Program-made: the position numbers and the translations under genes
Shown: positions 1-55,454 of the stretch, in pieces
How the letters are laid out: each line of letters starts with the position of its first letter
Numbering within the stretch: the stretch's first letter is position 1
The notes under the pieces: generated by a model
What the model was told of the DNA's origin: nothing
Database searches by the model: none
The model's input: the letters and a program-made list of their open reading frames with translations, nothing else
NCBI GenBank assembly: GCA_019638285.1
Contig: JAHBUB010000022.1
Span: 1-55,454, forward strand
DNA: 55,454 nt
DNA from: Cyclobacteriaceae bacterium
GTDB lineage: Bacteria; Bacteroidota; Bacteroidia; Cytophagales; Cyclobacteriaceae
Direction: 5' to 3'

Positions 1-2
1 AC

Positions 3-56
3 GAAGCCTGGAAGGATGCAAAGAAACGGTTGAAGGCGCTGGAGAAGGGGGATTGA
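3..56 (+). CDS. C-terminal end of an upstream gene (partial)
   Basis: Frame 3 reads open from the window edge to TGA at 54-56 and encodes a highly charged, helix-like tail (EAWKDAKKRLKALEKGD). The composition looks like a genuine protein C-terminus, and the next gene starts only 25 bp later on the same strand. Only 17 residues are visible, so no function can be given. By position it probably belongs to the same polysaccharide cluster. Confidence 0.4.
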   Translation, partial: EAWKDAKKRLKALEKGD

Positions 57-81
57 GTAATTTTAGGTTTGTCAATTTGAT

Positions 82-1008
82 TTGTCATTGAATAATACGA
101 GTAAGTTTAAGTATTCATTTCACGCCATCACTCATTGCAACATGTGTGGCTCCGACTCATCAATCCATTTGATAATGGGAAAGCGATTGAATCAATCGCA
201 AGGCACAAATCCCAGGAACAAGATTGGCATCGCAACAACTGTAGTAAAATGCACAACTTGCGGACTCATTTACTCAAACCCACAACCGATTCCAGAGAGT
301 ATTCAAGATCACTATGGTGTGTCCCCTGAAACCTATTGGCGCAATGATTATTTCAATTTGAATAGAGAATATTTTAAAAATGAAATTCAGACATTGAAAA
401 ACCTTTATAACTTCAATGAAGGAGACAAGGCACTTGATATTGGGGTTGGCCTAGGAAAGTGCATGATTGCACTTAATAATGCGGGATTTGACACTTTTGG
501 CATCGAACCTTCAGAGCCTTTTTTTTTAAGAGCGATTGATAAAATGAGAATAAGTCCTGACAGGCTTACTTTAAATTCCATTGAGAATGCTCAATTTCCG
601 AATAATTATTTTGATTTTATAACCTTCGGGGCGGTGTTGGAGCATCTGTACGATCCTTCTGGTTCAATTAGGAAGGCAATGGGCTGGTTAAAAACTGGAG
701 GAATTATGCAGATTGAAGTTCCATCTTCAGATTGGCTAATCAGCAAAATCTTGAATGCATACTATAGAATTCGAGGACTTGATTATGTTACAAACTTAAG
801 CCCAATGCACGAACCATTTCATTTGTACGAATTCTCTCTCAAATCATTTGAGCTAGGTGCTGTCAAAGAAGGCTATGAGATAGTTAAGTTTGAATACTAT
901 GTGGCAAGTACTTTTATGCCAAAGATTCTAAATTTTATACTTGTTCCCTATATGAGGTATAGAAATAAGGGGATGCAGTTGTGTGTATGGCTAAGAAAAT
1001 CCAAATAA
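82..1008 (+). CDS. Class I SAM-dependent methyltransferase with N-terminal Cys-pair zinc-binding region
   Basis: A 308-residue protein that probably methylates a sugar or glycan intermediate in the cytoplasm. The N-terminus has two Cys-x2-Cys pairs (CNMC near residue 19, CTTC near residue 58), as in methyltransferases that carry a small zinc ribbon before the catalytic domain. Motif I is ALDIGVGLGK near residue 118, followed by an acidic strand (FGIEPSE) and FGAVLEHL near residue 187, typical of the Methyltransf_23/11 fold. The start is TTG at 82. An in-frame stop at 64-66 limits extension upstream, and the first internal ATG would cut into the first Cys pair. It is followed 4 bp later by a membrane-protein gene. 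Methyltransferase fold is sure; the substrate is unknown. Confidence 0.8.
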   Translation: MSLNNTSKFKYSFHAITHCNMCGSDSSIHLIMGKRLNQSQGTNPRNKIGIATTVVKCTTCGLIYSNPQPIPESIQDHYGVSPETYWRNDYFNLNREYFKNEIQTLKNLYNFNEGDKALDIGVGLGKCMIALNNAGFDTFGIEPSEPFFLRAIDKMRISPDRLTLNSIENAQFPNNYFDFITFGAVLEHLYDPSGSIRKAMGWLKTGGIMQIEVPSSDWLISKILNAYYRIRGLDYVTNLSPMHEPFHLYEFSLKSFELGAVKEGYEIVKFEYYVASTFMPKILNFILVPYMRYRNKGMQLCVWLRKSK

Positions 1009-1012
1009 GTAA

Positions 1013-2344
1013 GTGGAATTAAGAGACTTAATTGTTACCCCAATTATTATTTTTCTAGTCTATGCCGGGGCATACTGGATTCGTCCACGAGTTACGGATT
1101 CGATTAACAGAAAATATTTTATCCCGGGATTAACAGTAAGAATTATAGGGGCATTGTCACTAGGGTTTTTATATCAATTTTATTATGGTGGAGGAGATAC
1201 GTTTATGTACCACACACATGGGAGTCGCTTTGTTTGGGAAGCCTTTTGTGATTCTCCTTTACTTGGATTAAAACTACTTTTTTCAGACGGTAGCAATCAA
1301 GCTGGAATTTATAAATATGCTTCACAAATTTATTTTTTTCGCGATCCAGCGTCATATACTGTTATCCGAGTTGCCTCCCTATTTGATTTAATTACGTTTT
1401 CAACGTACTCTGCGACCGCATTACTTTTTGCGGCATTGAGCTTTATAGGCATGTGGATGTTCTTTCTCACTTTTTATAAGCAATATCCGCAGTTGCATCG
1501 CAGTCTTGCGGTGGCATCCTTCTTTATTCCATCAGTGTTTTTTTGGGGTTCAGGCATATTAAAAGATTCCATTACCCTTGCTTGCTTGGGAATAGCTACC
1601 TATTATTTTTATAAAATATTTCTTGAGAAGAAAATAAGTTTTATTAATTTTTTATCCTTACTCATTGCATTATTTGGAATTTTTAGTGTAAAGAAATTCA
1701 TTTTGCAGGCTTACTTACCCGCAGTCATTGTTTGGGTGTTCGCTTACAACTTTATATCTGTTCGATCCAAAATTCTGAAAATTCTATTTATTCCCTTTAC
1801 AGTTATTTTGATCATCGGATCTTCTTACTATGCTATTCTTAAAGTTGGTGAAGATGATGCGCGATATTCCGTCTCAAAAATTGCTGAGACGGCCAAAGTT
1901 ACTGCCTACGATATCCGCTACTGGTCGGGCCGCGATGCAGGTTCTGGCTATGCATTAGGCCAATTGGATGGAACTATTGGTTCTATGGTTCGCTTAGCAC
2001 CTCAAGCCATAAATGTTTCTTTATTTCGACCCTACTTATGGGAGGTAAGAAACCCACTTATGCTTTTGTCTGCCATCGAAAGTTTTTGTCTATTCGCATT
2101 TGTACTTTATGTTATAGTTAAGAAAAGACTTTTATTTTTTTCAGCCTTTACCAACCCCAATGTATTATTTGCGATGGCTTTCTCAATATCATTTGCATTT
2201 GCAGTGGGTGTATCTACGTTCAACTTTGGTTCGTTGGCGAGGTATAAAATTCCGTTGCTTCCGTTTTTTTTGGTCGCTTTAATTCTGATTTTGAATTACT
2301 CGAAGAGGGATAGGAAGCCCTTCGAATTGGAATCAACTGAATAG
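1013..2344 (+). CDS. Multi-pass inner-membrane protein of the polysaccharide cluster, function unknown
   Basis: A 443-residue hydrophobic protein starting with GTG, 4 bp after the preceding methyltransferase gene. I count roughly eleven membrane segments, with a soluble loop near residues 280-335 that contains RYWSGRDAG. A segment PSVFFWGSGILKDS near residue 171 resembles loops of membrane-embedded glycosyltransferases or polymerases, but I do not recognise a defined family. A Wzy-like polymerase or a lipid-linked sugar transferase are possible. A Wzy is not expected in an ABC-exporter pathway, which makes the assignment uncertain. The last 49 bp overlap the 3' end of the convergent minus-strand glycosyltransferase gene. 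Confidence 0.65.
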   Translation: MELRDLIVTPIIIFLVYAGAYWIRPRVTDSINRKYFIPGLTVRIIGALSLGFLYQFYYGGGDTFMYHTHGSRFVWEAFCDSPLLGLKLLFSDGSNQAGIYKYASQIYFFRDPASYTVIRVASLFDLITFSTYSATALLFAALSFIGMWMFFLTFYKQYPQLHRSLAVASFFIPSVFFWGSGILKDSITLACLGIATYYFYKIFLEKKISFINFLSLLIALFGIFSVKKFILQAYLPAVIVWVFAYNFISVRSKILKILFIPFTVILIIGSSYYAILKVGEDDARYSVSKIAETAKVTAYDIRYWSGRDAGSGYALGQLDGTIGSMVRLAPQAINVSLFRPYLWEVRNPLMLLSAIESFCLFAFVLYVIVKKRLLFFSAFTNPNVLFAMAFSISFAFAVGVSTFNFGSLARYKIPLLPFFLVALILILNYSKRDRKPFELESTE

Positions 2345-3390
2345 TTATTTACTATTTTGGCGCGCCCGGCCTTACCCATTTGAGTTCGAAGTGTGCTGTC
2401 TTCTATTAGTTTTATTATTTTTTCTTCCCATTGTATTGGCGATTCGCATAAAAATCCATCTACACCTTCTTCAATAATAAGCTTGTTGACCCCCACAGCG
2501 GAAGCAATTGTAGGAATTCCCAGCGCCATGTATTGAAGTGCTTTAAAACCACATTTACCCCTTGCCCAAATGTCATCCGTAAGTGGCATTAAACCGATAT
2601 CAAATTGAAGCAAGTCCTCAATCTCCGTTTCTTTTGCCCATGGTATAAAGCAAAAGGAAGCTAATTCAAGTGAAGGGTTTTTGTCAGCGATAACAATAAA
2701 CTTCAGTCTATCAAAAAATTTATTTTCAAGTGATTGAATGATTGGAATTATGATGTCAATGTATTTCAATGTAGAGTGGGTTCCTGTCCAACCAACAATA
2801 ATTTCATCTGATTTGATTTTCTCGGGATACCGCGCAGTATTATGGAGTTTTTCAGTGTCAATAGTTGTTGGGTTTAAAACGACATGGTCGTTGAATTTTC
2901 TTGCAAAATCACACAGAAAATCATTCCCGCAACTGACGGTATAACTCCATTTACAGATCGATTTAACCTTTGAGTACCATTTTAAATTTGATACAAGGTT
3001 ATTTTCTTGAGTAACGTTAGGCAGCCAAATGGCATCATCAAAGTCATAAATTATTTTCTTTTTAAACACTTTTGCTACGACCCACTCAAACCAGGGAGGA
3101 CCGACAGGAGTAGCTTCGCGGTGAATAAAAACAAAGTTATATTTTCGCAAAGAGGGTAATAACAGAAATCGCTTCACGAAACCACTTAATACTGCGTATA
3201 TCTTACGTAGGGAATGGCCAGGTGTGTATAAAATTTTCCAGGTGGAAAGCGAAAGAAAAGGATGTATATCAAAAAAATAGCCTTTTGAACGAAGCAGATC
3301 AAAATATTGCTCAAACCGAAAACGCTGCGATGGTGATTGACCGATAGGATAAGGGCAAATAAAAAGAATGGTTATTTTATTTTTCAGCAT
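2296..3390 (-). CDS. Glycosyltransferase, GT4-like (GT-B fold)
   Basis: A 364-residue cytoplasmic glycosyltransferase, likely adding one sugar to a lipid-linked glycan. The N-terminus (ITILFICPYPIGQSPSQRF) is the first beta strand and loop of a GT-B fold. The C-terminal donor-binding half has GWTGTHSTLKY near residue 200 and the GFKALQYMALGIPTIAS segment near residue 283, equivalent to the E-x7-E region of GT4 enzymes, although the first acidic residue is not obvious here. It is the only minus-strand gene in the glycan cluster and its 3' end overlaps the upstream membrane-protein gene by 49 bp. It must use its own promoter in the roughly 30-bp gap shared with the divergent ABC permease gene. 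Confidence 0.8.
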   Translation of the reverse strand: MLKNKITILFICPYPIGQSPSQRFRFEQYFDLLRSKGYFFDIHPFLSLSTWKILYTPGHSLRKIYAVLSGFVKRFLLLPSLRKYNFVFIHREATPVGPPWFEWVVAKVFKKKIIYDFDDAIWLPNVTQENNLVSNLKWYSKVKSICKWSYTVSCGNDFLCDFARKFNDHVVLNPTTIDTEKLHNTARYPEKIKSDEIIVGWTGTHSTLKYIDIIIPIIQSLENKFFDRLKFIVIADKNPSLELASFCFIPWAKETEIEDLLQFDIGLMPLTDDIWARGKCGFKALQYMALGIPTIASAVGVNKLIIEEGVDGFLCESPIQWEEKIIKLIEDSTLRTQMGKAGRAKIVNNYSVDSNSKGFLSLFE

Positions 3391-3418
3391 TTTTGCGTAG
3401 AACTATAGTAAGGCCTCT

Positions 3419-4261
3419 ATGAATGTTACGGACGATAATGATTATTACTTTGAAATAAAGCCAAAATTAGCGTTCAGTCTTAATTTAAAAGAGCTAATTG
3501 AGTATAAAGAACTCTTTTATTTTTTTACCTGGCGTGACGTAAAGGTTAAATATAAACAGACAGCATTGGGTTTCATCTGGGCTATTCTTCAGCCTTTAAT
3601 TATGATGGCCATCTTTACCTTTTTTATCGGAAATGCAATGGATGTTCCATCAGACGATATAAAATATCCCGTTTTTGCATTTTCAGGGCTGATTTTATGG
3701 ACTGTTTTTTCTTCGGGGATTACTAATGCAGGTAATAGTATGGTAAGCAATGCTCAGATTATTAAGAAGATTTATTTCCCGAGGCTTGTTATTCCCATTT
3801 CATCCATATTGGTTTCGATATTCGATTTTTTGATCGCCTTCATGGTATTTATTGTTTTGATTGTGCTTTATCATCAACCTGTTAATGTACTAAAGGCATT
3901 TATCTTTTGGCCGACAGCTTTGTTGGTTACAGTTATTGCCACGTTTGGCCCAGGATGTTTACTTGCGGCACTTAATGTAAAGTATCGCGACTTCCGATAT
4001 GTCATTCCCTTTTTAGTGCAAGCGCTTTTATTCTTAACCCCTGTCATCTATCCGATCTCTATAATATCAAACGTTTGGTTAAAGTACTTATTGGTACTTA
4101 ACCCTATGTATGCTGCCATTATACTTTTTAGAATGCCTATGATGAAAAGTGCTCCAGATTATTCCTTGGTTTTGATCAGTTTTATTTCCGGTCTTATCCT
4201 TTTTTTTATAGGACTTGCCTACTTTCGAAAGACTGAGATGTACTTTGCTGACTTGGCGTAA
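3419..4261 (+). CDS. wzm: ABC-2 type polysaccharide exporter, permease subunit (Wzm/TagG-like)
   Basis: A 280-residue inner-membrane permease that, with the ATPase encoded next, flips a completed lipid-linked polysaccharide to the periplasm. The N-terminal amphipathic stretch leads into the family signature FFTWRDVKVKYKQTALGFIWAILQPL near residues 38-60. About six membrane segments follow, ending with YFRKTEMYFADLA, a tail typical of Wzm proteins. Length matches the usual 260-290 residues. The ATG at 3419 lies 28 bp from the divergent glycosyltransferase start, and the ATPase gene follows after 12 bp, so the two exporter genes form one transcription unit. Confidence 0.9.
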   Translation: MNVTDDNDYYFEIKPKLAFSLNLKELIEYKELFYFFTWRDVKVKYKQTALGFIWAILQPLIMMAIFTFFIGNAMDVPSDDIKYPVFAFSGLILWTVFSSGITNAGNSMVSNAQIIKKIYFPRLVIPISSILVSIFDFLIAFMVFIVLIVLYHQPVNVLKAFIFWPTALLVTVIATFGPGCLLAALNVKYRDFRYVIPFLVQALLFLTPVIYPISIISNVWLKYLLVLNPMYAAIILFRMPMMKSAPDYSLVLISFISGLILFFIGLAYFRKTEMYFADLA

Positions 4262-4273
4262 AGTGTTGAATAT

Positions 4274-5509
4274 ATGAACCCAATACTTGAACTTCATTCA
4301 GTTTCCAAAAAATTCAACATTCACCATGAAGGTGGTTCATATTTAAGTTTACGTGACCGCATTGGTGACCTCGTAAAATTTAAGAAATCAAGAAAAAGCG
4401 AAGAGGAGTTTTGGGCGTTGAAGGACATCAGTTTTTCGATTAACCCTGGCGAATCTATTGGCATTATTGGAAAGAATGGAGCTGGAAAGTCAACTCTGCT
4501 TAAAATTTTATCAAAGATTACACCTCCAACAGAAGGTAAAATTATTAGCCGTGGTAGGATAGCCAGTTTATTAGAAGTGGGTACAGGTTTTCATCCGGAG
4601 CTTACCGGAAGAGAAAATGTTTATTTAAATGGATCTATTCTTGGAATGCGAAAGAGGGAAATTGATAAACACTTTGATGCCATTATCGAATTTGCTGGAA
4701 CGGAGAAGTTTTTAGATACCCCTTTGAAGCATTATTCTAGCGGGATGCAATTACGACTAGCGTTTGCGGTGGCTGCTTTTTTGGAACCTGAGATTCTTGT
4801 GATTGATGAGGTGCTTGCGGTGGGAGATGTGGAATTTCAAAAGAAGTGTTTAAGGAAAATGGAGGATGTAAGTAGTAGTGGAAGAACAATTTTATTTGTG
4901 AGTCATAATATGTCCGCGGTAGAGAGTTTGTGCAGCAAATCGGTTCTTCTGAAAAATGGACAACTTGAGTTTATTGGAAATTCATCCGATACGATTCAGC
5001 AATACATGAATTTAATGGAAGAAAATCTCTTGAGTCATACAGGGGTGATTCTTTTTAATTCTGACTTCTCCGATAAACCCATCTATAAAGCTGAAATTTT
5101 GTGTGATCAAAAAAACTCCAGCAATGCTTACATGGGTTGTCGATTAGAAATTAAGATTTATTTTAAAACTGAGATTTCGCTTGATTCGCCATTACTGGGA
5201 ATTATAATAAAAGACAGCCAGGGAATTCCAATGATTGGAGTTAATAATAGGCATTATGTTGGAAATTTGACTTCCAATGCTGTCTCAGAAGGGAGCATCT
5301 CAATGATTATTCCATACCTGCCTTTTTTCGAAGGGATTTATCACGTTGATATTCATTTTGGAAATGCTTTTGTAGATATAGAGGTTCTACGAGATTGCTT
5401 TCAATTTACAGTAGAACCAGCAAAATTTACTTCGACTGGAGAAATGCCGGACAAAAAGATCAATAGATTATTTATTAATGATATTGCGTGGCAGCTTGAT
5501 GCTAAATGA
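4274..5509 (+). CDS. wzt: ABC polysaccharide exporter, ATP-binding subunit with C-terminal Wzt domain
   Basis: A 411-residue ATPase that powers export of the glycan. The nucleotide-binding domain occupies residues 1 to about 240, with Walker A GKNGAGKST at about 66, the signature YSSGMQ at about 154, Walker B ILVIDE just after residue 170, and the switch histidine in FVSHN. Residues 250-400 form an additional beta-rich domain that matches the Wzt C-terminal carbohydrate-binding fold in position and size. In characterised systems this domain recognises a terminal modification, often a methyl group, on the finished chain before export. That fits the methyltransferase genes around it. The next gene starts 9 bp downstream. 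Confidence 0.92.
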   Translation: MNPILELHSVSKKFNIHHEGGSYLSLRDRIGDLVKFKKSRKSEEEFWALKDISFSINPGESIGIIGKNGAGKSTLLKILSKITPPTEGKIISRGRIASLLEVGTGFHPELTGRENVYLNGSILGMRKREIDKHFDAIIEFAGTEKFLDTPLKHYSSGMQLRLAFAVAAFLEPEILVIDEVLAVGDVEFQKKCLRKMEDVSSSGRTILFVSHNMSAVESLCSKSVLLKNGQLEFIGNSSDTIQQYMNLMEENLLSHTGVILFNSDFSDKPIYKAEILCDQKNSSNAYMGCRLEIKIYFKTEISLDSPLLGIIIKDSQGIPMIGVNNRHYVGNLTSNAVSEGSISMIIPYLPFFEGIYHVDIHFGNAFVDIEVLRDCFQFTVEPAKFTSTGEMPDKKINRLFINDIAWQLDAK

Positions 5510-5518
5510 TTTTTAAAA

Positions 5519-6193
5519 ATGATAGATAAGATTCTTAATAAGATTAAATTTCTTCTCCTTAAAAGAGACATTGGTTCATATAACAAATTCAAAGACCGAA
5601 AACCATTCGATCAATTAACTACAACAATGATCGATCAGAATAAAGAGTTACTTCGGCCGTATTATGAACAATACATAAAGGAGGTATCTCGTGCAGACAT
5701 GGCCGCATCACTTGAATTGGCAGCATTTATGTATACGATTTGTAAAATCAATCAGTATACGAGATTACTCGACATGGGTTCGGGGCTTAGTTCTTTTGTG
5801 TTTAGACTGTATGCGAATGAGAATCCTCGGGTAATGGTCTATTCAGTAGATGATGATACCGCATGGTTGGAGAAGACAAAGGATTTTTTACGACAGCATA
5901 AATTAGGTGTTGATAATATTTTAACGTTGGATCAATTTTTGAAATCTGAAGAACAAGGATTTGAATGCATTCTTCATGATCTCAATTTTATTGAGGTAAG
6001 AATTAATTATGTAGATCGTATGATGAAAATTGTAAAATCTGGTGGCTTACTCATCTTTGATGACGTTCATAAACCCGATTACTTTTTTGCATTACTTACT
6101 AAGGTAAAAAATATCCAGTCAAAAGTATTCTCCCTACACCCTGTTACCCACGATAGTTTTGGGAGATTTGCTTTAGCTGTTGTAAAGGAATAG
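5519..6193 (+). CDS. Putative SAM-dependent methyltransferase
   Basis: A 224-residue soluble protein. The motif LLDMGSGLSSF near residue 83 is a glycine-rich motif I, followed by the acidic strand-2 end VYSVDDD near residue 107 and GGLLIFDDVHK near residue 176, typical of the O-methyltransferase-like Rossmann fold. The chain lacks an obvious family-specific motif and no substrate can be named. Lying between the Wzt ATPase gene (9 bp upstream) and a GT2 gene (3 bp downstream), it is likely to decorate the exported glycan. A non-catalytic Rossmann protein is the alternative. Confidence 0.65.
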   Translation: MIDKILNKIKFLLLKRDIGSYNKFKDRKPFDQLTTTMIDQNKELLRPYYEQYIKEVSRADMAASLELAAFMYTICKINQYTRLLDMGSGLSSFVFRLYANENPRVMVYSVDDDTAWLEKTKDFLRQHKLGVDNILTLDQFLKSEEQGFECILHDLNFIEVRINYVDRMMKIVKSGGLLIFDDVHKPDYFFALLTKVKNIQSKVFSLHPVTHDSFGRFALAVVKE

Positions 6194-6196
6194 AGA

Positions 6197-7108
6197 ATGC
6201 AATTAAGTGTTATCATCCCCACCAAAGACAGAGGTGATGTTTTCGACCAGACGCTTCGCTGCGCAATAGAATCTATTGACCATTTAGATGCTGAAATAAT
6301 TGTGGTTAATGATTCGAAATCAACTCAACCAGATATTCCAAAAAATGAGAAAATAAGGCTAATCAATAATTCAAATTCAGGCGTAGCGTCAGCTCGCAAT
6401 GCTGGCGCGAAAATATCACATGGCCAACTTCTGCTTTTTTTGGATGATGATATTGTGATTTCAAAAAATTCAGTTGAGCATGTACTGAACTTGCATCAAC
6501 AAATAAAGAATGCTTGTTTCAATGTAAATTGGGAGTATCCACTTTCTGTCCAAGAAAGTATGAGATATACACAATTCGGAAGATTTATGAAATCACATGG
6601 ACTAACCTCATTTAAAGGCTGGTATGCGGATCCTTCATGGCGCGATAATGCATTGTTCCCTTCCAAATCTGTTGCTAGTTTTCATCTTTCGATTTTACGC
6701 AGTGACTTTGAAAAAGTAAAGGGATACAATGAGCAGTTTCCACACGCAGGTTTTGAAGATTATGATTTTCCTTTGCAGCTAAAACAAGTTGGATTATCTT
6801 TTTATATTGATAGTCGTGTAACGGTATTTCATAATGAAGCTGACCGAATGAAATTAGAGAATTGGCTTAATAGTCAAGAGCGTAGAGCTGCCACTCGGAG
6901 CGTGGCTGTCAGCATGGGGTATACTGAATTAAAATTGCACTACGGATTGACAAAACGCATATTGCTATCGATTATCTCCAAATACTCAGAGTTTTTCCTT
7001 CATGTTTTAAGAGTTTTTCCAAACATTAAGACCATTGACCCTCTTTATTTTAAATGGATAGCGGCCATACAGGCGAGCAAAATTTTTAAAGGATACACCT
7101 CTCATTAA
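6197..7108 (+). CDS. Glycosyltransferase family 2
   Basis: A 303-residue GT-A glycosyltransferase. The N-terminus LSVIIPTKDRGDVFDQTL is the canonical GT2 nucleotide-binding start. IIVVNDSKS follows near residue 34, then the metal-binding LLFLDDDIVIS near residue 78. A downstream GFEDYDFPLQLKQ segment near residue 186 corresponds to the ED acceptor-site motif. No membrane segment is evident, so it probably works at the cytoplasmic face of the inner membrane. The donor and acceptor sugars cannot be read from the sequence. It lies 3 bp after the methyltransferase-like gene and 6 bp before the FkbM gene. Confidence 0.88.
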   Translation: MQLSVIIPTKDRGDVFDQTLRCAIESIDHLDAEIIVVNDSKSTQPDIPKNEKIRLINNSNSGVASARNAGAKISHGQLLLFLDDDIVISKNSVEHVLNLHQQIKNACFNVNWEYPLSVQESMRYTQFGRFMKSHGLTSFKGWYADPSWRDNALFPSKSVASFHLSILRSDFEKVKGYNEQFPHAGFEDYDFPLQLKQVGLSFYIDSRVTVFHNEADRMKLENWLNSQERRAATRSVAVSMGYTELKLHYGLTKRILLSIISKYSEFFLHVLRVFPNIKTIDPLYFKWIAAIQASKIFKGYTSH

Positions 7109-7114
7109 GCATAG

Positions 7115-7981
7115 ATGGACATATCACCAAAAGTACGAGTGCTTAATTTCTTCCGGAATATTTTCAAGATACCAATTCTTGAATCTCTCTTAGCTTCACT
7201 AAGTCGAGGAAAATCGCCCAATCATATCCTTTGCAAACTAGTTCCCAATCCATATCAGTATGCGCCTGGAACTTTTAAGTTATTGAAACAAAATAATATT
7301 GTAATGCGTGTGGACATTAGTGATTATATCGGACATTATTTGTTCTTTGGTTTCGAAGATCATGGGTTGAAGAAACTTTTTTCATTGTGCAATGAAAATT
7401 ACAATGTGCTTGATATTGGTGTAAATATTGGCTGGACTTTTTTAAATCTGGCACAGGTAGCAAAACATGGGAAGGTATTCGGCTTCGAGCCAGATCCCTA
7501 TAATTTTGAGCGATGTTCAGAAAACATTTCATTGAATAACTTTACGAATGTTCGTGCTTTTCCAGTTGGACTTGGTAATGCAAATCTAGAGGTGAATATG
7601 GAAATCAGAAGTTCATTGAACCGTGGTGGAAACCGAATCGCTCCAAACCGAACAAGTTCTTCTCAACCTGTTCAAATTGTAAAGCTCGATGGTTTTGTAC
7701 CAGTTCAGGAATTGAACAGTATTGATCTTATTAAAATAGATGTTGAAGGATATGAACTCAATGTATTGCGTGGTGCAGAGGCTCTTTTGAAACATTATAA
7801 ACCTATTCTGTTTATTGAATTGGATGATAACAATTTAAAATATCAAGGTGATTCTGCATTCGCACTGATTGACTTTCTTTTTGGAGCAGGATACAAAGAA
7901 ATATCAAACGCTGAAAGTGGAGTAAGGATTTCGGCACAAACTGACTTTAGTAATTGTCACTTTGATATCATTGTCAGATAA
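7115..7981 (+). CDS. FkbM-family methyltransferase
   Basis: A 288-residue protein with the FkbM-type O-methyltransferase core: VLDIGVNIGWTFLNLA near residue 99, GFEPDPYNFERCSENI near residue 125, and LDGFVPVQELNSIDLIKIDVEGYELNVLRGAE near residue 190-220, which is the diagnostic D-V-E-G-x-E block. Family members methylate sugar hydroxyls in exopolysaccharides, glycopeptides and macrolides. Here the target is presumably a residue of the exported glycan. The stop codon overlaps the start of the next gene (TAATG at 7979), a sign of translational coupling. Confidence 0.88.
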   Translation: MDISPKVRVLNFFRNIFKIPILESLLASLSRGKSPNHILCKLVPNPYQYAPGTFKLLKQNNIVMRVDISDYIGHYLFFGFEDHGLKKLFSLCNENYNVLDIGVNIGWTFLNLAQVAKHGKVFGFEPDPYNFERCSENISLNNFTNVRAFPVGLGNANLEVNMEIRSSLNRGGNRIAPNRTSSSQPVQIVKLDGFVPVQELNSIDLIKIDVEGYELNVLRGAEALLKHYKPILFIELDDNNLKYQGDSAFALIDFLFGAGYKEISNAESGVRISAQTDFSNCHFDIIVR

Positions 7982-9093
7982 TGGTATCTAAAAATCAAAT
8001 TTTCTACATTGTATCAAACATTCAAAAATCACTTGCGTTTGAATGGATTTCTGTTGGATTAAAAAATCATTATAATCTTACCTTTGTTCTTTTCAATTCA
8101 TCCTCGTCCTCATTAGAATATTTTTTAAAAGAAAATGGAATCAATGTAATTAGAATTACGTACCAGAATAAAAAGAATTTGCCCTTGGCATTCTTACGAT
8201 TATGCTGGATTTTTATAACTGAAAGGCCGGCCATTGTTCATGCACATTTATTTGATGCAACATTGATAGGACTCGCTGCTGCATGGATCACAAGAATAAA
8301 GAAGCGAATTTACACACGACATAACAGTACTTTCCATCATCTGTACTTTCCGAGTGCGGTGAAGTATGATCGTTGGAGTAACTCTTTGGCAACGCAAATT
8401 ATTTCGATCAGCCAGGCAACTGACAAAACGCTTCTGAATTTGGAGCATGTTTCCAATGAAAAGTTGGTGAGGATACCACATGGTTTTGATATGAATGCTC
8501 TCACCAAAGTTGGAACGAATAGGGCCTATAAAATGAAGGAGAAGTGGGGGATTCAGGAAGGACAATTTGTTATTGGCGTTATTGCACGGCTAATTGAGTG
8601 GAAGGGAATTCAGTTTATCATCCCGGCCTTCATAAAATTTGTAAATGAAAACCCAGCTGCCTGCCTAGTGCTAGCCAATGCAAGTGGTCCTTATTCCGAT
8701 GAAATAACTAGGCTTATTAAGCCCATTCGCAACAATGTAATTCTAATCCCATTTGAAGAAGATATTGTAGCCCTTTATTCAATTTTTGATATTTATGTAC
8801 ATGTACCAATTGATCCTTTATGCGAAGCATTTGGACAAACCTATGTGGAAGCTTTGGCTATAGGGATTCCATCCATATTTACATTATCAGGCATTGCTGC
8901 AGAGTTTATTATAAATGAAAGAAATGCATTGGTTGTAGGATTCAAAGATGCAGAGAGTATTTACTTATCTATGGAGCGACTCAAATGTGATCCAAATCTA
9001 AGGGCACGATTAATTGAAAACGGACGAAAAGATGTAAGCGTACGGTTTAGTATCAGTTCAATGCTTCAATCGTTAAAGATCCTTTATGGATAA
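7981..9093 (+). CDS. Glycosyltransferase, GT4-like
   Basis: A 370-residue GT-B glycosyltransferase. The N-terminal domain contains IVHAHLFDATLIGLAAA near residue 82, a typical GT4 acceptor-side helix. The donor side contains IGVIARLIEWKGIQFIIPAF near residue 197, and the E-x7-E motif is intact (EAFGQTYVE near residue 282). The gene starts by overlapping the FkbM stop by one base and ends by overlapping the next GT2 gene by 8 bp, so it sits inside a tightly coupled operon. Sugar specificity is unknown. Confidence 0.87.
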   Translation: MVSKNQIFYIVSNIQKSLAFEWISVGLKNHYNLTFVLFNSSSSSLEYFLKENGINVIRITYQNKKNLPLAFLRLCWIFITERPAIVHAHLFDATLIGLAAAWITRIKKRIYTRHNSTFHHLYFPSAVKYDRWSNSLATQIISISQATDKTLLNLEHVSNEKLVRIPHGFDMNALTKVGTNRAYKMKEKWGIQEGQFVIGVIARLIEWKGIQFIIPAFIKFVNENPAACLVLANASGPYSDEITRLIKPIRNNVILIPFEEDIVALYSIFDIYVHVPIDPLCEAFGQTYVEALAIGIPSIFTLSGIAAEFIINERNALVVGFKDAESIYLSMERLKCDPNLRARLIENGRKDVSVRFSISSMLQSLKILYG

Positions 9094-9976
9094 TAACCCA
9101 TTTTTTAGTGTAGTCATCCCTACTTACAATCGGGCCCAATTTATTCGAAAGACGATTGATTCAGTTTTGGCGCAAACATATCTCGACTTTGAAATTATTG
9201 TAGTTGATGATGGGAGTACAGACAATACCGAGGATGTTATAAGAAGCATACAAAATGATAAAATACGGTATTATAAAAAAGAGAATGCAGAGCGTGGAGC
9301 GGCTAGGAATTTTGGAGCGGATCTTGCCAATGGAAAATTTATTAACTTTTTGGACTCGGATGATGTTTTGTATAACAACCACCTAGAAGTAGCTTTCGGA
9401 TTTCTTTTAAAGAATGATGAGACTGTAATTTTTCATCTGGGGTATGATGTAAAAGACGAAGAAGGAGATATCCTGCGGAAAGTTTCTAATATTGACTTTA
9501 TCAATCAAAGGATACTTTCTGGAAATATTTTGAGCTGTAATGCAATATTTATAAGGAAAGATATACTTCTTCAAAATCGTTTCAATGAGGATAGAGTCCT
9601 TTCATCACTCGAAGATTGGGAGCTCTGGATTCGCATGAGTTCACGGTTTCCTTTTCTAAACAACAATACAATAACCTCAACTGTTGTCCAACACGACAAT
9701 CGAAGTGTTATGCAGATAGATTCTGTGGCGATCAAAAGGAAAGTTGAACGATTTATTCATTATGTGCTCGCAGATAGCAATAACAAGGCGCATTTTGGAT
9801 CAACTTTAAATAAAGCAATAGCCAGTGCAAATACCTATGCAGCTTTACATCTTATTATCGCTGGAGGTGAAAAGATGGAAGTTCTTCAATATTTGTGGAG
9901 GGGGATTACTAATAGTCCAAGTGAAATATTTACAAAACGGTTTTTAGTAATAATAAAGAAAGTTATTGGATTTTAA
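9086..9976 (+). CDS. Glycosyltransferase family 2
   Basis: A 296-residue GT-A enzyme with a textbook start (FFSVVIPTYNRAQFIRKTI), the nucleotide-binding EIIVVDDGSTDNT near residue 36, the ENAERGAARNFG helix and the metal-binding NFLDSDD near residue 89. SSLEDWELWIRM near residue 172 is the ED motif that positions the catalytic base. It overlaps the preceding glycosyltransferase gene by 8 bp and is followed 13 bp later by another. It most likely adds one sugar during assembly of the same glycan; donor unknown. Confidence 0.9.
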   Translation: MDNNPFFSVVIPTYNRAQFIRKTIDSVLAQTYLDFEIIVVDDGSTDNTEDVIRSIQNDKIRYYKKENAERGAARNFGADLANGKFINFLDSDDVLYNNHLEVAFGFLLKNDETVIFHLGYDVKDEEGDILRKVSNIDFINQRILSGNILSCNAIFIRKDILLQNRFNEDRVLSSLEDWELWIRMSSRFPFLNNNTITSTVVQHDNRSVMQIDSVAIKRKVERFIHYVLADSNNKAHFGSTLNKAIASANTYAALHLIIAGGEKMEVLQYLWRGITNSPSEIFTKRFLVIIKKVIGF

Positions 9977-9989
9977 ATTCTTTTAAAGA

Positions 9990-11210
9990 GTGCGACTTCG
10001 AAATATTTTGGTTCTTACTTATTGGAGTTATTCAGATGCCCTTATTCAAAGCTATACATTGCCTTATGTGAGGATAATTAGAAAGAATTTGGATTCGAAG
10101 AGCCTTGTTTTTCTGTTAACTATGGAAAAGGATTTTGTTTCTTCTGAGATGAAGAATAAAATTATAAACGACTTGGCAAACAAAGGAATTGCTTGGTTGC
10201 CTTTTAATTATCATCGGTTTGGCATAAGGGCAATTTTGAATTGGCTAACCATCTTTTTTAAGCTAATAAGACTAATCATTCAGCATGGAATTTCAACAAT
10301 CCATTGTTGGGCTACACCTGCAGGTGCAATTGGTTATTGGTTGTCCCTAGTATTAAAAAAAGAATTAATTATTGATAGTTATGAACCTCATGCTGAGTCA
10401 ATGATTGAAAATGGAACTTGGAAGAGGGGTGGGGTTGCTTATAAAACTTTATTCTGGTTAGAAAGGAAACAAACACAGAGGGCTAAACACATCATAGCGA
10501 CAACACAGGGAATGAAGGATTATGCGCTAAAAAAGTATAACATAGAAATTTTGAATTTTCATGTTAAACCTGCTTGCGTGGACTTCGATTTATTTTCTGA
10601 AAGTAAGATTAAGGATACGCAACTGCTCGCTGAACTGAATTTGAATTCTAAAATAGTTTGTGTTTATGCCGGAAAATTTGGTGGTATTTATTTGGAAAGT
10701 GAAGTATTTGATTTTTTTAGAGTAGCGGTTGACTATTGGGGTGATTTGTTTAGGGTTTTAATTTTGACAAGTCATACCAGGGAGCAAATTGAAGGCTATT
10801 GTGATCTTGCTGGAATTTCACCAGCGATTGTAATATCTACTTATGTGTCACATTCTGAGATTCCTAAATTTATTGGTCTGGGTGACTTTGCGATTACTCC
10901 CGTGAAACCATTGCCCAGTAAGAGATTTTGCTCTCCCATAAAAGATGGTGAGTATTGGGCTATGGGCCTGCCAATAGTTATTCCTGAGAATATCTCTGAC
11001 GATTCTCGAATAATTCGAGACTATGGTATCGGTTCAGTATTAGAAAAACTTGATAATGATTCATATCTGAAATCCGTACGGGAAATCGATGGTTTTTTAC
11101 AAAAACCGAGAAATGAGACCCAAAAGCTAATCCGATTAGTGGCCAGTAAGTACAGAAATTTTGCATTAGCTGAAGATGTTTATAAAAAAATATATGCAGA
11201 GAGAAGTTAA
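9990..11210 (+). CDS. Glycosyltransferase-like protein (GT-B fold)
   Basis: A 406-residue protein that starts at GTG 9990, 13 bp after the preceding GT2 gene. The first strand (RNILVLTYWSYSDALIQ), the middle IHCWATPAGAIGYWL segment and the donor-side segment KIVCVYAGKFGGIYLESE near residue 220 are in the order of a GT-B glycosyltransferase. DGEYWAMGLPIVIPENISDD near residue 312 is the donor-binding loop, though the usual E-x7-E is replaced by DGEYWAMG. Similarity to a named family is weaker than for its neighbours, so a divergent GT4 is the best call. Confidence 0.75.
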   Translation: MRLRNILVLTYWSYSDALIQSYTLPYVRIIRKNLDSKSLVFLLTMEKDFVSSEMKNKIINDLANKGIAWLPFNYHRFGIRAILNWLTIFFKLIRLIIQHGISTIHCWATPAGAIGYWLSLVLKKELIIDSYEPHAESMIENGTWKRGGVAYKTLFWLERKQTQRAKHIIATTQGMKDYALKKYNIEILNFHVKPACVDFDLFSESKIKDTQLLAELNLNSKIVCVYAGKFGGIYLESEVFDFFRVAVDYWGDLFRVLILTSHTREQIEGYCDLAGISPAIVISTYVSHSEIPKFIGLGDFAITPVKPLPSKRFCSPIKDGEYWAMGLPIVIPENISDDSRIIRDYGIGSVLEKLDNDSYLKSVREIDGFLQKPRNETQKLIRLVASKYRNFALAEDVYKKIYAERS

Positions 11211-11249
11211 GCGGCTTTTGTAATTTGCGGATTAATTCGTTTTAAAATA

Positions 11250-12182
11250 ATGATCAAAATACTTATAACCGGGGGTGCAGGGTTTGTTGGGAGCTCACTT
11301 GCAGACAGACTGCTATTAAATGAAAAATATTTTATTGTTTTAGTAGATAACCTCCTTACTGGCGATATAAGAAAAATTCCGATACATAAGCGCAGTAAAT
11401 TCATTAAGTGTGATGTGAATAATTATAATGACATCGCTGCTATAATGACTACTTATCAATTTGATTATGTTTTTCATTATGCAGCAGTGGTAGGGGTTAA
11501 GAGAACTACAGAAAACCCTATCATGGTACTTAATGATCTTCAGGGTATACGGAATGTACTCAATTTGAGCAAAAACACAGGAGTGAGACGAATCTTTTTT
11601 TCAAGCTCATCAGAGGTATATGGTGAGCCGGTTGAGTTACCTCAACATGAGGAAACAACACCGCTGAATTCTCGATTACCTTATGCGGTGGTTAAGAATG
11701 TAGGAGAGTCCTTTTGCAAGGCTTACCAAAAGGAATATGGTTTAGATTACACAATATTCAGATTTTTTAATACTTACGGGCCAAAACAAAGCATTGACTT
11801 TGTAATCTCAAAATTTATTCGTCTTGCTTTGAACAATGAACCAATTCCAATTTTTGGAAGCGGCAAGCAGACTCGTACTTTTTGTTATGTGGAGGATAAC
11901 ACAAATTGCATTACTAAAATATTAGAGGACAATTTGATACTCAATGACGTAATTAATATAGGAAGTGAAGTAAATGTTACCATTCTTCAGTTGGCAGAAT
12001 TAATCATAAAATTAACTGGTTCTAAATCAACCGTTGAATTTTTGCCCCCATTGAAAGAAGGAGACATGACAAGAAGGCAGCCAGATGCGCTTAAGATGAT
12101 GAAAATTCTTAATCAAGATTTGATAACATTAGAAGAGGGTATCAAAACCATTCTTAAATCCCCAATGCATTTTTTGAAATAG
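11250..12182 (+). CDS. NAD-dependent nucleotide-sugar epimerase/dehydratase
   Basis: A 310-residue extended short-chain dehydrogenase that probably makes an activated sugar for the cluster (UDP-glucose 4-epimerase or dTDP-glucose dehydratase type). Residues 1-25 carry the NAD-binding TGGAGFVGSSL motif. FFSSSSEVYGEP near residue 117 supplies the catalytic Ser/Thr region. The active-site YAVVK is near residue 145, and FRFFNTYGP near residue 172 is a family hallmark. The exact reaction cannot be settled by eye. It lies 39 bp after the last glycosyltransferase and ends the glycan operon. A possible promoter in that gap was not identified. Confidence 0.87.
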   Translation: MIKILITGGAGFVGSSLADRLLLNEKYFIVLVDNLLTGDIRKIPIHKRSKFIKCDVNNYNDIAAIMTTYQFDYVFHYAAVVGVKRTTENPIMVLNDLQGIRNVLNLSKNTGVRRIFFSSSSEVYGEPVELPQHEETTPLNSRLPYAVVKNVGESFCKAYQKEYGLDYTIFRFFNTYGPKQSIDFVISKFIRLALNNEPIPIFGSGKQTRTFCYVEDNTNCITKILEDNLILNDVINIGSEVNVTILQLAELIIKLTGSKSTVEFLPPLKEGDMTRRQPDALKMMKILNQDLITLEEGIKTILKSPMHFLK

Positions 12183-12203
12183 TGGAAGTGAAATGGCGTA
12201 ATA

Positions 12204-15200
12204 ATGAGGTTTATTTCCGTATTATTTTCATTGTTATCAGTTGCTTTTGTTCAGGTATTTGGACAGTGTCCTACTCCTGATTTTAATATGCCTGCAAGCA
12301 CTTGCCAGCAATCGCTTATTGCTATTGATAATTTATCTTCACTCGCTGACAGCTATTCATGGGATTTCTGTTCAGGAGATTTAGCTAATTCACCCCAGGC
12401 TCAACTTTCATTTAGACTGTCTGCTTCTAATGGCCGACCCGGAATTGAATTTGCAAAGGATGAGAATACTTGGTTTGGTTTTGTGACTGGGACATTCAGT
12501 AATACTCTTTATCGACTCGAATTTGCAAATGGCACAAATGGCCTTCCTACATCCACAGAAAATTTGGGCAGCCTATCTGGAAAGTTGAGTAGTCCGGGTC
12601 AAGTGAGAATCATTAAGGAGAGTAACCAATGGTATGGGTTTATCCATAATATGACATCGGGAGAATTATTGCAATTGAATTTTGGCAATAGTCTTTCAAA
12701 TTCTTTTACAGTATCCACAATTTTTTCTGGTATAGGGTTAGGGTACGGCAACTCCGGATTTGCTATGGGTAAAGACCCGATCGATGGGTGGGTTTGTGTA
12801 ATTTCAACAGGGTTAAATCAATTTAACATAATTCGTTTGGGCAATCTTCTCGCCACACCAGGTCCATCTGATATAATTACTTCTGCAGCGGTTCCAAATC
12901 CGAACAATCTGGGAGATGTTGATCTTGTTAACATCTGTGGCTTATGGTATGGGTTTGCGGATAATTTGGGTAATGGAAATATTTATCGGCTTGATTTTGG
13001 ATTCAATCTTTTTTCAACCCCCACCATAGCTCAAGTGACTGCATTAACAGTGGGAAATCCTGGTAGACTACGCATCGCGAAAGAGGGTGAGGAGTATTTT
13101 GTGTTTGTGATAGCACTGGATGGTACCCTTACTAAACTAGAATTTGGAACAGATATTACTTCAAACCCTGTTATTGTGTCAGAAGGAAATGTTGGAAATA
13201 TTTTACAGCCGAATACCTATGGACTTGCATTGGTCAAAGAAAATTCAGAATGGACAGTTTTGGCAATCAGTCAATCCAATGGTCAGGTATATAATGTGAA
13301 GTATCCAAATATATGTACGGCCACACCAATGATCTCTAATCAATTGAATCCTGAAGTAAAATACACACAGCCGGGAATCTACAAGGTTTCACTCGAATCA
13401 ACCTATGCTTTAGGGGCTTCAGTAAAAACAAAGCCCATTACCGTTTCCTCTGTTACGGCCCCTGACATCTCCTTCACCTCTCAAAATGTTTGCGCCAACA
13501 ATGATGTTAACTTCACTTCAGTAAATGTTTCAGGGGATATCACTGACTACAATTGGGACTTTGACGACACCAATGCTTCTATAGCACAAGATCCTATTCA
13601 TCAGTTTACGATTGCGGGTGACTATAAAGTGAAATTGCAAGTAACTGCCTCCAATGGATGTAATAATCTGGCGCTAGAAACGATAACTATTTACAACGAG
13701 CCCGTTACCAATTTTGATTTGCCTACTTCTTCACCCATATGTACGAATCAGGATTATCTGTTTAATAACACTTCAACATTCGATCCAGATTCCAATCCCT
13801 CCTGGCAATGGGAGTTGAATGGGATACCGACATCAATAAATCAGGATTTGACGTATACAATTCCTATAACTACAATGCAGAGCATTAAATTGATAGCTTC
13901 AATTCCAGGTTGCTCAAGTGAGATGACCAAAACAATCAACACCGTTGAAGATGGACCACTTGTTGACTTCTCTTTTTCCAATGATTGTGAAGACAAGTCC
14001 ATAGTCTTTACGAATGAAACAATAGGAACAGTGACGGGCTATGCCTGGGATTTCGGAGATGGAAACAATTCTACCCAAACCAATCCTTCGAACACTTTCA
14101 TTGATTTTGGAAACTACGATGTGAAACTGGTGGCCTCCAATCTTGCCGGATGTATGAATACAGCCACCAAATCCATCCAAATTTACTCCAAACCACAACC
14201 CGATTTTTCATTGGACCTGCCTCCCTTCTCATGCAATGGTTCTGCTTCGCAATTCAACGACCTTACACCAAGTCCTACTGATAGCAACCTTGACAGTTGG
14301 ACCTGGAGCTTTGGCGATCCATCAAATGGAACTTCAACAACAAGAAATCCCCAATATGTGTATGCGGATGCAGACCAGTATGAGGTTAACCTGGACGTGA
14401 CCACCAATTTTGGGTGTACGGCCTCTATTCAAAAAACAATTACTATTTATCAGTCTCCCAATGCCGAGTTTACTTTTAATACAGCCTGTGTTAATCAGTC
14501 TACATTGTTTATACCCTTGTCAACATCAGGCGTGGACTTCTGGCAATGGAAAATAGGAACAAGCACTTACTATCAACAGAGTCCTACTCACATATTTGGT
14601 AGCTCTTCGAATTACAATGCAATGCTGACAGCTACCGGCTCGAATGGATGTGTTGCAGTTGTGGACAAATTGGTCAATGTGCCAATTCCTAGCAATGTTA
14701 ATTTTAGTTCTATCAATAATTGTGCAGATCAAAACACTTTATTTACTGACCTTACAACAGGACCCGACTCTGTTATTTCCCGTGTCTGGCAATTTGGGAC
14801 AATCGGCTCGGCTTCGGATGCAACGCCCACTTTTACATTTCCCTCTTCTAATACTTATCCCACCCGACTAACGGTGACCAACGAATCTGGATGTAGTTAC
14901 TCTATATCCAAAGATATCAATATCCATGAGCCTCCTGTGGTCTCGTTTACGGCCACGCCTCAAGCAGGTGCATCTCCCTTAACAGTACAACTTAAAAACA
15001 CTACAAGGAATTCAGTTTCACAACAATGGTTAGTTGTTGGTGCGAATAATTTAGCAAGTACGGAGGTTGCTCCAGCTTTTATTTTTGATGAATTGGGTGA
15101 TTATACAGTTGATCTCACTGTGGAAGATGAGTCGGGATGCATTGCCACGACCAGCAAAATAATTTCAGTAATAATTCCTGTGCTCGATGTTGAGCTCACC

Positions 15201-15749
15201 AGTCTTTCTTTAATACCTACAGCTTCGGGGGAGTCAAATATTCTATTAACAATTAAGAACCACAGTAATCTTCCTGTAAATAACATAAAGGCTATTATTG
15301 ATATTTCGGGAGCACAGTTGATAAATGAAACCATTGCTGCAACCATTCAACCCAATGAAGTCTATTCTCAGATATTATCCACAGGAATGATTAGTTCTAA
15401 AAATGGAGGGTCTTATTTGTGTGTTGAACTTGTGGTGGAAGGTGAGCTTGACAGGGAGAACAATAAGAAATGTATAAATAATAGGGCTGCCACTGTAGTA
15501 ATGGCTCCTTATCCAAATCCAAGTTCGAGTGAACTCCATCTGGAGTGGGTTTCAGCCATTCCCAGGAATGCTGAAATTAGCATTTTTGACCCAACTGGGA
15601 GAAAAGTGTTTGAGCACATTTTTTCAGACTTGGAGATGGGGTTAAACAGAGCTACAATTTCTCTGGCCTCCTTCCATCCGGGAGTTTATTATGTATTTTT
15701 TGCTTCGGAGGGGATTCGTAAAAGCTTTCCATTTGTAGTAAGAAAATAA
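12204..15749 (+). CDS. Secreted T9SS cargo: propeller-like repeats plus PKD domains
   Basis: A 1181-residue exported protein. A Sec signal peptide (residues 1-20, ending VFGQ) is followed by about 370 residues with recurring motifs of the form WYGF-x-LYRL-x-FG (for example near residues 90, 145, 245 and 300), suggesting a beta-propeller of about six blades. Roughly residues 420-995 hold repeated PKD domains, seen as YNWDFDD, YAWDFGDG, WTWSFGD and similar. After a CARDB-like segment (residues 1000-1090) the last 80 residues are a type A T9SS sorting domain (YPNPSSSELHLEW, ISIFDPTGRKVF, GVYYVFF). It probably acts at the cell surface as an adhesin or glycan-binding protein. It begins 21 bp after the glycan operon. 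The ligand is unknown. Confidence 0.85.
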   Translation: MRFISVLFSLLSVAFVQVFGQCPTPDFNMPASTCQQSLIAIDNLSSLADSYSWDFCSGDLANSPQAQLSFRLSASNGRPGIEFAKDENTWFGFVTGTFSNTLYRLEFANGTNGLPTSTENLGSLSGKLSSPGQVRIIKESNQWYGFIHNMTSGELLQLNFGNSLSNSFTVSTIFSGIGLGYGNSGFAMGKDPIDGWVCVISTGLNQFNIIRLGNLLATPGPSDIITSAAVPNPNNLGDVDLVNICGLWYGFADNLGNGNIYRLDFGFNLFSTPTIAQVTALTVGNPGRLRIAKEGEEYFVFVIALDGTLTKLEFGTDITSNPVIVSEGNVGNILQPNTYGLALVKENSEWTVLAISQSNGQVYNVKYPNICTATPMISNQLNPEVKYTQPGIYKVSLESTYALGASVKTKPITVSSVTAPDISFTSQNVCANNDVNFTSVNVSGDITDYNWDFDDTNASIAQDPIHQFTIAGDYKVKLQVTASNGCNNLALETITIYNEPVTNFDLPTSSPICTNQDYLFNNTSTFDPDSNPSWQWELNGIPTSINQDLTYTIPITTMQSIKLIASIPGCSSEMTKTINTVEDGPLVDFSFSNDCEDKSIVFTNETIGTVTGYAWDFGDGNNSTQTNPSNTFIDFGNYDVKLVASNLAGCMNTATKSIQIYSKPQPDFSLDLPPFSCNGSASQFNDLTPSPTDSNLDSWTWSFGDPSNGTSTTRNPQYVYADADQYEVNLDVTTNFGCTASIQKTITIYQSPNAEFTFNTACVNQSTLFIPLSTSGVDFWQWKIGTSTYYQQSPTHIFGSSSNYNAMLTATGSNGCVAVVDKLVNVPIPSNVNFSSINNCADQNTLFTDLTTGPDSVISRVWQFGTIGSASDATPTFTFPSSNTYPTRLTVTNESGCSYSISKDINIHEPPVVSFTATPQAGASPLTVQLKNTTRNSVSQQWLVVGANNLASTEVAPAFIFDELGDYTVDLTVEDESGCIATTSKIISVIIPVLDVELTSLSLIPTASGESNILLTIKNHSNLPVNNIKAIIDISGAQLINETIAATIQPNEVYSQILSTGMISSKNGGSYLCVELVVEGELDRENNKKCINNRAATVVMAPYPNPSSSELHLEWVSAIPRNAEISIFDPTGRKVFEHIFSDLEMGLNRATISLASFHPGVYYVFFASEGIRKSFPFVVRK

Positions 15750-15851
15750 TAGGATCAAAATATCCATATCCGGTCAAAAGAATTCTCTTATTCTTCCTAC
15801 TTTTATCCTTTCTTAAATCAATTTTGATTTGAGGTCTAAAACTAAAAAAAA

Positions 15852-16319
15852 ATGACAATGAGATTGGATGGTACGGATCGTAAAATTTTAAAAATTTTGC
15901 AAACTAATTCCAATATTACCAATGCACAGCTGGCACAGGAAATAGGGCTTTCCCCAGCGCCAACGCTTGAGCGAGTAAAAAAACTTGAAAATGCAGGGGT
16001 AATCAAGAGCTACCATGCAGCAGTAGATCAGGCCAAGGTAGGGTTGGGGGTAAGCACCTTTGTGATGGTTAGCCTTAAAGGCCATAACAAAGACAATATT
16101 CAAAAGTTTGTGGAGGAGATGAAAAAAATTGAAGAAGTAGTTGAATGTCATCACCTTACCGGTCAGTCCGATTTCATTCTAAAAGTGGTAAGCCCTGATA
16201 TTCCATCCTATCAAACCCTCATGTTAGAGAAAGTTTCCAATTTTGAGATGGTCGATAATATGCAATCTTTGGTGATATTGTCTACCTTCAAAGACTCTAA
16301 AGTTGTACCCATTCCATGA
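15852..16319 (+). CDS. Lrp/AsnC-family transcriptional regulator
   Basis: A 155-residue DNA-binding regulator. Residues 1-60 form the winged helix-turn-helix (LDGTDRKILKILQ, TNAQLAQEIGLSPAPTLERVKKLE), and residues 70-150 the RAM ligand-binding/oligomerisation domain (GHNKDNIQKFVEEM, ECHHLTGQSDFILKVV). Family members sense amino acids or related small molecules and often regulate neighbouring genes. The stop overlaps the next gene's ATG by 4 bp (ATGA), so the two are translationally coupled. A second ATG lies 6 bp inside; either could be the start. No terminator was seen between the preceding T9SS gene and this one. Confidence 0.93.
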   Translation: MTMRLDGTDRKILKILQTNSNITNAQLAQEIGLSPAPTLERVKKLENAGVIKSYHAAVDQAKVGLGVSTFVMVSLKGHNKDNIQKFVEEMKKIEEVVECHHLTGQSDFILKVVSPDIPSYQTLMLEKVSNFEMVDNMQSLVILSTFKDSKVVPIP

Positions 16320-16822
16320 CTGAAATAGATAAGAGCTTAGTGCTTACAAAATCGGAGGTGGAGCAAAAAATCCGGAGAATTGCTTTTGAAATTTATGAAG
16401 ACAATTTCACGGAGAAAAACATTGTATTGGCGGGTATAGACGGACAGGGGTATACTTTAGCGCAATTGATTTTTAAACAATTGGAATCCATCTCTCCGAT
16501 TTCTGTGAAGATCGTTAAAGTAACCCTGGACAAATTGGCCCCCCAGCAAAGTGAAGTAAAGGTAGATTGTGAAGAAAGGGATTTTCGTAAAAAATGCATT
16601 GTTATAGTGGACGATGTATTAAACACAGGGAAAACCATTGCCTTCGGAATGAAGCCATTTCTCAATGTGGAGGTGAAAAAAATAGAAGTGGCAGTTTTGG
16701 TCAATAGAAGTCATACGCTTTTTCCAATTCAACCTACTTATACTGGTTTTGAATTATCCACTTCACTCAACGAAAGGGTGGAGGTTGTGTTGGGTAAAAA
16801 GGCGGCAGTTTACTTGCATTAA
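16316..16822 (+). CDS. PyrR-like phosphoribosyltransferase
   Basis: A 168-residue type I phosphoribosyltransferase. IRRIAFEIYEDNF near residue 19 and IVLAGIDGQGYTLAQLIF near residue 38 resemble the N-terminal half of PyrR. The PRPP-binding loop is IVIVDDVLNTGKT near residue 96, and the C-terminal VAVLVNRSHTLFPIQPTYTG near residue 125 again follows PyrR. PyrR proteins bind PRPP and UMP/uracil, acting as uracil phosphoribosyltransferase and/or pyrimidine attenuation regulator. Which activity applies here is unclear. The gene is coupled to the Lrp-type gene by a 4-bp overlap and followed 29 bp later by panB. Confidence 0.82.
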   Translation: MTEIDKSLVLTKSEVEQKIRRIAFEIYEDNFTEKNIVLAGIDGQGYTLAQLIFKQLESISPISVKIVKVTLDKLAPQQSEVKVDCEERDFRKKCIVIVDDVLNTGKTIAFGMKPFLNVEVKKIEVAVLVNRSHTLFPIQPTYTGFELSTSLNERVEVVLGKKAAVYLH

Positions 16823-16851
16823 AATACATTGAATATTAAAGTTCAGTTACA

Positions 16852-17670
16852 GTGTCAATTCACAAACAAGAGATAAAAAAAATTACCACCCACCAACTTC
16901 ATGAGATGAAGGGTAGAGGTGAAAAGATTGCTATGCTTACAGCCTATGACTATAGCATGGCAAAAATTATTGATGGGGCAGGAATAGATGTGATCCTAGT
17001 GGGTGATTCGGCCTCCAATGTAATGGCAGGTAACGAAACAACACTGCCCATCACGTTGGACCAAATGATATACCATGCATCTTCAGTAATAAAAGCTGTT
17101 GAGCGGGCGCTGGTGGTAGTAGATATTCCTTTTGGTTACTATCAGGGAAGCTCCGGTGAGGCGTTGAGATCTTCTATCCGAATTATGAAGGAGAGTGGAG
17201 CCCACGCTGTTAAATTGGAAGGTGGCAAGGAGATCAAAGACTCTGTGCTTCGTATTTTGAGTGCGGGTGTTCCGGTGATGGGTCATTTGGGCCTCACGCC
17301 ACAATCTATTTATAAGTTTGGGACCTATTCAGTGCGCGCCAAAGAAGAGGAAGAAGCTGACAAACTTTTGGCAGATGCAAAACTCTTGGAAGAGTGTGGA
17401 TGCTTTGCCATTGTGTTAGAGAAAATACCTGCTACTTTGGCAAAGAAGGTTACGGAGTCTATTCAAATACCTACCATTGGAATTGGAGCAGGGCCAGATG
17501 TAGATGGTCAGGTGCTGGTGATGCAGGATATGTTGGGCATTACGATGGAGTTCAAGCCACGCTTCTTGCGCAGGTATGCCGATTTACAAACTGTGATCAA
17601 CAAAGCAGTCAACGATTATGTGTCTGATGTGAAGTCCAAATCGTTTCCGAATGACAAAGAGAAGTATTAG
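16852..17670 (+). CDS. panB: 3-methyl-2-oxobutanoate hydroxymethyltransferase
   Basis: A 272-residue cytoplasmic enzyme that transfers a one-carbon unit from 5,10-methylene-THF to 2-oxoisovalerate, giving ketopantoate, the first committed step to pantothenate and CoA. Motifs include [13 protein letters not shown] near residue 24, [19 protein letters not shown] near residue 45 (metal and ketoacid binding), VKLEGGKE near residue 121 and [11 protein letters not shown] near residue 142. Length agrees with the family (about 265). The start is GTG at 16852. It sits 29 bp after the PyrR-like gene, so co-transcription is likely. No other pantothenate genes are in the window. Confidence 0.95.
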
Positions 17671-17976
17671 TTGTTTAGTCTTTAGTAAATAGTCCTGAGT
17701 CTTTAGTTTCGATAATTTGGGAGCGTACATTTTTCCTTCTTTAGGATCGTGGTTTCTTTCACTTGAAGGTTAGGAGCGATTGGAATTTTCTTACAATTGC
17801 AAAAGCCTACCTACACCCTATATTCCCTGAAGGGAATCCAACCCGCTTTCATGTCAGATTGAATTTTTCCCTCTTGGAGTTTCTCCCATTAGGGTTGGGT
17901 AAAGGGTAATCCAAATTAACCTACTACTCATAACTAAAGACTCAATACTCAGGACTAAATACTATTTACTAACTAC
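17671..17976. repeat. Structured intergenic element with imperfect terminal inverted repeats
   Basis: The spacer between panB and the CAP-domain gene has no credible gene. Its left end (about 17674-17707, built of AGTCTTTAGT and AGTCCTGAGT units) is the inverted counterpart of its right end (about 17932-17976, AACTAAAGACTC and CTCAGGACTAAA). Inside are a perfect hairpin (ATTCCC-TGAA-GGGAAT, 17822-17837) and a longer-range pair CCAACCC (17838-17844) with GGGTTGG (17892-17898). The right repeat runs into the stop codon of the CAP-domain gene. It looks like a small non-coding repeat element; mobility is inferred only. Confidence 0.55.
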
Positions 17977-18550
17977 CACATATTTTAATCTTAGCGTTCT
18001 CTTCCTCTCCATCACTAAACCACACCACACCGTAGTGCCCATAGATGCCAACTCCAATTCCCTTCCACTCCAATTGACTCCATGTGCCCGAGTTGATGAG
18101 TAGTGGATTATGGCCGGGACTTTTTTTCCAGCCATCAATTCCTTCTGCTGCACTGGCCTCTGCTGAACTGTAGTAGGCGATCTCAAACCCATTTCCTGCA
18201 TAACCTGAGATTTCTTTGGGTTTGTCCCACATACAACTGGCTTGCGCATGGTCTGAGGTATAGCAGCAACTGCTCCAATCGCCTTTATCAGACCAACTGT
18301 GTGGGTTGCATTCGTCACGCGTTGCATAGTCGTAATTTTCCATCAAGTCCCTTACATGCGCTTGTGCTACCTTGGTAAGTTTTGGCGAATAAGGGATTGG
18401 TTTAAGTTTCTTCGTTTTGCGGTATTCCATAATGAGATCAAAAAGCTTCTTTTCTTCTTGTGAAAGGCACACTTCTTCTCCATCCATTGCTGGTATTTCG
18501 GAGAAGGAGGTAAAGAAAAAGAATCCACTGATAATGAAGAATAGTCTCAT
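17969..18550 (-). CDS. Secreted CAP-domain (SCP/PR1-like) protein
   Basis: A 193-residue protein with a short N-terminal signal (LFFIISGFFFFTSFSEIPA). LFDLIMEYRKTKKLKPIPYSPKLTKVAQAHVRDL (split over residues 35-70) matches the first helix of CAP domains, where such proteins have an N-x-x-R core and a catalytic-like His. The later pieces SPGHNPLLI near residue 148 and GIGVGIYGHYGVVWFSD near residue 167 are the conserved CAP core. Five or six cysteines suggest an oxidised extracytoplasmic protein. The biological role of bacterial CAP proteins is mostly unknown. The gene is alone on the minus strand and its stop codon lies inside the intergenic repeat element. Confidence 0.78.
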   Translation of the reverse strand: MRLFFIISGFFFFTSFSEIPAMDGEEVCLSQEEKKLFDLIMEYRKTKKLKPIPYSPKLTKVAQAHVRDLMENYDYATRDECNPHSWSDKGDWSSCCYTSDHAQASCMWDKPKEISGYAGNGFEIAYYSSAEASAAEGIDGWKKSPGHNPLLINSGTWSQLEWKGIGVGIYGHYGVVWFSDGEEENAKIKICGS

Positions 18551-18736
18551 AATGAATTGAATTTGTTTTTTCTAACGATTAATATGCCAGATTGGTGTCT
18601 GGCACTACTTTATTAGTCGAATTTTTATAATTTCGCTGCTGCCTGCCGGGTCTCTTCATGCGATACCAGATTTTGAAGATAGGCAGTCTTTCTTAAAAAG
18701 ATTTAAAAATCAATTGGATAAAGTTAACAAGTAAAA

Positions 18737-19960
18737 ATGAGCGCAAAAATTACGATCAGCAATGGTAAACTAAATGTTCCTGACAATCCTATTGTACCTT
18801 TTATAGAAGGTGACGGTACAGGTGTAGATATTTGGCCTGCGGCAAAGCACGTTCTCGACTCAGCGGTGGAGAAGGCCTATGGAGGAAAAAGAAAAATTGA
18901 ATGGAAAGAAGTGTTAGCAGGAGAAAAGGCATTTAACAAAACCGGAAACTGGCTACCTGAAGAAACGCTTGACGCTTTTAAAGATTTGTTAGTTGGAATA
19001 AAGGGACCACTTACCACACCTGTAGGTGGAGGTATGCGGTCACTCAATGTCGCCCTTCGTCAGGAATTGGATTTGTATGCTTGTGTAAGGCCGGTGCGTT
19101 GGTTTACAGGAGTTCCTTCTCCCGTAAAAGAACCGCAAAAGACGGACATGGTGATCTTCAGGGAAAATACGGAAGACATTTATGCTGGTATTGAGTTTCA
19201 GGAAGGAACGGAAGACAACACAAAGTTTTTAAAATTATTTCAGGAAAATTTTGGTAAGAGATTTGATAAAATCAGATTCCCGGAAACGACTGCGATTGGT
19301 ATCAAGCCAGTTTCAAAAGAAGGAACAGAAAGATTGGTACGCGCTTCTATTGAATATGCTATAGCGCACAAGAAGCCGAGTCTTACCCTCGTGCACAAAG
19401 GGAACATCATGAAGTTTACTGAAGGCGCTTTCCGCGATTGGGGATATGCGCTCGCAAAGAATGAATTTGGAGCCACCTTGCTGGATGGTGGACCTTGGAT
19501 GGAGATAAATAAGGGCGGTCATAAAATAGTAATCAAAGATGTGATTGCGGATGCCTTCCTACAGCAGATTCTTTTGCGCCCAGATGAATATTCAGTGGTG
19601 GCTACATTGAATTTGAATGGTGACTATGTGTCCGATGCATTGGCGGCCATTGTGGGTGGAATAGGAATTGCACCAGGGGCCAATATCAATTATGTTACAG
19701 GCCATGCAATTTTTGAAGCCACGCATGGTACAGCGCCTAAGTATGCAGGTCAGGATAAAGTGAACCCTGGCTCAGTGATTCTGTCAGGGGTAATGATGCT
19801 AGAGCACATGGGCTGGCAAGAAGCTGCAGATATGATTGTAAAAGGATTAGAGGCTTCTATCAATGCAAAAAGAGTGACGTACGATTTCCATCGTCAAATG
19901 GAAGGAGCAACTTTATTGAAGTGCTCTGAATTTGGGAATGAGATTGTAAAAAATATGTAA
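18737..19960 (+). CDS. icd: NADP-dependent isocitrate dehydrogenase
   Basis: A 407-residue TCA-cycle enzyme that oxidises isocitrate to 2-oxoglutarate with NADP+. The bacterial homodimeric type is shown by [14 protein letters not shown]-like [14 protein letters not shown] near residue 21, the substrate loop [21 protein letters not shown] around residues 100-120 (including the serine equivalent to the one phosphorylated in E. coli), [13 protein letters not shown] near residue 138 and [16 protein letters not shown] near residue 334. Length fits. A TAATTTCG at 18628-18635 is a weak -7 candidate about 100 bp upstream, without a convincing -33 box. A strong terminator follows. Confidence 0.96.
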
Positions 19961-19981
19961 TTTGATTTTTTTGAAAAAAGT

Positions 19982-20009
19982 AAAAACCCTGGCCTTGCTG
20001 GGGTTTTTT
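19982..20009 (+). terminator. Rho-independent terminator after icd
   Basis: AAAAACCC at 19982-19989 pairs with GGGTTTTT at 20001-20008, with weak extra pairing inside the loop and a continuing T-rich run. It lies 21 bp after the icd stop codon. Confidence 0.85.
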
Positions 20010-20049
20010 GTTTTGGATATCTCTAACTTCATTACCTAAACCAAATAGG

Positions 20050-21180
20050 ATGAAACAATTATTTTTTATCATCTTTTTATTTACCTGCTTAAATGATGGG
20101 ATAGCACAGAAGAGGGCTAGGGACTATGGAATTGAAATAGGAGTGCTGAAACCTGGAACCAATAATGCGATCACTGATGTAAAGGGGGTATTGGTAGGCC
20201 ATGTTACTTTGATGGAAGGGGAAAATATCAGAACAGGGGTAACAGCCATTGTGCCACACGATAAAAATATTTTTCAAAATAAAGTACCGGCTGCTATTTA
20301 TGTGGGCAATGGTTTTGGAAAACTGGCTGGATCCACCCAGGTGGAGGAATTGGGGAACATAGAGACACCCATCGTTCTTACCAATACTTTAAGCGTAGCG
20401 CAGGGACTGGAGGGGTTGATTGACTATACCCTGTCTTTTAAGGAAAACGAAAATGTAAAGTCAGTCAATGGCATGGTAGGAGAGACCAACGATGGTGGAT
20501 TGAACGATATTCAGGGGAGGCATGTGAAAAAGGAGCACGTGGTATCTGCTATAAAAAATGCAAAAGGCGGGAAGGTAGAGGAAGGATCGGTGGGTGCCGG
20601 CACAGGCACCATTTGCTTTGGATTTAAGGGGGGCATTGGCACTTCTTCGAGGGTATTGCCTAAAGAATTGGGAGGTTACACGGTGGGCGTTTTAACGCAA
20701 ACTAACTTTGGTGGGGTGCTACAGATTGATGGGGTTCCAGTTGGGGAAGAGTTAGGTCAATATGCATATAAGAAATCAATTGAAGGATCTGTGGATGGCT
20801 CTTGCATGATGGTAGTAGCCACAGACGCTCCGTTGGATGCCAGAAATTTAAAGCGATTAGCGAAGCGCGCCATTATGGGCTTGGCAAAAACGGGAGGCAT
20901 CGCCTCCAATGGAAGTGGGGATTATGTAATTGTATTTTCTGCCAATGAATCTGTACGTATACCCTTCGATGCTGATAAGGCCACAGATACATTTACACTT
21001 CTTCGTAATGACAACATGAGCCCACTGTTTATGGCCACTATTGAGGCTACAGAAGAGGCAATCATCAATTCTTTATTTGCAGCCAAGTCAGTAGGAAAAT
21101 TGGAGAATGAAGAAGAAGTGAAACCGCTGCCAATAGACAAAGTGATTAAGATGATGAAGAAGTACAATCGGATTCGATAA
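20050..21180 (+). CDS. P1-family (S58, DmpA-type) peptidase with signal peptide
   Basis: A 376-residue exported hydrolase of the DmpA/BapA family, whose members are N-terminal nucleophile aminopeptidases or beta-peptidases that cleave themselves into two chains. I chose ATG 20050 because it gives a clean signal peptide (KQLFFIIFLFTCLNDGIAQ); the longer frame would start inside the icd terminator. Family motifs are ITDVKGVLVGHVTL near residue 41, TGVTAIVPH near residue 63, and GAGTGTICFGFKGGIGTSSRV near residues 180-202. In the last one, S199/S200 lie where the autoprocessing nucleophile is expected. YTVGVLTQTNFGG follows. Substrate unknown; presumably periplasmic. Confidence 0.85.
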   Translation: MKQLFFIIFLFTCLNDGIAQKRARDYGIEIGVLKPGTNNAITDVKGVLVGHVTLMEGENIRTGVTAIVPHDKNIFQNKVPAAIYVGNGFGKLAGSTQVEELGNIETPIVLTNTLSVAQGLEGLIDYTLSFKENENVKSVNGMVGETNDGGLNDIQGRHVKKEHVVSAIKNAKGGKVEEGSVGAGTGTICFGFKGGIGTSSRVLPKELGGYTVGVLTQTNFGGVLQIDGVPVGEELGQYAYKKSIEGSVDGSCMMVVATDAPLDARNLKRLAKRAIMGLAKTGGIASNGSGDYVIVFSANESVRIPFDADKATDTFTLLRNDNMSPLFMATIEATEEAIINSLFAAKSVGKLENEEEVKPLPIDKVIKMMKKYNRIR

Positions 21181-21486
21181 AAACCTTAACTGATATTCTT
21201 TTTCTATTGACAGAAGTATTGTAGTTATAGTTGAGATATCTGCCTTGAATCACATTTAAATAATCTCTGTATTTACGATTTACATCTCTAGAAGCCCTGA
21301 GAATTCGAGGCACTCCTCGGCTGCTATTTTTTTACTAACCCCTAGGAAGTCAATTTCCTGTTAATATTTCTGGGCTGATAAAACCCTTGTGAAAAAAATC
21401 AGGGCATTCACAAAGAATACAAGGTCATTCAGAAAAACCTATGCAAAACCAGATTTTAAAGGACTATATTAGTTGGAATTCCATTA
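21181..21486. other. Intergenic region without a gene
   Basis: This 306-bp AT-rich spacer precedes the calcium-repeat protein gene. No ORF with coding character and no match to TTTG-N19-TAnnTTTG was found on the plus strand. A short hairpin (CGAGG-cact-CCTCG, 21306-21319) followed by a T-rich run to 21333 could terminate the peptidase gene. Nothing else was recognised. Confidence 0.5.
21305..21333 (+). terminator. Possible weak terminator after the S58 peptidase gene
   Basis: CGAGG at 21306-21310 pairs with CCTCG at 21315-21319 around a 4-nt loop, and T7 follows about 7 nt later (21327-21333). The stem is only 5 bp and it lies 125 bp after the stop, so support is weak. Confidence 0.3.
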
Positions 21487-24348
21487 ATGCCTGATATGAA
21501 GAATTTTATAAATATGCCCATACCCTCGCTGATCAAGGTTAGAAATCTTATCTTCTTATTGACATTATTTGTATTCTCCTCTTGTCAGAATCAAGAGGCC
21601 TTGAATTGGGTGATTGGTCTTCAAGCTGGTCAACTTGAAGCACCTGCCCCTGTGGGCACTGTTAATTTTGAATTTGATATTTCAGATATCAATACCGCCT
21701 ACGATCCAAGTTTTCTTTATGATGCTTTGCAAAATAATAAGAATATAGACCTATATACCATTTTTCTTGATGTCACGGACCCAGCAGCAGGCAGCTTGAC
21801 ACAAATTAGAGAAATGAGTGGGGATATGGTAGGCAGAGTCATTTTCCGGGTTAAAAACACGGTCAGTGGTTCAAACTCCATCTCGTTCAATGTAAATAGC
21901 GAAACCAATGAAATTGGTTTCCAAATGATATATGAATCGAACACCTATACAGGTTATATGATATTCACAGATGTGCAAAAAATAAATAGAACACTATATG
22001 TTAAAAGCAGTATGTCATCTGGTTCATTCATTGCGGATACAGATGGCGATGAAATACCCGATGCCTTAGATAATTGCCCTGCTGTAGCTAATCCTGATCA
22101 GGCAGACGCGGACTCAGATGCTATTGGAGATGTGTGTGATGTTTGCTACGGCAATAACGCATCTGGTGATGCTGACGGAGATGGTTATTGCGCCAGTAAC
22201 GACTTTGATGATAACGATGCCAATAAATATCCTGGTGCGCCTTGCGATGATGGAGATGCATGTACCAGCGGAGATGTTTATGATTCTAATGGGTCTTGTA
22301 TTCCGGGACCTCCTTTAAATTGTGATGATGGTGACCCTAATACTATTGATTATTGTGATCAAATCAACGGTGGCTGCGCGCACACACCAATATTGCCTGA
22401 TGGCGATGGCGATGGAATACCCGATGCCTCAGACAACTGCCCTACTGTAGCCAACACTGACCAGGCAGATGCAGACTCAGATGGTATTGGAGATGTCTGT
22501 GACAGTTGTCCTTTGGATGCTTCCAATGTTGATAATGATGGTGATGGCTATTGTGCTGCTCAAGATTTTGATGACAATAATGCCAATAAATATCCTGGTG
22601 CACCCTGTGATGATGGAAATGCATGTACGATTGGTGAGGTGTATGACGCCAATGGAAATTGTATACCCGGATTATTTGCAGATGACGGAACCCCATGTGG
22701 ATCCGGACTATGTAATGGAGCTGGAGTTTGCGTAGAACCTGATATGGATGGCGATGGAATACCTGATGCCACAGACAACTGTCCTTCAACCGCTAATGCT
22801 GACCAGGCAGATGCAGACGGAGATGGTGTGGGTGATGTGTGTGATTGTGGCCCTGGTTATATAAGTGAGTTGTCGGGGGGTGCTGTTATATGTATCGATA
22901 TTAATGAATGTACAGATGGAACTAGCAATTGCGGTCCAGGAACAACTTGCGAAAACACAGATGGTTCTTTCATTTGCGTTCCGATTGATACGGATGGTGA
23001 TGGTATTGGGGATAATTCAGACAATTGTCCATCTGATGCCAACGCTGATCAGGCAGACGCAGACTCTGATGGTATTGGAGATGTGTGCGATATCTGTATT
23101 GGAATTGATGGAACCGGAGATGCGGATGGCGATGGTTATTGCGCGAGTGTAGATTGCGATGACACCAATGCTTCGATTAACCCGGGAGCTGTTGATATAG
23201 CTGGAAGTGGTATTGATTCAAACTGCGATGGCAGCTATTTATGGTATGTGGATGCAGATGGTGATGGCTATGGCTCAAGCGCTACGGTGTCCTCCACCAA
23301 TGCAAGTCCAGGTGCAGGCGAATCAGCTACTGCTGATGATTGTGATGATTTGGTAGCAACAACAAACCCAGCAGGTATAGATGTAGCCGGCTCAGGTATT
23401 GATTCAAACTGCGATGGCAACTACTTATGGTATGTGGATGCTGATGGTGATACCTATGGCTCAATGGTTACAGCTTCCTCTACCAACGCAAGCCCTGGAG
23501 TAGGCGAATCAGCCACCTCCGATGATTGCGATGACACCAATGCCTTGATTAACCCAGGCGCAGTTGATGTAGCTGGAAGTGGTATTGATGCGAACTGTGA
23601 TGGCATCTTTGACAAAGTAGATCAAACCATCAGCTTTGACCAAACGGTTAACCATACTTTAGGAGACAACTCCTTTGCGCTTAATGCAACCAGTAGCTCA
23701 GGCCTCGATGTTGTATTCTCTACCTCTTCGGATAAAGTTCAAATCAACTCTAGTTTGGTAACTATCGTGAGTGCAGGCAGAGTAAGCATTGCAGCGAATC
23801 AACCGGGCAACGATAGTTATAATCCGGCTGATGAAGTAGCTCAAAGTTTTTGTATCAACCCAGAGAAGCCGATAATCTCAATTGGAGGTAGAAACACCGC
23901 ATCGCCCACGCTTACTTCCAGCAGCGCAGCGGGCAACCAATGGTTTTTGAATGGTAGTGCTATTGCTGGGGAAACAGGTCAATCGCTAGGTATCACAGGC
24001 CAGGGACAATATGCTGTTCAGGTAAGTGCAGATGATTGCGTAAGCGAGTTATCGGAGATTAAAGTATTTATAATCACAGGTGATGGGAATTCAGCAGATG
24101 ATACTGGTGAAATGCTCGTGTATCCCAATCCGGTGCGTGATCGATTGTTTATAAGCCTTCAGGGATTCTCAAAAACAGGAACACTTGAGATGGGTATATA
24201 TGATCTTAGTGGCAGATTGATAATGAATAAGCAAGTTCGCGCTGGTGATATTGAGGAGGCGGATGTTAAACATTATGCAGCAGGTAAATATTTAATAAGG
24301 ATTGCGCAAGGCAGAAAAATTGTGAACCGTCAGTTTATTAAAGAATAG
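21487..24348 (+). CDS. Secreted calcium-repeat protein: TSP3, EGF-like and MopE-type repeats, T9SS tail
   Basis: A 953-residue exported protein. The N-terminus has a hydrophobic segment ending in FSSC (near residue 33), a possible lipobox. After a ~150-residue N-terminal domain come four thrombospondin type 3 blocks (D-x-DGDGIPD, DNCP, ADxDGIGDVCD; around residues 185, 305, 418 and 500), two Cys-rich modules (GAPCDDG-x-ACT), and a calcium-binding EGF-like module (DINEC ... CENTDGSFIC, residues 473-500). Three MopE-type metal-binding repeats (DDCDD ... GIDSNCDG, residues 555-710) follow, then Ig-like segments and a type A T9SS sorting domain (YPNPVRDRLFI, YDLSGRLI, AAGKYLI). Ligands and partners are unknown. 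A small lipoprotein gene follows after 3 bp. Confidence 0.87.
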   Translation: MPDMKNFINMPIPSLIKVRNLIFLLTLFVFSSCQNQEALNWVIGLQAGQLEAPAPVGTVNFEFDISDINTAYDPSFLYDALQNNKNIDLYTIFLDVTDPAAGSLTQIREMSGDMVGRVIFRVKNTVSGSNSISFNVNSETNEIGFQMIYESNTYTGYMIFTDVQKINRTLYVKSSMSSGSFIADTDGDEIPDALDNCPAVANPDQADADSDAIGDVCDVCYGNNASGDADGDGYCASNDFDDNDANKYPGAPCDDGDACTSGDVYDSNGSCIPGPPLNCDDGDPNTIDYCDQINGGCAHTPILPDGDGDGIPDASDNCPTVANTDQADADSDGIGDVCDSCPLDASNVDNDGDGYCAAQDFDDNNANKYPGAPCDDGNACTIGEVYDANGNCIPGLFADDGTPCGSGLCNGAGVCVEPDMDGDGIPDATDNCPSTANADQADADGDGVGDVCDCGPGYISELSGGAVICIDINECTDGTSNCGPGTTCENTDGSFICVPIDTDGDGIGDNSDNCPSDANADQADADSDGIGDVCDICIGIDGTGDADGDGYCASVDCDDTNASINPGAVDIAGSGIDSNCDGSYLWYVDADGDGYGSSATVSSTNASPGAGESATADDCDDLVATTNPAGIDVAGSGIDSNCDGNYLWYVDADGDTYGSMVTASSTNASPGVGESATSDDCDDTNALINPGAVDVAGSGIDANCDGIFDKVDQTISFDQTVNHTLGDNSFALNATSSSGLDVVFSTSSDKVQINSSLVTIVSAGRVSIAANQPGNDSYNPADEVAQSFCINPEKPIISIGGRNTASPTLTSSSAAGNQWFLNGSAIAGETGQSLGITGQGQYAVQVSADDCVSELSEIKVFIITGDGNSADDTGEMLVYPNPVRDRLFISLQGFSKTGTLEMGIYDLSGRLIMNKQVRAGDIEEADVKHYAAGKYLIRIAQGRKIVNRQFIKE
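23152..23620 (+). repeat. Tandem 186-bp coding repeats (MopE-type units)
   Basis: The motif encoding D-C-D-D recurs at 23152, 23338 and 23524, exactly 186 bp (62 codons) apart. The units share long runs, for example around GGTATTGATTCAAACTGCGA, but differ at many synonymous positions. The third copy is truncated after the N-C-D-G motif. The regular spacing points to past unequal duplication. Confidence 0.85.
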
Positions 24349-24351
24349 AGT

Positions 24352-24810
24352 ATGAAAAATCTAAAATCATTAAAGCTTTTAATTGGCGTATTTCTGATCA
24401 TTCAAGCTGCGCTGATGACCTCCTGCAAATCGGAAACGGAATTAACCCAAAAGGAATTGGTAACTGCCCAGTTAGTGGCTGATGGGGATTCCTGGGGGGT
24501 GGAAAATGTGACAGTCGATGATGTAGATGAGAGTGGCTCGTTTAACAATTTTTCAATAAAATTTGAAGACAAGAAATTTACAACTGTAAACGGGGGCGTA
24601 GTGTGGCCCCCATCCGGCACGTGGTCATTCACCTCTGAAGAAGCCACTGCATTTACAAGAGATGATGGAATAAAGGTATTGATTGAAAGTTTAGTAGGGG
24701 ATCAATTAAGTATTTCATTTGAATGGGCGGAGACCACCTTGGATGCAGAAGGAGGCAGGATCACATCCCGAAAGGGCAAGCACAAGTTTAAGTTTAAAAG
24801 AAAAAGATAA
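24352..24810 (+). CDS. Small lipoprotein, function unknown
   Basis: A 152-residue protein with a lipoprotein signal peptide (LIGVFLIIQAALMTSC; the lipobox Cys is residue 25). The mature part is rich in beta-forming and charged residues, with TWSFTSEEATAFTRDDGIKVLIESL near residues 88-112 resembling lipocalin-like Bacteroidota lipoproteins. I do not recognise a named family. It starts 3 bp after the calcium-repeat protein gene, so they are co-transcribed and perhaps act together at the envelope. The basic tail (GKHKFKFKRKR) is unusual. Confidence 0.72.
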   Translation: MKNLKSLKLLIGVFLIIQAALMTSCKSETELTQKELVTAQLVADGDSWGVENVTVDDVDESGSFNNFSIKFEDKKFTTVNGGVVWPPSGTWSFTSEEATAFTRDDGIKVLIESLVGDQLSISFEWAETTLDAEGGRITSRKGKHKFKFKRKR

Positions 24811-24875
24811 GTAGAAAGTACAACTGAAGATAAAGTTGCCTCGGAATTACTGAAATGTGATTTTGAGGTGATTGA

Positions 24876-25340
24876 TCAGGCCAGCATCTCCACCACAGTC
24901 ACAGCGGCTTCTTCTCCTTTGTTACCGTACTTGCCACCGGCACGTTCAAGCGCTTGTTTTTTATCCAGGGTGGTGAGTACACCAAAGGCTACAGGCTTCC
25001 CTGTATCGAGGTTTACTCTCATGATACCGTTGGCAACCGCATTGCAGATATAATCAAAGTGAGGTGTCTCCCCTTGGATAACACATCCTAAACAGATTAC
25101 AGCTGCGATTTCTTTTTTCTTGGCCATGCGCTGTGCTGCGAGTGGTAGTTCATAACTACCGGGCACACTTACTCTGATGATGTTTGATTTTTTTGCTCCT
25201 AATTTTATTAGTGTATCGTAAGCTCCTTCGTACAAGGCCTCTGTGATTTCTTCATTCCACTCCGCCATTACAATGGCAAATTTCTTTGAAGTTAAGTTTA
25301 GCTTCCTTTTTCCGGAGGTAGTTTTTAGTGATCCTGCCAT
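24876..25340 (-). CDS. ribH: 6,7-dimethyl-8-ribityllumazine synthase
   Basis: A 154-residue enzyme that condenses the ribityl-pyrimidinedione with dihydroxybutanone phosphate in riboflavin synthesis; family members form pentamers or 60-mer shells. Motifs: FAIVMAEWNEEITEALYEGA near residue 21, VSVPGSYELPLAAQ near residue 57, VICLGCVIQGETPHFDYICNAV near residue 80 (catalytic His included), and the phosphate-binding GVLTTLDKKQALERAG near residue 118. Length is normal. It starts only 2 bp after the stop of a RelE/ParE toxin gene, so its transcription likely passes through the toxin-antitoxin pair. Confidence 0.95.
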   Translation of the reverse strand: MAGSLKTTSGKRKLNLTSKKFAIVMAEWNEEITEALYEGAYDTLIKLGAKKSNIIRVSVPGSYELPLAAQRMAKKKEIAAVICLGCVIQGETPHFDYICNAVANGIMRVNLDTGKPVAFGVLTTLDKKQALERAGGKYGNKGEEAAVTVVEMLA

Positions 25341-25342
25341 AA

Positions 25343-25645
25343 TTATTTTCTTTTTGAAATTTCCTTTGGGTCTCGGCTGGTATGTAGCACAGCCAGAATT
25401 GCTATTGAAGACTGGTGATCGTTTATCTTGAAGTATATAAGATATGGGTACTTGGTAATTTTAGTGGCTCTAATGTTGGTGAAGCGAGTTGAATAATTAA
25501 GAGGATTTTTGATTATCAAATCAAGTTTGAGATTCAATTGATCAAAAAAATCAAAACCTAAATTCTTTTTTTGGTTGTTGTACCAGTGAATAGACTCAAT
25601 AATTTCCTTCTCTGCCTCTGAGGAAAATACAAGCGAATATTTCAT
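25343..25645 (-). CDS. RelE/ParE-family toxin
   Basis: A 100-residue small basic protein. YSLVFSSEAEKEIIESIHWYNNQ at the start, LDLIIKNPLNY near residue 48, KITKYPYLIYFKI near residue 66 and AVLHTSRDPKEISKRK at the end follow the ParE/RelE toxin fold in order. The family either poisons gyrase (ParE) or cleaves mRNA at the ribosome (RelE); the sequence does not decide. The start overlaps the antitoxin stop by 4 bp (ATGA), the usual arrangement. It lies 2 bp upstream of ribH, an odd place for a toxin gene. Confidence 0.88.
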   Translation of the reverse strand: MKYSLVFSSEAEKEIIESIHWYNNQKKNLGFDFFDQLNLKLDLIIKNPLNYSTRFTNIRATKITKYPYLIYFKINDHQSSIAILAVLHTSRDPKEISKRK

Positions 25646-25866
25646 CGCATGTCTGCGACTCTGGATTTAAGCTCTTCCCAGGTAACTACATCATCTGGAT
25701 TACGTTCATAAGCTTCAAGCCGCTCTTCTACAATCTTTTTGTGCCAGTCTGGTATGTCATCGCTTACTTTGTCGGCCAGCACTAGTCCGTAAATTAATTT
25801 GATGAGGCGGTCATCAGCATCATCAATGTAGCTGTGGAGTTCCTCCTTAATTTGTGCAACGTCCAT
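25642..25866 (-). CDS. Antitoxin, addiction-module component type
   Basis: A 74-residue acidic protein starting at ATG 25866 (MDVAQIKEELHSYIDDADD). A longer reading to 25923 would add a hydrophobic tail encoded by the terminator region and is unlikely. The helical middle (RLIKLIYGLVLAD) and the C-terminal VVTWEELKSRVADMR match the small addiction-module components that pair with RelE/ParE toxins, in which a W-E-E motif near the C-terminus contacts the toxin. It overlaps the toxin start by 4 bp. It probably neutralises the toxin and may autoregulate the pair. Confidence 0.82.
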   Translation of the reverse strand: MDVAQIKEELHSYIDDADDRLIKLIYGLVLADKVSDDIPDWHKKIVEERLEAYERNPDDVVTWEELKSRVADMR

Positions 25867-25900
25867 TTGGATTTGTGATTTATTTAATAAAATTACAAAT

Positions 25901-25932
25901 AAAAAAAGGATTATGTTTTGCATAATCCTTTT
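25901..25932 (-). terminator. Terminator of the TPR-protein gene
   Basis: A perfect 12-bp stem (25904-25915 with 25921-25932) with a 5-nt loop; on the minus strand it is followed by a run of seven T (25907-25901). It separates the TPR gene from the antitoxin gene. Confidence 0.85.
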
Positions 25933-25952
25933 AACAAAATTTAGGTTTCCTA

Positions 25953-26639
25953 TTAAGAATTGGCCTCCAGCTTAGCTTTAAACTTCCTTGCATTTTGGTA
26001 CTCACCTGAATCCCAGAATGCATCAATTATTTTTTGGTATACGGCAATGGCTTTATCGTTTTTATTGAGCTTCTCATAAGCCAAAGCTTCTTTCATCAAA
26101 TAAGTAGGAGTAAAGAATTTATTGGGTTTATAACTGGAAGCCTTATTGTAATACTTGGCCGCGGATTCGTAGTCTTTCAATTCCATATAAGCATCGCCCA
26201 TCAGGCTGTAGGCCCGGGGTTGAATAAGAATGTCATTTGAACTGAAGTCTTCAAAATAGAAGATAGCAAGCTGAAATTTTCCTTGTTTTAAAGAAATCGC
26301 ACCTGCATAATAATTGGCCAGGTTAGCAGCATCGGTCATTCCATAGTCTTCAATGATTTGTTCAAACCCAAGGTTGTTTCCATCTCCTTTTAGGGCTAGA
26401 TTCAAACTATCGGCTTCAAAATAATGCACGGCCTGAAACATTTCCTTTTGTGCTATTTTCTCTTGGCCACCTATGTAATATCGATATCCAAAAAAACCTC
26501 CCACCAGAAGCAGCAATACACCAAGTACACCAAATACAATCTTTGGATTGTCCTCTATCCAATGTTCTATGCCTTTTACAGTCTCTGCAAGTACTTCAGG
26601 ATTCTCGAGCAGGTCTTTCTTTTCTTCTTTTTTTGCCAT
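25953..26639 (-). CDS. Membrane-anchored tetratricopeptide-repeat protein
   Basis: A 228-residue protein. Residues 1-32 are a charged cytoplasmic tail, residues 33-52 a single membrane helix (IVFGVLGVLLLLVGGFFGYRYY), and the rest is extracytoplasmic with TPR-type helical pairs (PRAYSLMGDAYMELKDYESAAKYYNKASSYKP near 135-165, EALAYEKLNKNDKAIAVYQKII near 175-197). The topology resembles YfgM, which links the Sec translocon to periplasmic chaperones, but orthology is not proved. In Cytophagales-type genomes a gene of this kind commonly sits next to ribH (recollection); here a toxin-antitoxin pair separates them. A consensus promoter lies upstream at 26691-26721. Confidence 0.8.
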   Translation of the reverse strand: MAKKEEKKDLLENPEVLAETVKGIEHWIEDNPKIVFGVLGVLLLLVGGFFGYRYYIGGQEKIAQKEMFQAVHYFEADSLNLALKGDGNNLGFEQIIEDYGMTDAANLANYYAGAISLKQGKFQLAIFYFEDFSSNDILIQPRAYSLMGDAYMELKDYESAAKYYNKASSYKPNKFFTPTYLMKEALAYEKLNKNDKAIAVYQKIIDAFWDSGEYQNARKFKAKLEANS

Positions 26640-26690
26640 AACAATTAATAATACCTGTCAGCCTAACCCAGGAAATTTAAGACAGGGCTG

Positions 26691-26721
26691 CAAAACTAAG
26701 AATTAGCAAATACTAAACAAA
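26691..26721 (-). promoter_or_regulatory. Bacteroidota-type promoter for the TPR gene
   Basis: On the minus strand the -33 box TTTG (26718-26721) is followed, after exactly 19 bp, by the -7 box TAGTTTTG (26691-26698). This fits TTTG-N19-TAnnTTTG perfectly and points at the gene starting at 26639. Confidence 0.8.
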
Positions 26722-26776
26722 AAGTTACCCTCTCCCTTTAATTGGCTAAGCTCCCTTTCGAAAGTCGGAGGAGGCC

Positions 26777-27823
26777 CTAATCAGTAATGTATGGGTAGTC
26801 CGCTTGGACATATACATCATGCATTGCCTCACTTGGGTCAGGGTAGTTGGATTCTTCGGAGAATTTCACACTTTCCTCCACCTGAGCATCTACTTTTGCA
26901 TCAATGGCATCAATTTCTTTTTGGGTAGCCATTTTATTATCAAGAATAGTTTTTTTCACAACTTCAAGGGGATCCTGATCTTTATATTCCTGAACTTCTT
27001 CCTTTGATCTGTACTTGGCCGGGTCGGACATAGAATGCCCTTTGTAGCGATAGGTTCTAAATTCTAATAATGTAGGGCCATCGCCTTTTCTTGCCCTATC
27101 TGCTGCGCGTGCTACTGAATGGTGCACCGCCTCCACGCTCATTCCATCCACAGGCTCTGAGGGCATATCATAAGAACATGCCAATTTATAAAGTTCAGTC
27201 ACATTCGAAGTTCTCTGTACCGAGGTTCCCATGGCATAGCCATTGTTTTCGATGACAAAGATGACGGGTAGTTTCCACACCATGGCCAAGTTAAGGGCCT
27301 CGTGAAAGGCTCCTTGCCTCACTGCACCATCCCCCATATAACAGATACACAAATTCTTGGTGCCTTTATATTTTTCGGCAAAAGCAATACCGGCTCCTAG
27401 CGGAATCTGCCCTCCCACTATTCCATGACCACCAAAGAAGTCATGCTCCTTGTCAAAAATGTGCATCGACCCACCTTTTCCTTTGGAGATACCCGTTTCT
27501 TTGCCGTATAGTTCTGCCATTATCTTATTGGGATCAGATCCGAGCACGAGAGGGTGTGCATGGTCTCTATAGGCAGTAATCCATTTGTCGCCTTTTACTA
27601 AAGCTGTAAATGCTCCGGCAGCGCAAGCTTCCTGCCCGATATAGAGATGGCAAAAGCCTCGGATTTTCTGTTGACCATATAATTGACCTGCTTTTTCTTC
27701 AAATCTTCTCATGAGAAGAATGCTCTCGTACCATTGCAGGTAGGTTTCTCTCGAAAATTCAGTTTTTGAGTCTTTAGTGCTCTTTTTGTCTGATTTGCCT
27801 TTGGTCTTTATAGAGGTAGCCAT
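26777..27823 (-). CDS. pdhA: Pyruvate dehydrogenase E1 component, alpha subunit
   Basis: A 348-residue thiamine-diphosphate enzyme subunit that decarboxylates pyruvate as half of the E1 heterotetramer of the pyruvate dehydrogenase complex. Motifs: YLQWYESILLMRRFEEKAGQLYGQQKIRGFCHLYIGQEA (split, residues 28-66), the TDP-binding GDGAVRQGAFHEALNLA near residue 164 with VIENNGYAMGT about 30 residues later, and the phospho-loop-like region YRYKGHSMSDPAKYRSKEE near residue 258. A Lys-rich N-terminal extension of about 20 residues precedes the domain. The beta subunit gene is not adjacent. A related branched-chain E1 alpha is the alternative. Confidence 0.93.
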   Translation of the reverse strand: MATSIKTKGKSDKKSTKDSKTEFSRETYLQWYESILLMRRFEEKAGQLYGQQKIRGFCHLYIGQEACAAGAFTALVKGDKWITAYRDHAHPLVLGSDPNKIMAELYGKETGISKGKGGSMHIFDKEHDFFGGHGIVGGQIPLGAGIAFAEKYKGTKNLCICYMGDGAVRQGAFHEALNLAMVWKLPVIFVIENNGYAMGTSVQRTSNVTELYKLACSYDMPSEPVDGMSVEAVHHSVARAADRARKGDGPTLLEFRTYRYKGHSMSDPAKYRSKEEVQEYKDQDPLEVVKKTILDNKMATQKEIDAIDAKVDAQVEESVKFSEESNYPDPSEAMHDVYVQADYPYITD

Positions 27824-27854
27824 TTAATTAACTAATTTTATGGATCGTGAACCG

Positions 27855-27886
27855 CGAAAATACGGCAGTACTTCTCAATAGCCAAA
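27855..27886 (-). promoter_or_regulatory. Probable promoter for pdhA
   Basis: On the minus strand TTTG (27883-27886) is followed after 20 bp by TATTTTCG (27855-27862), one base off the TAnnTTTG consensus, 32 bp before the pdhA start codon. Confidence 0.55.
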
Positions 27887-27904
27887 CCCCTTAAATAATT
27901 CACT

Positions 27905-29008
27905 GTGCACCTTAAAAAGCTCACTTTATATGATTTTAAGAATTATGAAGAGGCACACTTTACTTTTGATAATAAGGTAAACTGTTTTCTGGGTAAAAAT
28001 GGTGTGGGGAAAACGAATATTCTTGATGGAATATACTATTTGGGGTTTACCAAAAGTGCTTTAAATGGAGTAGACGCACAAAATATAAGGCATGGCAAAA
28101 ATCAGTTTATAGTTAAAGGTCAGTTTAGTCGAAACAATCAAAGTGCAGAAGTAATCTGTTCTTATGCGATAGGGTCAAAAAAAATTATTCGTGAGGATGG
28201 AAATGATACAAAAAAACTTTCTGATCATATTGGCAGGTATCCGATTGTGCTTGTTGCCCCTAATGATATAGAACTGATATGGGGGGGTAGCGAATTGAGA
28301 AGAAAGTTTTTTGACAGCCTTATTGCCCAATTGGACAAAAACTATTTGGAACACCTTATCATCTACACCAACCAGCTAAAACAAAGGAACAGCCTACTTA
28401 AATTTTCTGCAGACCGTAGACTCGACTACGATCTATTAGAAACTTATGATCAAAGGTTAATCCACTCAGGCAATTACATTCACCAGAAAAGAGCCGCTTT
28501 TATCACTTCATTTTTGCCTCTTTTTAAGGATCATTATGCATTCCTTTCTGGGGAAGCTGAAGAAGAGGTGGATATAGAGTACAAATCTGATTGTACAGAT
28601 CAGGATTTTGGGGTTATGTTGAAGAATTCAATAAAAAGAGATGTGATCCTTCAACGCACCAGTGTTGGAATTCATCGGGATGATTTTGTGTTTACACTTG
28701 GGGCATTTGAGTTAAAGCGTATAGGCTCTCAGGGTCAGCAAAAATCATTTTTAATAGGCTTGAAACTGGCTGAGTTTCAAAGTATTGAAAATGTTAAGAA
28801 AATAAAGCCACTGTTACTATTGGACGATATTTTCGATAAACTGGATGATGAGCGTATCCATAAACTGGTCGCGCTAGTGGTTGATGGTACTTTTGGACAG
28901 CTTTTTATTACAGATGCCAGACCAGACCGCAGCCGAAAGTTACTGGAGGACGCCAATGTAGATGCAGAACTATTTCTTATAGATGCTGGCAAATTAGTGG
29001 AAGTATAA
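27905..29008 (+). CDS. recF: DNA replication and repair protein RecF
   Basis: A 367-residue SMC-like ATPase that helps load RecA at single-strand gaps. LKKLTLYDFKNYEEAHFTF at the N-terminus and Walker A FLGKNGVGKTNILDGIYYL (near residue 28) are diagnostic. The signature IGSQGQQKSFLIGLKLAE lies near residue 275 and Walker B PLLLLDDIFDKLDDERI near residue 300. Length is typical. The start is GTG at 27905. pdhA is divergent, with an 81-bp gap. The stop overlaps the ATG of the DUF721 gene (TAATG), a conserved coupling in this phylum. Confidence 0.95.
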   Translation: MHLKKLTLYDFKNYEEAHFTFDNKVNCFLGKNGVGKTNILDGIYYLGFTKSALNGVDAQNIRHGKNQFIVKGQFSRNNQSAEVICSYAIGSKKIIREDGNDTKKLSDHIGRYPIVLVAPNDIELIWGGSELRRKFFDSLIAQLDKNYLEHLIIYTNQLKQRNSLLKFSADRRLDYDLLETYDQRLIHSGNYIHQKRAAFITSFLPLFKDHYAFLSGEAEEEVDIEYKSDCTDQDFGVMLKNSIKRDVILQRTSVGIHRDDFVFTLGAFELKRIGSQGQQKSFLIGLKLAEFQSIENVKKIKPLLLLDDIFDKLDDERIHKLVALVVDGTFGQLFITDARPDRSRKLLEDANVDAELFLIDAGKLVEV

Positions 29009-29316
29009 TGGCAAAGAAATTCAATTTAGGTTCGGGGGATGCGGTGCATATAGGGCAGGCAATTAATAATCTGCTGAGTTCCTATCATATCAAGGCCAAA
29101 TTTGATTCGGCCAATATCGTAGGTTCATGGGAACGCCTGGTGGGCAAGCCTATCGCAAAACGAACAAAAAAAGTGTTTCTTAAGGATAAAGTGCTCTTCG
29201 TACAAATTGAGTCACCAGCAATGAAACACGACATTAGTCTCCATAAGGGTCATATACTGGAGATATTCCAAAAGGAATTTGGAAATGAAGTGGTGAAGGA
29301 GATTGTTCTGATGTAG
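29008..29316 (+). CDS. DUF721 (DciA-like) protein
   Basis: A 102-residue basic protein. GQAINNLLSSYHIKAKFDSANIVGSWERLVGKPIAKRTKKV near residues 15-55 and the hydrophobic strand KVLFVQIESPAMKHDISLHKGHILEIF are the DUF721 pattern (W-x-x-L-V-G, then V-x-v-x-S-P-A). In other bacteria the related DciA helps load the replicative helicase. That role would fit the coupling to recF, but it is inferred. The ATG shares a base with the recF stop. Confidence 0.85.
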   Translation: MAKKFNLGSGDAVHIGQAINNLLSSYHIKAKFDSANIVGSWERLVGKPIAKRTKKVFLKDKVLFVQIESPAMKHDISLHKGHILEIFQKEFGNEVVKEIVLM

Positions 29317-29385
29317 CAAATCGCCCCTGATAGGGGATTGATCCAAGATAAGGCCATTTGATTTGCTATAATTGTGTGATCTTCA

Positions 29386-29416
29386 TTTGCCTAAACCGAA
29401 AAACAGTATAATTTTG
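29386..29416 (+). promoter_or_regulatory. Promoter of the tRNA-Tyr/Gly/Thr-tuf transcript
   Basis: TTTG (29386-29389) and TAATTTTG (29409-29416) are separated by exactly 19 bp. The nearest gene downstream is tRNA-Tyr at 29510, so the transcript would have a leader of about 90 nt. Confidence 0.8.
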
Positions 29417-29509
29417 CACTCCTATTTTTAGGGGAAGCCCTTGAGGTAGGAGTAGGGATTGTTCAAAAAATCCTTATTTCGTTCTTTTTTAATATTTGTG
29501 GAAAGAGTA

Positions 29510-29592
29510 GGGGAGATACTCAAGCGGCCAACGAGGACAGACTGTAAATCTGTTGGTGTATTCCTTCGAAGGTTCGAATCCTTCTCTCCCCA
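29510..29592 (+). tRNA. tRNA-Tyr (anticodon GTA)
   Basis: The acceptor strands GGGGAGA (29510-29516) and TCTCCCC (29585-29591) pair fully and base 29592 is the discriminator A. The anticodon loop CTGTAAA places GTA at 29544-29546. The long variable arm before GGTTCGAATCC is expected for bacterial tRNA-Tyr. CCA is not encoded. Confidence 0.95.
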
Positions 29593-29605
29593 CTAAAGTA
29601 AACAA

Positions 29606-29678
29606 GCGGGAGTAGCTCAGTTGGTAGAGCGGCAGCCTTCCAAGCTGCAGGTCGCGGGTTCGAACCTCGTCTCCCGCT
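29606..29678 (+). tRNA. tRNA-Gly (anticodon TCC)
   Basis: The acceptor GCGGGAG (29606-29612) pairs with CTCCCGC (29671-29677). The anticodon stem GCAGC/GCTGC encloses CTTCCAA, with TCC at 29639-29641, and the T-arm has GGTTCGAACC. CCA is not encoded. It follows tRNA-Tyr by 13 bp. Confidence 0.96.
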
Positions 29679-29695
29679 CGCAAATTGGGAATTGT

Positions 29696-29740
29696 CATTG
29701 GTCATTGGAGTCGCCAATGGCAGTGGACTAATGACCAATG
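29696..29740. repeat. Inverted repeat between tRNA-Gly and tRNA-Thr
   Basis: CATTGGTCATT (29696-29706) is repeated in inverse as AATGACCAATG (29730-29740), a perfect 11-bp arm with a 23-bp centre that contains a smaller ATTGG/CCAAT pair. It could act as an RNA processing hairpin between tRNAs or be a small repeat element. Confidence 0.7.
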
Positions 29741-29747
29741 GCCAAAA

Positions 29748-29819
<72 letters not shown>

Positions 29820-30096
29820 CAAATTCAATTTCTTAACACAAGGCATTGAACATGGCCGGCAACAAAAGTTTGGTAATCGAACCAAACGTAGTACATATTG
29901 TGAGTAACTGATGATAGGTGTGTAGCGAACATCAAATTATCATTGGAAATCATAACCTGCCTTTGGGCAGGTGAAAACCCTTTTTCGACAGGCTTATCAT
30001 GTTTAGGGTGTATCTTCTCAGACGGAGAAGGTGGACAAATAGAACACTTTAAACTTATAATATAACTTTTTTAAATTTTAACTGGAATTTTCAAAT
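29820..30096 (+). promoter_or_regulatory. Long leader upstream of tuf
   Basis: This 277-bp gene-free region lies between tRNA-Thr and tuf. It contains a perfect 7-bp hairpin, ACCTGCC-TTTG-GGCAGGT (29955-29972), about 125 bp before the tuf start. No TTTG-N19-TAnnTTTG promoter was found here. It probably forms the processed 5' leader of tuf mRNA; regulation is possible but not shown. Confidence 0.45.
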
Positions 30097-31287
30097 ATGG
30101 CTAAAGAAAAATTTGATCGTTCAAAACCTCACGTAAATATTGGAACCATTGGTCACGTTGACCACGGTAAAACTACGCTTACTGCAGCGATTACGAAGGT
30201 TTTGGCTGGTAGAGGACTTGCATCAATGAGAGATTTCTCTTCAATTGACAATGCTCCTGAAGAAAAGGAAAGAGGTATTACTATCAATACTTCTCACGTT
30301 GAGTACGCAACAGACAACCGACACTATGCACACGTTGACTGTCCGGGTCACGCTGACTATGTAAAGAACATGGTTACGGGTGCTGCCCAGATGGATGGTG
30401 CTATTCTTGTGGTTGCTGCTACTGATGGTCCTATGCCACAAACTCGCGAGCATATCCTTTTGGCCCGTCAGGTAGGTGTGCCTGCTCTTGTTGTTTTTAT
30501 GAACAAGGTGGACCTGGTAGACGATGCTGAATTATTGGAATTAGTTGAAATGGAGATCAGAGAGCTTCTCTCCTACTACAATTTCCCAGGTGATGATACT
30601 CCAATCATCCAGGGGTCTGCTTTAGGTGCATTGAATGATGAGCCTAAGTGGGTGGAGAAAGTAAATGAGTTAATGCAGGCAGTTGACGATTTTATTCCAT
30701 TACCTGTTCGTCTGATTGACAAAGATTTCCTAATGCCTGTTGAGGACGTATTCTCAATCACGGGCCGTGGTACTGTTGCCACTGGTCGTATTGAGCGGGG
30801 TATAATTAACACTGGAGATCCAGTTCAAATTCTTGGAATGGGTGCTGCTGAAGGATTATCTTCCACCATTACTGGTGTGGAGATGTTCCGTAAAATTCTT
30901 GATAGAGGTGAAGCCGGTGATAACGTAGGTTTGTTGCTTCGCGGTATTGAAAAGGATCAGATTTGTCGTGGAATGGTAATTTGCAAGCCAAATTCTGTAA
31001 CCCCTCATGCTAAATTCAAAGCCGAGGTTTACGTATTGAGCAAAGAAGAGGGTGGACGTCACACTCCATTCTTCAACAAATACCGCCCTCAGTTCTACTT
31101 CCGTACTACAGATGTTACTGGTGAGATCATGCTACCTTCTGGGGTAGAAATGGTAATGCCGGGTGATAACGTATCTATTGAAGTAACCCTGATCAACAAG
31201 ATTGCTATGGAGAAAGGACTTCGTTTCGCGATTCGCGAAGGAGGCCGCACCGTAGGGTCTGGTCAGGTAACTGAAATCTTAGACTAA
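30097..31287 (+). CDS. tuf: Elongation factor Tu
   Basis: A 396-residue GTPase that delivers aminoacyl-tRNA to the ribosome. GTP-binding motifs are GHVDHGKT (residues 19-26), the switch I region [24 protein letters not shown] near residue 80 and NKVDLVDD near residue 135. Domain 2 and 3 hallmarks are [16 protein letters not shown] near residue 222 and the C-terminal [18 protein letters not shown]. It is full length. It sits between tRNA genes (Tyr, Gly, Thr before; Trp after), the usual Bacteroidota order, and ends at a strong terminator. Confidence 0.98.
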
Positions 31288-31309
31288 GGCACTGGTAATC
31301 AATAAGAAG

Positions 31310-31340
31310 CGTTCCTGAGATTTTTCTCAGGAACGTTTTT
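31310..31340 (+). terminator. Terminator after tuf
   Basis: An 11-bp stem, CGTTCCTGAGA (31310-31320) with TCTCAGGAACG (31325-31335), a 4-nt T-loop and a T-run. The T-run also supplies the -33 box of the next promoter. Confidence 0.93.
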
Positions 31341-31367
31341 GTTTTAGTTGGTTTTATTCTACCTTTG
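31338..31367 (+). promoter_or_regulatory. Promoter of the tRNA-Trp/secE/nusG/ribosomal operon
   Basis: TTTG (31338-31341) lies 18 bp before TACCTTTG (31360-31367). The -7 box and the next six bases (TACCTTTGCAGTCC) are identical to those of the rpsL promoter. The -33 box overlaps the tuf terminator T-tract. Confidence 0.75.
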
Positions 31368-31389
31368 CAGTCCTTTTTGAGCTGGGTAC

Positions 31390-31460
31390 ACGGGTGCAGC
31401 TCAATGGGTTGAGTGATTTCTGCTAAAGAAACAGGTTCAATAAGCCCAAATTGGTGTAAA
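31390..31460 (+). pseudogene. Degenerate tRNA-Trp-like relic
   Basis: Bases 31390-31414 match the first 25 bases of the real tRNA-Trp gene (31463-31487) at 22 positions, covering the acceptor 5' strand and the D-arm. Beyond that the similarity ends. A 4-bp stem with a 7-nt loop (TTTC-TGCTAAA-GAAA, 31417-31430) occupies the anticodon position, and GGTTCAATAAGCC resembles a T-loop, but no 3' acceptor strand matching CACCCGT follows. It looks like a decayed tandem duplicate rather than a functional tRNA. Confidence 0.65.
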
Positions 31461-31462
31461 AA

Positions 31463-31535
31463 ACGGGTGTAGCTCAATTGGTAGAGTAGTGGTCTCCAAA
31501 ACCATTGGCTGGGAGTTCGAGTCTCTCCACCCGTG
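31463..31535 (+). tRNA. tRNA-Trp (anticodon CCA)
   Basis: The acceptor ACGGGTG (31463-31469) pairs with CACCCGT (31528-31534), with discriminator G at 31535. The anticodon loop CTCCAAA has CCA at 31496-31498, and the T-arm is GAGTTCGAGTC. CCA is not encoded. It lies just upstream of secE, as is usual. Confidence 0.96.
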
Positions 31536-31632
31536 CTAAAGACTAGAGAAAATGTCCCTTTAAAGAAAGGGGTTTTAGTATAAAAAAGGTTTGGTGTCCC
31601 CTAAAAAGGATCAAGCCGCTCAAATTGAAGTG

Positions 31633-31824
31633 ATGGAAAAAGTAAAAGACTACATTCTTGATTCGATAAATGAGATTCGCAACAAGGTGTCGTGGCCAAA
31701 ATTTGCTGAACTCCAAAGCAGTGCCATTTTGGTGTTAGTGGCATCTATGATTTTCGCCATAGTAATCGGATTAATAGACTTGGGCTTCAAAAATGCCTTA
31801 GAATTTTTCTACAAGGAGTTTTAA
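31633..31824 (+). CDS. secE: Preprotein translocase subunit SecE
   Basis: A 63-residue single-span membrane subunit of the SecYEG channel. MEKVKDYILDSINEIRNKVSWPKFAELQSS (residues 1-30) is the amphipathic region with the conserved V-x-W-P motif, and residues 32-53 form the membrane helix. I chose ATG 31633 because Bacteroidota SecE proteins normally start at this point; a TTG/GTG start at 31591-31596 would add a 14-residue tail with no known counterpart. It is followed 11 bp later by nusG. Confidence 0.9.
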   Translation: MEKVKDYILDSINEIRNKVSWPKFAELQSSAILVLVASMIFAIVIGLIDLGFKNALEFFYKEF

Positions 31825-31835
31825 GAGCTGAAGTA

Positions 31836-32393
31836 ATGGGTGAATTAAAATGGTTTGTGCTTCGCGTAATCAGCGGAAAGGAAAAGAAGATAAAATCCTA
31901 TCTGGAAACAGAAGTGGAGCGTTCTAAGCTTGCCGATTTTATTCCCCAGATTCTTATCCCATCAGAGAAGGTGTATGAGATGAGAAATGGCAAAAAGCGT
32001 GTAAGAGAGCGCAACTTCTTCCCTGGATATGTGCTTGTTTCTGCAGATTTGACCAACGGAGAAGCTTACCATTTGGTAAATAGTATTCCGGGAGTAATTG
32101 GATTCCTGGGAGCGAGTGGATCAGACTCTTCAAAAGAGCCAGTAGCTCTTCGCCAAAGTGAGGTGAACAGGATCTTGGGTAAGGTTGGAGAGATTGATGA
32201 ATTTGAGGAGAAACTAGAGACTCCTTTTATAAAAGGAGAATCAGTAAAAGTAATGGATGGTCCGTTTAGTGGATTTACAGGCTCAGTAGAGGAGATATTT
32301 GAGGAGAAGAAGAAGCTAAATGTGATGGTTAAGATTTTTGGAAGGAATACTCCCGTGGAGCTTAACTACATGCAGGTAGAGAAATTGGATTAA
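31836..32393 (+). CDS. nusG: Transcription termination/antitermination factor NusG
   Basis: A 185-residue RNA polymerase accessory factor. KWFVLRVISGKEKKIKSYLE begins the NGN domain, which binds the polymerase clamp. RERNFFPGYVLVSADL near residue 60 and the segment ending VIGFLGASG complete it. The C-terminal KOW domain is GESVKVMDGPFSGFTGSVEEI near residue 134, with KIFGRNTPVELNYMQVEKL at the end. Length and order are normal. It lies 24 bp before rplK in the operon. Confidence 0.96.
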   Translation: MGELKWFVLRVISGKEKKIKSYLETEVERSKLADFIPQILIPSEKVYEMRNGKKRVRERNFFPGYVLVSADLTNGEAYHLVNSIPGVIGFLGASGSDSSKEPVALRQSEVNRILGKVGEIDEFEEKLETPFIKGESVKVMDGPFSGFTGSVEEIFEEKKKLNVMVKIFGRNTPVELNYMQVEKLD

Positions 32394-32417
32394 GAAAGAC
32401 ATTGAGTATATCATAAT

Positions 32418-32864
32418 ATGGCAAAGGAAATTATTGGTTATTTGAAATTGCAGGTAAAGGGCGGTCAAGCTAACCCAGCACCTCCAATCGGTCCGGCCCT
32501 TGGTAGTAAGGGTTTGAATATCATGGACTTCTGCAAACAGTTTAACGCAAGAACCCAGGACAAGCAAGGGCAGGTACTTCCTGTACTTCTTTCAATATAT
32601 AACGACAAGTCGTTTGACTTTGTCATCAAAACTCCGCCCGCGGCAGTATTGATTCTAGAAGCCACCAAAAAACAAAAAGGTTCAGCCGAACCTAACCGAC
32701 TTAAGGTAGGGTCTATCAGCTGGGATCAAGTAAAGAAAATTGCAGAAACCAAGATGGCTGACCTTAATGCCTTCAAAGTAGAATCAGCTATGAAAATGGT
32801 AGCAGGTACCGCACGAAGCATGGGTGTTACGGTTAGTGGAAATCCACCTTGGGAAAATAATTAA
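32418..32864 (+). CDS. rplK: 50S ribosomal protein L11
   Basis: A 148-residue protein of the GTPase-associated centre. [39 protein letters not shown] (split, residues 7-47) is the N-terminal domain with its Pro-rich loop. The C-terminal 23S-binding domain carries [18 protein letters not shown] and [13 protein letters not shown]. It is full length. rplA follows after 6 bp. Confidence 0.98.
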
Positions 32865-32870
32865 GAGATC

Positions 32871-33569
32871 ATGGCAAGGTTAACAAAAAACAGAAAAGCC
32901 CTAGCGGCTAAATACGACACAGATAAAGTATACTCTTTGTCTGAAGCAGCAAGCTTGGTAAAGGACATCACTTTCACCAAATTCGATTCATCTGTTGATG
33001 TGGATGTCCGTTTAGGGGTAGATCCTAAAAAGGCTGACCAGATGGTTAGAGGCGTTGTTACCTTACCGCACGGATTGGGTAAGGCAGTGCGTGTACTTGT
33101 ATTGTGTACACCCGATAAAGAACAAGAAGCCAAGGATGCTGGAGCTGATCATGTAGGGTTAGATGAATACATTAAAAAAATTGAAGGTGGTTGGACAGAT
33201 ATAGATGTGATCATCACGATGCCTACTGTAATGGCAAAAGTGGGAAGACTGGGTAAGGTACTCGGCCCTAGAGGCTTGATGCCAAATCCAAAGTCAGGAA
33301 CAGTAACATTAGATGTTGCGAAGGCGGTGACCGAGGTGAAGGCAGGTAAAGTTGACTTCAAAGTTGACAAACAAGGTATTATTCACGCTAGTATCGGTAA
33401 GGTTTCATTTACACCAGAAAAAATTAAGGAGAATGCAGCTGAGTTGATTCAGACGATTTCAAAGCTGAAGCCATCCTCTTCAAAAGGAACCTATTTTCAG
33501 AGCATCACACTTTCATCTACCATGAGCCCTGGAATTCAAATTGATAAAACGACTATTGAGGGTCTATAA
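32871..33569 (+). CDS. rplA: 50S ribosomal protein L1
   Basis: A 232-residue protein of the L1 stalk. Landmarks are [34 protein letters not shown] (split, residues 38-71), [20 protein letters not shown] near residue 126 and [22 protein letters not shown] near residue 158. In other bacteria L1 also represses translation of its own operon, but no clear L1 target hairpin was seen in the 6-bp gap to rplK. rplJ follows after 14 bp. Confidence 0.98.
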
Positions 33570-33583
33570 TTTAGAATACGACA

Positions 33584-34111
33584 ATGACCAGAGAAGAAAA
33601 AACAAATATCATAGAAAAGCTATCTGAGAAATTCAGTCAGAACGAGCACTTCTATATTACAGATGCCTCAGGGCTTTCTGTAGCGCAGATAAATGCTTTT
33701 CGCAGGCTATGTTTCCATGCAGGTATAGAGTATGGTGTTTACAAAAACACGCTTATCCGCAAGGCCCTAGAAAAGCAGGGAGGTGAAAATGAAGAACTAT
33801 TCAAAGTGTTACAAGGTTTTTCAGGAGTAATTTTTTCCAAGGAAGTTGGCAATGCCCCTGCCAAAGTAATCCGAGATTATAGAAAAGGTAAAGAAGGTAA
33901 GCCGTTTCTGAAAGCAGCTTCCATTGACTCCTCTTTATTTTTTGGAGAGGAGAGCTTGAATATGCTGGCTGAGTTGAAGTCTAAAAACGAACTCATTGGC
34001 GACATTATTTCTTTACTTCAATCACCTGCTAAAAATGTGGTTTCTGCCCTTCAGAGTGGAAAAAACACATTGGCCGGATTGGTGAAGACATTAGAAAACA
34101 GGGCAAACTAG
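33584..34111 (+). CDS. rplJ: 50S ribosomal protein L10
   Basis: A 175-residue base of the L7/L12 stalk. It begins MTREEKTNIIEKLSEKFSQNEHFYITDASGLS (split), a Bacteroidota-type L10 start. FRRLCFHAGIEYGVYKNTLIRKALE near residue 40 is the rRNA-binding part and the helical tail VVSALQSGKNTLAGLVKTLE binds L12 dimers. The 14-bp upstream gap leaves no room for the long L10 leader found in Proteobacteria. Confidence 0.97.
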   Translation: MTREEKTNIIEKLSEKFSQNEHFYITDASGLSVAQINAFRRLCFHAGIEYGVYKNTLIRKALEKQGGENEELFKVLQGFSGVIFSKEVGNAPAKVIRDYRKGKEGKPFLKAASIDSSLFFGEESLNMLAELKSKNELIGDIISLLQSPAKNVVSALQSGKNTLAGLVKTLENRAN

Positions 34112-34145
34112 ATTATTGAAATTGAACTTTTAAACACTTACAAAA

Positions 34146-34520
34146 ATGGCTGACATAAAAACGTTAGGCGATCAATTAGTAGAACTTACCGTAAAAGAGG
34201 TAAACGAACTTGCATCTTATTTGAAAGAGACTCATGGCATTGAGCCTGCTGCTGCTGCGGTAGCTGTAGCTGCTGGACCTGCTGCTGGTGCAGAGGCTGC
34301 TGCAGAGAAAACCAATTTCGATGTGGTATTGAAAGCGCCTGGTGCTAACAAACTTCAGATTGTGAAATTAGTGAAAGAACTTACCGGACTTGGCTTGAAA
34401 GAAGCCAAAGAGGTAGTTGATTCTGCTCCTAAAACAATCAAAGAAGGCTTACCAAAAGACGAAGCTGAGAACCTCAAGAAACAACTTATCGAGGCTGGAG
34501 CCGAAGTAGAGTTGAAATAA
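34146..34520 (+). CDS. rplL: 50S ribosomal protein L7/L12
   Basis: A 124-residue stalk protein that recruits translation GTPases. The N-terminal dimerisation helix is followed by an Ala-rich hinge ([20 protein letters not shown], residues 36-55) and the C-terminal factor-binding domain ([38 protein letters not shown]). It is full length and starts 34 bp after rplJ. Confidence 0.98.
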
Positions 34521-34529
34521 TTTTTCTTG

Positions 34530-34595
34530 AAGACGAAGGGTACCGTCTTATAAAGGAATAAAGACCCCAAATCCTTAAAAGAGGACTTGGGGTCT
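34530..34595 (+). promoter_or_regulatory. Tandem hairpins between rplL and rpoB
   Basis: AAGACG/CGTCTT (34530-34535 with 34544-34549) forms a short hairpin. Next, AGACCCCAA (34562-34570) pairs with TTGGGGTCT (34587-34595), with further inner pairs after one mismatch. No T-run follows the second stem, so it is not a standard terminator. It more likely marks an attenuation or mRNA-processing site that sets the rplL to rpoB ratio. Confidence 0.55.
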
Positions 34596-34654
34596 ACTCC
34601 TATTTGTGCCCACTCACATTTTTAGAGTCCTGGAAATTTAAAACCAATAGTACC

Positions 34655-37600
34655 TTGGCAAAGAAAAACAGTAACGACAGGATTGACTTTTCATCTATTG
34701 AGAAAGTATTAGAATATCCGGACTTTCTGGATGTTCAATTACACTCATTTAGAGACTTCCTCCAAATAGAAACACCCGCAGAAAGACGTCAGAACGAAGG
34801 TCTTTTTAAAGTGTTTGCAGAAAACTTTCCCATTTCAGACTCACGCGAAAATTTCGTACTTGAGTTTGTCGACTATACCATTGATCCTCCTAAATACTCG
34901 GTGGATGAAAGTATCGACAGGGGATTGACCTACTCAGTGCCTTTGAAAGCAAAGCTTCGCCTTACTTGTAATGATGAGGACAACGAAGACTTTGAAACCA
35001 TTGAGCAAGAGGTGTTCTTGGGAAACATTCCCTACATGACAGAAAAAGGCTCCTTTGTAATCAATGGAGCAGAGCGTGTGATTGTATCGCAGCTTCATCG
35101 TTCTCCTGGTGTATTCTTTGCTATGAGCAAACACACCAACGGCACTAAGTTGTATTCTGCTCGTATTATTCCTTTTAAGGGATCATGGATAGAATTTGCA
35201 ACTGACGTAAACGCTGTCATGTATGCATATATCGACCGAAAGAAAAAATTCCCTGTAACCACCTTGCTCCGTGCGATTGGTTATGGTACTGATAAAGACA
35301 TACTCGATTTGTTCGGCTTATCTGAAGAAGTGGAGGCCGCAAAAGCTCCTCTTAAAAAGGTAGTCGGGCGCAAACTGGCCGCAAGGGTATTAAAAACCTG
35401 GACAGAAGACTTCGTGGATGAAGATACAGGTGAAGTTGTATCCATCGACAGAAACGAGGTGTTGCTGGAGCGCGATCATGTTATTGAGGAAGAGGATGTA
35501 GATACTATTGTTGAGTCTGGCACTAAATCAATCATCCTTCATAGGGATGATGTGAATATCACAGACTACAATATTATTTTTAACACGTTAGCAAAAGATA
35601 ACTCTAACTCTGAGAAAGAAGCGGTAGAACAAATCTATCGTCAACTTAGAAATACAGAAGCGCCTGATGAGCAAACTGCTCGCGATATTATACAGAGTTT
35701 GTTCTTTAGTGAGAAACGTTATGACCTTGGAGAAGTAGGCCGTTATAGGATCAACAAAAAGCTTGGACTGGATTTAAGCTTTGATCAACGCGTATTAACA
35801 ACAGAAGATATTATTCTGATTGTGAAATACCTGATCGGTTTGATTAACTCTAAAGCGGTAGTGGATGATATTGATCACTTGAGCAACAGAAGGGTAAGAA
35901 CAGTAGGTGAGCAGTTGTATTCTCAATTTGGTGTAGGTCTTGCCCGTATGGCGAGAACGATCAAAGAAAGAATGAACGTTCGCGACAACGAAGATTTCAA
36001 GCCGGTTGATTTGATTAATGCCAGAACACTTTCTTCAGTAATCAACTCATTCTTTGGTACAAATCAACTTTCTCAGTTCATGGATCAAACCAATCCATTG
36101 GCTGAGATTACCCATAAGCGCAGAATGTCAGCACTCGGTCCCGGTGGTCTCTCACGAGAGCGTGCTGGTTTTGAGGTTCGTGACGTTCACTACACACACT
36201 ATGGTCGCTTATGTACTATTGAAACTCCGGAAGGGCCAAACATTGGTTTGATTTCCTCGCTTTGTGTTCACGCAAAAGTGAATAAGATGGGTTTCATAGA
36301 GACCCCCTACCGCAAAGTTGAAAATGGTAAGGTGAAGGTAAAAGAGGATGTAATATTCCTTACCGCGGAGGAAGAAGACACTTATAACATTGCGCAAGCC
36401 AATGTGAAAATGTCGAGCTCAGGTGAAATTCAAGATGAAAAAATAAAGGCGCGTTTCGAAGGTGATTTCCCTGTGGTAGAGCCTTCAGAGATTCGCTACA
36501 TGGATGTGGCACCCAATCAGATTGTTTCCATAGCGGCTTCAATGATACCGTTTCTTGAGCATGATGATGCCAACCGTGCTTTGATGGGATCTAATATGCA
36601 ACGTCAGGCTGTGCCTTTGGTGCGCCCTGAAGCGCCAATTGTTGGAACAGGATTGGAAGCAAAGATTGCCAGTGACTCCAGGGCGCTGGTAATGGCTGAA
36701 GGGTCTGGTGTTATCGACTATGTGGACTCAACAAAGATCGTAGTAAAATACGATGTGTCAGAGGAAGAAAGATTGATACGTTTTGATGATGAATTCAAGA
36801 CCTATAATTTAATTAAGTTCAGAAGAACCAATCAGGATACTTGCGTTAACCTGACACCTATCGTTCGTAAAGGGGAGAAGGTGGTTAAAGGGCAGCCATT
36901 GTGCCAGGGATATGCTACAGCAAATGGAGAAATCGCGCTGGGTAGAAACTTGTTGGTAGCCTACATGCCATGGCAAGGATACAACTTTGAGGATGCGATT
37001 GTTATTTCTGAGCGTGTGGTTCGTGATGATGTGTATACCTCTATTCATATTGAAGAATTTGAACTGGAAGTAAGAGATACAAAGCGTGGTGAAGAAGAGT
37101 TGACCTCTGAGATTCCTAACGTAAGTGAGGAGGCAGTGAAGCACTTGGATGAGCATGGTATCATTCGTATGGGTGCAGATGTGAAAGAAGGTGATATTCT
37201 TATTGGAAAGATTACGCCAAAAGGAGAGTCTGACCCTACACCAGAAGAAAAGCTTTTGAGGGCGATCTTCGGTGATAAAGCAGGTGACGTGAAAGACGCC
37301 TCGTTGAAGGCACCTCCATCATTGAGAGGTGTAGTTATCGACACCAAACTTTTCTCAAGACCCAAGCGTGATAAAGACCTTCGCACCAAGTCCAAGAAAG
37401 ACCTAGATGCGTTAAAGAATCGCTACAGTAAGGAGCTTGCAGAGCTTCGTGCTGATATGGTGAAGAAACTCACCAGTTTGTTGACTGGAAAGACAAGTCA
37501 GGGTGTGAAGCATAAGTTTGGTGATGAGCTGATCACGAAAGGAGTGAAGTTCAGTGCGAAAGTTATCGAGAGCAACCTGTTCCCTGATAAGAACATCTAT

Positions 37601-38530
37601 CGCGATGAGAGCAACTACCATGTGCCGGAAGAGGTAAACCTGATTGCAGACATTAGTCTGGAAAACTGGACTACTGATGATCATTCAAATGATCTGATTT
37701 CTACACTTGTTAAAAATTATCTTAACAAACGCAATGCGATCGCGGGCGAGTTCAAGCGTGAAAGATTCACTTTAGAAGTAGGTGATGAACTTCCTGCAGG
37801 GATTGTACAATTGGCCAAAGTATATGTGGCTAAGAAGCGTAAGCTGAAAGTGGGAGATAAGATGGCGGGTCGTCACGGAAACAAAGGAGTAGTGGCAAGA
37901 ATCGTTCGCGATGAAGACATGCCATTCCTTGAAGACGGAACACCTGTTGATATTTGTTTGAACCCTTTGGGTGTACCATCGCGTATGAACCTAGGTCAGA
38001 TCTATGAGACGGTACTTGCCTGGGCAGGTCAAAAATTAGGTAGAAAATACGCTACTCCGATATTTGACGGAGCTTCTTTAGAAGAAGTTTCTGCTGAATT
38101 GAAAGAAGCAGGTCTTCCTGAGTTTGGCCGTACTTATTTGTTTGATGGACTCACAGGAGACAAGTTTGACCAACCAGTAACAGTAGGAATTGCCTATATG
38201 TTGAAGTTGGGTCACTTGGTGGATGACAAAATGCACGCTCGTTCAATTGGACCTTATTCACTCATTACACAGCAGCCATTGGGTGGTAAAGCACAGTTTG
38301 GAGGACAGCGTTTCGGTGAAATGGAGATGTGGGCATTGGAAGCATTCGGTGCGGCACACATACTTCAGGAGATCGACACTATTAAATCTGACGATGTGAT
38401 TGGTAGAGCTAAAGCTTACGAAGCAATCGTGAAAGGTGAAAATATGAGGAAGCCAAATATACCTGAGTCATTCAATGTACTTGTACATGAGCTTAGAGGC
38501 TTGGCCCTTGAGATTACAATGGATAATTAA
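34655..38530 (+). CDS. rpoB: DNA-directed RNA polymerase subunit beta
   Basis: About 1291 residues. I chose TTG 34655 (reading [11 protein letters not shown] after Met) because homologues begin with a short basic stretch before the conserved [23 protein letters not shown]; a longer reading from TTG 34604 starts inside the hairpin region with an unrelated sequence. The rifampicin-pocket region ([29 protein letters not shown], split, near residue 470) has the drug-sensitive residues. Other landmarks are [11 protein letters not shown] and the C-terminal [23 protein letters not shown] (split). An insertion of the kind seen in Bacteroidota beta subunits spans roughly residues 900-960. rpoC follows after 28 bp. 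Confidence 0.97.
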
Positions 38531-38558
38531 GTTTTTCGATACAGACTAAATAAAAACC

Positions 38559-41500
38559 ATGTCGTTTAGAAAAAACAAGAAAATAAACACAGATTTTTCA
38601 ACCATCACCATCAGTTTGGCGTCTCCTGAATCAATTCTGGAGAGCTCTAATGGCGAGGTGACACAACCTGAAACTATCAATTACAGAACCTACAAGCCTG
38701 AGATGGGCGGATTGTTCTGTGAAAGAATTTTTGGACCAGTAAAGGACTGGGAATGTCATTGTGGAAAATATAAAAGGATTCGCTACAAGGGTATCATTTG
38801 CGACCGTTGTGGTGTAGAGGTTACAGAAAAGAAAGTAAGAAGAGAGCGAATGGGGCACATCGAATTGGTGGTGCCTGTGGCGCATATCTGGTACTTCAGA
38901 TCTTTGCCTAACAAGATTGGTTACTTGCTGGGCTTGCCCACCAAGAAACTGGATCAAATTATTTACTACGAGCGTTACGCGGTTATTCAACCGGGTATTA
39001 AGGAAGAAGATGGTATTAACCGACTTGATTTCTTAACGGAAGAAGAGTACTTGGATATCCTTGATAAACTTCCTCGTGAGAATCAAATGCTGGATGATAA
39101 CGATCCAAAGAAGTTCATTGCCAAGATGGGTGCGGATGCACTGGAGATGCTTTTGAATCGTGTAAATCTGGATGAACTTTCGTATCAATTGCGTCATCAG
39201 GCAGCTACAGACACTTCGCAGCAACGCAAAGCAGAAGCGCTTAAGCGATTGAAAGTAGTGGAAGCTTTCCGTGATGCAAACACGCGTATTGAAAATCGTC
39301 CTGAGTGGATGACTATTAAAATGGTCCCAGTTATTCCTCCTGAGTTGCGCCCTTTGGTGCCTTTGGATGGTGGACGTTTTGCCACTTCAGATTTGAATGA
39401 CCTCTACAGACGTGTTATTATTCGTAACAACCGATTGAAAAGACTGATCGATATCAAAGCACCCGAAGTAATTCTTCGTAACGAGAAGCGGATGCTTCAA
39501 GAAGCGGTGGATTCACTTTTCGATAACTCAAGGAAAGTAAATGCGGTGCGTTCAGATGGAAATCGTGCGCTGAAATCTTTGAGCGATATGCTTAAAGGAA
39601 AGCAAGGACGTTTCCGTCAAAATTTATTGGGTAAGCGTGTGGACTACTCTGGCCGCTCTGTGATTGTGGTGGGGCCTGCATTGAAATTGCATGAGTGCGG
39701 TCTTCCAAAAGACATGGCAGCCGAGCTATTCAAGCCGTTCATTATCCGCAAGCTGATTGAAAGAGGAATTGTAAAGACAGTAAAGTCTGCGAAAAAGATT
39801 GTGGATAGAAAGGATCCTGTAGTGTGGGATATTTTGGAAAACGTATTGAAAGGACATCCAGTTCTTTTGAACCGCGCCCCTACACTTCACAGATTAGGGA
39901 TTCAGGCATTTCAACCTAAATTGATTGAAGGAAAAGCAATTCAATTGCATCCTTTGGTTTGTACCGCCTTCAACGCTGACTTTGACGGTGACCAAATGGC
40001 CGTTCACGTTCCTTTAGGACAAGAAGCTATTTTAGAAGCATCCATGTTGATGTTGTCGTCTCACAATATCCTTAACCCTGCTAACGGTGCTCCTATTACA
40101 GTACCTTCCCAGGATATGGTGTTGGGATTGTATTATCTGACCAAGGGAAGAAAAGGAGAAAAAGGAGAGGGAAAAAGCTTCTATTCGCCTGAAGAAGTAA
40201 TTATCGCACACAATGAGGGTAAGCTTTCAAAGCACGCCAACATTAAAGTGAAGGTGGATATCATAGACCCTAAAACAGGTAATATTTCAAATAAGACCAT
40301 CGAAACAGTTACAGGAAGGGTAATATTCAATGAGGTTGTTCCAAAAGAAGCAGGCTATGTAAATGAATTGCTTACTAAGAAGAAACTTCAGGGAATTATC
40401 TCTGACGTGTTTAAGTATGCGGGTCAGGCAAAGACAGCTAAGTTTTTGGATGATATTAAGGACTTAGGATTCCAGATGGCCTACAAAGGTGGTCTGTCAA
40501 TGGGTCTTGGAGATGTAAAGGTTCCTGCCGAGAAGAAGGTATTGGTTGAGAATGCGCAGGCTGAGGTAGATGCAGTGTGGAACAACTACATGATGGGTCT
40601 TATCACGGATAACGAGCGTTACAACCAGGTTATTGATATATGGACACGTACTAATACCATGCTGACCAGCACATTGATGCAACAGTTGGAAGAAGATCAG
40701 CAAGGGTTTAACTCTATTTACATGATGATGCACTCAGGAGCCCGTGGTTCCAGAGAGCAGATCCGTCAGTTGGGAGGTATGCGTGGATTAATGGCAAAGC
40801 CTCAAAAGAATCTTGCAGGTTCTGTGGGATCTATCATTGAGAATCCGATTCTATCCAACTTTAAAGAAGGTCTGGATGTATTGGAGTACTTTATATCCAC
40901 CCACGGAGCGCGTAAAGGTTTGGCTGATACTGCATTGAAAACTGCGGATGCGGGGTACCTTACACGTAGGTTAGTAGACGTAGCACAGGATTTGGTTATT
41001 ACCGAAGAAGACTGTGGAACGTTGCGTGGATTGAAAGTAATGGCATTGAAAGACAACGAAGATATTGTTGAGCCATTGTCTGAACGTGTTCTTGGCCGTG
41101 TTACGGTGCATGATATTTATGATCCAGCTTCAGAAGAATTGATTTGCGGAGCCAATGAGGAAATAACTCAAGAAATTGCTCAGAAGATTGATGATTCTAG
41201 CATAGAAGAAGTTGAAATTCGCTCCGTACTTACTTGCGAAACCAAAGTAGGAGGATGTGCAAAATGTTACGGAAGAAACCTTGCCACTGGTAAGATGGTG
41301 CAGGCAGGTGAGGCCGTAGGTGTAATTGCTGCGCAATCCATTGGTGAGCCAGGTACACAGCTTACGCTTCGTACTTTCCACGTAGGAGGAACCGCATCTA
41401 ACATTGCTGTTGACGCAAATATTAAAGCCAAGTTCACAGGAGTGGTTGACTTTGAAGGAGTGCGCACCGTAGACACTCTTGACAAGGAAGGAAATAAAGT

Positions 41501-42854
41501 AAAAGTGGTGATGGGAAGAACGGGTGAAGTAAAGGTCACCGACAAAGAGAAAGGGAGGGTATTGATTACCAATCACGTTCCTTATGGCGCTTTCTTAACG
41601 GCCAAGAATGGTCAGGGAGTTGAAAAAGGACAAACCCTTTGTTATTGGGATCCATACAATGCTGTTATTCTCTCCGAGTTTGATGGTGAAATCGAATTTG
41701 AATCCATAATAGAAGGAGTTACTTACAAAGAGGAGTCAGACGAACAGACGGGTCATAGAGAGAAAGTAATTACAGACACAAGGGATAAAACGAAAAACCC
41801 TTCCATTATTGTAAAGGGTAAAGATGACTCCAAGGGGTATAACATTCCTGTGGGAGCTCACCTTGCAGTAGAATTGGGTCAGAAGATCAAGGCCGGTCAA
41901 GTATTGGCTAAGATTCCTCGCACGATGGGTAAATCCCGTGATATTACAGGAGGTCTTCCTCGGGTTACGGAGTTATTTGAAGCGAGAAATCCTTCGAATC
42001 CTGCGGTAGTAAGTGAGATTGATGGGGTTGTTACTTATGGTGGAATTAAACGGGGTAACAGAGAAATCTTTATTGAATCCAGAGATGGTATCCAGAAGCG
42101 TTACCTTGTATCACTTTCAAAGCACATCCTGGTTCAGGACAATGACTTTGTAAGAGCAGGGCAACCGTTATCTGACGGAGCAATTACTCCATCCGATATC
42201 CTTTCAATAAAAGGACCAACAGCAGTACAGGAGTACTTGGTCAATGAGATTCAGGAAGTATATCGTTTGCAGGGTGTGAAGATCAACGATAAGCACATTG
42301 AGGCCATTGTGAGTCAGATGATGCAGAAAGTGGAGATCATCGACTCAGGGGATACTAGCTTCCTGGTAGGAGAATTTGTGGACAAGTTTGAGTTTAGAGA
42401 AGATAACGATGTGATCCTCGACAAGAAATTTGTGGTGGAGACCGGAGATTCTAATAAATTTAAGCCAGGCCAGATTGTAACAGCCAGAGAAGTACGTGAT
42501 GAAAATTCAGCTTTGAAGCGTAAAGATCAGAAATTGGTGGAAGTACGCGAGGCAATGCCTGCCGTGTCCAAGCCAACCCTTCAGGGTATTACGCAGGCTT
42601 CACTGAAAACTGAAAGCTGGCTGTCTGCCGCTTCTTTCCAGGAAACAACCAAAGTACTTAGCGAAGCAGCCATAAGAGGAAAAGTTGACAAACTGATGGG
42701 ATTGAAGGAGAACGTAATTGTAGGTCACCTGATTCCTGCCGGTACTGGACAAAGAAGGTTAAATGATGTCATTGTAACCTCCAAAGAGGAATATGATCGC
42801 ATGTTACAGGATCGTTCCGTGTCTGAGCCAATAGAGAAAGAACTACAGGAGTAG
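38559..42854 (+). CDS. rpoC: DNA-directed RNA polymerase subunit beta'
   Basis: A 1431-residue catalytic subunit. The N-terminal zinc site is [19 protein letters not shown] near residue 67. The catalytic magnesium loop [12 protein letters not shown] is near residue 472. A second zinc cluster ([11 protein letters not shown]) is near residue 892, followed by [20 protein letters not shown], the bridge/trigger-helix region. The C-terminus includes [18 protein letters not shown], where omega contacts. Length is typical of Bacteroidota. No terminator is visible directly after the stop; a repeat-type hairpin lies at 42873-42915. Confidence 0.98.
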
Positions 42855-42872
42855 TTTATAGTCCATAGTCTT

Positions 42873-42915
42873 GAGTCCTTAGTATGGTGTTTTACTACAT
42901 TGATACTAAGGACTC
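42873..42915. repeat. Perfect 13-bp inverted repeat between rpoC and the DUF3467 gene
   Basis: GAGTCCTTAGTAT (42873-42885) pairs perfectly with ATACTAAGGACTC (42903-42915) across a 17-bp loop. Flanking copies of AGTCTTGAGTCC, CTAAAGACTC and CTAAAGACG show the same AGTCYTTAGT-type unit as the element after panB. It fills most of the 104-bp gap and has no T-run. Confidence 0.8.
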
Positions 42916-42958
42916 TTTACTAAAGACTCACTACTAACTTTACTAAAGACGAGATACC

Positions 42959-43279
42959 ATGGCGGAAGAAAAGAAAAACCAGCAAAATCAAATCAACATT
43001 GAACTGTCTGAGGAAATAGCAGAAGGGATTTATTCCAACCTTGCTATGATCGCTCACTCCAATAGCGAATTTGTCGTTGACTTTATTCGCCTGATGCCCG
43101 GTGTGCCAAAAGCCCGGGTCAAATCAAGAATCATCATTACCCCGGAACATGCCAAAAGATTGTTGGCGGCTCTCAAAGACAACATTGAGAAGTACGAAGC
43201 CACTTTTGGTCCCATCAAGCGCACGGACGAAATGCCAAAATTCCCCATGAATTTTGGGGGAACCGTAGGGGAGGCTTAA
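42959..43279 (+). CDS. DUF3467 protein
   Basis: A 106-residue soluble protein. After a Gln/Asn/Lys-rich N-terminus, INIELSEEIAEGIYSNLAMIAHSNSEFVVDFIRLMPG (split, residues 13-50) and KARVKSRIIITPEHAKRLLAALKDNIEKYEATFG (split) match the DUF3467 family in order and length. Its function is unknown. Its position after rpoC, separated only by a repeat hairpin, is as commonly seen in this phylum, and suggests a link with RNA polymerase or the translation operon (inference). A separate promoter precedes the next gene. Confidence 0.88.
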   Translation: MAEEKKNQQNQINIELSEEIAEGIYSNLAMIAHSNSEFVVDFIRLMPGVPKARVKSRIIITPEHAKRLLAALKDNIEKYEATFGPIKRTDEMPKFPMNFGGTVGEA

Positions 43280-43327
43280 AACTGGCTTTTTTAGTTGAAA
43301 TAGACTGCAAAAATCTTTAAACAAGCG

Positions 43328-43358
43328 TTTGCATCCTGCCCTACTTTAAATACCTTTG
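43328..43358 (+). promoter_or_regulatory. Promoter of the rpsL-rpsG-fusA-rpsJ operon
   Basis: TTTG (43328-43331) and TACCTTTG (43351-43358) with exactly 19 bp between them match the Bacteroidota consensus. Transcription would start near 43365, about 30 bp before the rpsL ATG. Confidence 0.88.
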
Positions 43359-43396
43359 CAGTCCGAATTTTTTGAAGGTTTTTAAACTAATTGTAA

Positions 43397-43795
43397 ATGC
43401 CTACCATTCAACAGCTTGTAAGGAAGGGACGGAAAAAATTGACGTTTAAGTCAAAGTCTCCAGCCCTGGATTCATGCCCTCAGCGCAGGGGTGTATGTAC
43501 TCGTGTATATACCACCACACCCAAGAAGCCCAATTCAGCGCTTCGTAAGGTAGCTCGTGTGAGGTTAACCAACGGAAAAGAGGTGAACGCCTATATTCCT
43601 GGAGAGGGACATAACCTACAGGAACACTCTATTGTGTTGATAAGAGGAGGTAGGGTAAAAGACCTTCCTGGTGTTCGTTACCATATCATCCGTGGCGCCC
43701 TCGATACAGCGGGTGTAAATGGTCGCCTGCAAAGCAGATCGAAATACGGAGCAAAGAGACCTAAAGCTGGGGCTGCGGCACCAGCAAAAAAGTAA
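43397..43795 (+). CDS. rpsL: 30S ribosomal protein S12
   Basis: A 132-residue decoding-centre protein. [23 protein letters not shown] starts it and [18 protein letters not shown] (near residue 43) contains the lysine that keeps streptomycin sensitivity. [19 protein letters not shown] (near residue 84) is also wild type. An Ala/Lys-rich tail of about 10 residues ends the protein. It is the first gene of its operon. Confidence 0.98.
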
Positions 43796-43806
43796 TAGAT
43801 TAGAAT

Positions 43807-44277
43807 ATGAGGAAATCAAAACCTAAAAAAAGATATCTGCTTCCTGATCCTAAGTTTCAGGATCCTATGGTTACTAAGTTTGTAAACTATATGATGGAAG
43901 AAGGCAAGAAAAGTTTAGCCTACAACATTTTCTATGATGCCATTGAACTGGTAGAAAAGAAAAGTGGGGGTGAAAATGGCCTTGAAGTATGGAAACGCGC
44001 CATGAGCAACGTAGCGCCATCAGTAGAGGTAAAGAGCCGCAGGGTAGGTGGTGCAACTTTTCAGGTGCCGATAGAGGTGAGGCCTGAACGTAAAACTAAC
44101 CTTACCATCAAGTGGTTGATTGACTATGCACGTGCCCGTGGTGAAAAAACCATGACTGATAAGTTAGCGGCAGAAATTTTGGCTGCCTCAAAAGGTGAAG
44201 GGGCTGCCATCAAGAAAAAAGACGATACGCATAGAATGGCCGATGCCAACAAGGCGTTCTCACACTTCCGATTCTAA
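43807..44277 (+). CDS. rpsG: 30S ribosomal protein S7
   Basis: A 156-residue 16S rRNA-binding assembly protein. Landmarks are [19 protein letters not shown] near residue 12, [19 protein letters not shown] near residue 76, and the C-terminal [21 protein letters not shown]. It lies 11 bp after rpsL and 12 bp before fusA. Confidence 0.98.
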
Positions 44278-44289
44278 TAGAACCCCGAA

Positions 44290-46395
44290 ATGGCAAGAGA
44301 TTTAAAGTATACTAGAAATATAGGTATTGCCGCTCATATTGATGCCGGTAAGACTACCACCACTGAGCGCATTCTATTTTATTCAGGGGTAAGCCATAAA
44401 CTTGGTGAAGTGCATGATGGCGCTGCCACTATGGACTGGATGGCACAGGAGCAGGAACGCGGTATCACCATCACTTCTGCAGCCACGACTGTATTTTGGA
44501 ATTACAGAGATCAAAAATATCACGTCAACATAATTGATACCCCTGGTCACGTTGACTTTACCGTAGAGGTAAATCGTTCATTGCGTGTGTTAGACGGATT
44601 AGTGTTTTTGTTTTCTGCTGTAGATGGTGTAGAGCCTCAATCAGAAACTAACTGGCGTCTTGCAGATAACTATAAGGTAGCTCGTATTGGATTTGTAAAC
44701 AAGATGGACCGTGCAGGTTCCGATTTCTTGGGTGTTTGCAAGCAAGTAAAAGAAAAATTAGGCAGCAACGCAGTTGCTCTTCAGTTACCCATCGGTTCAG
44801 AAGATCACTTTAAAGGCGTTGTTGATCTAATCAATAACCGTGGTATTATCTGGAATGAAGAGGATTTTGGAATGACCTTTCAAGTGGTACCCATTCCTGA
44901 AGATATGGTGGAAGAGGCGCACGAGTACCGTGAAAAATTATTGGAAGCCGTAGCAGACTACGATGAGTCGTTGATGGAGAAATTCTTCGATGACCCCAAC
45001 TCTATTACAGAAGAAGAAATTTTAACAGCCCTTCGCAAAGCAACCATCGACATGAAAATTGTGCCGATGGTGTGTGGATCTTCCTTTAAGAATAAAGGTG
45101 TGCAAACGATGCTTGATCTGGTGATGGAGTTATTACCCTCACCCATGGACAAGGACAATATCCACGGAATCAATCCGGATACAGAGGAGGAGGTAATAAT
45201 CAGACCTACCGAAGATGAGCCCTTTGCAGCGCTTGCCTTTAAGATAGCCACTGACCCTTTTGTGGGACGCCTTTGTTTTATAAGGGCCTATTCAGGGGTA
45301 TTGGATTCTGGTTCTTATGTATTTAATGCTCGTTCTGGAAATAAGGAGCGGATATCTCGTATTTTCCAAATGCATGCCAATAAGCAAAATCAAATAGAAA
45401 GATTACCTGCCGGTGATATTGGTGCTGTGGTGGGTTTTAAGGATATTAAAACCGGAGATACGCTATGCAATGAAAAGCGCAAAGTGGTATTGGAATCTAT
45501 GGTATTCCCTGAGCCTGTAATTGGCTACGCCATCGAACCTAAGAAGCAGGTAGATGCCGATAAGTTGGGAATGGCTATTTCTAAACTGGTAGAAGAGGAT
45601 CCAACCCTTCGTGTGAATACAGATCAGGAGACAGGGCAAACCATTCTTAGAGGTATGGGCGAACTTCACTTGGAGATTATCATTGATCGTCTCAAGAGAG
45701 AGTTTAAAGTAGAAATAAACCAGGGTGCTCCTCAGGTTGCTTATAAAGAGGCGTTGACTAAGAATGTTGAGCATAAAGAGGTATACAAGAAACAAACTGG
45801 TGGCCGTGGTAAATTTGCCGATATCGTATTTGAGATCGGTCCACGTGAGGATGGTAAAGAGGGTATGGAGTTTGTGAATGATATCGTAGGTGGAGTTATC
45901 CCAAGAGAATTTATTCCTGCCATACAAAAAGGATTTGAGCAGGCGATGGTAAATGGACCGTTGGCCGGATATCCAATCGATTCAATGCGCGTGAGATTGT
46001 ACCACGGTTCATTCCACGATGTTGACTCTGATTCTTTATCATTTGAATTGGCTGCTCGGATTGGATTTAAGGAGTCAGCTAAGAAAGCAGGGCCTCAAAT
46101 TCTTGAACCGATCATGGCCGTAGAGGTGTTAACACCGGATGAATTTACAGGTTCTGTAACAGGAGACCTTAACAGAAGAAGGGGTATGATGAAGGGAATG
46201 GATACACGTGCTGGAGCCCAGGTGGTGAAAGCAGATGTGCCTTTGTCGGAATTGTTTGGTTATGTAACTGATTTACGTACCATCACTTCGGGGCGTGCGG
46301 CAGCATCATTGACATTCTCTCACTATGCGCCTGTACCTAAGAACCTTGCCGAAAAAGTAATTGAAGAAACAAAGGGAGCGGTTGCTGCTAAATAA
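44290..46395 (+). CDS. fusA: Elongation factor G
   Basis: A 701-residue translocation GTPase. G-domain motifs: [16 protein letters not shown] (residues 11-26), [12 protein letters not shown] near residue 56, [11 protein letters not shown] near residue 80 and [10 protein letters not shown] near residue 137. Later landmarks are [15 protein letters not shown] near residue 505 and [17 protein letters not shown]-like [15 protein letters not shown] near residue 580. Length and motifs are those of the canonical housekeeping EF-G. Confidence 0.98.
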
Positions 46396-46410
46396 CTTTA
46401 GGACCACATT

Positions 46411-46716
46411 ATGAACCAGAAAATCAGAATTAAATTAAAGTCTTACGATCACAGTTTGGTCGATAAATCTTCTGAGAAGATTGTTAGGGCGGTAAAGGCA
46501 ACAGGGGCTGTAGTGAGTGGTCCTATTCCACTTCCTACTGTTAAAGAGAAATTTACGGTGTTGAGATCACCCCATGTGAATAAAAAATCACGCGAACAAT
46601 TTCAATTGTGTACGTATAAGCGATTGGTTGACATTTATTCCAACAGCGCAAAAACTGTGGATGCTCTGATGAAACTGGAGCTGCCAAGTGGCGTGGACGT
46701 GGAGATTAAAGTGTAA
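46411..46716 (+). CDS. rpsJ: 30S ribosomal protein S10
   Basis: A 101-residue protein. [25 protein letters not shown] starts it, and [29 protein letters not shown] (split, residues 38-66) is the typical loop that also contacts NusB during antitermination. [12 protein letters not shown] ends it. It is full length and last in this operon, directly before a terminator; the S10 operon does not continue in this window. Confidence 0.98.
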
Positions 46717-46739
46717 TGAGTAAAAGATAATTATATGCT

Positions 46740-46776
46740 AAAACCCTGTTCTTTAGAGCGGGGTTTTTCTTTTTTT
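46740..46776 (+). terminator. Terminator after rpsJ
   Basis: AAAACCC (46740-46746) pairs with GGGTTTT (46761-46767), with additional inner pairs, and is followed by a T-rich run. It may also serve the convergent BtuF-like gene that ends at 46780, since the A-run gives T's on the other strand. Confidence 0.85.
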
Positions 46777-46779
46777 AAG

Positions 46780-48021
46780 CTATTCCAACTTTTTGTAAAA
46801 ATATAATTCGTAACTGGGAAGCAAATCTGGATGAGCAATCTTTATAAGGTCTTTTAGTATAATATCTGGTCGTGAGTATCCAAGCTCCAGGTATTCACTG
46901 CCCCCGGTGGCTCCCTTTCTGGCATCATAGGTATAAACATTTGAATCTTTAAAGGCGTTGAATAATGAATACCTGCTTTCGCTACTTCTCATCTCCTGTA
47001 GTGATTCAAATGAACCCACACCAATCCAATAGTTTGCTTCTTTTCCTTTGGCATAAATAGTTTCAAAACTAAATTTCAAAAAGCCATTGCTTGGATCATC
47101 ATCCCATAAATAATGATAACCGGCATCGCGAAATAGTGTGGCCGCGTAATTTTTCCCTCCGGGCAGAAACCAGGCATCGCCATAAAGAATACCGCTGATA
47201 ACCGTGGGCCGAAAACTAATCATTTTAACCAATTCCAGATTGGCCTGATACTCATCTTTGATTTCGTTAAAGACAGAATCGGCCATGGCTTCTTTACCAA
47301 GAAACAAAGCCATAAATTTTATCCACTCAGCGCGGCCAAGCGGGTGATCTTCCAGGTACTCACCATTGATCACAACCGGTATTCCAAACGATTTAATTTT
47401 ATTGAGTTTGGATAAATCACCTGCGGTAGAATACCCCATTACTAGATCTGGTTTTAATGAGACTAATAGTTCCAAGTTCATTTCTTTATCAATGCCCAGA
47501 TCTGTAACAAGCCCAGCATCAATTCTTTCTCTGGCGCTCGTTGAACTAATTAAGGATGGATCTGGAAATCCCACTAATTTGTCAGTAGCATTGAGATTGT
47601 CCAAAAGGGCAATATGCGAGGTAGAGGTGCAAACAATTTTATCAATCGGAGTTCTGATTACTTGCAGGTCATTATCATGATCAGGAATTTTTTCATTTTT
47701 TGGAACAAGTAAATACTTGATGGAAGAGGAAGCATTGGGATAAGGATTGTGTAGTATCACCTCCTTGCTGTTACCTAAATTTTTAACACTAAATCCTTTC
47801 GCAAATTCTGTGGTTGTTGCTTCTACCAAACTCGTTTTATTATTTTCCTTGCAAGCTATTACTCCATTGAATAGTATTAGGAGTATAAAAAAACTGAAAA
47901 TAGACTTTCTGTAGGTGAGCCCATGTCGGCTATTCTCTATTCGAACCCTCGAAACTACAAAACAATAAAACGGACGCTTGAGTTGATCTTTAATTTTATT
48001 AAGAGGTGTGCGTGAAATCAT
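46780..48021 (-). CDS. BtuF-like periplasmic binding lipoprotein (probable B12/cobinamide)
   Basis: About 413 residues from ATG 48021. A hydrophobic segment (FSFFILLILFNGVIAC) ends in a lipobox near residue 56, preceded by an unusually long basic N-region. The mature protein is a class III solute-binding protein: VCTSTSHIALLDNL, KLVGFPDP, LELLVSLKPDLVMGY, GIPVVINGEYLEDHPLGRAEWIKFMALFLGKE (split) and a C-terminal ELGYSRPDIILKDLIKIAHP. It lies divergent to a riboswitch-controlled BtuB gene, so a corrinoid ligand is likely; ferric siderophore binding is the alternative. No ABC permease is adjacent. A longer reading to 48162 would run antisense through the riboswitch and is rejected. Confidence 0.78.
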   Translation of the reverse strand: MISRTPLNKIKDQLKRPFYCFVVSRVRIENSRHGLTYRKSIFSFFILLILFNGVIACKENNKTSLVEATTTEFAKGFSVKNLGNSKEVILHNPYPNASSSIKYLLVPKNEKIPDHDNDLQVIRTPIDKIVCTSTSHIALLDNLNATDKLVGFPDPSLISSTSARERIDAGLVTDLGIDKEMNLELLVSLKPDLVMGYSTAGDLSKLNKIKSFGIPVVINGEYLEDHPLGRAEWIKFMALFLGKEAMADSVFNEIKDEYQANLELVKMISFRPTVISGILYGDAWFLPGGKNYAATLFRDAGYHYLWDDDPSNGFLKFSFETIYAKGKEANYWIGVGSFESLQEMRSSESRYSLFNAFKDSNVYTYDARKGATGGSEYLELGYSRPDIILKDLIKIAHPDLLPSYELYFYKKLE

Positions 48022-48044
48022 GCCTACAAGTTTCAAATAATTTT

Positions 48045-48052
48045 TACATTTG
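48045..48052 (+). promoter_or_regulatory. Candidate -7 box for the riboswitch/BtuB transcript
   Basis: TACATTTG matches the TAnnTTTG box and lies just before the riboswitch. No clear TTTG is found at the -33 position, so only half of the promoter is supported. Confidence 0.4.
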
Positions 48053-48065
48053 CAATGCATTTGGT

Positions 48066-48268
48066 TTTGATCGTGTAGACTACACCATCGAATTAAAAGG
48101 GAATCCGGTGATTTGTCATTTTGACAAAAATTCCGAAACTGTTCCCGCAACTGTGAGCCCAACTCCAGAGAATCGGAGTAAGCTTTTGCTACTCATGTCA
48201 TTGTTCGCCAACTGGCGGATGAGAAGGCGGCAAAAGTTGGGTAAGTCAGGAGACCTGCCATCTGCAAA
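48066..48268 (+). ncRNA. Cobalamin riboswitch
   Basis: Core elements appear in the right order: a GTGTAG/CTACAC-type hairpin at 48073-48086, AAAAGGGAATCCGGTG at about 48095-48110, CCCGCAACTGTGAGCCC at about 48144-48161, and the B12 box AGTCAGGAGACCTGCC at 48244-48259. It precedes the BtuB-like gene by about 100 bp and should reduce its expression when adenosylcobalamin or a related corrinoid is abundant. The exact ends are approximate. Confidence 0.92.
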
Positions 48269-48367
48269 ACTTAATTCAATGCTTCGGGTAAAAAGCAGAG
48301 AATGGCAAATGCCTCCATTTCCGTTCCTTTCTTTTTACTCCTTTTTTCAACCATTAACCTATTTATT

Positions 48368-50269
48368 ATGAAAAAGGAGAAAAAAATGTGGCCAATTGTA
48401 CTAATTGTCCTTGGGTTGCTGGAACCCCATCTCATCACTGCACAGCAAGATTCCATAAAGTCGTTTGACCTGGATGAAGTAGTAATTACAGCTACGAAAT
48501 TTCCTAAAAGTAGGAGTGAAACAGGGAAAGTGGTCACTATAATTGATTCAGATATTTTGCAACGAAGTGCCGGGAAAGATCTCTCACAGTTGCTTAATGA
48601 ACAATCTGGATTAATGATCAACGGGGCCAACTCAAATCCGGGAAAGGACAAATCAACATACCTGAGGGGAGCCAAAAGTGAGTACACTGTCTTTTTAATT
48701 GATGGTATTCCCGTGAGTGATCCTTCGGGTGCAGGAGGCGCCTTTGATCCCAGGATGTTTTCATTGGATCAGTTGGAGAGAATTGAAATTTTAAAGGGGA
48801 GCCAATCTACGCTTTATGGCAGTGATGCCATTGCTGGAGTGATTAATCTGATTACCAAAAAGGAAGGAAACAAACCTTTTGGAGGGAGTACTTCCATCGG
48901 CTTTGGAAGCTTTGGTATGCTTAAAGGTAGCGCTAGCCTTCAGGGTTCAACTTCGGTGGCAGATTACCATGTTGGCTATAGCCATATGAGTGCAGATGGG
49001 ATCAGCGAAGCGAAAGACATAAACAATGTAGGCGGATTTGATAAAGATGGTTTCGCTCAAAATTCTTTGAATGCAAGTCTGGGGTTAAAAATTGTACCCT
49101 CGCTAACACTCACTCCCTTTTTTAGATATACAGATTATAAAGGAGATTTTGACGGAGGTTCATTTACTGATGATAACTCTTCTTACACATCAACACTTAT
49201 TAATCCGGGCTTCAGCTCAAAATACAATCTTGCAAAGGGAGCCATTAATTTTTTGTATGGATACAATAGCACTGACAGAAAGTTTGACGGACCGTTTGGG
49301 CCCACATCGTATAAAGGAAGATTTGGTAATGCTGATTTGTTTTTTAATTATGATTTAAGCAATAGACTTCAACTGCTAACAGGAATTAACTACCAAAATT
49401 TGAAAATGGTTGATGCCTCTTTGCCTGTTGAAGACCCAGATGCACAGTTGGTAAGTCCTTATGTTTCATTGTTTGTACACAATGCCGGTGGCTTCGCATT
49501 GGAGTTGGGTGGAAGGTACAACCATCATAGTAAATATGGCAGCAATTCGACCTTTAGCATTAATCCTTCTTATAGTATTAATCACAGCACTAAGATATTT
49601 TTAAATTATTCCACGGGATTCAAAGCACCCACGCTTCAGCAGCTTTATGGTGCATTCGGGCCCAATGAAAACCTAAAGCCTGAAAGAAGCGCAAGCAGTG
49701 AAGCAGGATTGGAATTTTTAGTAAATAATAAGCTTGAAACCAGACTGGTATTTTTTAACCGTGCTGTTGAGGATATAATCATTTATACTTATGCCAGCGG
49801 AAATATAAATCTGAATGAGCAGAATGATTTTGGGTTTGAACTAGAGCCTTCATTCAAGATAAGTGACAAGGTGCACGTTAAAGCATATTATTCTTTTGTA
49901 GATGGTAAAGTGACAACAAAAGAGAATGGAAAGGATTCCACTTATTTTAATTTATTTCGTAGGCCAAAACATACTTTAGGACTGAATGTAGGGGTTCAGG
50001 CCAATTCAAAACTTTTCATTAGTCTAAATGCCAGAACTTTTAGCGAGCGAAAGGATTTATTTTTTAATCCTGCTAACTTTTACACTGCGGAACAAGTTAA
50101 CCTGGATGCTTATGTGTTAGTAGACGTATATGCGGAATATAAAATGATAACTGACCGGCTTAATTTGTTCATAGACCTTCGTAATATTCTCAATCGGGAC
50201 TATACCGAGATATATGGTTATAACACGATGGGCATTAATTTAAATGCAGGATTGAGTTTTAGATTTTAA
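48368..50269 (+). CDS. TonB-dependent outer-membrane receptor, BtuB-like
   Basis: About 633 residues from ATG 48368, which gives a signal peptide (MWPIVLIVLGLLEPHLITAQ); a longer start at 48302 would begin next to the riboswitch B12 box. The TonB box region is LDEVVITATKFPKS. The plug domain carries LLNEQSGLMINGA, STYLRGAKSEYTVFLIDGIPVSDPSG (split) and RIEILKGSQSTLYGSDAIAGVINLITKK (split). The rest is a 22-strand barrel ending in the aromatic GLSFRF. The size and the upstream cobalamin riboswitch identify it as a B12 uptake receptor. A Cys-rich gene follows after 8 bp. Confidence 0.9.
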   Translation: MKKEKKMWPIVLIVLGLLEPHLITAQQDSIKSFDLDEVVITATKFPKSRSETGKVVTIIDSDILQRSAGKDLSQLLNEQSGLMINGANSNPGKDKSTYLRGAKSEYTVFLIDGIPVSDPSGAGGAFDPRMFSLDQLERIEILKGSQSTLYGSDAIAGVINLITKKEGNKPFGGSTSIGFGSFGMLKGSASLQGSTSVADYHVGYSHMSADGISEAKDINNVGGFDKDGFAQNSLNASLGLKIVPSLTLTPFFRYTDYKGDFDGGSFTDDNSSYTSTLINPGFSSKYNLAKGAINFLYGYNSTDRKFDGPFGPTSYKGRFGNADLFFNYDLSNRLQLLTGINYQNLKMVDASLPVEDPDAQLVSPYVSLFVHNAGGFALELGGRYNHHSKYGSNSTFSINPSYSINHSTKIFLNYSTGFKAPTLQQLYGAFGPNENLKPERSASSEAGLEFLVNNKLETRLVFFNRAVEDIIIYTYASGNINLNEQNDFGFELEPSFKISDKVHVKAYYSFVDGKVTTKENGKDSTYFNLFRRPKHTLGLNVGVQANSKLFISLNARTFSERKDLFFNPANFYTAEQVNLDAYVLVDVYAEYKMITDRLNLFIDLRNILNRDYTEIYGYNTMGINLNAGLSFRF

Positions 50270-50277
50270 CCTTCTTT

Positions 50278-50619
50278 ATGGAAGATACAGCCCACACAAA
50301 AATGTGCAAAGAATGTAATGCTCATTTTTTGTGTGGGCCTTTATCTGACAGAAATCTTTGTTGGTTTTCTTCCATTACCAGCGAACTTGATTTGAATATC
50401 AAAGATTGTATGTGTAAACCCTGTTTTATTACACTTTTCAATAAGCAGGTGGACCAGTTTACTAAAGGCATGGAACGAGATTTTACCAGACATCAAATCT
50501 CAGAATCCGTTGAGGGGATTGATTTTTATATTGAGTCGGGTAGGTACGTCTTTACTAAACTTTACCATCTTAAGCGGGGATACTGTTGCGGTAGCGGCTG
50601 CAGGCATTGCCCTTACTGA
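50278..50619 (+). CDS. Cys-rich protein: CWC-type N-terminus plus DUF5522 C-terminus
   Basis: A 113-residue protein. Residues 9-30 (CKECNAHFLCGP ... LCWF) follow the Cys_rich_CWC pattern, except that the last Cys of C-W-C is Phe. Residues 85-113 (YVFTKLYHLKRGYCCGSGCRHCPY, split) match DUF5522, a short motif thought to bind metal. Ten cysteines suggest metal binding or redox function; the function of either part is unknown. It starts 8 bp after the BtuB-like gene and is probably under the same riboswitch, which suggests a role in corrinoid handling (inference). Confidence 0.8.
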   Translation: MEDTAHTKMCKECNAHFLCGPLSDRNLCWFSSITSELDLNIKDCMCKPCFITLFNKQVDQFTKGMERDFTRHQISESVEGIDFYIESGRYVFTKLYHLKRGYCCGSGCRHCPY

Positions 50620-50639
50620 ATTAATAAATTCATTATTTT
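50617..50639 (+). terminator. Possible AT-rich terminator between convergent genes
   Basis: TGAATT (50617-50622) pairs perfectly with AATTCA (50627-50632) around AATA and is followed by TTATTTTT. It starts at the stop codon of the Cys-rich gene and lies directly at the end of meaB. The stem is AT-rich, so the call is tentative. Confidence 0.35.
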
Positions 50640-51664
50640 TGGTTGGTCAGTAACTTTATAAAGCTGTCAACGATTTCGCGTGATGCGGCACCTGGACTGA
50701 CCATACCTTGCTCAACTTGAAGCTCGGCTTTTTTTACTTTCTCGATGAGAATTTTATGCTTCATTATTTCTTCCATTATCCTGCTTTCAATAGAAGAGTG
50801 AAACCAATGTTTATTTTGTTCTACACGCTGTAACTCAAAAAAACCTCTTGAGGCAGTAAATGTTTTAAAGTCCTCGATCATTTCCCAGGTTTCCTTTAAA
50901 CCAAATTTTTCGATGGCCGATGAAACCAGCACTTTGGGTGTCCAGCCTGATGTTGGCGGTGGAAAAAGATGGAGCGCGTGTTGATAATCGGCTTTGGCTT
51001 GGTTAGCCCTTTTTTTGTTATCTCCATCTGCCTTTGTGATGACTACTCCATCAGCCATTTCCATGATTCCTTTTTTTATCCCCTGAAGCTCATCTCCCGC
51101 ACCACCAATCAGCAGTAACAAGAAGAAGTCTACCATGCTTCTAACAGAAACTTCAGACTGTCCTACACCCACTGTCTCTACAATGATCACATCAAATCCT
51201 GCCGCTTCACACAATAAAATGGCCTCTCTGGTTTTGTGTGCTACACCCCCCAAAGCATTTGCTGAAGAAGTGGGTCTAATAAAGGCATTGTCATCACGAG
51301 ACAATTCATCCATTCTTGTTTTATCCCCCAATATACTTCCCTTAGTGCGTTGGCTGCTTGGATCTATGGCCAAGACAGCCAATTTTTTTCCGATCGAAGT
51401 GAGGTGCTTTCCGAATGATTCTATAAAAGTGCTCTTGCCTACTCCCGGTATGCCTGTTATACCTACGCGAACAGAATTTCCTGTATGTGGTAATATTTTT
51501 TGAATTAACTCTTCCGACAACATTTGATCTGAAGAAAGCAGGCTCTCTACCAGTGTAATTGCCCTGCTTAAAACAACCCGATCATGACTGAGAATGCCAT
51601 GGGCGTATGCATCGACTGTAAGTCTGGAGGTGGATGGAGTAGGCTTACGTGTAGGGCTTTCCAT
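50633..51664 (-). CDS. meaB: Methylmalonyl-CoA mutase-associated GTPase MeaB (ArgK)
   Basis: A 343-residue G3E GTPase that protects and reloads the adenosylcobalamin of methylmalonyl-CoA mutase. Walker A is GITGIPGVGKSTFIESFG near residue 73. Also visible are LAVLAIDPSSQRTKGSILGDKTRM (split, near residue 95), IIVETVGVGQSEVSV near residue 155 (Walker B/switch II), and VVITKADGDNKKRA near residue 207. The C-terminal helices form the dimerisation arm. The mutase genes are not in the window, but the B12 uptake genes are next to it, convergent. Confidence 0.94.
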   Translation of the reverse strand: MESPTRKPTPSTSRLTVDAYAHGILSHDRVVLSRAITLVESLLSSDQMLSEELIQKILPHTGNSVRVGITGIPGVGKSTFIESFGKHLTSIGKKLAVLAIDPSSQRTKGSILGDKTRMDELSRDDNAFIRPTSSANALGGVAHKTREAILLCEAAGFDVIIVETVGVGQSEVSVRSMVDFFLLLLIGGAGDELQGIKKGIMEMADGVVITKADGDNKKRANQAKADYQHALHLFPPPTSGWTPKVLVSSAIEKFGLKETWEMIEDFKTFTASRGFFELQRVEQNKHWFHSSIESRIMEEIMKHKILIEKVKKAELQVEQGMVSPGAASREIVDSFIKLLTNQK

Positions 51665-51751
51665 GGTTAGTTTTTAGCGGATAATAATAGAATGGCTTAG
51701 GATATTTCGACAATTAGACCAAGAAGAATTTTTAAAACACATTGTTCTCAG

Positions 51752-51797
51752 ACAAAAGTGTAGTTTTCATTGCAGTGTACAATAACCACACTTTTGT
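51752..51797. repeat. Hairpin in the meaB-CHASE2 gene spacer
   Basis: ACAAAAGTGT (51752-51761) is perfectly complementary to ACACTTTTGT (51788-51797); after one mismatch GTT/AAC adds three more pairs. The 263-bp spacer otherwise contains only a candidate promoter for the plus-strand gene. It could be an operator or mRNA hairpin. Confidence 0.55.
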
Positions 51798-51862
51798 GTC
51801 GTAGGGAAGGGACTTGACCCATATGATACTGATATCCTGCATTGTCAGTAAAATATTGATTA

Positions 51863-51895
51863 TTTGGTACTAATGAACAATCTGGATTAAATTTA
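51863..51895 (+). promoter_or_regulatory. Possible promoter for the CHASE2 gene
   Basis: TTTG (51863-51866) is followed after 21 bp by TAAATTTA (51888-51895), one base off TAnnTTTG, 33 bp before the start codon. Confidence 0.38.
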
Positions 51896-51927
51896 CTGAT
51901 TGTTGCTATCAACTCTTATCCCTTTTC

Positions 51928-53238
51928 ATGAAAAGATTCTGGATTGATTGTACGCTTGCTACTGCATTTGTGTTTGTGACACTCGGAGGCATAGTAGCAA
52001 TCACAGACTTAAAAATATTTAGTGCATTTGACCCATTGGGAGAAGCTTTGGGTGATGTGGAGATGACTGATATCGCCTTCTCGCAACTTCGGAATGAGCC
52101 TGAACTCGATCTGAATGTAGTCATGGTGAACGTATCAAAACTATCGAGGCGCGAGATTGCCCAGCAGATCAGCCTCATTAGTCAATACCATCCCAAAGTT
52201 ATTGGGGTCGATGTCTTTTTCAATTGCCCTAGTAACCTTCGTGATACAATTAGCTGCCCGGCTTTAGCGGATCCAATGGGGAATTATATGCTGGCTCAGG
52301 CCATTAAAGATGCCGGAAATGTAGTGCTTGTATCAAAAGTACTTCAAAGTGATTCGTTATTCAATGAGGGAATAGTAGACCAGTACGATTCGCTAAGACG
52401 TACCGATTTAGATATACGAGGCAATGCGATGGAAGGATTTGCCAATCTGGAAACGGATGCTGAGGATCAGGAATCTTTCAAGACCTGTCGTAGTTTCGTT
52501 CCTCGGATACCCATGATCCATGGCGACACAGCACTTGCCTTTTCTGTTAAAATAGCCATGCTCTATGACTCGGTGAAAACAAAGAAATTTCTGGCGCGAA
52601 ACAATTATTCAGAAACCATAAATTATCGGGGTAACATCCTTGATCTCCACAATGCTTCAGCCTTTTCAGGGAGGTATTTTGCGTTGGATTGGTATCAGGC
52701 ATTGGATCCTGAATATGTTTTACCAGAACTGATCAAGGATAAAATTGTGATATTGGGATACATGGGAGATGATTTTGATGATACCTCCTGGGATGATAAA
52801 TTTTTTACCCCTTTAAATAAACAGTATGCTGGTAAAACCAATCCTGATATGTATGGCCCGGTAGTGCATGCCAATATTATATCTATGATCCTAAATGAAG
52901 ACTATATTGATGAATTGTCAGATTGGCAGGAGTGGATAGTTGCCATCACTCTATGTTTTATAAACGTGGCATTATTTTGGTTTATATATAATAGATCACC
53001 CGATTGGTTTGATGCAGTCAGTGTGCTTCTGCAGTTAATACAGATAATTTTGCTTTCATTTTTAATGATTTATTTCTTTAACTGGTACAGCTTCAAACTC
53101 GATTTAACCATTACGTTGGCTGCTTTGGCTGTAGTGGGTACAGTTTTTGAGCTTTATCAGAGTGCGATTTTAATGGCATTTGAGTGGGTAAAAAAGAGGC
53201 TTACCAAACGGAAAGACACGGTATTAACACCTGAATAG
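51928..53238 (+). CDS. CHASE2-domain membrane protein without a cytoplasmic output domain
   Basis: A 436-residue protein. Residues 7-27 are an N-terminal membrane helix. Residues 30-320 form a CHASE2-type extracytoplasmic sensor (VVMVNVSKLSRREIAQQISLI, PKVIGVDVFF, MLAQAIKDAGNVVLVSKVL, IVILGYMGDDFDD, GPVVHANIISMILNEDYIDEL, split). Three C-terminal membrane helices follow at about 329-348, 362-386 and 390-415. CHASE2 domains usually feed kinase, cyclase or phosphatase domains; none is present here, so the signal must pass to another protein or the membrane part itself is the output. A FecR-like gene follows after 42 bp. The ligand is unknown. Confidence 0.82.
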   Translation: MKRFWIDCTLATAFVFVTLGGIVAITDLKIFSAFDPLGEALGDVEMTDIAFSQLRNEPELDLNVVMVNVSKLSRREIAQQISLISQYHPKVIGVDVFFNCPSNLRDTISCPALADPMGNYMLAQAIKDAGNVVLVSKVLQSDSLFNEGIVDQYDSLRRTDLDIRGNAMEGFANLETDAEDQESFKTCRSFVPRIPMIHGDTALAFSVKIAMLYDSVKTKKFLARNNYSETINYRGNILDLHNASAFSGRYFALDWYQALDPEYVLPELIKDKIVILGYMGDDFDDTSWDDKFFTPLNKQYAGKTNPDMYGPVVHANIISMILNEDYIDELSDWQEWIVAITLCFINVALFWFIYNRSPDWFDAVSVLLQLIQIILLSFLMIYFFNWYSFKLDLTITLAALAVVGTVFELYQSAILMAFEWVKKRLTKRKDTVLTPE

Positions 53239-53280
53239 AATATTAATTAGTAATTTACATACCAAACACTCAATAACACC

Positions 53281-54183
53281 ATGAAAAACAGCAAGTTAGT
53301 TCTAGTCTTAGGCTTTATTTTTGCAATTACTGCAGCATTTGGACAGGATTACGCCTTTAAAGTGCTTGCCAATAAAGGAGCCAATGAAGTAAAAAGTGGT
53401 GACTCTTGGGAGGCCATAAAGACAGGTGCAAGCCTGAATGCCAATGATGAGGTAAGGCTCTCCGAAAACGCCTATCTGGGGCTTATCTATAAAACCGGAA
53501 AGCCACTTGAGGTAAAAAAGGCAGGATCTCATAAAGTAGCCGATTTGGCTGCTCAGGTTCAGGGTGAGGGTACCAGCGTTCTAAATAAGTATACGGACTT
53601 CATCTTAAGCAGTAATTCAGCGGAGGCAAAAAAGAACAGGTTAAGCGCTACTGGGGCTGTTACGCGTGGATTGGAAGACATTAAGCTTTATTTACCTGAA
53701 AATCAGAATTCCGGAGTATTTAGCAAAAAGGTTGTGATTAATTGGGGTGCGGAGAAGGGTGGTGCACCTTATATCGTATCGTTAAAAAATATGTTTGATG
53801 ATGAGTTGATGAAGGTAGAGACCCCTGAATATTCCGTTGAGATAGACCTTTCGGACCCTAAATTGGCCAATGAGTCTGCTATTTTAATTGAAGTGAGGTC
53901 AAAAGCAGATCCCAATGTGAAATCAGCCACACGCCTCATTAAGAAATTGTCTGCGGCTGAGCAGGAAAGAGTCACCAAATCCCTTTCTGAGATCCAGGGT
54001 GTGGTGGATGAAAACACCGCTCTTAATAAATTTATTATGGCAGGGTTCTACGAGGAAAACAAGCTCTATGTAGACGCCATTACCTCTTATGAGGAGGCAA
54101 TTAAAATGGCTCCTGATGTAACTACTTATAAGGAAGCTTATGAAGAGTTTCTTTTGAGGAACAAACTGAAGCCTCAGAAATAA
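53281..54183 (+). CDS. Periplasmic FecR-like protein with C-terminal TPR-like helices
   Basis: A 300-residue exported protein with a signal peptide (KLVLVLGFIFAITAAFGQ). Residues 22-95 look like a FecR-type beta domain (VLANKGANEV, ASLNANDEVRLSENAYLGLIYKTGKPLEV, split). A middle domain of about 100 residues resembles an Ig-like fold (VVINWGAEKGGAPYIVSL, VEIDLSDPKLANESAILIEVRSK). The C-terminus (FIMAGFYEENKLYVDAITSYEEAIKMAP, split) is a single TPR-like unit. It is probably co-transcribed with the CHASE2 gene. A strong terminator follows. Function unknown; a partner of the CHASE2 sensor is my inference. Confidence 0.72.
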   Translation: MKNSKLVLVLGFIFAITAAFGQDYAFKVLANKGANEVKSGDSWEAIKTGASLNANDEVRLSENAYLGLIYKTGKPLEVKKAGSHKVADLAAQVQGEGTSVLNKYTDFILSSNSAEAKKNRLSATGAVTRGLEDIKLYLPENQNSGVFSKKVVINWGAEKGGAPYIVSLKNMFDDELMKVETPEYSVEIDLSDPKLANESAILIEVRSKADPNVKSATRLIKKLSAAEQERVTKSLSEIQGVVDENTALNKFIMAGFYEENKLYVDAITSYEEAIKMAPDVTTYKEAYEEFLLRNKLKPQK

Positions 54184-54204
54184 TTTTCGGGTTTCATAAA
54201 AACC

Positions 54205-54241
54205 AAAAACCCCATTCTTAGCAAAAGGATGGGGTTTTTCT
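54205..54241 (+). terminator. Terminator after the FecR-like gene
   Basis: AAAAACCCCAT (54205-54215) pairs with ATGGGGTTTTT (54229-54239), an 11-bp stem that ends in a T-run, 22 bp after the stop codon. Confidence 0.92.
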
Positions 54242-54266
54242 ATTTATGCCAGTCAGATTTATTGCC

Positions 54267-54297
54267 CTTGTATGGCGCAATTATTATCCTAATTTTG
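54267..54297 (+). promoter_or_regulatory. Promoter of sucD
   Basis: CTTG (54267-54270), one base off TTTG, lies exactly 19 bp before TAATTTTG (54290-54297). The start codon is at 54319. Confidence 0.65.
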
Positions 54298-54318
54298 TGA
54301 CCTAACATAAGCACTATC

Positions 54319-55197
54319 ATGAGCGTATTGGTAAATAAAAACTCCAGAATAATTGTCCAAGGATTTACAGGTACGGAAGGATCATTCCATGCCGGTCAAA
54401 TGATTGAATATGGAACTAATGTTGTAGGCGGAGTAACACCTGGCAAAGGGGGACAGGAGCACTTGGGGCGTCCTGTTTTCAATACCGTAAAAGAGGCTGT
54501 TGAAAAGACAGGAGCAGATGTGTCTATCATTTTTGTACCTCCTGCATTTGCGGCAGACTCTATTTTGGAAGCAGCAGAAGGTGGGATTAAAGTGATTGTA
54601 GCGATTACCGAAGGCATTCCTGTAAAGGACATGATGGTGGTAAAAAAATATGTAAAAGAAAAGGGAGTAACCCTGATTGGCCCCAATTGTCCAGGAGTAA
54701 TAACACCAGGAGAGGCCAAGGTGGGTATTATGCCCGGTTTTGTGTTTAAAAAGGGTAGGATCGGTGTGGTATCAAAATCGGGAACACTTACCTATGAGGC
54801 GGCAGATCAAATTGTAAAGGCAGGGTTAGGAATATCAACCGCTATCGGTATTGGCGGAGACCCAATTATTGGGACGCCTACAAAGGATGCAGTAGAAATG
54901 CTGATGAATGATCCTGAAACAGATGCCGTGGTAATGATCGGAGAGATTGGAGGAAACTATGAAGCGATGGCGGCCCGTTGGATCAAGGAAAGTGGAATCA
55001 AAAAGCCAGTAGTGGGCTTTATTGCAGGGCAAACAGCACCTCCCGGACGAAGAATGGGGCATGCCGGAGCCATTATTGGTGGAGCTGAAGATACCGCAGA
55101 AGCAAAAATGAAGATTATGCGTGAATGTGGCATCCACGTGGTGGAATCACCAGCCCTTATCGGTGAGACCATGCTAAAGGCATTGGGAAAGAATTAA
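54319..55197 (+). CDS. sucD: Succinate-CoA ligase, alpha subunit
   Basis: A 292-residue subunit of the TCA-cycle enzyme that interconverts succinyl-CoA and succinate with NDP phosphorylation. The CoA-binding N-terminus includes [36 protein letters not shown] (split, residues 11-46). [20 protein letters not shown] is near residue 122. The phosphohistidine lies in [12 protein letters not shown] near residue 246. Length is typical. The beta subunit gene is not adjacent; in this phylum the two genes are often apart. It has its own promoter. Confidence 0.97.
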
Positions 55198-55239
55198 ACT
55201 TTCTTATGTTAGTATGATACCGGTACAATGAGCAAACAA

Positions 55240-55265
55240 GGGATGTTATTTTTATCCCCTTTTTG
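55240..55265 (+). terminator. Possible terminator after sucD
   Basis: GGGAT (55240-55244) pairs with ATCCC (55254-55258), extended by AA/TT around a bulged C, and leads into CCTTTTTTG. It lies about 45 bp after the stop. The stem is short. Confidence 0.45.
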
Positions 55266-55454
55266 TTCAAAGTGTACATGTATGTATTCCTTCATAAATT
55301 GTAAGAATCCATAAAATATTGACGGTAGTCAATAATAGAAATAGAGAAATCACCCGAATTGGAGTAGGTAATACACATTTCTTTTTGATAATTAATTAGG
55401 GATTTTACCAATTTTAATAAAAACCTCACCCAGGTTATTTATCTGCAATAAAAA
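55266..55454. other. Gene-free end of the window
   Basis: After the candidate sucD terminator the last 190 bp are AT-rich. No coding stretch, tRNA or consensus promoter was recognised. A short AACCT/AGGTT hairpin at about 55423-55437 is the only structure seen. Confidence 0.5.

Follow-up and report, generated by a model that had tools for sequence, protein, structure and literature searches.

Animal thrombospondins consist of EGF repeats followed by a contiguous run of TSP3 repeats and a thrombospondin C-terminal domain, and their calcium rod binds other rods or matrix. Among bacterial proteins, PDB entry 5wtl, an OmpA family protein, is one that we take to belong to Dai et al. 2017. The title of that paper, which is a reference in PMC12045341, gives calcium binding by bacterial TSP3 repeats and Cys pairing within each repeat; by analogy, the TSP3 cysteines of the protein described here would pair inside each repeat. 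The passages of PMC12045341 on TraB give its TSP3 repeats as predicted to bind calcium, and those of PMC6372800 on TraA propose its Cys-rich repeats as a stalk, the first four being singly dispensable. Searches of the open-licence literature turned up neither a bacterial protein that combines EGF with TSP3 modules nor a TSP3 repeat in a cargo of the type IX secretion system (T9SS).

The window, that is, the whole stretch of DNA analysed here, comprises 55,454 nucleotides from a Cyclobacteriaceae bacterium and encodes a mosaic protein, P0001, directly followed by a small lipoprotein, P0002. P0001 resembles animal thrombospondins and COMP in having the TSP3 repeat sequence and a calcium-EGF signature in one protein, but it differs from them in its four scattered TSP3 repeats, a permuted half EGF and a T9SS tail. 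With bacterial OmpA-type and TraB proteins, in which TSP3 forms linkers (5wtl and the relevant passages of PMC12045341 and PMC6372800), it shares TSP3 repeats in a surface protein, whereas P0001 has a T9SS tail and many more Cys-rich modules, and its Pfam matches include no OmpA domain. The features of the locus are as follows.

18737..19960, + strand: isocitrate dehydrogenase gene (icd), upstream neighbour common to the orthologs (Pfam, NCBIfam)
20008..21180, + strand: peptidase S58 (DmpA-type) gene, upstream neighbour common to the orthologs (Pfam)
21487..24348, + strand: P0001, mosaic T9SS-tailed protein, 953 aa (ORF call, Pfam)
21487..21585, + strand: signal sequence ending in a lipobox-like F-S-S-C (Cys33) (read by eye)
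21595..22032, + strand: N-terminal head domain without a Pfam match (Pfam scan, genus search)
22033..22143, + strand: TSP3 repeat 1 (Pfam, genome scan, repeat analysis, pattern)
22144..22395, + strand: Cys-rich, MopE-like stretch 1 with DGDGYC, PGA and CDDG motifs (repeat analysis)
22396..22506, + strand: TSP3 repeat 2 (Pfam, genome scan, repeat analysis, pattern)
22507..22737, + strand: Cys-rich, MopE-like stretch 2 (repeat analysis)
22738..22845, + strand: TSP3 repeat 3 (Pfam, genome scan, repeat analysis, pattern)
22846..22893, + strand: C5-C6 half of an EGF, Cys454 to Cys469 (Cys positions, PDB alignments, ortholog comparison)
22897..22977, + strand: C1-C4 half of a calcium-binding EGF, DINEC...FIC (Pfam, genome scan, pattern)
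22987..23094, + strand: TSP3 repeat 4 (Pfam, genome scan, repeat analysis, pattern)
23152..23608, + strand: three MopE-type motifs with a 186-nt period, at 23152, 23338 and 23524 (Pfam, repeat analysis)
23608..24081, + strand: C-terminal module, a QTISF repeat plus a GNQWFLNG domain (shared by many genus paralogs)
24118..24345, + strand: type A T9SS sorting domain (Pfam, NCBIfam)
24352..24810, + strand: P0002, small lipoprotein, likely partner of P0001 (genus homologue searches, alignment)

Of the features that the sequence-only reading of this gene had named, the TSP3 repeats, the three MopE motifs and the T9SS tail all scored above their Pfam cut-offs: TSP_3 at 53.8 bits in four stretches (cut-off 25), the MopE motif PF11617 at 51.6 bits in three stretches (cut-off 27) and the tail at 45.5 bits (cut-off 27), with TIGR04183 matching the tail at 38.8 bits against a cut-off of 23. 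The SprA translocon is encoded in the same genome (PF14349, E = 3.9e-146), and the sorting domain together with SprA places P0001 among the predicted type A cargo of T9SS. Ligand motifs were present in all four TSP3 repeats by pattern search, calcium binding being predicted from them, and these four were the only TSP3 places at E ≤ 0.01 in the 4.0-Mb genome. At the DNA level, a 185-nt unit consisting of a TSP3 repeat plus a Cys-rich MopE-like stretch occurs in three copies (22036, 22399 and 22987), and a second internal repeat has a 117-nt unit in four copies. Because the internal unit is a TSP3 repeat plus a Cys-rich stretch, the EGF interrupts the repeat series after TSP3 repeat 3 and does not stand at the head of a TSP3 run.

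The head domain had few relatives among 60 genus genomes: the window's own copy, one in genome G017 and a marginal one in G736 (E = 9e-4). A Dicty_CTDC match on the first Cys-rich stretch lay below its Pfam cut-off. The F-S-S-C end of the signal sequence was also seen, by eye, in the G017 ortholog and was absent from the ortholog at locus L026 (Flammeovirgaceae UBA2338); a lipobox-like end of this kind is unusual in T9SS cargo and counts against reading the protein as a surface rod. A sigma-70 promoter scan gave four sites, all on the minus strand, against a chance expectation of 9.7, with a model that may not suit this phylum.

In the PDB search with P0001, chains of COMP and thrombospondin-2 matched, 5wtl matched more weakly, and chain 2vov matched over residues 543-584 (E = 2.7e-5). 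Two NCBIfam models that share TSP3-type repeats with P0001 were rejected as its identity, both far below their cut-offs: MtsC (NF047638; 75.8 bits versus 350, E = 3e-21, best stretch residues 183-384) and the Omp28-related selenoprotein (NF045500; 93.5 bits versus 200, best stretch residues 151-232). Structure prediction, the kind of check that had been proposed for this region, was run on residues 30-600 with 23 relatives and gave a mean pLDDT of 45.3 with no residue at or above 90; P0002, predicted with one relative, reached 51.4. Such low pLDDT values count against the surface-rod reading and make both models too poor for a fold search. In the P0001 model, residues 458-461 and residues 468-471 each form a short strand, and at such low confidence neither is evidence.

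A calcium-EGF signature had been claimed between the third and fourth TSP3 repeats, and it was found there exactly (DINEC...C...CENTDGSFIC, residues 471-497), following D-x-D/N-E-C ... C-x-N-x4-F-x-C, which we take to be the PROSITE-type calcium-EGF pattern. The stop-free six-frame translation of the whole window contains a single match to the pattern, and 30 of 200,000 shuffles of the Asp/Cys-rich residues 180-720 also gave one. On the whole of P0001, Pfam EGF_CA matched residues 471-498 with positions 1-29 of its 43-position profile and scored 25.3 bits against a cut-off of 27; in the six-frame genome scan the same stretch scored 31.3 bits, above that cut-off, and no other part of the 4.0-Mb genome matched EGF_CA at E ≤ 1. 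The claim of an EGF module was borne out for the calcium signature, C1 to C4, and failed for a complete module with six cysteines in C1-C6 order. After Cys497 (C4), the next cysteine is Cys514, within TSP3 repeat 4, and the C5-C6 half (CGPGY...C, Cys454 to Cys469; CGPGYISELSGGAVIC) lies directly before DINEC. In the PDB alignments listed for CD97 and EMR2 chains, the match likewise runs across the boundary between two consecutive EGFs. By its sequence, therefore, the module resembles a tandem array of EGFs that was cut between C4 and C5 at either end. We infer that the Cys positions would allow three pairs by subdomain, 454-469, 475-488 and 482-497.

The order icd, dmpA, surface protein, lipoprotein was common to the window, G017 (locus L138) and L026, with an extra ORF (3372-4499) between dmpA and the surface protein in L026. 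The L026 ortholog is like P0001 in its neighbourhood, its C-terminal half and its TSP3-EGF junction, but unlike P0001 in having FG-GAP repeats at the N-terminus, a complete EGF, a single TSP3 repeat under the cut-off (21.5 bits versus 25) and five MopE motifs; it too ends in a T9SS tail. Its EGF region begins with a C5-C6 half and continues into a complete EGF_CA (38.0 bits, above cut-off) with no TSP3 after it, and TSP3 repeat 4 of the window stands where L026 has C5-C6. The G017 ortholog keeps the head domain, which is 47-51% identical to that of the window, and has five MopE motifs and, on visual inspection, one TSP3-like repeat that Pfam did not match at E 0.001; neither the sequence of this ortholog nor its Pfam matches contained an EGF. 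At the level of sequence, these orthologs differ in their middle modules, which shows what appears to be module exchange.

The proposal that P0001 has the EGF-then-TSP3 core of thrombospondins did not survive these comparisons. The EGF is permuted, only one TSP3 repeat follows it, and the thrombospondin C-terminal domain is absent from the Pfam matches of P0001 up to E 1; with its TSP3 repeats scattered as well, an animal-type thrombospondin was rejected. Nor is the order conserved, because L026 lacks a TSP3 repeat after its EGF and G017 lacks the EGF. The likeness to thrombospondins is thus superficial, and the mosaic itself is real and unusual.

EGF_CA was rare among relatives of the window. 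At E ≤ 1e-4, a search of 395 Bacteroidota-phylum genomes found it in one, the window's own. At E ≤ 0.001 it was found in 2 of 295 family genomes, with only the window's above the cut-off, and in the genus it exceeded the cut-off in 1 of 62 genomes; weak matches in 11 other genus genomes had E values of 0.007-0.05, and seven of them crossed stop codons. These searches scored a limited number of candidates per genome, at most 17 among the phylum matches listed, and may have missed some; the EGF-bearing genome of L026 lies outside their sample. In the Myxococcus phylum, to which G755 (Myxococcus dinghuensis, L062) belongs, 91 of 193 genomes had EGF_CA, 90 of them above the cut-off, and among the 28 genomes belonging to loci fetched in this analysis three had it. 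By BLAST, the EGF module of the window was 54% identical to that of L026 (62.4 bits) and 50-54% identical to the best Myxococcus-phylum modules (best 59.7 bits). The comparison with bacterial and animal proteins that the sequence-only reading had suggested was carried out as a search, in which the best single-domain phmmer score was 33.3 bits in the listed bacterial loci (L178) and 21.2 bits among animal PDB chains, the PDB being a poor sample of animal EGFs. As judged by sequence similarity, its roughly 45 columns holding too little signal for a tree, the EGF of the window is, among the sequences compared, most like the modules of other bacteria.

The calcium-EGF arrays of the Myxococcus phylum (L123, L179, L182 and L171) share this 50-54% identity with P0001 and differ from it in being arrays of several EGFs; the two that were scanned, L123 and L171, had no MopE or T9SS-tail match. 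Some of these arrays end after C4, as does the EGF half of P0001. Among 38 distinct bacterial EGF ORFs (from the 28-genome and Myxococcus-phylum loci, including L119 from a MAG titled proteobacterium), the last EGF unit stopped after C4 in nine, several of which had a further Cys within a few residues; 27 were complete, and two, both from L178, had unusual spacing. A TSP3-like repeat was found by pattern in one of the 38, a count that may be low because most loci have 1.5-kb flanks. In that ORF (L171) an EGF array precedes the single repeat, Pfam TSP_3 did not match at E 0.001, and the end resembles what we take to be a MYXO-CTERM.

P0002 begins 3 nt beyond the P0001 stop codon. Members of its family were found at 88 places in 43 of 60 genus genomes (E up to 1e-5, the window's own included) and in 11 of 296 phylum genomes, with 13 candidates scored per genome among the matches listed; the lipid-anchor Cys was invariant in all 20 aligned members. 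In 30 loci, the best match of each of 30 genomes (window's own included) out of the 88 places, an ORF with a T9SS tail lay directly upstream in 26. This count combines motif and eye: the motif alone gave 25, from which L153 was removed and to which L162 and L156 were added. For comparison, a T9SS-type tail was present in 2 of the 44 window reading frames of at least 150 aa. The four remaining loci are L142 and L153, where the end of the preceding ORF resembles an intramolecular-chaperone (S74-type) tail, L146, where the lipoprotein follows icd, and L168, where by eye it follows an acetyltransferase-like ORF. The phylum search gave 16 P0002-family places, of which five follow a T9SS tail, eight make up a separate group that, by eye, lies downstream of lpxA-like and ABC-transporter-like genes, and three show neither context. 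Conversely, a P0002-family match lay directly downstream in 12 of the first 20 genus matches to the C-terminal module of P0001 (own excluded); since the other eight had no lipoprotein match there, the partner is not obligatory.

Measured stop to stop, twenty partner ORFs from 10-kb stretches were between 569 and 2294 aa long. None contained TSP3, EGF or MopE by pattern, and 19 carried an NQW-type domain near the end; because 17 were picked for a T9SS tail or a C-terminal match, this set is no test of linkage. Over 23 pairs, mean identity was 41% in the last 245 aa, 46% in the lipoprotein and 18% in residues 61-400, and therefore a common end and a lipoprotein accompany differing front parts. 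Co-evolution of tail and lipoprotein was not supported. In the 23 pairs, the front part correlated with the lipoprotein almost as well as the tail did (r = 0.64 and 0.68, respectively), and both correlations vanished when close copies were removed (14 pairs; tail r = 0.24, reached by 572 of 5000 permutations; front r = 0.14, reached by 543 of 5000; neither significant). A subset of 17 of the 23 pairs, lacking six that the motif filter missed, had given a stronger-looking correlation. Lipocalin_4 matched weakly in 9 of 20 relatives of P0002 (E up to 0.5, best 1.2e-4) and not in P0002 itself, and a PDB search with the family alignment returned nothing useful (best E 0.045). The pairing with a lipoprotein is a more promising lead than the likeness to thrombospondins.

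The reading that we prefer, at a probability of about one half, is that P0001 is a T9SS-exported, calcium-stiffened, fast-shuffling stalk that displays a head domain and is made with P0002 as its cognate lipoprotein. The sorting tail, SprA, the TSP3 and MopE modules, the permuted EGF and the C-terminal module come from sequence matches, and the signal was read by eye. The matches to COMP, thrombospondin-2 and 5wtl chains, the precedent of the stalk proposed for TraA, the neighbourhood that the orthologs keep around differing middle modules and the lipoprotein counts also favour this reading. P0001 would be exported via T9SS and then oxidized, and calcium in the TSP3 repeats, the EGF half and probably the MopE sites would stiffen its middle into a stalk, holding the N-terminal domain off the cell as a putative binding head. 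The stalk modules would be swapped rapidly between relatives, so that the EGF would be one more stiff spacer rather than a signalling ligand. P0002 may be the cognate outer-membrane partner that retains, caps or exports proteins with a P0001-type C-terminal module, and this module and the lipoprotein would together keep P0001 in place. Going further, we tentatively suggest, at clearly less than even odds, that this gene is one cassette of a two-gene system for surface display in the genus that is as yet undescribed. Such a system would pair a dedicated lipoprotein with a VWPASGTW-like core to a T9SS-exported protein whose C-terminal module is shared and whose stalk and head are freely exchanged. 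The calcium-EGF of this particular cassette would have been cut at its subdomain boundary and would fold, in permuted half-plus-half form, among the TSP3 repeats.

The module comparisons bear on two other accounts of the EGF. Having lost C5-C6 by recombination, it could persist as a relic without function in a stalk that turns over fast and neutrally, in line with the complete EGF of L026, the presence in the window of TSP3 repeat 4 at the position of its last third and the lack of any EGF in G017. However, the calcium-signature positions are kept in P0001, its six cysteines could still make three subdomain pairs, and the C4 ending recurs in 9 of 38 bacterial EGF ORFs, which leaves decay rather unlikely. 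Direct horizontal transfer from an animal or protist would fit the near absence of EGF_CA from the phylum sample (1 of 395) and the genus (1 of 62 above cut-off), but a related module occupies the same site in L026. Because EGF_CA is common in the Myxococcus phylum and bacterial modules outscored the animal PDB chains compared, an animal donor is, on these scores, not needed, and we regard such a transfer as highly improbable.

Two further accounts concern function. P0001 may act in cell-cell cohesion or as a matrix protein, its calcium rod being the part that attaches to other rods or to matrix. Going by its name, the myxobacterial TSP3 protein MtsC has such a role, and the NCBIfam model of MtsC matches P0001 with E = 3e-21. 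That match is, however, accounted for by the TSP3 repeats alone at 75.8 bits versus 350, the MYXO-CTERM model is absent among the NCBIfam matches of P0001, and the role of MtsC is taken here from the model description alone, the one paper found with that name and Myxococcus being unrelated; we consider cohesion unlikely. In the other account, the MopE motifs and Asp-rich repeats would serve metal uptake or storage by binding copper or another metal, as the three above-threshold MopE motifs and the 2vov match could suggest. Yet that match spans 42 residues only, the Asp-rich MopE motif may equally hold calcium, and the neighbours (isocitrate dehydrogenase, S58 peptidase, lumazine synthase and ketopantoate hydroxymethyltransferase) are not metal genes, which makes metal capture quite improbable.

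If the preferred reading of a shuffling, lipoprotein-paired stalk is true, EGF and TSP3 combinations resembling those of the animal matrix would arise in bacteria through module exchange, and the bacterial pool of EGF modules would be large enough to make an animal donor unnecessary. The paired lipoprotein offers a testable handle on the retention and assembly of the T9SS surface proteins of this group.

The signal sequence of the mosaic surface-type protein P0001 (window 21487-21585) ends in FSSC, a lipobox-like motif that is common to its ortholog in genome G017. Because P0001 also carries a T9SS tail, a lipoprotein signal in the same protein would be an odd pairing. The window encodes another T9SS-tailed protein of 1181 aa (12204-15749), in which PKD domains were found, with PKD_4 matching four stretches. 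In the orthologous locus of Flammeovirgaceae UBA2338 (L026), an additional ORF (3372-4499) separates dmpA from the surface protein gene.

The order of EGF followed by a TSP3-like repeat was seen in an ORF from the Myxococcus phylum (L171, 1-1431), where seven EGF_CA stretches are followed by DUF4215 and a single TSP3-like repeat, and the ORF closes with a stretch that resembles MYXO-CTERM. Judged by sequence pattern, this is an instance of the EGF-then-TSP3 order outside the phylum of the window.

Relatives of P0002, the small lipoprotein encoded downstream of P0001, were found in other surroundings. In L142 and L153, the family member lies directly downstream of an ORF that has a coiled end, which we take to be S74-chaperone-like, and no T9SS tail. 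A separate group of relatives (L201, L202, L203, L204, L207, L209, L211 and L213) lies downstream of lpxA-like and ABC-transporter-like genes, as named by eye. This group is spread over a number of genera and is represented in the genome to which the window belongs (G000 C2). In L146 (G006 C107), an isocitrate dehydrogenase ORF precedes a P0002-family lipoprotein ORF that has no visible signal sequence, and neither dmpA nor a large surface ORF lies between them. This arrangement is possibly a remnant of the same locus as that encoding P0001 and P0002 in the window.
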